Assembly (NCBI GenBank): GCA_904066235.2
Contig: CAJFCV020000003.1
Coordinates: 7,502,001-7,566,000 of the forward strand
From: Bursaphelenchus xylophilus
Taxonomy: Eukaryota > Nematoda > Chromadorea > Rhabditida > Aphelenchoididae
DNA length: 64,000 nt
Reading direction: 5' to 3'
Shown here: one piece after another, positions 1 through 64,000 of the stretch
How the letters are laid out: each line of letters starts with the position of its first letter
How positions within the stretch are numbered: the first letter of the stretch is position 1
The notes under the pieces: generated by a model
What the model was told of the DNA's origin: nothing
Databases searched by the model: none
What the model saw: only the letters and a program-made list of their open reading frames with translations
Translations under genes and position numbers: made by a program

Positions 1-330
1 CACGCAAATATTCCCGATCCTCTGGGGTTCCTAGTTTTTTGATACAAAATTTGCGTGAAAAAATATGTATAGGATGCATACAATAAGCCAATCTAAAAAA
101 AATAAAACAAAAATTCCGGAAAATATATTTGCCACTTGCCACCTCTATTCTGCGGTTGCCCGATTCTCGCTTTGTTTTAACACCTTTGATGATTTAAGAA
201 AGCTAGATGAAACATGTTTTTGAGCGGGGAATTGTCCGTCAAACTTGCCCCTTGTGGCTGATATTGTGTCTATATTGCAGATATCGCCCAGAGAGTACGT
301 AGCATTCGCTTCGAGTGGCGCTGTCGACAT
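1..330 (-). CDS. possible 5' end of a gene running off the left edge
   Basis: On the minus strand an ATG at 330 opens a frame of about 60 codons (MSTAPLEANATYSLGDICNI...) to about 145. A strong acceptor-like tract (T-rich, ending TTTTTTTTAG) lies near 94-100, and the sequence from about 93 down to 1 is open in two frames, one reading ...KKLGTPEDREYLR. Donor candidates include AAG|gtgtta and GGCAA|gttt; they imply different reading phases for the second exon, so I cannot fix the junction. No family recognised. It would be transcribed divergently from sbp-1. Could equally be chance; the case rests on composition and the acceptor. Confidence 0.28.
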
Positions 331-1733
331 TTTATGGCTCCATACTCCTCAAACTGAACCGTAGATTAAGGCCGGGGTTTAGAATCACAGGAAGAGACCA
401 ACTGAGGGACCTGATACATACTTTGCCAAAATCACGGGTGTTCGACCAATCTTATATATTCATTAGAAGATCCTTGCTCCCCAAAATGTTTTTAAAATAC
501 CCGCTTTCATAAGCCAGCAAGGAGACTTTACTATCGGTTGTAGACAACCTAATTTTAAATTATCGTTAGCTGGTGGTCTGTTCCACCAAAAAATCACCAT
601 GATTCTCCCTAGCGTCACCGCTTACAACAGTTTTTTTCGTCTGCATCTCTTTTGAGAGCTACTTCTTCTTGTGTGGCCTGGGTTTGCAGTTTCCATAAAT
701 CAATCATAATTTAAGAGTACATTTAAACAACTGCAGATCGCGCTTTTTTTGCGTTGCAACTAAAAGAAAAGGCAGACAGGCAATGCACTATTAAGACTTG
801 TATGCGTAAAAAATTATCGTATAACGGACGACTTCTTCGATAAGGCTTTAACAAACATCTACTGTAAGTCTATAGTACAAGAATCCTGTAAACAAGCTTT
901 CAGTAAGTGGTATTGTACTTTTTGCAAAGTAATTCTTCTGGTTTCAAAGACAGTGAAAGGACAAAACTAATAATTCCAAAATTACAAGTACAGCAGCAAC
1001 TCAAATTCAATGTTAATATGCATCCGGAGACAGACTTGTGTTGTTGTAAGTGGGGTGTTTAGTTAACTTCACTGTTCTTCATATGTATTTGGTGCCCCAG
1101 ATACGAAAGAACGTGCTTTGATCTCGACTCCAAACGCTAGAGAACTCTGATGACGATCTTATTAGAATGAGCGGGAACGAACTGTTTACCAATGCTTAGT
1201 CAGTATCATGAGCAAGTTTTTGGAGTGTTCAATGATGACCAGTACTCTGAAATTAGTTCTGCAAGTCTTATGGAGTACTTTACGTTTTAATACAACTTGG
1301 ATTATATCTCGGTTACAGTCTTAAAATAGTAATTGTAAGGTCAGGGACGTCCTTATCATCCTGATTGCACTTTTATGTCATCCCCGAATTCCAAACGCTT
1401 GCGTGGTAGGCCAACGTTGAGTGCACGTGGACGATAGTTTTCTTGTATTATCTTTGCCTCGGGCACTCTCTTGAAACATGACCCAATGATATTTCTCTGA
1501 AACCTCTTTCATTAACGTCTTTGCGAAGGATAGAAGAGTTGATGCAACGTTATCTGAGACTGTTGCATTTATCTATTTCCAAACATGTTTCTCCCCGGCC
1601 GGCTTTTCACATGAATTCGCATTGAGCTGGTTTGATGCTCAATTATCATTATTTTTAATTCTCGTTCTTCATAAAAAACAAACACATCGTCCATTCTTGT
1701 AGAGGCGGTAGTCCAATGCTTTGCAAATAAACG
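331..1733. other. upstream region of sbp-1
   Basis: No convincing coding sequence or RNA gene in either strand. It is mixed-composition DNA between the putative leftward gene and the sbp-1 start and should hold the sbp-1 promoter. A palindromic E-box lies at 1424-1429. An acceptor-like TTCTTGTAG about 30 bases before the ATG may be a spliced-leader or 5' UTR acceptor. Confidence 0.5.
1424..1429. promoter_or_regulatory. palindromic E-box CACGTG upstream of sbp-1
   Basis: CACGTG within GTGCACGTGG, about 305 bp upstream of the sbp-1 ATG. SREBP-type bHLH proteins, and also Myc/Max and HLH-30 types, bind CACGTG. Autoregulation is an inference only; a 6-mer like this occurs by chance. Confidence 0.25.
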
Positions 1734-4700
1734 ATGAAGTCGAACTCGATGTCAGAAGGCGGGGATCTCTTCAACAACGATCCCTTCTTGTCGCTGGATA
1801 CAGATCTGGACGATGTTAGCGGTAAGGATTCTCAGTAATAATATCTTATATGACAGTTTGATACTTTTGTGTGATGTGTAGTTTGAAATCATAATTGATG
1901 GCATTTATTTTTCAGAAGTTATCAAGAACATCACCACGGAATCTAGAGGCTTATTCGATGGAAGTCGAACACCATCTCCTCAATATATGAGGGACACTGA
2001 TGTATATGCTCAACCTTCGTATGCCGGGTCTTATCACAGTGGATATAATGAAGAGAGTTATGAGGTGGGGAAAACATTAATGACATCGGGAAATCTAGGG
2101 CACTGAGTCTCCAGTTTTAATGCTTATCAAGATGCACGAAGTCTCGTATTTTACTTTATTCGTTCTCTCCAAATCTTCGTAGTTCTCCGAATTATTTATG
2201 TCCCAAAACTTTATCACTTTTCTTAAAGTTGCTAGGAAGTCGAACAAAAAACATCGCCGCTGTAAACCGTGGTTTTTTCGGCCCTTCGAACGAAAAAAAC
2301 AATCAAAGAGGGAGGGGACTAACTTTACTGTTATCAGCAAATTGAAGGAGGACCAGATCTTTTCCTCGAGGCGTCCATTACTTTTATTCGCCAGCTTTGA
2401 AGTCAAGTCGAATTTAAAATTTGCTTCTAGACTTGATTAATACAATTGAAAATTTTCTGGAGAACTCTTACAATAACTGCATTGGCAGTGGCCCTACAAC
2501 TCTATTTCCTGTATTCCACATTCTTGGGTGTCGTCTACTTAATTATCTAACTGATTGATTAGCTACATTGCCAATATAACGCCCAATATGTCGGTTGTTT
2601 TCCAGCCCATCCAACAACAACCCCAGTATCATCACATGGCCAACAGCGTCGACCATTACGACCCTACCAAAGCAAGAGAAATTGGTCAGATCATGATGCA
2701 ACTACAAGATCAGCCGTACCCCCAATTCGACGTTTCCCAGCAGCGACCTTATTCAATGAGACAATCGACCAGTCAAATGCCCGCTCAGCCTTATTTCCAC
2801 GGAAAACAAGAGGCTTATGTTCAGATGATTGATGAACATCAAAATGGAAGGCCGTATGGAGAGGAGAAGATGGATTTTGATATGAATCAGGAAACTTCCG
2901 GGGGATTCATGGGATATGCAAGCGATGGAGCGTTTGATTACTCAAATTACGATAGACATCAACACCAATATGCCGAGATGAATGGAATCCAGAGAAATGG
3001 AAAGACTTATGCAGCACCAAGGACAACCAGAGTGCACTCTCAATCTCAAGATAACATTACGATTGCTGCTTACACCCAGAATCATGAACCCCAGCCCTCT
3101 ACTTCAACCAAACATGAACTCATCAAAATGCTTTTGGAAATGACTCCGGATGATGTAAGTAAAATTAAAATCTTATACTTTCAAAAACCGCAGGGCCATA
3201 CAGTTTAATTATACAAATTTCAGTTGGAAAACCTCCGAAAGCAAAAGTCTTCTCACCACTCTAGTCCCCAATCTTCTTTCCAGGACATCAGTATCAAAAC
3301 TGCTGAACCAATATCGCCCACTCCAGCTGATCCTGCAAGAAAGTCTAGCCAACAAAGCCTCGCGCAACTTCCACAAGTGCCAACCACATCCAGCTTCTAC
3401 TCGAGTCCTGGCTCTGGAGATAATGTAAGTTTACTGTTGCAGAAAAAAGCTGCGTAAATTTTTCTCACAATCAGCTCTCTACTGGTGGGAAAGGTCATTT
3501 ACCGTATTAATAATAAGTACAATCGTCAGTCTACCACCCAACGTGTTCTGAATTTAGTCACAAATTTGATTGATAACCTACAATATTTAATCCCAACTAA
3601 ACCCAGACATGAGGTTAATTTAAACTGTATCTATAACAAAATGTAAGACTGATAAAACATAATCTACAGGCAGTAGACCTTGGGTGGTCGAGTATGAGTA
3701 AAAGGTAATGCCCTCAGGCATTTGTACGGTGTAGTCTGTGATTTCAATTTTCAAGGGCAAAGTGCAATTGAGAAAGGAAAAGGAGCAAAGGACAGTTTTA
3801 ATTCTTTGTAAACAAACTTGCAGAATCACTGTAACTGATAAGAATTTACAACCCTGATAGACGGCTTATGACATTTTTATGACCGCACTTTTACTACATA
3901 TTTCGATGTTACGAGTTATGCGTTTAATTTACGTTGTTGCAGATTTCTGTGACCTCGCCCAGTTACGGGAGTCCTAAATCCAACTCAATTGATAACAGTC
4001 CTCAAGGAGACAGTGATAATGATGACATGGATATGATGGGAACATCGATGAGGAGAGGCCCCAAAACTGAGAGAAGAACGGCTCACAATTTGATTGAGAA
4101 GAAATATAGATGCTCAATCAACGATAGGATCACTCATCTCAAAGATATGTTAGCTCCAGAGGAAGCCAAGGTAGAGTTGAACAGAAATTTGAACTTCAAC
4201 TGTTAATTTTTTTAGTTGAGCAAATCTGCGACTCTCCGAAAGGCCATTGAACACATAAGTGCCCTGAGGCAACAAAATTTGGACCTCATGCAAGAGAATG
4301 AACGCCTTCGGTCGGCTCTTCAACAGATTGGTGGCGAGTTCTCTGCTCCGATGAAGTACTCCCCTCAACGAGACGGCAAGAATAGTCAGGTCTGGTTACC
4401 GCTCTATGTAAATGCCCTGAGGGGTGGTGTTGGTTTGAGTGCAATTGTTGGTGACAACTGAGTTGTTGTTTTTTATACAAATTTTAATATCCTTTATCAG
4501 TCGCTTTTATACGACTGATTTATCCGGTTCGACTTACTATCATATCAGCGTTTTATTCACATATCCCGATGATTCTTACAGTACTGTTTAAGCCAGTATA
4601 CAATAAAGTGGCATTTGCATTCTAATTCTATTTTCTTCTGCATGTTTCTAAAAATTATATACTTCATGAGTCTTCGAACTAATAAAGGGGCAATATTCTC

Positions 4701-7700
4701 ATATTATACATGATGATGATATATGTATGCAATAAAGACTGAACTAACCATGATCCCTCTTATTTATATTTTGTGCAAATGTGGATAAATACAAATGGCG
4801 TATTTTTTACTAAATAAAATGCAAAATGCATTAACTTCTTGTAAGGTTTTGAGGACCAAAAGTGTCGTACTTTGTCCACATTTGCATATAATCTTGACAG
4901 TTTATGATGTAATTTATGTTAATTGCACTCAACCAACACTATTCACCATTTGTGTTTACCATTTCTCGCTTAAAGTTCATTATTTTTGTCAAACTGTCGT
5001 AGTAATTGTTTTATTTTCAGAGTTCCGAGTCATCTTCCGCCAAAAAGAAGCCAATGCTGGATCGCTCCCGGGTCAGCTTATCAGTGTTTATGCTCGTTTT
5101 CCTCACCTACAACCCCCTTTCCTTTGTCGTATCCACCGAACCCCTTGGTACTCCTCTCCGCAACATGACTTCTGTCTACCATCGAACACTAAACGATGTG
5201 TCATATCAAGAACAACCACCGTCAACGTTCTGGGAACGTACTTTCACTCAGCATGCAATTATATGGGCCGTAAATGCGGCAATTGTTTGTGCAATACTAA
5301 CCAAATTACTCGTGTATGGAGAGCCCGTAGTAGATAGAAGTTTGCCGACTTGGAAGATATTTGTGGAGGCAAAACGACAAGCTCATGATGCTATAGCTGC
5401 ATGCAATTATAGGGAGGCGCAGAGACAATTAGTGGATGCTCTTCATGTAGGTTATAACACACGGAAATTTCGATCAGCTGGAAAAGAAATTGTGCACGTT
5501 AAGGACTGCTTTTTTAATTCCAAGCAACGCTTTTTTTAGTTATTTGGTCGATATGTTCCTACAGCTGGTGGATTTGAAGAATGGGTATCCCTTTTTTGGC
5601 AATTAATTCGCCACGGGCTTAACGGAATTTGGGTAGGAAGGTGGTTTGCCCGGAGGCGGAGATCAAAGACCATGCCTCCACCAGCCGTGTGTAAATCCCA
5701 CGCAACTACGGCCTTAGTTTATCACGAATTGCATCAGGTAAGGGTCGTCTCGTCATAGTTCTATTAGTTTTAGCTTCATCTAATTGGAATTGACGATGGA
5801 GGAAATGGAAAACTCTCTGGTTTAAACCTTGCTTTGGCAACGGTAAACCTCGCTGAATCTGCCGGAATATCTTCAGACGGCATCACTCATCGGCAACGTG
5901 CTGATATCTACATCCACGCAGCATTAAGAGCCAAACTGAGTCTCCCCAAATGGCTGTCCCGTCTGTGGTCATCGTATTTTATGAGAAGAGGCAGACGTCA
6001 TCTGCGGAAGAGCAGTACTGTGGACAATGTTGAGATGAAGTCCTACCAATGGCTCTTTCATCCGCTGGCCAAACGATTTCTCGCTGATCCAACGGCGTTA
6101 AAAGAGGTGCTCGAGAACTCAAGACAGTCCATTCATTACCCGTTCTCCTGCATTCAACCTTCACGTGAGTTCCTTGAGGGTTTGATAAGAAAACATTGCA
6201 TAATTTTCACAAATGGAGCAAACTTGTTTAGCAAATAGCGATAAAAAGTTCAAAAAAGTCATATAGCTTGCTAAAAATAGCAATTTTATACAACTCTTTC
6301 CAAAGCTTTACAGTATTATGCGAAAAAATAATAAACCAAGATCTATGCAAATTAAAGACCAGAAACTTTTAGCTAAGCCAATTGAACGCCTAACCAGTGC
6401 CTTCAAGATGCATCTTTTGGCCTTGCTCGTAAATCAGCTCAACTCTATCAGTGGCGATATTAATTTGACTGATTTTGTGGAGATTTCCCATTTATTGCTC
6501 AGCATTTCGACGGCGGACAATTGCGAAGCAAAAGTGCGTGAACATTCCGTTGAAGAAGGGGCTGAAGTACACATGAACAACAATGGTAAGACTTGACCAC
6601 AGTGATATTTTGACGTCTTCATTTGCGAAGTCAAATAAATTTAGGGTTGTTCTTCCATTTTTAGCTCGTATTTGTTTACTTTTCTAATATACCCAAAGGC
6701 GCGTGGAATGCACGCAGAAATTCTTATCAATTACTTTATTTGAAAATCAAAAAAGATATTAACGTTCCTTTATCGCCAATGATATTGAACTTGCATCATT
6801 CGTCGACTTTTGGTCTGGACTGTAAAACCATGAAAAAATAATTAAAAGAATTTTGTAATTACGTAATAACACAACAAAATTTAGGCCAAAAGATGAACAC
6901 GAATTGGGAAGACGTTCCCGTTGGAAGGGGAGATCCTCTGATAGTCTGGTGGACTCATCTCGTCAGTTGTGGATTATATTGGAGACATGGCGATTTCGGA
7001 AGAGCTCAGACTCATTTCTCTTTGATTAGGAAATGTCCGCCTCCGTTATTGCAGTGGTAAGTAAATAAAAGTTACAAAAAAAGAAAAGCATTGTCTCAAA
7101 AAGATAAATCCAATTTGGTTTTCAGCGAACTGGCGTTGGGCGTTGGAATGGCATTTTGCGCCAGGAAAATCTGCATGAACGATAGACACAAGAAGAATTT
7201 CTCGGATATGGTCTGGCTTCATGTGAGAAAATCATACGAACATATGCACAAAGATGATCCGCCGAACATAAGGACTTCTTCTAATATGGTCGTCGCTTTG
7301 AATGTAAGCTCTTTCTCATAGCCAGCCATCCCAAGCGTCATCAAAAACATGAATGACTTTCAGCATCTGATCCATTGCCTTACCTACGAGTGGTGCCTAA
7401 CCAGTCTCATAGATGTGTGGCATATGAATCTGAAATCCGACAAGCCGTTCTGGGAACAACATGCCCCAAATCAGCTTCGCCAATTGTACCAAGACCTGTT
7501 GTTTTCTTACAAAACATTTGGCCGGAAGAGTTCTTATCGCTTGAAATTCCTTGTATTCAAGGTGATCGGCCGATTACTTTGTGGAGCCAATCCACTGACG
7601 ACCTGGCGATTACTCACAAAACATTGTCGATTCTTGGTCAGTCAAGACGATGACAATGTTTCGTTTGATATGAGTGTGCAGTTACAAGTAGTGAAGAGAC

Positions 7701-7744
7701 TACGAAGCGACATTCGGAATATTTGCAATGCCAAGAGCTTTTGA
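1734..7744 (+). CDS. sbp-1: SREBP: membrane-bound bHLH-zip transcription factor
   Basis: Thirteen exons: 1734-1821, 1916-2064, 2606-3154, 3224-3424, 3943-4170, 4216-4389, 5021-5446, 5540-5737, 5774-6164, 6373-6585, 6885-7056, 7126-7303, 7364-7744; 1115 aa, typical for SREBP. The acidic N-terminus ([12 protein letters not shown]) fits an activation domain. The bHLH at about 370-440 contains [12 protein letters not shown] with the SREBP-specific tyrosine that permits SRE as well as E-box binding, followed by a leucine zipper ([16 protein letters not shown]). TM1 (about 481-501) follows LDRSR and carries the NP helix-breaker (TYNPLSF) used in S2P cleavage; TM2 is about 542-562. The rest is the cytosolic SCAP-interacting C-terminal domain. 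It controls fatty-acid and phospholipid synthesis genes from the ER/Golgi after proteolysis. The short lumenal loop shows no RxxL site-1 motif. Family assignment is near certain; individual splice sites are inferred. Confidence 0.95.
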
Positions 7745-8646
7745 GTTTTATGACTATTTTATTGGTTATTAAATGCGATTCTAATTTATTTTGATCCGTT
7801 CCGTGTTAAAATTAGATGACACAATGCACGGCAAACCGAAATATTTACAACAAAAATGTATCCCGCCCACTTTTGAGTTTCGTCCAAACGAAGTGTCACA
7901 ACTGACAAAAGCAATAAAATAATTTCGAGAAAAATATTTTTCCATCGAAAATCACACGAAAAATTCTGTTGTGACATTTCGTGTGAATTTGACCGATACT
8001 GGGTGTGCGAAGTCCCGAAACGAGGAGGGAGGCTCCCTGGGTTGCCGTGCGATGGCACTACGTCTTACGATCTTTCGGGTTTGTGTCATATCGATTCGTC
8101 GTTATTCGCGTATCGGAGGCTAGGAGAAGGCATAGTTAGTCGGAATACGAAGATAGATCAGGTTCATTAAGAAATGCGGTCATGTTGAAAGTCTCAAGGG
8201 TTCCAACAGCTTGGCCAAACCTCGCAGGCAGCCCTACGACCTTTCTGTTGGCCTCTGCATTACGCCGCGTATCAAAGTCGAGACGCGCTTTTTAAGAGCA
8301 TTGTCATAATCCTTTATGTAATATAATTAGTAAAAAGTAACAATAGAATTATTATGACTATTACAGATTTTCTGACTAAGTTGTTCAACTGGGAGCAAAA
8401 AAAGTGTGACCGGGATTAGACAATGATGATAGGTACTTGAAGACAGTTGCAGATCACAACAATATTAAAGGTATACATAGTTTTCTAAAAACAAAACTGA
8501 CCACATAATTACGAGGAGATGTTAGAATATACAATAGGATTAGTTTGTTTGTCGTAAATTCACCCGATGTTAACTGGACCGCGTACTAATATAGCCGGGG
8601 ATTCCTTGATAAAGGAGAGATCAACGATTTCAGATATCAGCTGAGG
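7745..8646. other. convergent intergenic gap between sbp-1 and the ETS gene
   Basis: Holds both 3' ends. An AATAAA on the plus strand at 7913-7918 could serve sbp-1. A 90-codon minus-strand frame at 7786-8058 with a hydrophobic stretch is open but has no homologue I recognise and no splice partners. Nothing else supported. Confidence 0.5.
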
Positions 8647-11600
8647 TCACTCATGTTGTTGAAGGCGGAGACAGGCCTGAGCCAGATGAGGAAGGGCAGT
8701 CCAGCCATGTGCACCGGGGCCAAATTTGTAGACTAGTTTCTTGGGATAGAGCCCGGTCTTGGGGACGGGGACGAGGATCTGCTTCTCGTAGTAGGTTCTA
8801 CAAAAAATTAGGCGATCAGACCTTATAGGACATAATTGAGAATCATTTTAATGCCGAAATGGCAATGTAAAACATCCAAAAAAAGCTACTGGTCCTAAGA
8901 ATCAACAAAAATTGTTAAGGCCTCACCTCATCGCTCTACTCAACTTCTCGTAAGTCATCTTCTGATTGTTCTTCTTCTCTCCCCATAGCCTCGCCAATTT
9001 CTCTGATTCCACAATTCTGAACACCCCTTGTTCTGGATCTTCCCATCTCACAATTGTAGGACAAGTACTGGGATCTTTAAGGGCGTCTCGAATAAATTCC
9101 CACAATTTATTTCCCTTCGTATGTTGAGAACGTTTCCGTGGCCGTCCATCCTTGTTCTTCCGGACTTTCGGATAATCATCAAGTGTGCCTGAAGAGATTA
9201 AATTAAGTCAATGTTCTGCAGTACAACATCAGTAAGAGCTCAACAATTGATTTTAATTGTAAAATCAAAAGTGAATGTAACCAACGTTCATCAAAAGAGT
9301 GGTTTTGTTTCTTCAGTTGTTTAAAAAACTTACTGGAACTCTCGTATCCATTAGACATTGGTGGTGCAAGATGTTGTCCAAAATTCATATTGGGAGAGTG
9401 CTGCGATTGGATATTCCTCAGGATCTGCTGCTGTTGCTGTTGTTGGAGAACCTGCTGATGATGTTGTTGGAGTCGTTGCTGTGATTGCAATTGGCTCATA
9501 GAATTCGAGGCAGCTTGTTGTGCTAGGTGAGGGTGAGTGGCGTAGAAACTCTGGAATGTAAACGATAAATAAGAAATATAATAAAGCAATAAGGAGAGAC
9601 AAGGAAGTTAGAAGTAGAGGTTAGCTTGGAGAAGCTCCTAGAACTGTCCGCATTTTCCCGCTTACCATATAAACCAATTCGCAAAGTTTGGCCTTCTCAA
9701 TCACCTCGAGGGTGCACAGAGTTCCCTGCATTTGTTTGGATTCACTTCCTTAAACTAAAGCAAGACTAGAATATCGATGTAACAAACCCGAGCAGCTAAG
9801 GAAACGCCACAAAATTCCTTTCATTTGCTTCCCAACTTCCGCCAACCGTGCGAAAGAGAGATAAGGAAAAACAGGGATCCGCTAACACTAACATTAATAT
9901 ACCCCGCCACATCCGCCCCAATTCCTTCTCGAGGCGACGCTGCAAGTCGAGCAACTGATAGCCCCCTCGCTTCAATGATGCGCCCAAAACAAAAACCGCT
10001 ACGACCCCCCTCGACCATAAAATCAGCAACCCCGGATCAGTAAGCTGTCTGCGACTTTTAAAGATCCGCAGATTTAATCGAAAAGAGAAAAGTGCAACGG
10101 GAAAAATCTAAAGTCTAAACTCAAAGTTGGATCCGCCAACTAAGCACACAGAAGGACTGCTTACTGAAAACATTAAAGACCAGACAAACGAGCGCGGTGC
10201 AATCGATGCCCTCCTTCTAGACGTCAAAGTGACTTAAAACAGTAATAAAAGTTCGTATCACGCGGATTATCTGAATACCTCAACTTAAGGTACACTAGCT
10301 GCATATGCTATCAAATAAATGAACGAACTTCTGTCTGTTCAAGACTTATATAAATGACATTTCAACGACCCCTGCCACCTTCTCCAACCTTGATAAGCAA
10401 GGCGGAAGTGGTAAGAGAAAAGGAAGTGAATTTAAATTAAAAAGAGATGAACGTGATTCACGCCGCCTATCACGCCAAACTTCCGCATTTGGAACCTCTG
10501 TTTTTCGCAATCAATTCCCTTTTTGTAGGTCGCTGCTCAAAGATGGCGATTGTATTGGAACGAGGAACAAATTCCCGAAAAAAGGGGTTGTATTTTGCAA
10601 AAAATAATTGTATTCGAATAGGAGGGTCATAAATATTCGGACGTTATTCGTGCAAAAGATGGAGATCAAGTAAGTAGTACATACCAGTCTGTCGGGAGAA
10701 TAATAATCACTCTGTCGCTGCACAGATCGCGTTGCTGAAGTGGAAAGCAATTTGATTTTCCCGCAACACAATTTGTTTTTTCGACTGCGATGCAATTTTT
10801 GACGCATCGCAGTGATTAGTATTTTCCCGACAGACTGATGAAATGACTGTGATCTTTGATGACTTTTGATGACTAGAACGATTAGACTCCTTTTTCTCAC
10901 CTGTAGGGTAGCTTCGTTCTGCTGTTTCTGCTGCTGTTGCAGCGCAGAAACTGGCGAATGCAGAGACATCAAACTGTTGTGCTTCTGAATCTGCTGACTC
11001 AACGGACTCAGAGGAGAATTTGCGTATAACAAACTGTTCAACGCGTTGTTCTGAGCTTGAGACATCCGACTAGTCGAAGCGCCGGCATCAGTGTCATTGT
11101 GGTTGCGGATCCAGTCATCCAGTGTACATTGATCATCTGAAAAGTGTTGATTAATTTGAAACAGCATTTCGTGGAAACGTATTTTGTAAATTTTACCTTT
11201 TATCAGCTTCCTGAATTCTGAATACAACAGGGATCCGTAGTTTTTATCTCTTTCGCAAAACTGATGTTCATTCATTTGAAGGAGTTGGGCTCCTGTGCAT
11301 CGGGCAAATTGAGTACTGAGATCTTCAGCAGGAATACTATTTCTCTTTGCCACATCCAACAACCATGCAATCACATCGTCCATCGACCATTCACTGGGCT
11401 CTTTCAGCTTGAACTTGGCCAAGTCAACCTGTTCAAAGTTCGGAATCGGCTTCTGGGTTTGAGGCATATTGGACTTTAGGATTTGAGGTCCTAATCGATC
11501 AAGCAGAACAGCGGCAGCCGTGCTCGGCCAATTGTTTAGCGACTGAATCAGCTGGGGATACAACGCGGCCACTCCATTGTTGTTATTCTGCCCCATAAGT

Positions 11601-12832
11601 CCCTGACTCTGTTGTTGACCCTGAGTTGCTGGACTTAGTGGTTGCTGTAGACCCAAGGGAGAGTTCTGGACCATCTGCTGCAAAGAGTTGGCTTGAGCAG
11701 CGGCTGCGGCAGCCGCAACAATCGCTTCGTTGAGATTGTTGTTGCTGAATCCGGGACTGCCGTTGGAAGAGCAAGCGTTTTGATTGCACTCTGGACGTTG
11801 CTGTTGTAGTTGAACCGCAGTGTTGGCGGCGGCATAAATGTCGGCCACTGAGGGTTGCGACGTGTTTTGTTGGTTGGCGAAGGCAGCAGCGACAATGGAG
11901 AGGTTGTTGGCTGATGAAAGACCTAGTCCTTGGTTGTTCGAGTTGAGGTTGAGGTTTTGGCCTGAGCTCAGTCCACCTCCAAGTCCTGAGTTTGCGAGGC
12001 TGGACTGGAGATTGGCCGAGAGTGAGGTAGAAGCTTGCTGTTGATGGTAGTGTAGCACGTCCAGTGCGCTCAACCGACGTTGATTCAGTTGATCTGCTGG
12101 ACTGTTCGGGGGGAGTTGCGACGGGGTCGGGTGGCTTTCGAGGGTGGAGTGGCGGCCGCTGGCTTCTCCCATGAGGCCAGCGAGCTTTTGCGACGACGCG
12201 GTCGCATTGTTTGCACTTAGCGCGTGCATGGATTTGTTTGTCGAGCAGGCGGTCAAGATTTGCGCACCGGTCATCGCATGGCCAGTGGTCGAATCGTTGT
12301 TCGTCACCTTCGCCTGATTCAAAGCGGCCGCGACTATAGCCGCGTTAAGTTGGCTATTGGAAGCGTTGTTTGGATCAAGCTGAACGGGGGTGCTGGATTG
12401 GTTCTGCTGCGCTTGTTGATTGTTAAAGGCGGCTAACAAGTAGCTGGTGGCAGTAGATTGAGATGGTTGCAGCTGTTTCTGAGCAGCAGCAAGCAAAGCG
12501 GCAGCCATGTTATTAGCCCCGTTCTGGGCAGAATTGTCCTGATTCTGTTGAACTGACTGGAAGAAGTTGGCCAGTTTCAGTTTATAGGCCTCATTCTCGT
12601 CGAATCCCTTGTTCAAATCTTTGGGATTACCCGTGGCGGGAGACTCGGGAGCGGTATGCGGAGAGTCCGCGACCGCCGCGGCTGACTGCGACTCCAGTGC
12701 GACCGCCGACTTGACGGGGTGCACGTCGGCAGTTCCGGTGGCACGCAGGGCCAGAAAGTCAAAGGCGATGGCAGGCGGCGGGCTCGAGGCAATTGCTGGG
12801 TCCGGTCTATTCCACGCCAAATACTTTTTCAT
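8647..12832 (-). CDS. ETS-domain transcription factor with PNT domain and AT-hook-like linker (ESE/ELF3-like)
   Basis: Minus-strand exons 12832-11197, 11136-10901, 9725-9666, 9550-9334, 9188-8927, 8797-8647; 853 aa. The N-terminal about 470 residues are a low-complexity Q/N/A/S-rich region. A pointed (PNT/SAM) domain at about 472-546 contains [18 protein letters not shown] and [15 protein letters not shown] second Q-rich stretch precedes a basic AT-hook-like GRPRKRS, then the ETS domain at about 743-830: [52 protein letters not shown]. The order PNT, AT-hook, C-terminal ETS and the words LWEFIRD and [11 protein letters not shown] are those of ELF3/ESE proteins; worm ETS-4 is another candidate relative. 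The 60-bp exon 9666-9725 keeps frame whether included or skipped, so it may be a cassette exon. It binds GGA(A/T) sites in the nucleus. The 12832 start follows the first in-frame ATG. Family certain; subfamily and N-terminal extent less so. Confidence 0.9.
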
Positions 12833-15800
12833 TGTTCGGTGCGCGGTGCGCGCCGACTTGATTTACATTAATGGCCAGAAGGGCCTTGCGGGTGGAGTGT
12901 AAGTGGGGAGAAGACGAGACTGTAATCGTTGTAATTCTTTGAGGTTTCACCGGGCTACGTAGATTCTACGCCTGTAAATGAGATATTAAAAATGGGACTT
13001 TTGGATTTCTTATACAACACATGACGCGAGAATTTAAAGCAGTATTAAGATGGTGTAGTTATACAAACATTTATAAACAAAACTGTGACGCGGAACAAAT
13101 TTAGGATGCCATCAAATATTAATCAACCTTCCCATAAACAACCCATTCCAATTCGTCAATAGTGTGATAAAATCAATGATTATTGCTCAAAAACTACTCA
13201 GGAGATTACACGTTACCTTCCGTAACTGATGCACCGAAAGCTGAAACAGCCAAACACAGCAGCTGCAACGGTTTATTCAGTGAACAGGGGTCCGGCAAAG
13301 GAACTATTTAGAAACATCGCTTCCACGCCGTGAAAAGCGCGATTCACAGGTATAATAGCTGTGCTGGCCCTTCAACAAAACAAACGGACTATGCTCCGAT
13401 TCCGGGTACGGCGTTTGTAAAGTCAGTCATTTCCTTATTATTAGAGACTTTTTTGGGAATTAGTGATTGTTATCAATGGGAGAAGAGAGCAAGAAGTCGG
13501 AACACTGATTGAGGGTGTAAATACGAAACGGAACGAGACATCTAGATCTTGATCTAAGACATGTTTCTTTTTTTAAAGCAAAATTAGAAATATGGAGGGA
13601 AATTTGTGATTTTATATGTCAAAAATGGAAAACTTAGAAAAAAATTTACTGCAAAGATTAAGAAAATGATATCTGAAAAAAATAATGCCTTAAATGGGAA
13701 CTAAAACTATGAAAAGGCATGATCCATACCACTTTAAGCTCCTTTCTCAGACCACCCAACCAAAGATACTGATATAAAGGGGAAAAAAGGAAGAAAAACA
13801 CTGAAAAAGTATTAAAAGTTCACGTAAAATTGCAATCAACGATTAGGAATGGTGCTTTTTTCGGACGGATTTTCCATTCGAATCAAACATCGAATCCTTT
13901 TCAGCGTTCATGTGGAAAGTTGATTGACGGAAAAGAGAACTGAGAACAATGCTAATACCCTGAGGCCTATTTCCTGTCAGGGCCCTTATCAGTTATAAAA
14001 AATGTAAACGGAATTAAATCTGAATGCTTCGGAGCAGGGCTGATATCAACTTAAGGTTCAGATTCTACAACCTAACTTTAGTTTTTAAAACATTTGAAAG
14101 ACAAAACTTTTGGTAATAATTTTAACAGCAGTAAAACGTAGTGACCTTTGCTGTTTTCGAAGTCTCAGGTATGTCAAGTTTCATTTGTGAGATGCGAAAA
14201 AACAAAAGGCTCCCATAAAGTTACAAAACGTATGTAGCCCTCATATTCTCTCATTTAATACGTGTAGAATATAAAGTTTACACCCAAATACGAACGTATG
14301 TATTACATAATTGAGAGAAATATTAAATAAACCCAAATTGCAAACGGTAAGGGAGAGATAAGTAGTGCCATAAAGAATACAAAGATAAACAACTTTTAAG
14401 ATTCAAAAAAATTACTTGTCTTTACATACGTATATGATTTAAAAAAATACAAGTGCAAGGCAGTGGAAGAAACATATATATCATATCAACGAGGTGGGAA
14501 AGTAGAGATGAGGAACACAGATTAGGATGAATGATTGTTATACTTCTCTCTAATTATGCAAAGACTCTCCCTTCATATTGCTTTACTCTTCCCTTTATGC
14601 TAATTTCCCGACAGACAGGAACAGAAAGTAAACAGAATTGACTTCATTCGAATGACGAAAATTAAATTGGCGTGTTATTATTGATCGATTCTAATTTTAT
14701 CACCATTTGAAACGAAGATTAGGATTATTTGAGAGGATGTAAAGGATAGGATGAAAGAGTAGTACACTTAAAGATACATCAACCACAAAGTATATTTAAG
14801 TTATATCCTCTCCTTAAGTCCTTCAAAGACCTCCTCACACAACAACGAACATCATCTTGAAATCCTTTTTTACCCCAAATGTAATACTATTTCAGTTACT
14901 TCATTACCACATCATTCAAAACGGAAGCCTTGATAAAAGGTCCAAGGCTCCTCAGACACATCTACAAGATACGTATAAATAACGTAATGATTTTGGGAAC
15001 GGAATTATTCATAAGCCAAATAATATTTATTACCATTGGCTCCGCATTACAAACCGAGTATTTCCCTAGGTTGTGCAGGACATTGGAGAACGCGCCAAGC
15101 CCGAAAGAGTTGAATCAATTAAAACCCGCGAAACCATAGAAACTTGAGGGCCCGGTGGTCTGGTCCCCACGTATTTGCATATTTGTGAGAAAAAATGTTT
15201 TGGAACGCTGTAAAAAGGGGGAAACGGAACGACGGCCGAGATCTTTGAACTCATAAAATGGGATTGAGAGAAAAAGAGTTAGCAGGTCGAGCACGAGGCC
15301 TCAGGGCAGACATCCGCTTTTTTTTAGGCGAGACGGAAGCCAAAAATTCCAAAGTCGAGACGTCGTCATTGATGAGCCCATTTTACAGTTAGAGCAGTGA
15401 AAGTGTTCAAAAGCACAGCCTTCGAAAGTTTGATCAAACACCACGTACATTATCTAACAAACCAACTAGAGGCTACACGTTAATGCAACTAATGACTGCA
15501 TCTCCCATGGCTGAAAAAAAAGATCCCAAACTTTCATTTGAAAAGCAAAGGTTTCCCTTCAACTGTTAGCATAAACCAACACAAATTTTATGCATTAAGT
15601 ATCCAATTCGGTCACAATCTTATGTAAACTACGATTACCAATGCAAAACGTCTTGTTAATTTCCCCGGCATACAATTGGCCATATTTAGAAGCGAAGTTT
15701 GTGAGAGAAACACATGGCTACTATGCTTTTCTCACAATCAGGACAAAATATGAATTGGCGAGGAAATACGACGCCAATTACAACAAGTCCACCCATTTTT

Positions 15801-17435
15801 TTTCAAGTTTGCCCAAATAACCCGGAATCGAATATCGAATGAATAATCTAATATAAATAAGCTGCAAATCGAATTAACAACGCGCAAAAAAGGTCTGTGC
15901 AAAACGGAACCCAAAACAATAAAATCCCCATAAAACTTTCAGTCTGTGTTTCCAACACAAGAAAAGGTTAATCCGAAGAAAATAATTGAGTTCCTGACCT
16001 TTTTTCCGCAGGTATTCCGAACAACCCATCCCGTCTGAAAGGCGTTGTAAATCGCCATGAAAAAAGTTAAATGGAAGTTGAAAAGAAAACAGAATGGGAT
16101 TAAGTGGGGAGTAGATGTAAAACAGTGGACCCTCAAAAGACTAAGGATTCCATTTGGCGTAAGTTTGGGAATAAAGAGAACTCTAGGGGTTTCGATTTTG
16201 CAACACCACTGTAAACAGATAAATGCCCAACCAAATACTCACAAAAATATTGTTTTTTATACCAAAGAACCGAAAAGAAATGGATTCGATCATTTTGCCG
16301 ATCAAAACAATGCATAACAAAGTAAGCTCCGTCCGAAACTTGTGCGATAGACTCCTGTTAAAGACCCATAAAATTAAGACCCTTTCGAAAATACGTCAAA
16401 AATACTTTCCCCAACAGCAAACGGAACGCGGGTGTGGAAGAAGGGGCTTAGCCAACAAGATGTGTGTATGAAAGAGAGAGGTCGATGGAAAAATGAAACG
16501 AAAACGTTTGCCGTCGCGGAAAGTGGAAACGTTCAGTAGGGTTCGAAAACGGAACGGCGGAAACTAAAAAAGTCTAACTGATTGACAAAAAAGTCCCTAA
16601 TGTCATGTAAATAATTTTGTCTGAGTCCAGGAAATTAATAAATGAATAGCGGAAAGGACGGCGGCACGAAGCCCCCATTAAATTCGTCATTAAGTCTTAT
16701 TTAAAATGCCAAATCCAAACGTGCTACTAAAGCGATTAACTAATCGCTGGCGCATTTGAAACTTCTGGGAAATAGTCATGTCTGCATTTGATGTCTGAAA
16801 AATATAGCTTTACATTGCAATCGATAACATTAAAAGCATTGCGAATATAAAAAAACCGTAAAATGTAAGATATGAGTTAATTGTTTGCCTTACACCTGCT
16901 GCAAAAAAACGGTGTAAAAACGCGACGGAACATACTTTAGCGCAACTGTTTAATTTCGGCAAAATGTCACAAACTGCACTTGTTCGAAAAGTCGACAGAG
17001 GGAGGGGTTTGGAGTGGAGATAACCGGATGAATATATCTATTTACTAAAGAAGCCGTCAAGGAGTAAACGACTTGATCCGGATGATTATATAGGGCCCTG
17101 ACGTGTCAACACTCATTTCAACACAAAGAATGCCACGTAATGCGGCATACTTTCACCTGTTTATAAAAGGCTACAATGATATACGATTTGGAAATAGTAA
17201 TAAAAATCTTAAAAAAATATAAAATATAAAGAGGGTTTAATGATAGCATCATCGACGCCATATATAGATACCACAAGAACAAAGAGTAAAACGGAAATTA
17301 TATGTAAAAGGGGGGTTGTTAACATTTGGGTGTAGTTATACGATTACATTATAAATATATGTAATTGTAAATCAGAGCGTTGATATTACACGAGGTATAC
17401 ATTAAACTTTTCGAGTTATTGTAAACATGACTTTA
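12833..17435. other. gene desert, upstream of the ETS gene
   Basis: About 4.6 kb of AT-rich sequence without a supportable coding region on either strand; open frames are short and of biased composition. The segment next to 12832 should contain the ETS promoter. No tRNA, TIR pair or tandem array seen. Confidence 0.5.
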
Positions 17436-18027
17436 CAAGGAAAGTACTTTTATGAGGGCTCCTACTTTTTGACGGGACATATCTCAAAAAATCAGAAAAA
17501 ATGTGCTGAACAAGGATATATAAATCCTAGCTGCCCATTTTAGGTTTTTAGGGGTGAAAACTCAATCGGAAGTTGACTTAAAGTCCTATATGAACCCCTT
17601 TTCGCTTAATTTTTCACAGGTTTACAGTTTTTATTTTGGCTTAAAACGATGTTTATTGAGTTTCTAAGACGTAATAAATCAGTCTTGGCACAAAAATTTA
17701 TTTTTCCGGCCGTCATCTTCAAAAAAGTTGATTCAGCCCAAAAGGGAAATCGAACCCGTGCGGCGTTCCCCCTCTTCATTCCCAGACTACGGCACTAACC
17801 ACTCGGCCACACCGCTCTCTTCCGAAGGAAGAGACCGACTGTGCTTTTTATCGTTTCGAATGCCTGCGCCTTTTGTAGGGAAATTAAGCCAGTTTTTGGG
17901 CGTTTTCACCCCTAAAAACCTAAAATGGGCAGCTAAGATTTACATATCCTTGATCAGCACATTTTTTCTGATTTTTTGAGATATGTCCCGTCAAAAAGTA
18001 GGAGCCCCCATAAAAGTACTTTCCTTG
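17436..18027. mobile_element. 592-bp TIR element, family A (PIF/Harbinger-like, non-autonomous)
   Basis: The left end (CAAGGAAAGTACTTTTATG...) and right end (...TAAAAGTACTTTCCTTG) are near-perfect inverted repeats; the match continues for about 140 bp including GACGGGACATATCTC. It is flanked by a direct TTA on both sides (17433-17435, 18028-18030). A 3-bp TWA duplication is characteristic of PIF/Harbinger transposons. It has no transposase frame. It carries a tRNA-like block on the minus strand. A second copy in opposite orientation lies at 32226-34257 with TSD TAA, which independently fixes the ends. Confidence 0.88.
17733..17815 (-). pseudogene. tRNA-Ser/Leu-like sequence inside element A
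   Basis: Read on the minus strand it begins GCGGTGTGGCCGAGTGGTTA, with an A-box of tRNA-Ser type, a long variable region and a B-box GGTTCGATTTCC. The length and variable arm match a type II tRNA. The 3' side (GGGCTG) does not pair with the 5' GCGGTGT, so there is no acceptor stem and it is not a functional tRNA. It could act as an internal Pol III promoter. Confidence 0.7.
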
Positions 18028-19610
18028 TTAAATCCCCTCTGATCCCCTCCTCGATGTTAAATTCTGAAACATGTAGTCTTAAATGCAGACAACATGGAAG
18101 GATTTCACAAATCCGGTTTAACTAAGTTTCTCTGCACCGCACCAAAAAAAGATCTCACATAATCCTGGACACATCAGAAAGTGTAGACAGTGGGTCTAAT
18201 CTTCAAACGTGCAGAGTTGCACGTTAAAGGTCGACGTGGAAAGTTGGAACCATGTTTGGATCCAACCGAGAAAGAGCTTGAGAACTGCGAACCAAATACG
18301 TTTTAATAATAATTGACAATATACGTGTAGACACGTATATCTGGCACCTTCATAGCCTATTTTGTCAGATTCTCCGACAAATGTTCAGCCTCAGCGAGCC
18401 TTATCACAAACAAAATCACATACACCATGAATGGATCGGCTCGCGATTGGAAATTCCGATTTAGAGAGTGAGAATTGGCGTCAGAGCCCGATGAAAGTCC
18501 CGGCTTTTCCTAAACAATGGAACCCTCACCGGATATGCAAATCAACGATTACGAGAACTCGGAAGTCCAATGTTCAAATAAATGTTGGGGAAATTATGAA
18601 AGTCATCCACGTGAAATTAATATGTTGATAAAAGGGCAACCTGGACAAATAGAGCAATAGAAAGATCAAAAATTACAAGCTGGCGGGGAGCATGAAAACC
18701 ACTTCATTGATCGAAGACGACGCTTAATGGGACATCCGTCAAAAAAAGCTATATGTAATACTAAGGTTATTTACCATAAACAAACAAATCGCCGTAGTTA
18801 TGATACATTAGGATTATTGGCCGACCAAAAACAATTACTTAATGTATGTAGCGACTTTTAACAACAAACAACAACAGGAGACGGGTATGTAGATTCTCAT
18901 CTCTGGTCAACCACGGCTTTACAGGGAATTGTAATGTGCATAAAGCGATTACAAGGGTATTCCCAATTTAATAATAAACAACTGCGAAGTCAGAAGGTCG
19001 AAACCGATCAAATCCGGCTCACAATCAGTAATCACATTATAACAAACAAAAATAGAATAAATGTTTTCAGAGGCACCAAACTTTACTATGCGTAGCTGTT
19101 TTTTGAACTCTACAAGTTGTTACATCCCTCACCAAACATATTCGTTTCTTTTGAGAAGACAAAGACAATCTCTTCGGAGCGAAAACATGACTACTCCCTA
19201 CGGAGGTAATTGTAAAAGTTTTGGTGAACATCCAACTCTGTTGAACCGGCATAAATCCGCGAAAAAACTTCAGAGAAGGTCATAAAAAAGTGCACAAAAT
19301 GCACAAAGTTGGCCATAGATATCAGCGTGTACAATCAAAACCCCTTGGAAACAACGGCAGGAGAATGCGATGAACGCCGAGTACCCGCAACCAAGCAGAA
19401 TAATTGGATTAAATGTCGTCAAAAGAAAGGAAGTTGGCCCCTTCGCTGTAAAGTGGGGTTGTTACAAAAGAATCACAAGACCGAGCTTCACATTTTTCGG
19501 TTTCATTTTTTGATAAAAACAAGATAATCACAGTGGAAATGTGCAATTAAACGATCGGTCCCGATTCCAAGTGTATATTATAAGTATAGAGATAAAGTTA
19601 AATAAAAATA
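18028..19610. other. gene desert, no supported feature
   Basis: About 1.6 kb of AT-rich DNA. Frames up to about 75 codons on both strands overlap each other and lack splice context. I see no gene, RNA or element ends. Confidence 0.4.
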
Positions 19611-19979
19611 TGGGGCTAAGGTAGTATAGCCCCCCAGTCCAGTTTAGCCCCCCATAACCCAGTACAACCCTCCTCGTCCATTCTGAACCCCAAAATTTAT
19701 TTCAAAGAATTAATCCAAGTTGTATGGTCCAGCACAAGCCCCCTACGTTTTAAATCAAGCCCCTTACGTTTTAGATCAAGCCCCCTCCGTTTTAGAAAAA
19801 GCCCGCTACGTTTTAGGTCAAGCCCCCTACGTTTTAGATCAAACCCCCAACGTAGTAGATCAAACCCCCACTTACATTTTTTGTATTATTCTAATTTGCT
19901 CATTATGTGGGGTGTGAAACGGGCAAAACAGTGGGGGTTTGAACTACCTTTCGTGGGGGGCTCAACTACCGAAGCCCCA
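19611..19979. repeat. C-rich element with short inverted ends and seven 21-bp tandem units
   Basis: The ends TGGGGCTAAGGTAGT (19611-19625) and ACTACCGAAGCCCCA (19965-19979) are inverted repeats with two mismatches. Between them, units of AAGCCCCCTACGTTTTAGATC start at 19736, 19757, 19778, 19799, 19820, 19841 and 19862, exactly 21 bp apart; the last two change to AAACCCCC. Runs of four to six C recur throughout. No clear target-site duplication. The array is open in one frame (repeat QAPYVLD), but this follows from a 21-bp unit and is not evidence of a protein. Confidence 0.75.
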
Positions 19980-20924
19980 AAAATATATGTAATTACATAG
20001 AGAAATGTGTAATGTAGAACACTGTCAAAAGCAACAACAACGTTTAGTGAGCATTTTATTCCGGCTGACTAATACCGCTTGAAGTAAATGTGTAAATGCA
20101 TTCCGCCTCAAGGTAAATCGCGTTCCAGAAATTTGAGAACAGTTGAACTCCAATGACAACTGAGTCACACGACCCAATAAAAGGATTGTTACAATATTTT
20201 TAAATTCCGAAATAACGTCCTATTTAGAGTAAAATCACTGTAAAGAACCCATTTCAATTCGCAGAAAACAACTTGCACTTAAAACTTCTTACAGCGAAAG
20301 CCAAGAAGGCAGAGATTCCTGTCGCCTGTTCTTAAACATCTTCATCATTCCTAGTAAGTGACAATTAACCCTAAACGCTTTTTTCAGCGCCGATTTAAAA
20401 ATTTGATTCATGTTTAAAGCGGTAGATGTAAAGTAATGCTTTCCGCGACAAACACGCCTGCATTTCCGATTGGTTGCTTGGGTTTCGACGACGATTACTG
20501 TCAAAATGATGGAAATACACGAATAACCCGGGACTAACGCCGTTCCTTCGATTAGAGCATTGTTCAAAACAAGTTTTTTTATCCGAGAAATGAAGCAATT
20601 GAACACTGGAATGTTTCCGACTGTAAGTGACATATAATTACATGTTTAAGCAAACACAAAGACTAAATATAAAAGACGATATGTGATAAAAAATCTGTAT
20701 TGGAAATACAATACATATTTTCTGTCAATGTGTCGCTAAATACTCACAACAAGAAGACATCATGTATCGGACAATTTTCCATTAACAGTAATATTAGATA
20801 TAATAGATATGATGACACGGTTCATCCTTGAGCTTTGTTTTTTTACATGATTACTTCTTCAAGAAATTGTTTTTTATTTGTTGGTATGCACATCCGACAA
20901 ATTTCGGCCTAACGCGCCACAATT
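19980..20924. other. gene desert, no supported feature
   Basis: A 114-codon minus-strand frame (20289-20633) contains two hydrophobic stretches but no family signature I recognise and no exon partners. Otherwise AT-rich and featureless. Confidence 0.35.
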
Positions 20925-21081
20925 ATCGAGGCCCGAAGACCTCAAACGCAAAAATTTAGCTGTTGACGAACCCCGACTCGGAGCTGTCACACAGGTCAAC
21001 CGTCCCCAAAGTGCAATGGGAGGGTCTCACTGTGGAGTCGGCACCTTCTTGATCGTGCCGCACCCCCAGCCAAGTAAGTTT
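20925..21081 (-). ncRNA. U1 spliceosomal snRNA
   Basis: On the minus strand the RNA starts AAACTTACTTGGCTGGGGG (5' splice-site recognition, cf. U1 ACUUACCUGGC). Stem-loop I is CGGCAC-GATCAAGAAG-GTGCCG, with the exact U1-70K-binding loop. Stem-loop II carries CCATTGCACTTTGG, the U1A-binding loop. An Sm site AAATTTTTGCG (20947-20957) is followed by a 3' stem-loop GAGGTC-TTCG-GGCCTC (20928-20943). Length about 157 nt, near the family norm. The base after ACUUAC is U instead of C. The reverse-strand open frame here is only a shadow. The 3' end is approximate. This is the one confident gene inside the desert. Confidence 0.94.
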
Positions 21082-22235
21082 ATGAGACAACCACGAGTAG
21101 AAAGGGTGAGAAAAACGGATCGGAAAAGAAATGGGACCCTTTTCGAGCGAGAGAGAAGAGACATTTTTTATGTGCGAGAGAGCGAAAGAAGAACGCCCTT
21201 TTATCGGGAGAAAAGAGCAAATAGAGAAAATCATAGAAAGGGAACGGCTAAACCATCTGGAATTGAATAGTTTACAATAAAAAGGGATTGTTTTGTATTC
21301 TTCGTACAACTAGTGTAGTCTGGTTGTACATGTTGCCATGGAAACACAAAAATTTACGATCAAGGCAAAGCTAAAATTTGCTGTAGATTAAACGCGTTTA
21401 AAACGTGTTTAAACGACTACAGGGCGCGGTGAATTTGGATCCCAATATGAAATGGCTATAACTTTTTTAGGTTTTGGCCCAATGCCAGATTTTTTTTCAG
21501 AATCTACAAAATCAGCATTTTTAAATATTTATAATGAAAAATAAACGCGTGATACTTGACTAAAAATACCAATTTAACTATGTATTAAATATACACCCAC
21601 TTAGGGATATTTTCATGTTGGATATGGAGTTTTGGAGTAAATTGAACTAGGACAAAAAATTAAAAACTGCATGCAGAAATAAACAAAGAATAGTGGAAAA
21701 AACAATCTAATACAAATTTTTGCTACTCTAAATCTACTGAAAATTGAGTCTAGAGATCCGTCAAGTCAGTGAATTTGTTGTTATCTACTGCCGACATCAA
21801 AACAGCACCTCCAGCTCACCCAAAAGGACAACCCCCAAAACCTATTTTTACTTGACAAATTTCTCCGAGAAAAGACGAAATCTGATATTTTTAAAAATCA
21901 CCCAAGGAAGGTCATCAACGTCATCCCCTTCATGCAACCTTTTCACAAGCGTATACTTTACCGGCTTCTACCCGACAATCACTATAAGATCAGTCTAAGC
22001 CTGCACGAATTTATAATAAAAAAAAAAGAGTGGGATATAAAATTACGCAACATGTAATTTACCGTATGAAAAGCACTCAAATCACCCAATCAACCGCTTA
22101 TCACTCGCAAAACCGTCGGACCCAACTAGACGCGTGGTATACCAAAAGAATGTCATATAACATAAAGGATCCTAAAAAAAAATAAATGGAGAAAATTGCG
22201 CCGCAAGCTGAATGAATTGGAGCTTATAAAATGGC

Positions 22236-22274
22236 ACTGGCAGAGATACTAATTTTACTAGTATCTCTGCCAGT
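22236..22274. repeat. perfect 16-bp inverted repeat with 7-nt loop
   Basis: The arms ACTGGCAGAGATACTA and TAGTATCTCTGCCAGT are exact reverse complements around the loop ATTTTAC. The stem is shorter than a normal miRNA precursor and pairing hardly extends beyond it. It may be a remnant of a small foldback element. Confidence 0.8.
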
Positions 22275-22903
22275 CCCTTCATAGCCAAAGTTATAAAAAA
22301 AGGTTAATTAGTAAGTTTTGCAATAAATCCCTGGAATTAAAAAGCAAAACTCGCATCGGGCGTGGGTCGCCGGAAGTTGTAGCGTCCGAAATACGCCAAA
22401 TCGTCTCTGAATGACGTTTATAACATCTCTAATCGGGCTCAAATAAGCCCAGTTCTGCTTCAGCATTCAATGAATTTGGCTTTGTAAAACCCTGATAAAG
22501 GTGAGATATTATAGTGGCACGTCATAAAGGAAAAAATTTCACTTCCAAAAGTTAGAGAATAATAGGATTTTCTAGAGAGAAGCGGCTTAGTGAAAGAGAT
22601 GTAATATTACAATCGTTATTGCAGCATTGTTTATAAAGCCGAAATTATTTATCACTAAAATACCTAGAGGTTTAATAAATCTGGCAACATCTTTTTTTAG
22701 ATTAAAAATCCTAGGTCTTCTGGGCGGCATACATGTATTCTTAGCCGAACGAAATTCTTTTCCATCTAATTAACTAACGGAACTTTCCCCATTCTTATCC
22801 AATTTTCTTACATAGAATATCCTTATTAGAAAAGTACACGTATCCAAAAGTCATTTCATTGAGGCGACTACAACACACATGCATATAAAGGTTTCAGTAA
22901 TAA

Positions 22904-22932
22904 TTTACAGTAATTAGAGTAATTACTGTAAA
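22904..22932. repeat. perfect 13-bp inverted repeat with 3-nt spacer
   Basis: TTTACAGTAATTA, spacer GAG, TAATTACTGTAAA. AT-rich near-palindrome; role unknown. Confidence 0.75.
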
Positions 22933-23296
22933 AATAAAAGGGCAAAGATATTAGCTTCGCCCCTGTCCGCCGAGACCGATTCCCCGCCTTGTTTATGAGA
23001 CTGCAGAGACTTTCACGCTTCATGGCCAAAAACAGGTTGCTCAAGCACACTATTAAAAAGGCCAACTAGTTTAACCCTCACAAGGGCTCGGCAAAACCTC
23101 GTCCCCTGGTTTCTTCTTGAAACATATACCATTTGAAAGAGCGCAAAAAACTGGTCTAGGATCACCTTTAATTAGCTGCTAAGATTCACTTACGTGCTAG
23201 CTAGCGAACTTTTTTTCAAAATTCTCAATTAGACTTTGGGAACCTTTTCTTCTGAGACGCCAACGAGATCGAATAATCACTTTTCATACAAATATT

Positions 23297-23715
23297 CAGA
23301 CATGGCAAAAGGGGCCGGGCCGGGGGACCCCCGGGCCCCAGGCCCGGCCCCCGAAAAGTTGGGCCCGGCCCGGCCCTTTTCAAAATTTTCAAAGCCCGGC
23401 CCGGCCCGGCCCCGGGGCACCTTCGGCCCGGCCCGGCCCGGCCCTGAGGGGTCTTACGGCCCGGCCCGGCCCGGCCCTGAAAGGTCCTAAAGCCCGGCCC
23501 GGCCCGGCCCTTTTTTTCATTACTCTAAATTTTGCATTTTAATTGCTATTTTTTTGTTTTATGATGTTACCACGAAGTTTTCGGTGTCTTACTTGATACA
23601 AACGGCCAGCGGTTTCGATATAGGACCAATAATGATGAATAATTGGAGAATTTTTATCCAGATGTCATGAAGGGTCGGGCCGGGCCGGGCCGGCCCGGCC
23701 CCCCTGCCATGTCTG
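23297..23715. mobile_element. 419-bp GC-rich hAT-type MITE nested in family B
   Basis: Ends CAGACATGGCA and TGCCATGTCTG are inverted. An exact 8-bp duplication CAAATATT flanks it (23289-23296 and 23716-23723), the hAT signature. The interior is built of GGCCCGGCCC repeats near both ends, far more GC-rich than the surroundings, with about 140 bp of AT-rich DNA between them. Confidence 0.9.
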
Positions 23716-24126
23716 CAAATATTAGTCACCTATGACATTGGACGCTTCAATCAAAATCAAAGAACATAAATTTTTTTCTGAGCTTGAAACTCTCAGGTCG
23801 ATGCCCTCAACGAGTGATTAGGCGATGTTTTAGGTCTTGTAACCCGAGACATACTAGGAGGTTTCAAACATGTATACCGTTTTCAGGCTCGTTTTTCACG
23901 TACTGTCCGTAAACGGGCATTCCTGGCAAAAAATATTAAAGCCGTTGAAAGTTTCAACCATCTTGGATGCCCACTGCAGGGTCAAAGACACCTATATCAA
24001 AAAAAAAATTAAAAACCTGTCGATTTTTCTAGTAAAACTAATCTAGGGTACCCTAAAAATCAATTTAAAATTAAAGACTACATGCTAGCCTTCTTCATTC
24101 CATAATAGCCAAAAAAATCCAAAAAT

Positions 24127-24196
24127 TCAAAGGAGGATTCGAACCTGGTCCGCAGGTCCTCCTTGTAGAGCGCCTTACCCCACTAGGCCACCGAGC
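24127..24196 (-). pseudogene. tRNA-like sequence inside family B element
   Basis: Read on the minus strand: GCTCGGTGGCCTAGTGGGGT (A-box region) and, further on, a perfect B-box GGTTCGAATCC. Overall length is about 70. The T-stem and acceptor stem do not pair, so this is a tRNA-derived relic or Pol III promoter, not a working tRNA. Confidence 0.6.
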
Positions 24197-24403
24197 ACTG
24201 CTCCGCTGTGCTTTTGAAATCGATCGCTTTTGTTTTCTTGAAAGAAGGGTGAGGCTGGCTTAGAACTAAAAAATGCTCGCTAGCTAGTGTGTAGGATAAT
24301 CTTAGCAGCTAATTATAGGTGATCCTAGACCAGTTTTTTGCGCTCTTTCAAATGGTATATGTTTCAAGAAGAAACCAGGGGACGAGGTTTTGCCGAGCCC
24401 TTG

Positions 24404-27400
24404 TCAGATCTTCCAATTGTCTGTAAACGTACCATTTAAATCCTTAAAACGTGCGAAATCACAAATTGGGACAGTCTCAACGGAATAGAGATGGCTAAGC
24501 CGGGTTAAAGACGCGGAACCCACCGTCCTTTCTAGACATATATGTAATCCAGGTTGCACTCCCAGGGAATCATCATTTCGACCATGAATCTCGGCTTCCG
24601 GAGTGTTTCGCAAGCCGGATCCGGGAACAAGGAGACCTGTATGTAAATACCAGTTCTCTACTCAAGAATAGAAAGGAACCCACGCAGAAACCAATTACAC
24701 TTTAGAGATGCCCCCAAGACGTTCACACTTCGAACTCCCTAATCCCGAAACAAATGTCATAAACAAAAACTCCGCCTTATATACAAGTGTTAGCACGCGT
24801 GTTGTGCGAACGGTAAACAATTGACAAAACAATTCACATCTCCACTCTAACAGTTTCTTTTTCGCCTACGTGACCCTTTCTAAAACCAAAGAAAACAATT
24901 TTTATTTCCCCCGGTCCAAGCACTGAAGTCACTTGACCACCCAAGCCCCCCCCCCCCCATCAAGAATTCGTCATCATAATCGATTGTGGAAAGATTTCCG
25001 GCTGTCGGAATGTGTCACTCCCATTGGTCATGTCATAAAAAAAAGTCGAAACAACAGTTCGATCCAGAAGTCAAGTCGTTCGACCGATGGCAAGATCATG
25101 AGATTTTTTCTCAAAACTTGTAGCCTTAACAGACATGTTAAAATAAAGCTTTGCTTATAAGGCTCCATCATCATTATGTATGCCATTGAAAGATCAGTCC
25201 ATAGCACAGAAACAGCATACTTGGCTAACAAGAGTGAAGGAATATATTACATAAGCCTTCAGCGGTTCATTGGGAAGCAAACCGGAGAGTTTACTTCTTC
25301 GCGTTTTTTTCTTATGTAGGGTTTGAACGCGGGTATGAATACACCCTGGTGTACGCTCGGGTATATATCCAAATTCCTGTGAGGCGGGTACTTATCTCTT
25401 CAAACTTATACTTATTGCTTCCCCTTACAGATTGAAACTTTTGACATTGTCAAATCGTCAAGTTCCCCTTCGAATATTTACTTTTTCATTTTTCGTTCAT
25501 TTCGTCAGAAATTGAATAAAAAAAGGGAGTAAAATGAAATTTCCGAGAATCCTTGCTTCAATTGCCAAAAAATAAAAATAACTCAAAAACGTGGAAAAGC
25601 GTAGAAGAAAAAGTCAAATTGTGGGTGCATCTTGGGTACGAGTCGCGAACTATTTATATAATCCAAATGCGAGGAGTCCAAGAAAGGGAGGCATGAGAAA
25701 ACCTGATTAATTCAGGGACTTTTCTTATTACCCAGTGAATGGAATAATCATCCTACCGTAAGCCTGTGTTTCGGAACAATAAAATGATAAATTCGGAAAC
25801 ACTTGGCGCCACATGCACCTAGAAATTTGGCTTGAAGGCGTTGATTGATAAGCCGTCAAGTGTCCCATTCCCGGCTTCAAAACAAAGAAAAAACTTTCCT
25901 TCAAGACTTGGCCGTCGTTCAAAACGCAATCAAAAGCCGAAGACAGGCAAGAATATATAGAACAAAGAATGCCCCCCTTTTCATTTTTCACAAGGCCAAG
26001 TAAACAGCCGGTACATCAAAAACAAAATGTTTCGATTCATACCCGAGTTCAAAAAAGACGTTTCAGGGTCAGGTGCACCCTGGCCGTGAGCCAAGACGAC
26101 AGGCTAAAGGTCGAGTTGTGGAGACGGGGGAGGGCGTTTCCTTCGATTTGAACGAAAACAACTCTGTTTGTGTATGAACTCAAAAAATATGACTTCGTTC
26201 TTATCACTCTCAAAAACGTTCTAATCAACATCCTAGTTACACTCAAAAATCACGAGTATTATAGAATAATCCCCCGGGGGAAACCAATAGATAAATTCAG
26301 TCAGGAAATCCAAGACATTAACTGTCATTCAAATCGGGATTCTCAGAAACGCGTCTGCACAAACATAAAAAATGTAAAAGGTGAGTGTTTGCTTAAGCCA
26401 TTTTTAAAAATCAAATTAAAATTGGGATTGACTTTCCAGATCATAGGGCATCCGGAAATGCATCAAACACCATACTACTCACTTTCCGGTCTGTGTGGCA
26501 TATTAGGGATGATAAGGGTCATAAAACGGCATCTGAAAAAAAACATACTTCAACATTATAGACTGTGATTTTATTAGTTAAACGCATAAAGATATACACA
26601 CAAATATCATTAATGTTTCGCGGGGCACACAACTGAGCTTTCTATTGAAATTGCTTTACACATCATGATTTTTCCTTGGACATAGGTTTATAATCAAATT
26701 CTGATCCTGCTCGAGCAAATCGTAAGACTTCCAGTTTGAATAGACTTATTTTTAGAAATTTCAAAAGCCGTGAGTTCAACGATTTGAACTTTTCTACTAA
26801 AGCCTCAGATATATCATTAAATATGTGTGAATACATTTTGGGACAAGTGTAACCTCTTTTTCAAACATAAACTTCTGCGTAAGCCCTTGACTGCCAACTA
26901 TTAGAAATAGTATCTCATTAGTCGTCTCGAGAGAAAAGAAAGGCAAATAAGACGAAGATGGCCAAATATATCATGCAAAACACAAGCCAATTACTTCTGC
27001 CCTAATACTTTTAGAAAATACGTACTTGCACGTATGCACTTCCCGCCTTCTCCAGTGTTCCCCACAGTCCTGAAAATGTTTTCCCCAATTCGGCCAAAAA
27101 CTGACAGCCACAACAATCCTGCCTCGGGAAAAAGGTAGCTTGCATAAAAAAGCAATAGAGTAGTCGAATAATTACCGATAGAACATCTCATTAAGAACTC
27201 ATTACAAGCTCGGGAGAGCCCTGGCCACGTACAAAGCCAGGTACGGAAGCCGAGACTGCCACATTAAAAGGTAGCAAGTAGAATACAAATGTAAGCGAAA
27301 ACGATGAAAGTGAAAGAAAAAAAGTTTCAATATGGGATGCAGCCATGACTTCTCACGTCATTGGTGTTCAAGTGTATTTGCATTCAACGAAACTACTCTC

Positions 27401-30400
27401 AAAACTAATAGAAAACTGCAAACTATTGGGTAAAATTATTAAAAAAACTCAATCCTAACCATGACACAAAAATAATCTCAGAATTTCCACTAATAAATAA
27501 AGTAATTCTATATTACTAAGAAGATGATAATCCTCATCGGTCCAATCGTTCCTTCGTCTCGTAAACAAAAGTTTCCTTTTTATGGATGTTTCGAACTCGA
27601 AAACATTTTTTTACCGATAACGAAGTAATAAAAAACTCCGATATCACGATATCTGTCGAACAAAAAAAGGAAAGTTCCACTGAAGCGAAAGTAAAAAAGA
27701 CACTTACGAACGTAAGAAAACGAAGGAACAGCAAGTAGATTGCTATGTAACAATTAATGGAGGGCGGCGCTTAATCGGACCGAATGACATCAAATGTAAA
27801 ATCATAAATAGTACAAAGAATAAGGCGACTTAAAACAGTCCCGTCAAGAGTCGTAAACAGCCTTGGGCCTTTGGAATCCTTTTTCCACAATCAGGCTGCC
27901 ATTACTTCCGTTCTTCTCTTTCTCTGATTGCCCGAGTCTTCCGGTCAATATTGGGCCACATTCTACGGTCTCGTGCTTACATTGCCGCAAAAAATAACCA
28001 AACTTTGTAATTCTCTTGCATCGAGAACGGAGAGTAAACAACTTGCGGGCTGCCCGAAAAAGTTTCTAATAGTTCAAACGTGCCCCCACTTTCTGTTGCC
28101 TTCGTTCACCCCCCCCCCTCCCTTCGGCCCGCAATTTTTTGGAGCCGTAAAATTATTTGCTTTACTTGGGTGTCAAAAAAAGCGACTTCCCTTGGCTTGT
28201 GGGGATCTCCCGTATTCCCTTCCTATTTAACGAAGGAAAGAACCGAGGGTGATATCAAGGAAAGACGTGAAAATGCGGGCTCGGGAAATTCTCATTGGAA
28301 GGTGTTATCGCGCCTTGCGGCTTGTTTCGTTGCGTCTTTTTTCTCTGCATGTCTGCCGTCTCCGCTCCCTTTGTGTTATATTTTTGTGGATGTCCGGGGG
28401 TTCTTTTTCTGCCCGCGGGCTCTGACGTGGGACCATGACAGATTTTTTAAGCAGATCTAATTATAATTTATGCCCTCAATAGAAGTGAAATCCTAGTCTG
28501 GCTTTTAAAGACTCATGCTTACACTGCCGACTTGATTACATCGCTAATTACCGGTGATAAGACGCTTTTATAACAATAAATACATCTTATCAAGCGGAAC
28601 AACTTGCTGTAAACATTCCGCCCTCATCCTCCCGATAAATTGTATAATAGTACATATGTCGGCTATTTGAAAACTGCGTCACAAATCCTTCGCACTTCAA
28701 GCCTACTACCGTAATTTTCGCTTCGAAGTAGCCCCGCTCACGCAAAATTTTCCGCCTCTTTTCACAGGGGAAACACAAACTTGGTTGGATTGGAAAGCGT
28801 GCGGCCTGGGCCCCCATGGCACACCGCTTCCGTTCGCGGGGAATCCCTTCCCTCTACTACGCAAAAAACACGTTTCAGAGTGTTTTCCCCCAGCGCCCAA
28901 CGTTTCAAACTAGGTCATCAACCCAATAGATAAACCTCAAATACATGCCTGTAAACAGGCATTCCTGTTGTACTCAAAGATAAAAAGATCTATTATAGCA
29001 TTGGACCGTAGGGATTAGGCAAGAGATTGATGAGGTAAGGAAGGAAATGACATGCCCGGAGACAAGGAATTAGGTGGAAACATCGATAAAGATCAAAGTG
29101 TTGTTTGTCCGTCTGAAATTGCATCGGATTAGCATCAAGCCTAATAAACGATAGAAGTTTAGTGGCCCAACCCGTTTTTAAACAAGCTTAGCGGGTACCA
29201 AATGAACAATTGCACTCCGAAAGTAATGAGAATGTCCTTACATACGACTTTATGTTTAAAAAATCCCCTTCTCCTTGCTTCTCTTTTCTTCCTTTGATCT
29301 CGTTTTCTCATCAGCGAGGCTGCCAAAAAAATTCAACGCAAAATAAAAGTGCATTTGAGAAAAAGAAGAGGAGAAAAAAAGTGTGCATATAAAAAGGCCT
29401 TCAGAGCGAAGGCTCGTTCGGGTCTCTCCTTGGTGAGATTGGGGGACCTTCAAAATGTCACGTTTCAGATCCAATTTTTAAGAGGAACGCTAATAAAAGG
29501 GTGAGGCCAACAAATACAATTACTCATCCCTGACAATTAGCTTTACAACAATTTGATTGTCCTCAACTGCTTTCTCTCCAACTACGGACTATCGAGAAAA
29601 GTCCGAAAGAGAGGGAAATGTTACGCAAGGCAACCTCCGACCCACCAGGATGTACCTTTACACATTTTTTTTAGAAAGAAACTCCGAAGACAGGCTGACT
29701 GAAAATTCAATGAATTCATTAGGACTCAAATGGAACTCAAACAGAATAATAAAAGACATTGTGTACGTGCGTATTTCCGACAAATGACATTATTTTTATT
29801 TTCGTGGCCAAGGCTAAAGGCCAAGTATGTGTCGAACTCTCGGACTCAAACAAAAAAGACGTAAAAGAGGTTATAAATGGTGCACACATTATGCGATAGA
29901 TAACGCCCTTAAATTAGATCAAAACATGTCGTTTTTTCATACTAAACAGAAGAAACCCGTCATAAACAAACTTTAAGATGCCGTGGAACACCTCCAAGGG
30001 CAAACACAAACATCTATACCTTGTGTTTACACTTTCTTTTTCGGAAATTATCCTTCGACCACAAACGTAATTACGTAATTTAAAAAAATATCCAAATAAA
30101 CAAAAAAAGATATGTTGAAACTATGGCCATGGCCAATTCCGACACCCCCCCCCCCCTTCTTCATTCAGCCGAAATTGTTTTTCACACATCTGGCATGTGA
30201 TTAAAATAAAATAAAAGTGCCCACGAACAACTGCATAAATAATAAAAATGATTTCTATTAGCCATCATATCATAAATATCGGGCAGAAAAAAACTGTTTT
30301 TGAAACAGCTGCATTAAGCCCGACACTTATCAAGCAGGTACCGGGACATTAAGGCGAATGGGAAACGAATGCACTTTTAACACTGAAACCTCTTTGGAAC

Positions 30401-32225
30401 CAGGCCATTTCTTAATAGAAAAAGTCCAGGGAAGAAAACTACTCAGAGTTCAGAAGAGCAATTTGAAGAATAATTGTACACAACGTTAAAGTAAATATAC
30501 ATAAGTCAGGGGGCTCAGTAGAGCAAGAACAAACTTTGACACTTTATCACTCGCAAATCAGATTACGTTTCATACGATCCCAGAGCTCCCAGAATGCCAC
30601 TTAACCTTTTTGTGGATCGCAATCACAGAGAGAAACATTTTTTCGAAAGCAGATTGAAGAGTAAGATTACAGATAATGCAAACCTCAAAAAAGGGGAAAC
30701 CCCAAGTCTAACAATAAGCTGTTCTTTTATTAATGGCTCTGTTTACCCAGAAGGTAAGTAATGTTTGAGGGTTTGTTATGTAATTCGTTTCCATTTTAAT
30801 TACGTGGATATAAACTGAAAATAAGATAAGCAAAGTAATGGCTTCTGGTGTTCCGATCTGATGGAGGTGGTGCTTGCTGGGGATGCTCGAGAGAAAAGGG
30901 TTTTCCGAGTAAGCAAATTATAAAAGTTGCAGGTAAAAATAGCAGCAAGAACCAATGTTGGCATCATTGACTGTTACGTCGACAAAGATAATCCTAGAGA
31001 GTAACCATTGAAATGCAACCCCACAAAATATCCAGAAAACAGCATAAACTCAATAGCACAGACATTCCGAGAAACAATCGCTTTAGGGCATAAGAACTGG
31101 AACGAGAAAAAGATAAAACACTGACAAAAAAAAACTCCCGGAAGCATTTTGGGCATAGCCCCAAAAACGCTGCCCTTAGGCACGCTTTTGCCTTTGTCGG
31201 CGCTCTTTTTCTCGAACGTCAAATGTTCTCGCCTGAGCAAAGTTGAGGAACGTTTTGGCACGGCGATTTCAGAGATTTGAGAATGAAGGCATGTCCTAAA
31301 AGCGGCAGGCGTACTTTGAACTGAAGCAGTAAAGTTTCATTATCCACGGCCGAAGAAACTGTGATAGCGCATTTAAAATTAAACTCACAATCAGTCTTTT
31401 TCATATCGAATACAGGAATACCCCCCGGTCCTAATCTAGTTTTTCCGATGTGAAAGGACAAACAAGGAAATGACATAAAGACATTCGTTAAGACAAATCC
31501 CAAAACAGAGTCGTCTTCGGACGGAATGTCTTCAAATTCCCCCAATTCTGAGAAACGTTCCTCATAGCGAATTCCGCGAATAAGGGTCGATTGAAATAAA
31601 ATTAAACCAGTGGGGTCAGGCGGAAGGGAAATGGGACAGACAGTAACCTATAATACAAAGTAAGGCATTCGTTGACATAAAGTTTAACTTGTCGTAACAA
31701 ATTCAGAAGTGAATTTAGTATCCAAGCATCCGACATCTAATTTTAACAAACCTCGGCTCAACTCCTTTTCATTTATCTTACAAATCAAGGGAAAGGTTAT
31801 ATATATTCCTTGTTTTTCATAAACAATATCCCCTTCCATCCCGATAAAATATACTTCCTCAAAAACATCTCCCTTCTATTACATGTGACATTCCTGTCGG
31901 CGGCATTAGGACATGGATGGGGGAAGAGAAAGGGCAAATTAAATTTCGTTAGACTTTGATGATACTCCCAACTTGAAAATGTTCTTCCGCACGTACATCC
32001 ACCAATATATTTTTAAAGGGGTGAAAAACAACAAGTTAATCAAGAGGTAACTTCGTCATAGGCATTTGGTTATCATAAAGTTACAACTTGTTTCTGTTCT
32101 TAAAAATCAATAGTGACATTTCGTAGCGAATTTTATTGAGTTTTCGAGAGAATTTTGAGAAAATTTCTGAACAAAATTGTTTCAATTTCTGATAAATTGT
32201 ATAGGGGAGAAGAGGGTTGATATAA
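24404..32225. other. 7.8-kb gene desert
   Basis: No coding region, RNA gene or bounded element that I can support. Frames of up to 132 codons (for example 26170-26568 +, 31219-31545 -) show ordinary AT-rich composition and no motifs. Poly-C runs of ten or more occur near 24948, 28108 and 30145. A short near-palindrome TGCCTGTAAACAGGCA lies near 28946, and a similar GTAAACGGGCATTCCTGG near 23909 may be repeat remnants. Confidence 0.4.
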
Positions 32226-32435
32226 CAAGGAAAGTACTTTTATGGGGGCTCCTACTTTTTGACGGGACATATCTCAAAAAATCAGAAAAAATGCGCTGAT
32301 CAAGGATATATAAATCTTAGCTGCCCATTTTAGGTTTTTAAGGGTGAAAATGCCCAAAAACTGGTTTAATTTCCCTACAAAAGGCCGACATTCGAAACGA
32401 TAAAAAGAGCACTCGATCTCTTCCTTCGGAAGAGA

Positions 32436-32516
32436 GCGGTGTGGCCGAGTGGTTAGTGCCGTAGTCTGGGAATCAAGAGGGGGACGCCGCACAGGTTCGA
32501 TTTCCCTTTTGGGCTG
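32436..32516 (+). pseudogene. tRNA-Ser/Leu-like sequence inside element A copy 2
   Basis: Begins GCGGTGTGGCCGAGTGGTTA and contains the B-box GGTTCGATTTCC. It is nearly identical to the block at 17733-17815 apart from a few substitutions and a one- to two-base difference in the variable region. No acceptor stem. Conservation between copies of the A- and B-box parts is visible by eye. Confidence 0.7.
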
Positions 32517-32993
32517 AATCAACTTTTTTGAAGTTGAAGGTCGGAAAAATAAATTTTTGGGCCAAGACTGTCTTATTACGTCTTAGAAACTCAATAAACA
32601 CCATTTTAAGCCAAAATAAAAATTGTAAACCTTTGAAAAAATTAAGCGAAAAGGGGTTCATATAGGACTTTAAAGTACGCGCGTCCCGAAGCCTAGGAAT
32701 ACACTTGGCCATATAAAAACTTTGTCGCGTCGGGACTATAAAACTTTGAATTACCCGCGAAAAAGAAATTTTTTCGCGGAATATTATTTTTTAGGCTGGA
32801 GCCGGAAAAAGGTGTTGATTTTGTGGTTTTTGATGTAATTTTTATGTTTTTTTCGTGAAAACGTTGTTCTTTGTCGTAAATGCGTTTTCGTTTTGTTGTC
32901 GGACTGTTTTTTAGCTCGAGTATCACCTCTGGCGATTTATTTTTCTTGTAATTTGACTTTTTTTATAGTTTTGAGGTTGATTCGCTTTTCGGT

Positions 32994-33260
32994 GAGAATT
33001 TGAATGGATTCCTCAGCTACGAACGAGATGTTTCCAGAGACCACATCCAAGAAGCCACAGAAATAAGACTAAAGACGGCTCCATGGTATTGGGAACGAAT
33101 CCGGACCAATTACTGGTAGGTGGAGAGTTTTGAATGTTTTTACTTATGTTTCTTTCGTTGAATGAGGGAAATGCTTCAGGTACCGCCTTAAAAACGGCAG
33201 GATTGAGATGGACCAGTGTGCATCCATGAGACAGCCCCGTTCGTTCCTGTTGTTGGAAAG
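32994..33260 (+). pseudogene. exon-like sequence in the left half of the nested element
   Basis: An open stretch 32994-33115 (ENLNGFLSYERDVSRD...) ends in a GT donor (TACTG|gtaggt). After a 64-bp intron-like gap, an acceptor at 33179 starts YRLKNGRIEMDQCASM..., ending at a second donor near 33260. It is homologous by eye to the inverted minus-strand copy at 33706-33870, but relative frameshifts separate their later reading frames. Source family not recognised. Probably a decayed captured or element-encoded exon. Confidence 0.4.
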
Positions 33261-33534
33261 GTGCGCATCAAGGCGATTTGATTTTTGAATTAGAGTTACG
33301 ACAAATGGGCGGGACAAGGAGAATGTTGCAATAACAAATAAATACATGTGGATAGTGGCCTAAACCCCCCAAGTGTTGGCCGATTTTCCACGACATGATC
33401 AGTACCAGAAGTTTATCAAATTGGCTCTTGTCCCCACAATATTCGAGAGTTTGTTTTACTTTTTCTTTATTGTCGTTTTCCAACAAGTAAAAATAAAGAA
33501 GTTATGTACACATCGAGAAAGAATTTATCGTTCT

Positions 33535-33870
33535 TCAATCAGTTTCTAGGAAAGAATTCAAGCGAAATCGAGGTTGGGAAGTTGATTGACGTGTTCCACG
33601 CTTCCTGGCCGCCTCCATTCTCGTGTTTCTATAACCTCGATCCGGATGCGGGCCACCTCCTTCAAGTCGGTACTAAACAAACATATTTATGAATAATTGG
33701 CTTACATGACCATGTTCAACCTCCAGTAATTGTTCTAGATTCGTTTCCGATCCCATGGAGCCGGCTTTAGTTCTTCGTTTCTGAGGATTCTGGGATTTGG
33801 GACCTCTGGAAACATCTCGTTCGTATCTCAACAATCCATTCCGATTTTCTCTCCAAAGGTATTAACCGGC
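33535..33870 (-). pseudogene. exon-like sequence in the right half of the nested element
   Basis: On the minus strand 33870-33706 is open from just after a TAA, reading WRENRNGLLRYERDVSRG... with many basic residues, to a donor CAT|gtaagc. An acceptor at 33673 restarts in phase with YRLEGGGPHPDRGYRNTR..., which ends at TGA 33535-33537. It shares YERDVSR and nucleotide words such as GGCTCCATGG with the left half. No start codon close by and no family recognised. Confidence 0.4.
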
Positions 33871-34283
33871 CTAAAAAGGTACAACATCGAAACTAAAACA
33901 CACATTTATAACAAAAAACAACTTTTTCACGAAAAGAACGTAAAAATTACATCAAAAACCACAAAATCAACACCTTTTTCCGGCTCCAGCCTAAAAAATA
34001 ATATTCCGCGAAAAAATTTCTTTTTCGCGGGTAATTCAAAGTTTTATAGTCCCGACGCGACAAAGTTTTTATATGGCCAAGTGTATTCCTAGGCTTCGGG
34101 ACGCGCGTACTTTAAGTCAACTTCCGACTGAGTTTTCACCCCTAAAAACCTAAAATGGGCAGCTAAGATCTATATATTCTTGATCAGCACATTTTTTCTG
34201 ATTTTTTGAGATATGTCCCGTCAAAAAGTAGGAGCCCCCATAAAAGTACTTTCCTTGTAAAATTTAACTATCAACTCGGAAAG

Positions 34284-34815
34284 AATGCAGCTAAAATTGA
34301 AAGAAGAATGTCGAAAACAATTCAGTGTCTTTGTCTTGCTCGAGTCAATGGATAATTATAACTGGCGAACAACGGAAGAGCACACCAAACTGTTGGTAAG
34401 CCTTTCGAATACACCTCTTATATTAAACTTGACAATGTGTTTGAAGTAGAATCTTCTATGCAAGACCTTTTTATAGTTGCTTTCTCCAGAATGGATTGCA
34501 AATGTGAAGACATTAAGTAACGCTACTGACCTGCAGATCGATATTACAGAATGGATGGTCATCAAGTTTGAAACGGAGGGGGTAATTGGACCATGGGAGT
34601 TTTGTTTACAATATTACGAGATGTTCAAATTGATTATGAGAACGGCATTTGAGGCAGAGAAAATAAGTACTATAAAGATCTCCATTTGTGTCTGCATTTT
34701 TGAGTGCTCTGAGCTTTGGTTTTTTGATCATGCAGTTGCCATTGACGTTGCGCATTTTTTGAAAGGTGAGTTGACTGCAAAGATTTGGATGAAATGGATA
34801 AATTCAATCTGTTAA
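34284..34815 (+). CDS. unrecognised small gene model, two exons
   Basis: ATG at 34284 opens MQLKLKEECRKQFSVFVLLE..., ending ...EEHTKLL at a good donor (34396, gtaagc). An acceptor TTTTTATAG at about 34477 continues in phase with LLSPEWIANVKTLSNATDLQ. The frame runs to TAA at 34813-34815. The second exon may itself contain an intron: ATA A|gtacta at about 34669 with acceptor CATGCAG at 34734, rejoining as ...KI-IAIDVAHFLKG. Without it the C-terminus is hydrophobic and odd. No domain recognised. It starts only 27 bp after the family A element, so the true 5' end may be displaced by that insertion or lost. Codon composition looks more protein-like than neighbouring desert frames. Confidence 0.4.
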
Positions 34816-35371
34816 GACTGGAATTAGACGGAGATTTATTAGAACCTACTAATTAATAATATTCAAAGGTATTTATAACTCTTTCAATTGTGCAAAAATT
34901 ATTCATTATCGTTTAAAGTTTTTATTTTTGTCATTTCGATTTCCTTTACAAGAGAGAATTCACAAAATGTTATCTAATTATCAAACATGGCCACATAATG
35001 ATAAGTAATTAAAACATGAAACACTGGTATGCAAAACTATTATAACAGGTTATATTAAAGATGAATAAATTAAAAAATTGAAATATGAGATTTGATCCGT
35101 TAAAGATTGAAGACCCATAGTTTAGTTGATATACCCTTAGGCGATGGCATTGCAAGTAAAAACGTGATTGTTAGACCGGGTTTGAGTCGATTAGAGGGGA
35201 TTAATAGAGAAGTGGGACTAGACCGAACTGAAAAAAAAACCGTTAATTTTTACAAAAAATGTAAATTTTTAGACAGCATTCGTCCAAATAAACTAAAATT
35301 GCACTTTGAGAGCTATGAATTAGAGAGCAATCATTGCGATTACTCTTAGACTGAAGGCATAAAAAGACTGA
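34816..35371. other. intergenic, 3' flank of the glycosyltransferase gene
   Basis: AT-rich; an 80-codon plus frame at 35107-35349 has no support. Nothing else seen. Confidence 0.4.
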
Positions 35372-36859
35372 CTAGTAATCAAAGTTGGGGCATTTGTGTT
35401 TTGTCGACGGATATTGCCTGTCTATCCGTTTGTTAAAGTTCTTGATGATTCCATAGAATTGCTTCCTGAAGATTTGTCGAGCTCTGTTTGTGAGTTTTAA
35501 TTCACTGGGCTCTTTGAATCCGAGGTGATACATGTAGACGTCATCAACGATGGCAAATTTGTAGCCTGCCCGACACATTTCCCACCTCTAAAAACAAATA
35601 TTGTATTATAACCAGTAACATACCAAGACAGTATTATCTCTCTGCGGATATTTGAAAGTCTCGTCATGGAAGGGAATTTTATTTGTGGAGACGAATTGAG
35701 GCTCCCATGAGTTGGACGTATACCTAAAACAACAAATAAAACAATTTCAATTTCAGCTTACGGTTTGTAGAACTGGACACTGGTCTGATCTGTCTTCTCG
35801 TCAGATTTGAACCATTCATATAATTTGGGAATATTATGTGCACCATAATATTTATGGAATTCTTGTGCTTTGTAGGTCAAGAACAATCTGTGTAGATCTT
35901 CTTTAGTCTGTGGATGCGTTTTGACAGACCCATCGATCTCGAATATCCGATAAACAAGAACAGTCTTGTTATTCTCAGAGAGAACTTCTTTGGCCAGCTT
36001 TCTCATCTTGGGTTCGAAATTCTTGGAAAAAAAGTGATCCATGTCCGCGGAGAGGATGTAATCCGTAGAAACGAACTGAAATCAAGATTAATATCAATTG
36101 TTTTTGAAAACATACCTTTCTCGCAGTATTCCTAGCTTTGTTAACTGGGTATTTCAACATGTTCCTTGCCTTTTCTTCCGAAGTCATGCTCTTTTGTCTT
36201 ATCTGACAGTTCGCCAGCTTCTTTTCTCTTGTCAGATCGGGCTCAACGAAGTCTTCGCAAGTCACATTCTTCAGAATAAAATGAGCACTCAGTTTCTCTT
36301 GTGCGTTTCTATCAGATTTCATAAGACTTTGAAGCTAACAACAGGATTGCATCAATCGATATCACTCATATTTACCTTGCTAATTGCGCATCTAACATCA
36401 CTGGCGTTGAGTTGCATATTCTCCGGAAAGACGACTGATAATGAGATCGGCCCATCCCAATTTTGAGTCTAAATCATCCGTTCAAATTGTTTCAGAGCTC
36501 TCTTACGTGTTCCATTAATTTATGCGTGTTCAAGCGATCACTTGAGAGATGCAACACCAACGTTATCCGGTCAGTTTCATTCAGGGATCCTTGCACAATA
36601 TTGGCAGCTATGCAGTATTCCCCATCTTTGACTGTTCTAAATAATTTGGAAAACAAAATGATGAGGAATCACAATTTAATACCACTTACCGTATCCTAAT
36701 CTGTTTGATTTCCGTAACCTCCTGAGAAAATGAAGCGGACCTTGTTGCTCTTGAATGCGTAATATCATCGCTTGTCACTATTGTCTGACGGATTTGTAGC
36801 ACCCCTACAACTGCGAACAACGAAAGACAAAAGTTCCGCATCCATTTGAGTTTGAACAT
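35372..36859 (-). CDS. GT49-type glycosyltransferase (LARGE C-domain/B4GAT1 family), type II membrane protein
   Basis: Seven exons on the minus strand: 36859-36690, 36636-36507, 36468-36376, 36334-36116, 36075-35762, 35723-35624, 35587-35372; 413 aa. A short cytoplasmic tail (MFKLKWMRN) and a hydrophobic signal-anchor (FCLSLFAVVGVL) place the catalytic domain in the Golgi lumen. Family words in order: ITLVLHLSSDRLNTHKLMEH, WDGPISLSVVFPE, YPVNKARNTARK, a DxD-type metal site in YILSADMDHFF (D-M-D about 214-216), and a late WEMCRAGYKFAIVDDVYMYH. These match Glyco_transf_49 enzymes, which add glucuronic acid or xylose/glucuronic acid in dystroglycan-type glycans in animals; worm members were named as N-acetylglucosaminyltransferase-like. 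Donor specificity cannot be read from sequence. Start chosen as the only ATG giving the anchor. Confidence 0.9.
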
Positions 36860-39187
36860 TTGGCCGAAATCTCACCCTCCCCCAAAAATGCAAATTAATT
36901 CTTAAGTAATCTTAACGTAGTTGGTTATGGGAAAGCCTCGTTAGTTAGTTAGTGAAGTGTTAGTATCTCGATGCCAATCCCAAACAGTGGAGACACCTGA
37001 AAAAACGGAATTTTATATTATCCATTGGATTCAGGTGTTATAAAGATTTTCACGGATTCATAAACACGACTGAAAGTAAGGTTCACGTATTTCAAGAATT
37101 AACTAATCCAGGGCTCAAGCTCACAAAAAATGGAACAGTAAGCATCAGCTCGCTCTCCTTCTCAATCCAAATAAATATTTGACGAACACTCAGAAATAAA
37201 TAAAAGTCGCAAATTAGCAAAGAAATACATCTAGAAGCAATTTTCCCATTCAGAATTAGAATGAACGCAATAAAAGTTATGGAGAAGGCTGCCACTAATA
37301 TTTCCATAAAAATATATTACCCAAAGAAACTGGATGCCGCTACTGTCGAAAAGCGGAGATAAGTATTTCATTAGAGCAACTATGACTCATGGCATTTGAT
37401 GTAGTCACAAGTAGCGTCTCCAGCAAGAACCCAACCATCTATTTAGGGACATCTATGACTAGACAACTCCCATTAATTGGCTGTCATTACTCATGGATAC
37501 CAAGTGGAATACAAGGAACCCTCATTAAAGTTCAAAATAAAATAAATTCAAGCGTGAGGAAGAAGGAAACAATGATAACTTTTGGGTGTGTCCCTTGAGA
37601 TTATACATTCTCACTCAACCCGACTAAAACAACAAAAAACAGACAAGTTTTCTTCGAGGCCGTTGAAAAGGAAATTTCCTTGCTTGAATAATCCCGAAAT
37701 TAAGCCCAAACGAAGTAAGTAATTGGGCTTCATCTGGAAAAGAAGCTGGATAGCATACTATTTTTGAAATTCACTGATTTCAGGTGTGAATGCGGAGAAA
37801 TTTTGGAAAATTTCGATTATATTTGCTAGGTAAATTCTCGACAAAGAAAAAGAAAGACCAAACATCCAAAAATCAAGTAATAATTTTACGTCAATTCCCA
37901 CTCAGCATCCTCAACTCCCACTCATAAAAAAACAATGAAATAAAGTCTTCAACTCCTCTAGCTTGAATGAAGGAGTACTGATAAGAAAAATTGATTAGCG
38001 TCATCAATGAGGGCGTCGGAATAAGACATTTTCCGGTACAACACCAATTTTATACCGGAATTTTCCGTCCCTTTCATTTTTTGATAAGAACTCGGCACCT
38101 GAGAAGGCAGCAGAATCGAACCATGGCAAGTATAACATCCAAAATCAAAGAAAATCAGAAATCAATTAAAATTTTCCCGATAGAAGTACGAAAACCCCCC
38201 TTCTGGCCAATCTATCTCAAAAAGGATCTGTGGTATACCTAAAAACATTCCGGCTCATGCAAAATTGTATGCAAAAACAACCAAAACAAAACAAAAACTA
38301 ATTCAAAGCGGCAAGTGGATGATGTAATAATAACACAAAAGCTTATAACTTACTTGTCTAAAATCGGTGAAAACCAGGTAAAAATCACGGAATCTCGACT
38401 AAAAGAAGTCCAAATATTCCTCCAAGAAAGGAGTCATAATGACGGCTTTTCTAGACGCCAAAATGGACTGTATGGAAATTAGACGGACCGAAATTGGACG
38501 GATTTTGCAAAGAATGACGCGCTATTTCCTTTTTTGTATAAATCGAAAAATCGTCCAGTTTCGAAAATTTCCTCCCGTTCAGTTTACATGCAGGCAAAAA
38601 ATGCATCCATTATTTTGCATTAAAAATGGCCATTTTAAAATGGCGTTTATGCGAAGGAAATTTGGGTTGAACTTGGCGTTATATTGTAGTACAAACACGT
38701 TTATATTTTTCAAACCTTTATTAGTCAGGAAATTAATGGTTCTCCGCCCTCCGGAAGGCTTTACTACCTCGATTCGACGTAATGAGCGCATAAAATAAGG
38801 TCGTAACTTTCCTCTTCCTAAAAAACCATCTCCGTTATTCCTAATAGGATAGTGTTGGGATTGAAACAGGCCATGTAATTGCTGTGAACTGATACCGAAT
38901 ACGCATCGTTGACTCCGGGTCACGCGTTGCTCTGGTTGAATTCTGGCGCTACAAGGTGGAACTCTTATCAGTTCCGTCAGATTAAAGCTTATAGAATTCA
39001 GAAAAACTGAGGATTATAATCTCCAAATGAGAGTTCTGGACGAGTACTCCAAAATATGATGCGATAAGGAATGTTAGCTCTTTGTTGCATGAGTAATGAC
39101 AAAAAGGTAACAGAAAATAGAGAGTTGGAGCACCAGTTTATTAGTACAGTATTATTATGTTAGATATTTTTATTTTATAATAGTTTA
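36860..39187. other. 2.3-kb gene-free stretch
   Basis: The part next to 36860 should be the glycosyltransferase promoter. Frames up to 119 codons (38439-38798 + and the opposite 38579-38923 -) overlap on both strands and show no motif. A short near-palindrome AAAAATGGCCATTTT lies near 38623. No RNA gene or element seen. Confidence 0.4.
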
Positions 39188-40287
39188 TTAGGTCAATATT
39201 CTGTCGTAGTCGAACATGTACCGAAGGATTGCAACAAACTTTCTTGCCTGCAAATTAGTTTTCGAAATTATTACTTTAAGTAAACCAAGATTGTAAAATA
39301 AAATTGTCCATACTTGAGGTTGATCTTCGTCTGGTAAACTGAAAATTAGCCCTCTTGTGATGACCCTCACTTCTCCGACTCTTCTCTTGTGCCGAAGCTC
39401 TTGAATATGACCTTTCTGATCCATGGTCATTGCTTGAACAGCTCTGATCAAGCTCTCAGGAGGACCGTAGTCTTGGAGTAATTGTAATGCTCGGGACCTG
39501 GTCTAAACACAATGTACGTGGTTTAGGACTGGGTGAATCACCTCATCGTCCAACTTGAAAACATGAGCGTATACAAGATCTAGCACAGAGCTCAAATCAA
39601 TGACATTGGCATATTCCGAGATTTGGCGAACCTCTGTCTTTGTAAAATTTAGTTTCTGAATTACACAAATGGCAGTATTCACATCGCTGGGGTCTAAAAA
39701 AGACTATATGTCGTCGTTCGGTAGATTCTAACCTATCATGTACGAATCCTCGATCCCGCACATAGATCCTGATACTCTTTCCACTTTTACAAGGCGCCCA
39801 TTATTCATTGACATTACAGTTTTCGGAAAATGGTCAGCTATCTCGTCCGTTTCTCTGGGTTCATCCTTTTGACGTGTTTGCACATTTGTGAAGTAAGTGT
39901 AACTTGATGGCCCACTAAAAATAATCATTCAAAAAATTGTTAAAAGCAAAATAGATTTTCGACCACGGCAGGATTCGAACCTACAATCTTCGGTTCCGTA
40001 GACCGACGCGTTATCCATTGCGCCACGCGGCCACATTTCGGCCCTTTTTTAAAAAGGTTTTGGGAAATTTCGCGAAAGATAAGAATCGATTCTCACCTTG
40101 AAAAGCGCGGCAAAACGCGATTTTCGTCGTTTTCCTTTGATAAATGGAACAATTTTGGATGAAATTCCGGCAGTGGAGGTAGAGTGAATACTGGCGCCTT
40201 GGGAAATGGATCTGGAACTAGCTGGGACGCGCCAAAACAAGTAAGAATTTGCCAAAAACCGAGAGAAAGTCTCCAATTCTTCAGCAT
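39188..40287 (-). CDS. unrecognised protein with hydrophobic N-terminus; hosts an intronic tRNA
   Basis: Five exons on the minus strand: 40287-40097, 39914-39733, 39693-39542, 39502-39314, 39247-39188; 774 nt, 257 aa. The N-terminus (MLKNWRLSLGFWQILTCFGA) has a basic start and a hydrophobic core, compatible with a signal peptide or a mitochondrial presequence; a proline-rich stretch follows. The C-terminal half is helical-looking and charged (QKLNFTKTEVRQISEYANVI; LLQDYGPPESLIRAVQA; ends MFDYDRILT). I recognise no family. Consistent phases across four introns and clean GT-AG sites argue it is real. Intron 1 contains tRNA-Arg on the same strand. It is divergent from IFT56, with 553 bp between the two start codons. 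Confidence 0.75.
39960..40032 (-). tRNA. tRNA-Arg (anticodon ACG), inside an intron
   Basis: A 73-nt cloverleaf. The 5' half GGCCGCGTGGCGCAATGGAT contains the A-box. The anticodon stem TCGGT/ACCGA closes the loop CTACGGA, anticodon ACG. The T-arm GTAGG-TTCGAAT-CCTGC contains the B-box. The acceptor GGCCGCG pairs with CGTGGTC, allowing two G-U pairs. Discriminator base G, no intron. It sits wholly within intron 1 (39915-40096) of the minus-strand gene, sense to it. Confidence 0.95.
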
Positions 40288-40740
40288 TTTCTCACAAATC
40301 CCCGAACTTCACTGTATTTTGAACTGGTATTGTTTGAGAATGGAATGGGGGATAGTCTGAACAGCGTCTTCGTATGAATAAATTTTCTCGTTGCGCGCTC
40401 TTGAGCCGCAATTCATTGAACCGGCAGACCGGGGGAACAATATTCTCTTCTATGCAAATTACTGGTTTCAAGGACAAACTTTCAGTTTCGATGGCACGAA
40501 TGAATTGGATTGTTTTCCAAATGGAGGTAATTGATGACGTATTAATTGCTTCCAAATGGAGTTGATTGATGACGTATAGGTTGTGCAGATTAGGGCATGT
40601 CTTTTCGAAGTACTTTTTGCAATCACACATAAAAGTTTGATGTGATCAAAAATAAGAAATCTTAACGTAAACATGAATTCATATGAATGTAGTGCCAAAA
40701 CAAAGATCCTGTTTTCAGCGTTGGGACCTTTCTTCTCCGC
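40288..40740. other. shared divergent promoter region
   Basis: Lies between the start of the minus-strand gene at 40287 and the X-box. Frames on both strands here (for example 40292-40630 -) overlap and look like chance; no homologue recognised. A 16-bp segment around TTGATGACGTAT occurs twice near 40532 and 40566. Confidence 0.4.
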
Positions 40741-40754
40741 ATTGTCATGGCAAC
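40741..40754 (+). promoter_or_regulatory. X-box (RFX/DAF-19 site) of the IFT56 gene
   Basis: ATTGTCATGGCAAC fits the 14-base X-box consensus RYYNYYWTRRNRAC at every position. Its first base is 100 bp upstream of the ATG. In worms DAF-19/RFX drives ciliary genes through such sites usually about 60-200 bp before the start codon. Position, match and downstream gene all agree. Confidence 0.88.
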
Positions 40755-40822
40755 CTTAACCATATTCCTTTTATTTCTTCAAAACGTCTTAACTTAAACT
40801 AAATAAAGGTTTTCTATCTGAG

Positions 40823-40834
40823 TTTTTGTTACAG
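40823..40834 (+). promoter_or_regulatory. probable trans-splice acceptor before IFT56
   Basis: TTTTTGTTACAG ends six bases before the ATG with no upstream coding exon, the usual layout for a spliced-leader acceptor. If used, the first exon is only TCAACCATG. Confidence 0.5.
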
Positions 40835-40840
40835 TCAACC

Positions 40841-42959
40841 ATGGTACGTTTTCAGGTTCATTATAAATATGCGGCTATATTTAGTTGTTGTCTCGTCTTC
40901 GGCCAGCATGGAAAAAGAAGGACGAAAAGAAAAAAGTTGAGATCCCAGAGCTTGAGCAGTTTTTAGAGAAGAAGGATTACACAGGTGCGATCTCGCTTTT
41001 AGAGGCAAGTCTTACAGTAATACATGGCGCACACTGACTACAGAGGTTACTATGTGTTTAAATTTAGCATCGACAGAAATCCAATGGTCTGACGATTGAA
41101 GACTCAACTTGGCTTGGATATTGTTCCTACCATGCTGGTGATTTTAAAAAAGCAGCGGCTGCTTACAGTTGGATAATGGCTCAGCCCGACGCTCCTCCAG
41201 AAACCTTTGTATATCTTGGGTGCTGTTTCTTTTTTATGGCCATGTACGAAGATGCACAACAATGTGCTGAAAGGGGGCCCAAAGGACCATTACAGGTACG
41301 ACAACTTGACATTTTTTTATTTTTTACAGAACCGTTTATTATTTCACATTTCGCACAAATTACGTGATGAAAAGAAATTAATGTTGCATCATTCACAACT
41401 CAAAGATTCCATTGAGGATCGAATATGTTTGGCTGCAATGCATTACCTTCGCGAGCATTACAAAGAAGCCATCGATGAATATAAAAAGCTGTTGAAGGAA
41501 GAACCAACGTATTTGGCGCTTCACGTCTATCTCGGCTTGTGTTATTACAAGCTGGACTACTATGATGTCTCTATTGTAAGCGTATCTTAAGTCTCTGTTA
41601 ATTTTTAGCAAGTTCTCGAGAATTATTTGTCTGTTCATCCGGCAAGTCCCATCGCAGTAAACTTGAAAGCTTGCAATCATTACCGACTTTACAACGCCAA
41701 AGCTGCTGATAATGAGCTGAAAGCGTTGAAGCATTTGGCCAAGAGCGACTTGCACTTTGGAAAAGACATTATCACTCATAATACGGTATGAACTCAAAAT
41801 AATAAAGGACTTAAGACGTTTTAGGTGGTCTTTCGGAACGGCGATGGAGCATTACAAGTTTTGCCCGCATTAGTTGATGTAGTGCCAGAGGCACGATTAA
41901 ATCTCTGTATTCACTACCTGAAGAAACGTATGTTCAGTTCCTCAATCTTTTTGTGTATTAACCGATATACTATTCAGAAAACATAGATGCCGCTTACGAG
42001 TTGATGCAAGATAGGGATACTGGCGTTGGACAAAATCCCCTTCTCCGAGCGATTACCTACACCTTCAAAGGGTACGAGGATCGGAACCCTGATATGCTAG
42101 AGAATGCCGCGAAATTGTACAAAAGTTTCGGGGATTCGGAAGCTGACTGCGATACTATTGCGGGAAGGCAGAGCATGGCCAGCGCTGAGTTCTTGTGGAA
42201 ACAGTTTGACAATGCGTTAATATATCTGAGGTCAATCAAGGTTAGTGTCCTCTTAACACTTTTAGTTTCAGTTTAGAAATTTTTTGAAATGGATGATTTA
42301 TTCAACTATAATTATGGCCAAGCATTGGTGCAAGCGGGTGAATATGAAGAAGCGGAACAAATTCTGGAGACCATAAAAGAAGTGGAATACATTTATGACG
42401 CCAGTTATCTACAGTGTCTTGCACGAGCGTGTGAGTTTATTGTGAATTGAAAAGCTTTTTGTGAGACATTCGAGACAATGCGGGTTTTCAGATGTCAAAA
42501 ATGGAAAACCGGAAAAAGCATGGGAAATGTGCAGAAAAGAGGAAAACGCTCATGAGGTCGTTGATCTGTTAAATGTAGTAGCCAATGATTGTTATATTGT
42601 AAGTTTTTTATATGGATAAACCATAAAGCATAGGCCCTAAATTAGAATTAAGTTTGTTGCAGGCTGAGAACTACTTTTTTGCCCTAAAGGCTTTCGAGGA
42701 ATTACAAAACAAAGATACACTGGGACTCAATGAAACTAAGTTTATTGCGGCCAAAAAAGGATCTTTCATTGGAGTCTTGAAGATGTTTTCGAACGGAAGA
42801 ATAACAATGTAAGAGCATTCGTATCAACAGACACAACTTTTTAGTGAAAATCTCCGAGAGGCTTTCAAAATAATGGAAAAAACGAAAGACGTGCCAAGTG
42901 TTGCAAACGTTCTACATACAGCGCGAACATGGGTTAACGAAGTTGGCGTTCTTCTGTGA
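40841..42959 (+). CDS. dyf-13: IFT56/TTC26 (DYF-13), intraflagellar transport B protein
   Basis: Eleven exons: 40841-40843, 40885-41004, 41068-41295, 41330-41575, 41609-41785, 41825-41927, 41978-42240, 42277-42430, 42492-42598, 42663-42808, 42845-42959; 553 aa, against about 554 in human TTC26. Near-diagnostic words: [62 protein letters not shown]-like [33 protein letters not shown]. It is a TPR-repeat solenoid of the peripheral IFT-B complex, needed to carry specific cargo into cilia of sensory neurons. The first coding exon is the ATG alone; exon 2 then reads [12 protein letters not shown] as in the family. Intron 2 (41005-41067) starts with GC instead of GT. The X-box at 40741 supports ciliary expression. 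Confidence 0.96.
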
Positions 42960-45639
42960 TTAATGCCATATTCTTGGCTTATATTTATTGTCATGCAAAA
43001 ATTAAATTATTCATAACATTAAGCTGGTGGAAGTGGTAATTTAACGCTAATAAGAAACTGTCATTCCCAACGTAAAAGCTGAGATTCACACTTTCTGATC
43101 TTCAGGTTTTTATTTTTCATCCAATCTTCTACCCTTTAATCCTCCCTACATCTGCGTTGTAATCACGCTTTTATTTTACGATATTCCCTTTCTTGATCCA
43201 TACCGAAAGTCACGTCCTTTTAACGCAGGCATTATGGTCCGGGATGAAGATGCCGCTTACGCGGGCGGACGAATGTTTTGGTCGTAAACGGCGATAAGAA
43301 AGTCGTCGCTCCGAAATTTTGGGAGCGCCTGAACCGTTCGTCTTTTGGGTCGGGAGGAATTTGCGCCGTTTAATAACTGGGTTCTTCGGGCTCGGGGGGA
43401 ATCCACGGCTAGTAGTGAACGGAAAGGATTGGCGTTTGTTTAGAGTTGCTTGAGGATCATCGCCGCGGTTTGACAATATTATTATTTAGTATTTTGCCAA
43501 AGGAATAATTTCTTTTTTACAAATGAATGGGAGCCGCCCTCAGCTGACCTTTTTTATAATCTCTTGACGAGGTCATTGCTTTTCGTAAGTCGTTTGCGTC
43601 AAGAAATGCACATTACCGGTTTTAGTCAGGTAAATCTCCTCCTTTTTTCAATATCACCACTTCGATTGTTTTGCCTTTGCTTGTTTTTGAGAGCTGTTAA
43701 GAAATCTCATTGAAACCTTGAGGGCGTTTTAGAGTACTTTCGGCACCTGTTAACAGTCATGTTTTTTCATAACTTCTTATCAGAAAAAGTAGTGTGATTA
43801 CTCATACAATAAACTATGTTGCCACATGTATACTCTTTCGATAAGATTTCATTTGAAATTTCAAATTTTGCATAAGGGGCTTTATTTCTGTTTTAATTTC
43901 TATGAAGTCTCAACAACTGCTACAGTGATCCGAGTTTGGTCAAGTTGGATAAAGATCTTTAATTCTTTTCTCATTTTCATAAAAAAAAATAATCAAAAAT
44001 TGTCGAGGTCGATTAGAAAGCCCAAGACATATGAGGATACCAACAAAAAGGCCGAATCTCTGCCCTCTGGCCAGCCAGTTAAACCCACTGGCCAGTACAT
44101 CTCTCGAACAAAACGACCTCTCGGATCAAATGGAATCGTGGGTGGGATAAAAAAAGAGCGTATGGATCTTGAGAGAGAGATCGAGACACAAACTAGCCGT
44201 TCTTACACAGATAAAAGTGTCCCGGGGGAACAAAGAAAGCCTCTGTGATGAGGAAATATCAAGTGTTCTTTGGGGATCCGGTAGAGAAACAAAAGTTATG
44301 GGAATCGTTGAAAAAATTGGATTAAGTCAGGTTCTTAGTGCATTTTGAGGTCATTCGGCTTAAGAGATGTCCGAGATTCGTGTAAGATTTTGTGAAAAAA
44401 TTTTAGTCAACTTTGTATTCCATAAGAACGTAATTGATAAAACGGAAGTCGCTCTTGACTGCCATGTGGATAAAACATGAGATTTTATAAGCGGAGACTT
44501 CAAGATGATTTTTGTTAGAATATGTTTTCGATCGCTTTGTTTTGACGGCTCTTCTATTGTTTTTCCATCGGAAATAAGGAGCTCTATGTTATCTCGTATG
44601 CCCATAATTATCCACACTGTTTTCGTGAAATTGTGTTGACTGTAGATCGCTAGGGTGGTCGCGAAAACACAATACCTTGTAAATATATTATACGTATTAT
44701 AGCATGGTAAACTAGTTATTTGTATAAGGCTTACTGTGTCAAGCATTATTTTTTGTGGAACCAGACTTTTCCTTTTCTAATTTATTGAAGCTGTAACCCG
44801 ATCGCTTTATGATGTCGAATTCTGTTGTTTGAAAGAATGATATCACTACCTCGAAGCCTATATTGACACGTTGAATGTAGTCCACAACGGTTTTAAAACT
44901 CTTTTATCCGAGTCGATTTCATTCTTAACAGCTGTGATTCGCCGAATAAGTTTGAGACGAAGAGTTTTCGAGGGCCGTCTTTAGGGCCTAAGACCTACTG
45001 CAACCGGCTCTCGGACGGATATCTCATCCGTTCTAACATAATCCAGAGATCTCTTAGGGTTTGCGATGTTAATTATGAGTCATTAGCTAATTCCAACGTT
45101 TCCGGAGTTTTCTTTTCTATTCCTTGTCTTTTGTCATCCTTTTGTAACTTTTCCGAGCGCTTTCTTGAACGTAAAAGGACGGACAATGAAAAGGTTTGGT
45201 CATTGTTTAAGGGATATTCGTGGTTACATGACCATCTTTAGTGGGAAGCGTGCTTAACAGATTGCGTAAATTTACATTCACATGGGGAAATTTTTGCAGT
45301 ATTATGTCATATTTAGTTGAATAATACTATCTTCTTCACCCGAACATTAACCCACCCCAAAATCCGTCACCCGAATAAACGGTCACCCAAATGCGTTCAC
45401 TCGAATATTCAGTTACCATTTCAACTTAGCTTCATCAATATTCAAGCAATACTGACTACAAGATGAATATTGTAATTATGTCGAAAACGAATTTCTTGTG
45501 AACTCATTCCTCAGAAGTTAGATTTGAGGCAATTTAAGATTTACGAAAACCCGCGAATCATTTCTTCTATCCTTTCAAAAGAATTCTTGACGCTATTTTG
45601 AAACATTCGAACTCAATGTTCTTACCTGGACTTTATAGG
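42960..45639. other. 2.7-kb gap before LASP, with one exon-like frame
   Basis: Frame 43826-44248 (+) ends in a polar stretch (RKPKTYEDTNKKAESLPSGQ; RMDLEREIETQ) that looks protein-like but has no family, no clear acceptor and no partners. A GC-richer patch with a minus frame lies at 43210-43476. Degenerate units of TCACCCGAATA recur at about 45337-45415. The final part should hold the LASP promoter. Confidence 0.4.
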
Positions 45640-47564
45640 ATGCAGAAGTGTGCGCGTGAGGAATGTGGGAAGACGGTGTACCCAATGGAGGAGCTGAAGT
45701 GCTTGGACAAGATATGGCACAAAGGCTGCTTCAAATGCACCAGCTGTGGAATGACTTTGAACATGAAGAACTACAAGGGATATAACAAGATGCCTTATTG
45801 TGATCCGTAAGTATCATTTAGAAAGCCTTTGTATTTTGTTGTGTTTTAGCCATTACCCGAAGACCGTTGCAACTTCAGTTGTCGACACACCAGATATGCA
45901 GAGAGTTGCGCAAAACACAAAACTTCAAAGTCAAGTGAGTTGAACTCTGTCTACGATATTACATATTCGAATGCAAAATAGAATTGTCATCCTTATCCTA
46001 GGTTGCCTACCACCTTGAGTACGAAAAGAATAAGGGTCACAAAACAGATATCGTTGATGATCCAGAGCTGAAACGGCACGCACAGAACACTAAGAATGCG
46101 TCCCAAGTCCTCTATACAGGAGAAATCGACAAGAAACAGAAGCAAGAACTAGTTCGGCCAAAGGAAGATCCCAACGCTGCACCCAGTGAGTTGAACTTTC
46201 CTGTTAAAGTTAAAATATACGACTTGTCCGTCTGGCGAACTTTCGATGCTTGCTAACCCTATTTCCCATCAGTGTTATGCCTTTAACACCTATTAGGATC
46301 TGTTGTTATGCTATACGAGCAGTTGATCTAGAAAAGATAATTGTTGATCTTTTTATCGAAGGAATTGTTGTCCCGGTGTCTCTCATGCTTCTTTAACCCT
46401 CAAAAAGTTAATGACCTCACGGCCTCAACTGCCACAAACATTCTCCTTTACCTCAAGCTTTAATTGACCTTTTATCGCAAGCTTTAAGCCCACTTGATGC
46501 TATCTCACCATCTTTTCATTGTAATTCTTACGCACTGAATAAACTCTTGTAATCCCAACCTTCCTTGTAGTGCTATACGCATCCGACTATGCCCAGTTAT
46601 ATTCGGAAAACGAAACCGATGAAGGTTGTTACTCCGACGAGCATTATGAGCAGAATAATAACATAAAGAGTTCTCCTGTGTCCAGTTGTTCTTCATTAAG
46701 TCGTCCAATGGAAAGTTGTGGAGTGAGTGATTTTATACTAATACTGTGTTACCGTGTTATTTTCGGCTCTAATACGATTATCTCCGTATAACCTTGAATA
46801 ATCATTGTGATCTTTGCAGTCCGTGTATGTTAACCATCATTTGGCTGATAAGGAGTGCTTTGCAACTACCGTATGGAGCAGTCACGAGATTATTCGACAT
46901 GGTAATGAAGTGTTTTCTTTTTCTCTTACATTTTTTCTATAAATAACTGTTTTGCAGTTGAACTGACACATAAAAATGTCCGAAAAAAATTAAATCATCA
47001 TAGTCGCTCCCACAATTTTATATAAAAACTTTAGAGGAGGAGCCCAAGAAGATTGGAAGCATCTCCGATTATGATCCCGTAAATGGAAATTTTGGAAGTC
47101 TTGGAGGAAAGCAAGGTACGTAAAGTTCCATAAAAATTCCAATATCTCCAAAATAAATCAAACTTTCCCTTTGCAGCCGAACCGGTCGCAGTTTCCCCAA
47201 CACCTTCAACTGGAAGCGAGAAGAAGGTGAAAAAGGTAAAGAAGTCAACAAAGAACGCCGGATTCTCCGTCAAATGCCTTTACGATTATACCGCCGCCGA
47301 TTCAGATGAGGTAAATTGGGACCTTTTTGAAATGATGACGATGTTCTTAAATCTTTTTAAAAAAACCGTCCGACCTAAAGTTGCCGTAATTTTACCCAAA
47401 AATTTTAGATTTCATTCAAAGAAGGTGATATTATCGTAAACTGCCAGACAGTGGACGAAGGGTGGATGACAGGAACTCATCAGAAATCGCTTGCTCATGG
47501 AATGTTACCAGCTAACTACGTCGAGAAGATCAGCGTCCCCACTGGTGCCTACAAACTCTCCTAA
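45640..47564 (+). CDS. LASP: LIM, nebulin-repeat and SH3 protein
   Basis: Eight exons: 45640-45806, 45850-45934, 46002-46185, 46571-46722, 46820-46901, 47035-47115, 47177-47310, 47409-47564; 346 aa. The LIM domain (about 4-57) has its zinc ligands in order: [29 protein letters not shown], with the LASP hallmark [11 protein letters not shown]. Two nebulin repeats (about 60-135; [40 protein letters not shown]) bind actin filaments. A variable acidic/serine-rich linker is followed by a C-terminal SH3 domain ([38 protein letters not shown]). It is an actin-cytoskeleton and adhesion scaffold, probably the orthologue of worm F42H10.3. The ATG lies directly after TTTATAG|g, a possible trans-splice acceptor. 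Exons 4 and 5 ([13 protein letters not shown]...) fall in the least conserved linker and may be alternatively spliced. Confidence 0.93.
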
Positions 47565-47903
47565 ACCTAAAGTATTCAAAGAAAGCATTTCTAATCTCAT
47601 TGCCGCTAATAATTTGTATTTCAACGGATTTCTTGATTAAAAACAGTTGTATGTCCATGATTGTTTTGACCACATATTCTGATTAATATAACTGTAAAAC
47701 AAATATGGGCTCGATAAGTGATATAATTTATTAAATATTTAGTTATAGTACCGAAGAACTTTGAACCGTATATACCGAGACAAGACAGACTGGAATATAA
47801 CTCTGATATTTATAACAAAATAAATAAACAACGTTCGATAAAAGAGTGCTAATATAGTACCGGCCAAATCATGACTAAATAAACATGTTGACATTATACA
47901 CAA
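47565..47903. other. convergent 3' gap LASP/SWEET
   Basis: 339 bp of AT-rich sequence holding both 3' UTRs; AATAAA-type words occur near 47819. No gene. Confidence 0.5.
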
Positions 47904-48753
47904 TCAAATCAAGTGCATACGGTCATCATCTGACTTCTGGCTGACCACACGGTGATTTGAAGGATATATAACAAACAAACTCAGCTGAACAGCGGCAATC
48001 ACACAAGCAACAGCATTGGGAACCTATAACAACAATGGTTATTTCGTTCTGATAAATATTCCGCTAAATTGTGCTTGTACATTGCTCAGTACCTAAACCC
48101 CAGACAAGAATAAAAAATGCATACCTTCATATAGAAATCGTCCGTTAAGATCCCGTAAATCAGCCATTGTATCGATACAATCATGTTACCAGCGCACAAC
48201 ATGAAAGGTAAGCTTTCCGTGCTTTTGTTCCGAATTACTTGACCCTGAAAAGTAAAGAAAATTTTAGCCTGACAATTTTGTTACCTAAAATTAAATAAAA
48301 ATTCAAAAAACTTACCACATCCAGCAAAGGAGCACCAATTGTGGCAATGTTGAGCATCATGCAGATAATTCCAAGGAAATTCTCCTTGGTCTCAGCGGCG
48401 ACATCAGAATACATCCAGTAATACGTTAGTACACCAGCCAAGATCTCAATTCCAATAAGTTTGTTTAAGCGCATCCTTAGCCTTGTCTTGTGATAATAAT
48501 ATGCCAAATAAAGACTCTGTACGAAAAGCCCAACTGTATTAACCAATATTACAGTTGAATCATGTCGAATCTCCCCATAGCCGGCCCAAACAATGCATGA
48601 GATCGATGTAAGTAGAAATGGGGCCACAGAAGTACCATCTGTGTGTCCTCGAACCCGAATCCTCTGGCAGATCTGAAGGCCACACAGGAACAAGGCAAAG
48701 GTCGAGGATGTGGCGGTGAACGACAATACGCTCACAAATCCATCCCAATCCAT
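47904..48753 (-). CDS. SWEET-family sugar transporter
   Basis: Three exons on the minus strand: 48753-48316, 48244-48125, 48023-47904; 225 aa, the normal size. Two MtN3/saliva repeats linked by a central helix give seven predicted membrane segments. Visible in order: ALFLCGLQICQRIRVRGHTD, APFLLTSISCIVWAGYGEIR, the TM3 and linker region (VGLFVQSLYLAYYY), then repeat two: LNIATIGAPLLDV, GQVIRNKSTESLPFMLCAGN, MQWLIYGILTDDFY, VPNAVACVIAAVQLSLFVIY. The motif IRNKSTESLPF is the animal SWEET signature. These are bidirectional glucose/sucrose uniporters of plasma or internal membranes. Worms have several (swt genes); I cannot say which. Start taken at the ATG reading MDWDGFVSVLS. Just upstream, TTCGCGG occurs twice in tandem. 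Confidence 0.94.
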
Positions 48754-51010
48754 AATTCGCGGATTCGCGGTTTATTTTATTTTCGACGACCGCTCGGTGC
48801 AGATATTCGGGCGCCGTCTTTCACCAACACCCGCATAGAGATTGGTTCGGGAGAAATGGGAAAGGTGACGATTTTGGTGTGGGCCAGAGTTCGGATGCGC
48901 CTGAAATTCAAAATTATATATGAAAATATCGTAAGTGCTTCAAATAAACGCGAATCCAAGGCAAAACTTCTCAAAGACATCGCAAATGCAAAATTTTCCT
49001 CAAAATCAAAAAGAAGGTCTTCAAAGGAATATCCGGCCTTTCATACAAAATGGTCCATGATGATTGGATTTTCCGAATCCACATCTGTTTATAAAGATCC
49101 AAAAAATCTCTGACGCACACCAATCCAAAGATCCCTTATAACTTTATTTCTCGGTCAAACTGACCACCGATACGAATAAAATCCGTTCCCGATCGCGGGG
49201 GATAGATTCACAGAACAGCGTTTTCCTTTCGTTCGCCTCATAGAGACGCATTTTAAAAATTGGGGAACCGAAGAGATTACGAACTTCATTATTATAGTTT
49301 ACTCATCCAAACGGTAACCCCAAACATCAATCACAAAACCAGGCTTCTAAAACTACAGAAAAGGGTCCTTCCGACGTGTAATATCCGTGATGTACCCAAA
49401 AATGCAAAATGAAACAATAAAAAAGTCTATTCGCCCCAGTCAAATTGAAAAATTAAAATTCAATACGATTAATTCCCCAATTTTTGCATCAAAAAGTGAG
49501 AAATAAATAAACGTCACAAGGAATGTCGCTTTTCTGAATAGTTGGAGCCAGCGGGTGAGTCCACGTGGAGTCACACATCTAATCCAGAAATGGAGAGAAC
49601 GAGAGATTAGTCAGCCGAACAAGCCGAAACGTTTTGGAAATTACAAGTCAAAACATTATTTGGCGAAACATCCCAAAAATATATATCATAAGAGCGCATT
49701 CTCATGGCTGTCTTCTTTCCCTAATGCAAATACCATCCTCTTTCCGGCCTTTAACCTCCTTTTAAGTTCCCTACACAAAAGAACCGAAAAGCTGAACCGA
49801 ATAAAGGATGGATTGCATGTCCAAAAACGTAACTACACTAAAATTATGAAGCCTAAAGGAAACGGGAGACCTCCTTTCCTTCCGTTTTGCAAAAAAGTGA
49901 GAAGAACCGGTTTTGAGAAACGGAATGCTGTCCACACCCAAGAGTTTATTGTAAGCAAACATATTTTTTCTCGGAATATACAAAATCAGCTTATTTGGGC
50001 AGGAGAATGTGTCAAGAATCCAAAAGAGCCAAATAAAAAAAATTGGAAGAAGATTCCTTCAGCAAACCTTGCAATTGAATGAATACACCTTTTTAGGATA
50101 TACACGTCAGTCTAATTTCGTTGTTCAAAGAACAGACTCGTGAAAATGCTTTAGGCAAAAACAACAAGGAATAAACGTCAAGAATTCCCATTAAAAATAA
50201 CACTCCCTACAACTCTCAGTGCAATTAAGGAAATAATCTGCAACCCCGTTACACTTCGATTACTCACAATTTGGGCAATAACAGCAATAAAAGAGTAAAC
50301 AAGCACCGGACATGAACCTCAAATAAACCTTAATTGCTCTTCTAAAACCAATGATGGACTAAAATAGCTAGGAAACAAAACACTTCATGGTGCATATCTT
50401 CCAGAAACGTCTGCTGGATCCTCTCGACGAAAACAGGTTCTCCTTGAATCCTTCCGCGATTCCTCACGCGCCCTCGTCGCGCCTCGAGATTTTTATTCAC
50501 CGATCCCGAGAATAGAGCAAAAATCGGAACACCCACTCGAATTGTTTTTGAAAGCATTTACAAGCATTAATAAATCCCTTCCCTTCACAAAACTCATACA
50601 GGGAAGTTCAAAATTGTCAAAAAAAAAGAGGCTGTGAGATGCGTATCTACCAGAAATCTAAATTTTTACTGGAGCAGAAAAATATACGCCAAGAACGTAA
50701 CAAGAACTCAAATAAAAAATATTCTTTTCAAGGAAGCGGGAATAGAAAAGGGCCTTTCACGAGTTCTCGAACCTTAATAAACCAATTTGCAAATTGCAAT
50801 TTGACAAAAATTGCAATTTGCATTCCAGGTACAAAAGTGGTGTAAAAATAATAATTTTACAGAAACAAACCGATAGAAGTAACTCTGACGAAATAAATAC
50901 ATTCAGAAATGAAACTCAAACTTTCAAGGGAAAAAGAAATAAAAAAGGAGAGAGTTGACATGCAAGGAAAATGAGTCAAATCTCTCCCTATAGTCCGCAA
51001 ATACGGTAAG
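48754..51010. other. 2.3-kb gene-free stretch
   Basis: SWEET promoter side plus DNA with no supported gene. The longest frame, 49555-50082 (+), has a GTG as its first start-like codon and is lysine-rich without motif. A minus frame at 50342-50557 (ARRGRVRNRGRIQGEPVFVE) lies in a GC-richer patch and might be a decayed gene fragment. A perfect inverted repeat lies at 50789-50821. Confidence 0.4.
50789..50821. repeat. perfect 14-bp inverted repeat with 5-nt spacer
   Basis: GCAAATTGCAATTT, spacer GACAA, AAATTGCAATTTGC. Each arm is itself partly palindromic (AAATTGCAATTT), so it is also a direct repeat. Confidence 0.75.
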
Positions 51011-51440
51011 CAGGGGTGGTCAGTGGGCCGGGCCGGCCCAAACGGGCCGGCCGGGCTCAAAAATGGAAAATTACAAACGGGCCGGGCCCGTCACGGGTCG
51101 GGCCGGGCCGCGGGCCTGGGATTTTTTCCGGCCCGGCCCGGCCCGTCTAAATTACAATGCCAAACCGTTGGCATTCATTGTTTTCGCGCCGGGAAAATTA
51201 ATTGATGTTGTTATAGTTGCTGTTTCTCAAGTTCTAAAACGTTTACAAGTCTATAGTTCCATTATAAAACCACAAAACTATCACAGTGATCCTTTACTAG
51301 CTATGTCAACGCCTTTTTTGCCTAAGTTTAGATCCCAAGCTTGGGCGCAGTTCGCAGAACCCTCTATAAACGGGCCTGGAAAAAGACTAGACGGGCCGCG
51401 GGCCGAAAATCGGAAAAATAGGGTCCGCTGACCACCCCTG
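51011..51440. mobile_element. 430-bp hAT-type MITE
   Basis: The ends CAGGGGTGGTCAGTGGGCC and GGGTCCGCTGACCACCCCTG are imperfect inverted repeats of hAT type. An exact 8-bp duplication ACGGTAAG flanks it (51003-51010, 51441-51448). As in the MITE at 23297, both sub-terminal regions are built of GGGCCGGGCC and the centre is AT-rich. No transposase frame. Confidence 0.93.
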
Positions 51441-52850
51441 ACGGTAAGTAGTAAGATTGCGCGTAAAAAACCCATGGAAGAACCAAGATGTCTGATGTTA
51501 TTCGCAGGAGCTTCATAAATAAGTTACCCATAATTATGCTAATTATAATAGAAATGCGTCGGCCAAGTAAATGTTTTAGTGTAAATATTCAGCAGTTAGA
51601 TGGGTGTAAAGAATTACTCATAGAAGCTAAAAAAAAACAACTTTGAGCCCACCACCTCCATTTTCCATCCTCACACCACCACAAGAATACACAAACACCC
51701 ACTTGAAATTGGGCTCCGGATGAAAAATAGGGATAAGACAATCCTCACAGATTTGAAAAAGTTAGCTCTCGACGTTTGTAACCGGGATTTCGGGAAAACA
51801 TAAACGTCCATGGGTATTATGAAGTTCTTGTTGAATTAATTTACTCATTTTATATTCTTTTTGACGCCTTGCAGTTGACAAGACCTTAGAATAACGTCAG
51901 CTAGATCAATCATAATATAATATAAAACATTTCTTTTTCGACTTCCTTGGCCACATGTTCAAGTTTTATGAAATCCTTCCCCATAAATAAAGTAAAAAAT
52001 ATCTTTTACGTTCCAAATCAAATAAAACATCGGTGTCCAACAAGCTGGCCCAAAGATGACCTTAACTTTTTTTTGGGGGCGTTGAAGGGCTGTTTTGTGA
52101 GTAAGGGTCAGATGAAAGAATCAATCAGCCATAAGTTGGTGCTCCTCTCTGAGGTCATGTGAATTTGGACTTGGGGCCTGATGAGCAGAGTTTGTAAAAA
52201 CATTTTTATACGGCTGACATAAGGCAAATTGTTTGGATGAGATATATACAGACAAATTGTTCTTGTTTTTAATCCCGTTGTATTATTTACAGTTAGGCCT
52301 CAGATTACCTTGTGAAAACATTGCAGTGGGTGTTATGTCACCTTTTCTCTAATCTCGGTCAGCACTGTGCAGCACATTATTGGGTAACACTATAAATTGG
52401 TTGTTTTTGCTCACAAAGCTCATTTTCAATCTTTTTCTAGCGTAAAATTTGCTTGTCCATTATAAGTTGGATAATTTTAACGTCATGTCATGCACAGTTC
52501 GTGGCGTCCGAAATAATAATTGGCAGATATAATCCGAAGAACGGAGAGCAAGTCTCAGATCTCGTCCAGATCTTTTTTTTTTTGCTGAAATCAGAGGAGG
52601 TTAAAGAGGAGGGTGATCAGTCGGGGGAACGCAAAAAAAATCCAAGGGAACTCGGCCGCAGGGATTTGTCAGCAGTTTTCAATCGATTTTGTCCTGAGAA
52701 TTTTCAAAATTTAAAACATTGGTCGGTTTTGGAGGACTCAGTTATCTACTATCTTCGTGTGGTTATCATTGCTGCAAATTTTGCTTTATTATTTATATTT
52801 TAGTGTTTTTGTTATTAAAAAGTAAGGCTCTGATTTTCAGATTCTCCAAA
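51441..52850. other. upstream region of the NHL gene
   Basis: No supported gene. A 116-codon frame at 52453-52803 begins with TTG and has no homologue. The stretch CTGATTTTCAG ending at 52840, ten bases before the NHL ATG, is a likely trans-splice or 5' UTR acceptor. Confidence 0.45.
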
Positions 52851-55800
52851 ATGCTGCCTGAAAATGGCGGCGAGAACGGCACGGGTACATCGGGTCTACA
52901 CAGTCCCTCAAAGTCGCCTCAACCTCCTGTAGAGAACAACGAACCCAAGACTAACGGCAGTGTAAACCCTTTAGAGAAGATCGAACAATTACTCACTTGT
53001 TCCATATGTTTGGACCGTTATAAGTAAGCGGTAATTTTGCAAGCTGTATTTTAGTAAGAAAGTATTGGTGGACGTATATTAGCCATTTTAGGATGCCAAA
53101 GTTACTTCCATGTCATCATACTTTTTGCCTTCCATGTCTGGAGAGTTATGCTGATACTGTACATCACAACCTTAAGTGTCCGGAATGTCGTTCCGAGCAT
53201 GCGGTGCCATTTGAAGGAGCCAAGGCATTTCCCAACAACTTAACTTTGGCTAAATTCCTGGATATTCATCTGGAGGCCACAGATGACAATCAAGAACAGC
53301 TGGAGGCGTATATCCAAAGGTAATATAAATCAAATAAATTATTTTGAAGTATGCGAAAGGCATTTAAATTCTATTTCTTTAAGGTACAACATGGAACGTT
53401 GCAAAATTTGTGATGAAAAGGCGGAAGTCGAAGTTTGCGCACATTGCGATCGAAAGGCATGCAAAGATTGCCGGAAAGCTCATATGGAAATGGTTAAGCG
53501 TGATCTCAGTCGTCTTTTAAATCAAGTGAAACGACTCTCAAACCGCATAAAAGAAGCCAACGCATGTGTAAAGAAAGGAATCACATCCTTGAATGAGAAC
53601 GTTGAAATCACCAGGAATGAAGTAAAAGATTACTTTCAACGATATCAGAATGAACTCAAGAAAAGAGAAGAGCATTTCCTAAATGAAGTATTACTTTACG
53701 AAGAGAACGAGACAAGGGTAATGAGGACATTGGGAGAACGGTTGGACGCAGAAGAATCGAATCTAACAGACGCCTGTAGTTGGGTGGAAAATGTTTTGGG
53801 AGGTGAACTTGAAGCGAAGGAGGATGAGCTTTGCAAATTCAAACAGAGTTTTGCAGACGGAATTGAATATCTCAGGAATTTCCAGGTAAGTTATGGTGGG
53901 GTAACGATCCACGCAAGTCCTAATAATTTTGCGAAAGCACATCTCCTCTGCCGCCCTTCGGCCTGTTTCAACAAGACTTATATCCCCGCTGTACCGTTAC
54001 ATTTATCGTTTTGAGCCGTCAAGAAAAACTTTCCAATTGTATTGAATTGTTGCCATTTGTCTAACTAACTTTTATTTTTAGCCAGATTCTGATGAATTGT
54101 TTTCCAAGAAGATCCGCTTCTCCCCTGGTGACGATGCCTCCAAATTACCTCAAGCCATCTGTAATTTCGGAGAGCTTACCGTATATATGCCTCAGTTTGC
54201 TGGTCGTTATCTTCCCATGGAACAGCAATATCTCCCACGTCCTCTCAGAATGGGAATGGAAAGTGATTCGTATCGAACCAGTTTGAGAACGAGGGAGGAA
54301 GAACGGCAGTCTAAGTGAGTTCTTCACTTGTATTAGGACCTATCTCTGTAATCATAATATAACGGGCCGGTGACTTTTATGTCTGTTTGTCCGCTTTCTT
54401 TGTTTGTGGTGACATCCATTTTCATGTCGCAGTATTACGCACTTGCTTTTCCTTATTACTTTCTTCCAGTTCAAATTTTACCCTGTTGTATCTATCCGGT
54501 TATTTTAGTCACTTTCAAATTGTATACGGTTGACTTCAATAAATTCACAGATCTTTTTTGATTGTTTTCTTGAATCACTGGTCCGTTCAAACCACGTAAA
54601 ACTGAATTATTTTGCACATTTTTTAATTGTAGATATGGAGACGAGAAGTCATCAAGTTCTAAGGCTTATCGACGTCGGCACACTCATGGTGACGACGAAT
54701 GGGCTGCTATTCGTGCAGATCGGCTGAGAAGAGGAGCCGATTCTGGAAGAAGCTCCCCTAATCACACGCCATCTCCATTTTCTAAGTCACCGTTCTTGTC
54801 GCCAGCTCAAGTGACAGAACAATGTGAAGCAGCAGCCTTGACAGCTGCATCCAGATCTCCGGAACTTCTGAATGTTGAGGACGCTCGTCCAGCTTCTGTC
54901 AGTCCAACAATAACACCACCAGCAAACAGACGTGTTCGACGTGCTGTCCGAGATCGTTCCTCATTCTTGGTTGATGAAGTACTTCTCTCATCAAACAGAG
55001 GATTGTCTCCCCGAGAAGCCTTTATGCAAGCTGTTGAGAAACAAACTACCCCAACAGTAACTCTGAATGATGGGTCAAGTGATATCAATTCAAGCAAACC
55101 TCCATTACCTCGACAAAGTGAGAGCAAAGATGAGGACAGTCTGAACGCCAAGGTAGAAAAGATTGTTGAGGCCGCTCATCAACGGTCTGCGGCTTCGAGT
55201 TCTTCTAATCTTAACAACGGTAAGACGTTGTCTTTGCTTCAGTTACAATCATGGGTTTTTTAACAAGTTTTATACTGGATGCTTAACATTTTAATGACAT
55301 TGCTTGCTCTTCTTCCAGAACAACGAAATGAAATTGTTTCCACTAACGAGATCTCAACACCAGTACAACGGCGGCAAAAGTTTAGAATAATATGCCGTTC
55401 CTCATCTCAGAATCCGGCCCGTCATTCGTTGGATTTAACCAAAGTTGGGGACCAGGAAAACGGTAGGGAAGACGGGGTGGCGAATGGCGTTGTGCTGATT
55501 GTGGGCGGAGGCGACGGAAAGGAGGACGAGAAGCCGCCGGCACCACGCCGACGGTCGATTGTAGGCCTTACCCTGCCCGCACCCGGTCAGAAATACGTTC
55601 CCGTAAGCATGGTTGCCCGTCCCATTCGGCCCAGTAATTCCACCGACGTTGAGGATAATGAGGAAACGGAGTCACCGAAACCGCCGCCCCGGCCCCATTC
55701 AAGCACCGGCTTCGCGGATGAGATGAAGAACGCCACGGTCATTCCTATATCTTTCTTTCCAGGTGAGCCCACCCTCGCTTTCGACGAGCCCATGCCGACG

Positions 55801-57400
55801 ACGCGACCTCGCCGTCTTTTTGGAATGTCTGTTGCCGATGATTCTACAGAGAATGAAAACACGAACACTAATGGAGTTGAGGATAATAATAATGCCGGTC
55901 CAGCAGTTCCAAGTCGTTGGATGCTTCGCCGTAGGGAGAAAATGCTTCGATCCAGGACAAATCCAGATGTTTTTGGAAGTCTGGACCCTCTCGAAAGAAG
56001 ACGTCTTATTTCCGAGGCTAATTCTCGCCATACTTTCGACAGACCCATGGATGATCCTGAAACTGAACCTGCTGTGACATCCCCCAGTTACCGACGTCAA
56101 CGTTTCTTCATTAGCGATGAGAACGAGGACATTATGCTTCCATCCACATCGGCTTCGTCGTCGCGTCGTCGGCATGAATCGGTGTCACGCCGAGTGCAGG
56201 AGTTGCTCAACGATAAAGAGTTGAAAGAGTTGCTTGCAGATTCAACCAAGACAGTTCCGTCAATAACTTCCCCAACGATCAAGAACACATTCTTTACAAA
56301 GGATCCGGATACTCCGAGCACTCCAACTGAGAGAAGGTCGAGATTTACTCGACGAACTTCGTCTACAAGGTTGTCATTGGAAGCAACACCTTTTATTGAC
56401 TATTCTTCAATGGCGAAGCCAAAAGTGGTTTTTGGGCAGAAGGGCGATAAAGCCGGCGAATTGAATTGGCCTCGAGGCATTGCGACTTTGGGTGGAGGGA
56501 TCTTTGCAGTCGCTGACTCCTCTAATCACCGAATTCAAATATTCGATGAAGACGGGATACTGAAAAGGGTAAACTACGAAGCTGTTTTCCCTCTGAGAAA
56601 ATGGCACCACCCTTTTTCTTTTTTGAAATTGGTATACTATTTTAGAAATTTGGTACGTATGGAGCTATGGAGGGTCAATTGGATAGCTGTGCAGCTGTAG
56701 CCTACAATCGCATAAGCAAGCACTTGGTCGTATCAGACCGTTACAACCATCGGATACAACTATTCGACCTGGATGGAAGATATGTCAGGATGTTTGGAGG
56801 GCCTGGAAAAGAGAATGGAAACTTCAACAACCCTTGGGGAGTAGCCATTGATAATTTGGGTATGATCTACGTCTGTGATAAAGATAATCATCGTGTACAG
56901 GTAGGCGATAAATAAAACGTCTTGATGGTTCTAGATATTCGACAAGAATGGAACTTTTATGCAAAAATTTGGCAGTAAAGGAGATGACATTGGCCAGTTC
57001 AACCATCCGTTATTTATCGCCATTCACAGCAAAACCCAAAATCTGTTTGTTAGCGACAGCGCTAATCATCGGATTTGTGTGATGGATCATAATGGAGGCC
57101 CTATTTTAACATTCGGGGCTGAAGGATTTAGTGTTGGTCAACTAAAATTACCCCGAGGCATTGTGATCGATGAGCAGGTAGATTCTTATTTATTAATTTA
57201 TACGGGTTCAGGGCTTTGTGGTAGTGGCTGACAGTGGAAATAACCGAGTCCAAGTATTTTCTCCCGACGGAAAATTTGTTCACGGTTTTGGAGTTTGGGG
57301 TACAGCGTCTGGCCAGTTCAAGGGCCTGGAAGGCGTGGCCTTACTGGATAGAAGGATCGTGGTTTCGGACCGAGAAAACCATCGGATTCAGATCTTTTAG
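52851..57400 (+). CDS. nhl-1: RING/B-box/coiled-coil/NHL protein (NHL-1, Drosophila Thin/Abba-like E3 ligase)
   Basis: Nine exons: 52851-53023, 53092-53319, 53384-53885, 54082-54314, 54633-55219, 55319-56568, 56646-56900, 56935-57177, 57212-57400; 1219 aa. The RING finger (about 50-92) reads CSICLDRYK...LLPCHHTFCLPCL...CPECRSEH. A B-box-like zinc region (about 138-165) reads CKICDEKAEVEVCAHCDRKA, followed by a long coiled coil (about 170-290). Then FSKKIRFSPGDD and ICNFGELTVY match the segment after the coiled coil in Thin/NHL-1. A long serine/proline/arginine-rich linker (about 330-930) precedes about six NHL repeats (about 940-1219; GELNWPRGIA, NHRIQIFD, GNFNNPWGVAIDNLG, NNRVQVFSPDGKF), which form a six-blade propeller. 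RING implies ubiquitin-ligase activity; Thin acts in muscle sarcomere maintenance. The linker is longer than I expect for the worm protein. Confidence 0.92.
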
Positions 57401-57691
57401 TGCAACAACTTGTTGAGTTTATACTCGGTGACATAAATTAAACCCGAGTAAACCATTTATCAAACATTTTGTTTAACAACTACATGTTTGAAAGAGTTTA
57501 TTACGATTGTACTTTTAAGTGTGTTTTAACAAGAGACACTGAGTAAGACGAGAGGATTATGTTACGGATCACCAGGATATAATACAAGAATGAGGTTCGG
57601 AAAGATCTTTGGAATAGAATACTGTAATGTGGATTGGCAAGGGTTGTGTTAAAGGACGATTAAGTTTCTACCTACATTATCTAAAACGTGG
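57401..57691. other. convergent 3' gap NHL/nuclear receptor
   Basis: 291 bp holding both 3' UTRs. No gene or repeat seen. Confidence 0.5.
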
Positions 57692-59519
57692 TTAAGCAGA
57701 GACGTTACTAAAGTCAAGTTTGTTTCCACCCTGAACTCCGACATTATTTGTATCTGAGACACTCGGAATATGATTGTGGTCGTGATGGTCACTCCGCGAA
57801 TTATTGTAAATACCCAGTAGCATCTCTCGTGCCAATGGTGAGAAACAAACTTGCTCGAAGAAGTCCGCCACAACCACGGTTTCTTTCATTTCAACGGCCA
57901 ATGTAGCAATAGAAGGACCTAATAAAAGGACCTTTCCATATCGATGGGAACCTCTTTCTGGCCCATAAGTGTTCAACATGTATCTGTAAAGAGAGTCGGC
58001 AAGTTGATGACGAGCGCTGGAAATCATTTCACGAGCCTCGGGTGTTGAGATGTCATCTGCATCTGGAAGTAGAACATAAGTGTTACAGTGTTTTCGGATT
58101 AACGAAGCTTGTTTTGTAAGCCTTTCTGTGATTATTATATTATAGATCACAGACATACCCGGATTCAAGAAAAAGATCCCTTTTATTGCCGCAAATTCAT
58201 TCATGTCGATTTTCAGATCCCGCATTGGTTTCATAAGGTAATCGAACACTCGTAATTTCTTTCTGTGGAATCCTGGTGGCCTATAAAGGATATAAGTTAA
58301 AGTTTGCGTATTTACTTACCTTGTGTCATCTGGATTTCTGTCACAATAAGTTCCGTTTGGGAAAACTAAAATATCAGGGCCTTTATCGATGCTATAGAAA
58401 CATTGGATGAGTGAAGGATGTGTAATTGCTGAGTGGTGAAGAAGGGCCAGCTAAAATTTTAAGATTTAGTTTCCGCATCTGACTGGAGAGTACTGTAAAA
58501 ATCAACGCGTACTTGATCACTGGCATCTAATCTGTTATAGACTTTTATTGTTTTTGCCCATTCTGTCATAATCGACCAATCTTTTTCATGGCAATCTGCA
58601 TGATCCATTGCTACTGCTGGTCGGATGGCATCGCTGATTTTTGGGTTCTAAAAAGGGAATAATGTTGGGTTTGTATTATAGATTTTGCCTTTGCTTACCA
58701 TATCCAGATTTCTGATGAACTCGGGATTGTGGAAGATTGAAGGTACAAGTAACGAATGAACAATTGATTTTGATATAATGTAATCAGAATTTCTAGAAAA
58801 AAAGTAATTTAATTGTTTTCAAGTGTTACCTCAACGGATTAATATATTTCTCGACTCTGCAGAGGTCGTTGAAGATTTCATCTTCGTAATTTCCTTCCAG
58901 TTTCGGTTGTGACAAAATTGGACTAACAATATTAAGTGGACTAGAAGATCCTGGATTTGAAATGGATGGAGATGAGATGTCAATTTGTTTTACAGGCGGA
59001 TACCGTCTTGTTCTTTTTGTGTATCCGATAGGATCTCGGTTTTGTTGAATGGCATCCCTTCGCATTCCCACGGCCAAGCACTTGTTGAAACGACAATGGC
59101 GGCATGCACATCGGACGCCTATAATTGATTTTATAGTTCATGCTTGCATATGGTGAGTTAGTTGACGTGAAGCAAGGGCAAGACTTACTTTTGTCGATAA
59201 GACAGTTACCATCATAGTGACATGTGAATTTTTGGTTTTTCATGATCGTCCGACGAAAGAAGGTCTTGCTGAAAGGCACATTTATACTGTAATGTTCAGC
59301 AGAGACCTTGTTTATTACGCGTATTAAAGGATTCACTTACCATCCGTTACAACTTGGGGTTCCATAATGGTAACCAGTGGAGACATCGTTGCAGACCAAG
59401 CATAACTCTTCTCCTTGAGGTGAATTTGTGTTGGAGCTCCCACATGCGGATGACTGTTCCATGTAATAGCTAGAATAATCCTGTTGAAACATGTCTTGAT
59501 TATAATATTGTGGATTCAT
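57692..59519 (-). CDS. nuclear hormone receptor, nematode-expanded (HNF4-related) type
   Basis: Eight exons on the minus strand: 59519-59341, 59268-59189, 59118-58830, 58792-58699, 58647-58513, 58450-58320, 58280-58159, 58062-57692; 466 aa. The DNA-binding domain (about 44-118) has all zinc cysteines: [18 protein letters not shown], the P-box [42 protein letters not shown]. The P-box CNGCKTFF is typical of supplementary nematode receptors. The hinge is serine/proline-rich. A ligand-binding domain (about 225-435) contains [20 protein letters not shown] (helix 3-5 signature) and [14 protein letters not shown] (helix 8). The start is the ATG at 59519 ([13 protein letters not shown]); upstream in-frame codons lack an ATG. 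A TATA-like box and GATA/CRE sites lie just upstream. Orthologue within the large family not determined. Confidence 0.93.
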
Positions 59520-59573
59520 TGTGCTCTCAGGAAGCGACAATTCTCGCTTACACAGCTTCGGCACAAAATGTCG

Positions 59574-59581
59574 CTTTTATA
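59574..59581 (-). promoter_or_regulatory. TATA box of the nuclear receptor gene
   Basis: TATAAAAG on the minus strand, 55-62 bp upstream of the ATG at 59519. This predicts transcription starting near 59545 and a very short 5' UTR. Confidence 0.55.
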
Positions 59582-59619
59582 TCGCGCTAGGGTCACGTTT
59601 CCTGCGATCCAAAGCGAGC

Positions 59620-59810
59620 TTGATAAGGGACGCTGCGTTAAGTTCTGCATACGCAAAGGACGCTATTGACGTCATAGATTGTCTTGGGGATAGATAACCA
59701 AGACAGAAGGTTGTAGATAAATGACCACAAAAACCCGATGAATTCATCTTGCAGGGGTATAAAAGAAAGGGTTTCATAAGGTTTGCGAATAACAAGGAAT
59801 TTCAGATAAC
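59620..59810 (-). promoter_or_regulatory. CRE plus GATA cluster upstream of the nuclear receptor
   Basis: A perfect CREB/ATF palindrome TGACGTCA lies at 59667-59674. GATA-type words lie at 59620-59628 (TTGATAAGG), 59692-59697, 59715-59720 and 59804-59809 (AGATAA forms). TGATAA sites are the binding words of intestinal ELT-2-class GATA factors in worms. Gut expression is inferred from this, not shown. Confidence 0.45.
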
Positions 59811-62191
59811 GAGAAAAGCTAAATAAGTTCAGCTTTTCTATTAGGTGTAAAGTGCTACGAAACTTACAATTTAGCCTACTACTAAATAAAAGCCCGGCAT
59901 ATTAGAGGGTTTGCTATGTCAAACGATACAAAAACACAAGAGAAGCCATTTTAGGTCATCATGATCCTTCTATAACGAAAAAATCTCGAATCTCCTTTGG
60001 CAGTGAAGTCATAAAATGCGATCGATAAAGGTCAGGGGTCGAAAAAGTTGTTGTTGGTTGTTGAAAATAAAATTTCTTTTCAAAACCCTGCGTTTTCCCC
60101 TAAAAACGACCTTTTTGGAAATTTCTTTCATCTTGTGGTGAAAACGTTAGCCATAGGGCTGCGCTCACTCAAAGCACAACACGTCAAAAATACTTTTGAA
60201 CTGAATTCGCTTAACCCAAAACTCTAAAAATTACGCTCTGAAAAAGGAGTGTAAGCGAGCGGGAAGTCAGGCTGTAAACACCCGAGATATTTCGTTTCCC
60301 CGGATTATTTTGCAATTTAAGATGGTTGACCGAAGATCCTTCTGCACTACCCTCAGCTCTTATTCTTTCCTTTCTGGGCGTGACAGTAGGTTATTTACAA
60401 AACAAAAGTACTCATGTCATACTGAGCCTGCCAATGCAAAAAATGGAGCATTTACCGAAAACAATATTCAAATCTTTTGCTTAAGGCATCAGAATTTGAT
60501 GCATCGACCTTTAGGGCCTTAGATCAGATACGTTTATGTAGTTTATGCAGTGCGCTAAGGTTCTAAATTATCCAAGTAAAATAAATTTCAAATTTTGTAG
60601 TCCAAACAGAGTACGGTAGGCCTCGCAGCTATGCAATCATATAGAAAAAGACATAATTTTGCAATAGCGACTTCAGTTTTTTTAAACGTCCATGTTTTCC
60701 GCTACGGAATGCAATGAGAAAGCCCCGAGTCAATTTTATATAAGGATTAATGCTGTTCATATGAAATACTATCTTAAAAGTACAAAACGACACTATAGGG
60801 ATAAAGTCAAATGCAATTAAATAGATTTTAAGACAAAGTCATCAAATCAACGATAATTTACATGTAGTCTCGAGGGCTTATATTTCTGTACAAAGAAATG
60901 GAAAAGAGGAATAAACTAATACAATTCTGGGAGTAACTTACACAAAAATGTAATAGCTGAGAAAATGTGCAAAACTTAGTATGTAAGCCTAACGCGTTAA
61001 GCACGCAGAAAGAAGCATTACCGAGAAATGAGAGACTATTGTCAAACGTGATCAAACCCGAGGATTCCCAAAAAACGACTCTATCATCTCTGATATACTC
61101 TCGCCCAAAAGTAGAGCGTCGCTGGGTCTCGTGTGGGTTGTAAGAACCAGCTCGCTCTCTCTCTATCTTCCCCATGTGTACCTTCTTCTTCCCCTTCTTT
61201 CTTTTCTCGCTCTGATATCGAAAATAAAAGGGGGTTTCCCTTTTTGAAAACTGTTTTCTTTCCGATCATTGATTTGTAAGAGCGAATTTCTAGCCTAAAA
61301 TGAGGGTGTAACAGACAAATTAAGTAGTCTAGAAGTCCAAGTGATGGCCGACTAACCAGTGCGCGGTTAACCAAAACTTGAAGAAATGTGATTTTCTCGG
61401 CGAAACAGCGGGATTTACTGAAAGATTTCCAGTCTCTCTGAATTGCGACTTGAGGCATAGTGAAGCGATGGTTTTTAAACTGTATCATTTACGTAAAAAT
61501 ATGAAAGTAATAAAATCCAGTGGCAGCGATGACAGAGTGGGTTGTGATGACGACTAGCGCTCTGAAATAGCTTTCAAACAGATTGGAAAGTGAACATTGA
61601 CAGGTCTTTTGAAGGGGTTTTGGCTATCACTTTCTTCCTCCAACTATAGTCTACTCTTATCATCTCCACAAAAAGTACTTGGATGAATGACAAAACTCTA
61701 GTAAGAGTATAAACATGACCGGTAAGATCAACGCCACTTAATCCCGCAAATGCACGTACTCCCACTCCCCGTTCCATGTAATGCAAAAGGGTATTTACTA
61801 ACCGCCCCGACTGAGATTTGATCATTAAAAGTGTGAAGAGAAAAACAGGAAAAAGAATTTATTAAAAGTACAATCAACAAGTAAAAGAGTGGAAAGTATA
61901 ACTTTAAAATGCCCGTTTTTCTGATATGAACATATGATTGTAGATTCTGATGATAAAAAGTAAGTGAATACGTTTGGCTGTAACATCAATAATACAACGA
62001 TAAGTACACTTGAGGAAGTATGAAATGACGTAAGGGAACCTAAGGCAAATAATGAGTGATATGACGGTAAGAAAACCTGAAAATGTAATTTGCTCGCTGT
62101 TGGTTGAATCTCTTTCGACGCCGCTTTTGGCAGCAACAACTTTACAGAAAATATTCTTTTAGGCTTTGGAAAAGTGGACAAAAAAGTAAAA
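59811..62191. other. 2.4-kb gene-free stretch upstream of the receptor, downstream of attractin
   Basis: No supported coding sequence; minus frames of 83-134 codons (61084-61488, 61825-62181) overlap and lack motifs. No RNA gene or bounded repeat seen. It probably holds distal receptor promoter and the attractin 3' UTR. Confidence 0.4.
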
Positions 62192-64000
62192 TCATCTTTG
62201 TCTTCGTCTCATAAATGTAGGCAAGAACCTGCGGAAGTCTGTTTTGTTTGGACTTTCGGCCTTTTCTCCCTCATTTGGAGGCTCCAACACTGCCAATTGA
62301 CTTTGCGATAAATGACACAGAGCTGACGCAACGGCCAGACCTGAGGTCCCATACGGAGTGTGAAGTTTGCCACCGGTTGGTAGTCTCACAACGACAGTGT
62401 ATATTGCGGTATTTAGATTTTTACAGGGCTCAATCGCAATTGGTGTTGGTTGCTGAAAAAAAAACAATTTCCAAAAAGGAATTCAAATATATACATATAG
62501 ATCTCATGAAGTGTAATCTAGGACTCACAACGTTTTGTCTGACTTCCGGAAGATGCAGTTGAACTGATTTCTTTGGCCGAGCGGCCATTCGCTCATTTTC
62601 AATGATGATATTCGCCTCTTGACCAGCATTTCGTATCCTTTGTTTGATGAGCAAAAGAATGCCGGCAACCACAAGCAGAACTATGAAGCATCTGAAAAAT
62701 AAGTTTCATTTATAAACACGTTCAGACATCTTAAAGATACGACAAATACCCAATCAACGCGTAGCGATAACTTACGCCGCAAAGATGACAAAGAAAAGGA
62801 CCCAATTAATGGGCGGGGACTGAGCGAATGAGATCTGAATTTTGATTGGGGTCTTGAAGTTGGATATCGACACGCCGAATGTGGTGTTTGAGCCGGCTCC
62901 AAAATGGAAATCGTTGGCCGAATACGTTCGTTTCAGCCCTTCAGCAACACAACTATCGTTGTAGAGAGTTCGTTTAGTGCTGTTCTCTGGTTTGTTGTAG
63001 TAGAGGTCGACTAGAAGAGTAGCATTACTGTCACCCTCACAACTGGCAGTGAACTGAACGTCGATATCTCGTTTGAAGGGGATTGACTTGAAATGGATCC
63101 GCTTAACGTACTTGTCCTTAGGATCGTCGGCGTCAAGTTTGAAGGTGTAGATGAAATCAATTAGGAGCTCAACTGAAAAAATACAATCTAATATAAAAAA
63201 CACACAACTCTGGACTACTCTAAATTAAATAACGGTCAGACAGGCCATTTAACCGGACATTAAAAATACGGAGTGGTACATAAGCTTTAAAGTAGGTGGC
63301 TCTTGCGCCTTTAATCGCTTTAGCTAACAAGTATAACCATTGCGTAAACCTTCAAAATAGTGTTCGAAACGTTTACTCACAAGCACAAGGAGTTCCATGT
63401 TTGGGATCTCCGTGATATTTGAAGTCACACTGGTCACACGCCTTGTCCGTAGCGCCTTTGACAATACAATTACAGGTGCCATCTTCATCGCAAGTTTCTG
63501 CTTGATCATTGCACATGCATTCTTAAAAAATTATGTCATGTCTTTGAAGTAGAAAATAGGCAAGATGTTCTCCTTATCAAAGAACTTACTTTTACAAACC
63601 CCTCCGTTTCTCGGATCTCCATAATACCCATCTTCACAGAATTCACAATGATCTCCTTTAGTGTTGTTACTACAAGACGCACATCTTTTCAAAGTGTGTG
63701 CCTCATTCAGCAGAACAACATCCATAAAGGCTGGTTTATGAGTTGAATCCACACATGTAGAATGACCATTGCATTGGCACTCGGGCTGACCAGTAAAATA
63801 GAATTTCTTCCCCTCTGCCGGATTGCACTGCTTTTCATTCACAGGTTGTTTGTCGTTCTTTGCCTCCAGACATTCTCCAATCCCAGTGCCATCTCCACTA
63901 TCACACCAACCACACCGAGGGCCCACTAACTGACAATCGGTTGCATTCCTTTGTGCACTACAATCCAAAGGATTCAATTCACAGCTTCGCTGATGATTAT
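62192..64000 (-). CDS. attractin, C-terminal part (gene continues beyond the right edge)
   Basis: Five exons seen on the minus strand: 64000-63590 (open to the edge), 63521-63381, 63172-62776, 62691-62529, 62452-62192, TGA stop; about 457 codons. From the edge: a PSI domain (CELNPLDC...CGWCDSGDGTGIGEC), EGF-laminin modules (CQCNGHSTCVD; CSNNTKGDHCEFCEDGYYGD; CMCNDQAETC; CDQCDFKYHGD), a membrane-proximal ectodomain with several N-glycosylation sites (NST, NAT, NTT), one membrane span (INWVLFFVIFAACFIVLLVV), and a cytosolic tail. In the tail, PIAIEPCKNLNTAIYTVVVR and GTSGLAVASALCHLSQ are conserved attractin/ATRNL1 words, which separates it from MEGF8. Kelch and CUB domains should lie beyond the window. 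Attractins are cell-surface proteins acting in receptor turnover and neuronal guidance; worm tag-53 is the likely orthologue. Confidence 0.93.

Follow-up and report, generated by a model that had tools for sequence, protein, structure and literature searches.

A tRNA-derived A-box/B-box block in Tc4-type transposons of Bursaphelenchus xylophilus, a putative docking site for TFIIIC

Introduction

Pol III promoters are the hallmark of SINEs. What, then, is a tRNA-like block with an A box and a B box doing inside two families of inverted-repeat DNA transposons within a single 64,000-nucleotide stretch of the Bursaphelenchus xylophilus genome (the window)? A preliminary description of this stretch took the elements for a kind of SINE/MITE hybrid that repeatedly acquires Pol III promoters. 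Our analysis of the window and of related copies elsewhere in the genome points to another answer, to which we give a probability of about 0.55: judged from sequence, these are non-autonomous Tc4-type transposons whose tRNA-derived block would give the host factor TFIIIC a place to dock.

Results

Two copies of family A and one of family B are present in the window with the limits and target-site duplications (TSDs) first described (Table 1), and both families prove to be real terminal-inverted-repeat (TIR) elements; their target-site type is the same, and both carry an A-box/B-box block. The inverted repeats of the three copies measure 131-140 nt and are 93-95% complementary, and no open reading frame of at least 150 aa overlaps any of them. 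Two copies owe their length to nested elements: A2 holds another inverted-repeat element, flanked by TTAA at 32670-32673 and 34112-34115 (read by eye), and B holds a CAG...CTG element bordered by the 8-bp duplication CAAATATT at 23289-23296 and 23716-23723, the best-scoring other B copies matching positions 1-216 and 636-1323 of the window's B as two abutting pieces. As is expected of MITEs, the elements are short (about 592, 904, 784 and 588 bp) and have TIRs and a TSD with no transposase frame.

Table 1. Elements and promoter boxes in the window
Feature	Position	Strand	Remarks
Family A copy A1	17436..18027	- (block's strand)	TIR element, 592 bp, TSD TTA
A1 A box TGGCCGAGTGG	17799..17809	-	start 219 bp from right end
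A1 B box GGTTCGATTTC	17746..17756	-	differs from GGTTCGANTCC by one base
Family A copy A2	32226..34257	+	2032 bp, TSD TAA, holds nested element
A2 A box	32442..32452	+	start 217 bp from left end
A2 B box	32494..32504	+	
Nested inverted-repeat element in A2	32674..34111	.	arms ~219 nt; read by eye
Family B copy	23081..24403	- (block's strand)	1323 bp, TIR ~136-140 bp, TSD TCA, holds nested element
B-copy A box TGGCCTAGTGG	24180..24190	-	start 214 bp from right end
B-copy B box GGTTCGAATCC	24135..24145	-	perfect
Nested CAG...CTG element in B	23297..23715	.	G+C-rich, hAT-like by structure; read by eye

A and B insert at YTNAR/CTNAG targets, have CAAGG ends and duplicate TNA. Among 57 distinct A insertions for which both ends were available, 56 are bordered by a perfect T-N-A duplication (16 TTA, 16 TAA, 12 TCA and 12 TGA); with TCA and TGA making up 24 of the 56, as usual as expected, PIF/Harbinger-type TWA targets are ruled out. 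The target reads Y-TNA-R in 55 of these 56. TNA duplications also flank all six fetched B copies, one C copy and one D copy, C-TNA-G being the target of five of the six fetched B copies. A search by protein profile for an autonomous partner with a DDD transposase and the same ends gave one PF03184 match (26.6 bits) and seven PF03221 (HTH_Tnp_Tc5) matches, none of them tied to the families' ends, and yielded no such partner.

CAAGG is the terminus of Tc5, and a foldback habit is found in Tc4/Tc5 elements; the title of the Tc4 paper has the word fold-back. To our knowledge no tRNA-like block is known from Tc4/Tc5, and we met none in the literature searched. The Tc4 target is given as CTNAG with the central TNA duplicated (PMC11071193). 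The likeness to Tc4/Tc5 (TcMar-Tc4) lies in the TNA duplications of A-D and the C-TNA-G targets of six of the seven B copies, that of the window included, whereas in family A the base ahead of TNA is T rather than C in most cases (41 T, 14 C, 1 A).

Block-bearing families reach beyond A and B. When true ends are compared, A, B, C and D have CAAGG ends and TNA duplications in common, and C and D also carry the A-box/B-box block, which is present too in a partial relative, E, and in a foldback repeat, F; the second end of E was not found, and E is excluded from the tally of complete-element families. A scan for TIRs and TSDs that was blind to the boxes (the window plus loci L001-L090; 355,610 bases, overlaps counted twice) recovered only families A, B and C, with the block in each, and none in three shuffled controls. 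A, D and E form one related group; by their TIRs, A, B and C are unrelated lineages.

The layout of the block recurs among these families. Among the copies of A-E that were read, the distance from an element end to the start of the A box is 183-219 bp, and the A-box to B-box spacing is 43-54 bp, within the range of tRNA genes. The block faces inward and lies near one end only in A, B and D and near both ends in C. Box A and Box B are present together, as in extra-TFIIIC (ETC) sites; A1, A2 and B all have a perfect A box, and B also has a perfect B box, while that of A departs from GGTTCGANTCC by one base. The motif running from A box to B box exceeds chance, with 410 + 392 matches in the 78.25-Mb genome against 8 + 2 for the pattern read backwards, although these 802 include real tRNA genes (14 of the 36 with printed letters, by string rules). 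The shared offset and inward direction (A/D/E, B, C) may just as well be an old layout that all of them inherited, so repeated acquisition of the promoters is unproven; A represents one event.

The block had been described as unable to fold as a tRNA, and this holds: ARAGORN called a single tRNA in the window, a tRNA-Arg at 39959-40033, and none in the blocks, and cmscan found no tRNA match in the A1 and B blocks at E<=10, ruling out the window's blocks as tRNA genes. A genome search with RF00005, in which 63 of 6207 candidates were scored and 55 high-scoring tRNAs listed, is uninformative on the blocks. As to tRNA type there is a likeness and no more: judged by eye, A and D look Ser-like, and B is undecided.

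Is the block simply a passenger, a tRNA fragment that one ancestral element, or a few, picked up and that has since been copied without function, with box conservation arising from sampling or nearness to the conserved end? Its retention in A shows little. The preliminary description noted that the A copies keep it, and the motif does persist in 23 of the 24 paired A copies checked (part of chromosome C1), so that most do not lack it; A, however, is one recent burst (mean divergence 2.4% over 66 copies), its many copies count as one event, and retention is expected without selection. Within the block, the boxes evolve more slowly than the rest. Among seven B copies chosen for spread, the A box and the B box are each 97.4% identical, against 78.6% between them and an interior mean of 81.1% (permutation p 0.0007), although upstream of the A box, too, conservation over 75 bp is high (89%), and part of the pattern could therefore reflect nearness to the end. 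Thirty-six A copies not picked by the block follow B's trend more weakly, with changes at 11 of 792 sites in the boxes against 353 of 11459 (3.1%) in the other interior and 5.3% between the boxes (p 0.005 by sites); loci L061-L090, which had been chosen for their resemblance to the block, were left out of this test. Permutation by windows was not significant in A (p 0.10 with these 36 copies, 0.08 with the 14 chosen solely by their TIR end and 0.06 with all 66).

Two comparisons between families also speak against a passenger. The 57 bp around the A box are 91% identical between A and D, as against 69% and 67% for their TIRs; and offset and inward direction are common to A, B and C, the chance of both B and C falling within 25 bp of A's offset being roughly 0.060 x 0.070. 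We consider a functionless passenger rather unlikely, though it deserves weight. With no tRNA fold left, the boxes are still better kept than the remainder of the block.

The boxes might instead be kept for a transcript, with the Pol III RNA itself functional, for example as a short structured RNA acting on silencing or host translation. In each of A, B, C and D the B-box region is followed by a T5 run no more than 26 bp away, and the blocks read from A, B and D have no T4 run between the boxes, which makes Pol III transcription possible in these three families. T5 runs are, though, frequent in AT-rich elements like these: 42% of random positions have one at most 45 bp away. A nematode precedent comes from CELE45, a putative SINE of C. 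elegans reported as expressed, for which a supplementary figure plots Pol III ChIP at copies (PMC8457455). Against a functional RNA, the stretch between the boxes is conserved in neither B nor A, and the tRNA fold is not conserved either. In family C a T5 or T6 run sits between the boxes in both arms of one locus (L010), and a T5 run does so in all five C-type motif matches listed, so transcription there appears unlikely and binding becomes likelier than RNA as the common function; in E the first T5 run comes only 78 bp past the B box. A functional transcript seems improbable.

Discussion

The reading we prefer is that TFIIIC would bind the A and B boxes of the block and keep the DNA of the element open, or hold it at a favourable place in the nucleus. 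Transposase might then reach the bound element more easily, or silencing of the element might be lower, and master copies with good boxes would give more progeny; binding may lead on to Pol III transcription in families A, B and D. Alternatively, the block could serve transposition as an internal cis element to which the transposase or a helper binds, its likeness to Pol III boxes being inherited and TFIIIC playing no part. This would account for an offset and direction fixed near one end, or both in family C; yet the bases kept are those of the Pol III boxes, the spacing between them varies as in tRNA genes, and A, B and D have the block near one end only, all of which makes such an element a distant prospect.

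The hybrid reading, in which a SINE has landed in a MITE or the element itself moves by retroposition, has a tRNA-like promoter and the listing of SINE/tRNA-Deu-I for B. xylophilus in a published survey (PMC11118728) on its side, but is very improbable, as TIRs and perfect 3-bp TNA duplications point to mobilisation by transposase and, by eye, the block has neither a tail nor a duplication of its own in the copies read from families A to D. The families share internal A and B boxes and many dispersed copies with tRNA-derived SINEs such as CELE45 and differ from them in their TIRs and short fixed-motif duplications, which indicate transposase and not reverse transcription; no feature of retroposition was seen, and as TIR elements with 3-bp TNA duplications they do not answer to the description of SINEs, which have a 3' tail, variable longer duplications and no TIRs. 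The SINE/tRNA-Deu-I of that survey may be such blocks misfiled. A search of the open-access literature by title and abstract gave no description of MITEs with Pol III promoters.

The closest known system is that of the CeRep3/extra-TFIIIC sites of C. elegans. Those sites carry Box A as well as Box B, and of 504 of them 214 fall within CeRep3 repeats, many-copy sequences suspected to be tRNA pseudogenes (PMC6950938). The likeness, with CeRep3 compared by that description only, is one of many-copy repeats with both boxes; the difference is that TFIIIC binding without Pol III was measured there, whereas for the B. xylophilus families we infer it. A broader reading, which we hold tentatively and think more doubtful than probable, is that the putative TFIIIC module is a working part of Tc4-type transposons as a group, maintained over hundreds of copies and in several families that have diverged, and that such elements are a main source of the network of nematode extra-TFIIIC sites, those of C. 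elegans CeRep3 included.

For annotation, these families are a warning that such blocks can be misfiled as SINEs or tRNA pseudogenes; for experiment, TFIIIC occupancy of families A-D is now directly testable. If the docking reading is right, cut-and-paste transposons that keep the boxes as the tRNA decays would be another use of Pol III factors by mobile DNA and would suggest where the puzzling TFIIIC-only sites in nematode genomes come from. If the group-wide reading also holds, a lineage of DNA transposons would be spreading a site for a host architectural factor.

Block-bearing families and their target sites

The three CAAGG-ended inverted-repeat elements of the window (A1, A2 and B; see table) lie exactly where the preliminary description placed them, as reading the sequence confirmed, and each encloses a tRNA-like block with the A and B boxes of a Pol III promoter. 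That observation can be extended to further families. When the window and loci L001–L090, fetched from the genome, were scanned for CAAG...CTTG elements with TNA duplications, irrespective of the boxes, a further family, C, emerged beside A and B (none in three shuffles). The scan was not exhaustive, missing family D because one D end reads CCTCG. C has terminal inverted repeats (TIRs) of 248–250 bp with a block in each, both facing inward. Of 114 candidate C copies, 40 were scored and 38 of those span it; for D, 39 of 40 (of 1042 candidates) do so, a first look that may include A copies. F, a foldback repeat left out of the Tc4-type count because its ends were not determined, gave 281 candidates, and the 40 pieces scored include 17 loci with two inverted arms. 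In the F copies at C1:2744046-2745620 and C1:5289553-5291127 (contig C1), the box motifs of the two arms face inward at a distance of 907 bp; the layout of F resembles that of C. elegans inverted repeats. Among the matches printed by the genome box-motif search were four further blocks of different types.

Elements and other features, with coordinates in the window unless a locus or contig is named
Feature	Position	Length	Duplication	Remarks
A1	17436-18027	592 bp		uninterrupted copy
A2	32226-34257			TTAA-flanked element nested inside, read from sequence
B	23081-24403			CAG...CTG element nested inside, read from sequence
C	L010:2109-2892	784 bp	TGA	from box-blind scan
D	L024	588 bp	TAA	found through its boxes
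E (partial relative)	L087			left end A-like but degenerate; right end not found
F	L067:2331-3101; L070			foldback repeat; each arm has a block of another type, facing inward
A nested within B	C1:4695825-4697315
Head-to-tail fusion of two A copies	L018:1501-2639	1139 bp
TTAA-flanked inverted-repeat element	32674-34111			219-nt arms 96%, inner 55-nt arms 80%; possibly non-autonomous and Kolobok- or piggyBac-like
G+C-rich GGCCCGGCCC repeats	23297-23715; 51025-51115		8-bp (first)	first is the CAG...CTG element, hAT-like
21-bp tandem repeat CAAGCCCCCTACGTTTTAGAT	19735-19869			6.4 copies
U1 spliceosomal RNA gene	20925-21081 (-)			102.9 bits

For 57 distinct A insertions both ends could be read; 56 of them have a perfect TNA duplication, all four versions occurring, and Y-TNA-R surrounds 55 of these 56; B favours C-TNA-G (five of six fetched copies and the window's own). 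Tc4 of C. elegans and tardigrades has a CTNAG target and duplicates TNA, according to the available text of PMC11071193, and because duplications and targets match that description, A and B look like Tc4-group MITEs. No transposase was tied to A or B by a profile search of the genome (78.25 Mb, 8 contigs), which gave one weak match to PF03184 and seven matches to PF03221 as candidates. The window (C3:7502001-7566000) encodes a 773-aa ORF, an ETS-domain gene, whose best match, at 93% identity over 86% of the query, lies in Bursaphelenchus xylophilus, the pine wood nematode from which the window comes. Units like CAAGCCCCCTACGTTTTAGAT adjoin an A end in L032, so this repeat is dispersed.

Retention and placement of the block

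An exact-match search of the genome with the 27-base A end gave 252 forward and 244 reverse occurrences (backward control, 0). From the 99 ends on C1, all of them listed, 39 copies could be paired, 33 measuring 585–605 bp and the other six 156, 483, 568, 2109, 2389 and 2578 bp. Across the part of C1 covered by listed box matches, 23 of 24 paired copies carry the strict A- plus B-box motif, the sole exception being the 156-bp copy. For B, at least 32 places match both ends (40 of 233 candidates scored; counted by hand), and 30 of the 32 recur in the block search (40 of 64 candidates scored).

The A box starts 219 bp from the element end in A1, 217 in A2, 214 in B (214 or 215 in most copies, 191 in one), 196 in both arms of C, 206 in D and about 183 in E, whose end is uncertain, and the block points inward in every one of them; one 603-bp A copy has its A box 10 bp further inward. 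Pairwise comparison found no alignable sequence common to A and B, or to B and C, and between A and C common sequence is limited to 19 bp at the A box. If blocks are placed randomly and lineages taken as independent, the chance that B and C match A in direction and differ from its offset by no more than 25 bp is roughly 0.060 × 0.070. By eye, a short inverted repeat stands immediately upstream of the A box in A and D (TCTCTTCC TTC GGAAGAGA); that of some B subfamilies (L097, L098; CCGAAGC AGT GCTTCGG) differs in sequence. Neither the repeated acquisition of blocks nor the SINE/MITE hybrid proposed in the preliminary description is established.

Conservation of the boxes

In seven B copies, hand-chosen across subfamilies from about 32, identity is 97.4% in each box, 78.6% between them and 81.1% on average in the interior, and two random interior windows equal the boxes in 0.07% of draws; the 75 bp upstream of the A box are also 89% identical. 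Among 36 A copies not selected by block, the share of changed sites is 1.4% in the boxes, 5.3% in the stretch that separates them and 3.1% in the rest of the interior; Fisher's test gives p 0.005 and the window permutation p 0.10. For the 14 copies chosen solely by their TIR end, these p values are 0.013 and 0.08. A and D are 91% identical over 57 bp comprising the A box and upstream hairpin, with TIRs at 69% and 67% and no alignment elsewhere. Together, these comparisons indicate that the boxes have been retained, in blocks that have lost the tRNA fold as judged by covariance-model scans of the A1 and B blocks. A block that merely travels as a passenger, the stronger of two chief rivals, we consider unlikely.

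Transcription or docking

The other chief rival, a functional Pol III RNA, appears more doubtful still. A T5 run begins 9–26 bp past the B-box region in A1, A2, B, both C arms and D, and first at 78 bp in E; this is weak evidence, because such runs are common in these elements (42% of random positions have one within 45 bp). Between the boxes, the A, B and D copies read have at most T3, as do most real tRNA genes seen. In C, the two arms read contain T5 or T6 there, and five of five printed C-type matches contain T5. Internal runs of T5–T6 should stop Pol III, making a complete C transcript unlikely, and C nevertheless keeps both boxes, which favours TFIIIC binding as the predicted common function of the blocks. 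A transposon-borne putative docking site for TFIIIC is the likeliest explanation, at a probability of about 0.55.

The nearest parallel is in C. elegans, where the available text of PMC6950938 describes 504 extra-TFIIIC sites that possess both boxes and lack Pol III; CeRep3 repeats, formerly suspected to be tRNA pseudogenes, account for 214. The B. xylophilus blocks would work alike if TFIIIC binds them, and are putative members of this class. Those sites are skewed toward one arm per autosome (PMC6950938), to which the uneven spread of A on C1 (6 of 60 copies past 8.7 Mb of that contig's 15.1 Mb) may be likened. A survey of plant-parasitic nematodes, in its available text, assigns 6.34% of B. 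xylophilus to DNA elements and 0.43% to SINEs, with SINE/tRNA-Deu-I in this species only among those surveyed (PMC11118728); some of these SINE/tRNA-Deu-I may be blocks of the elements described here.
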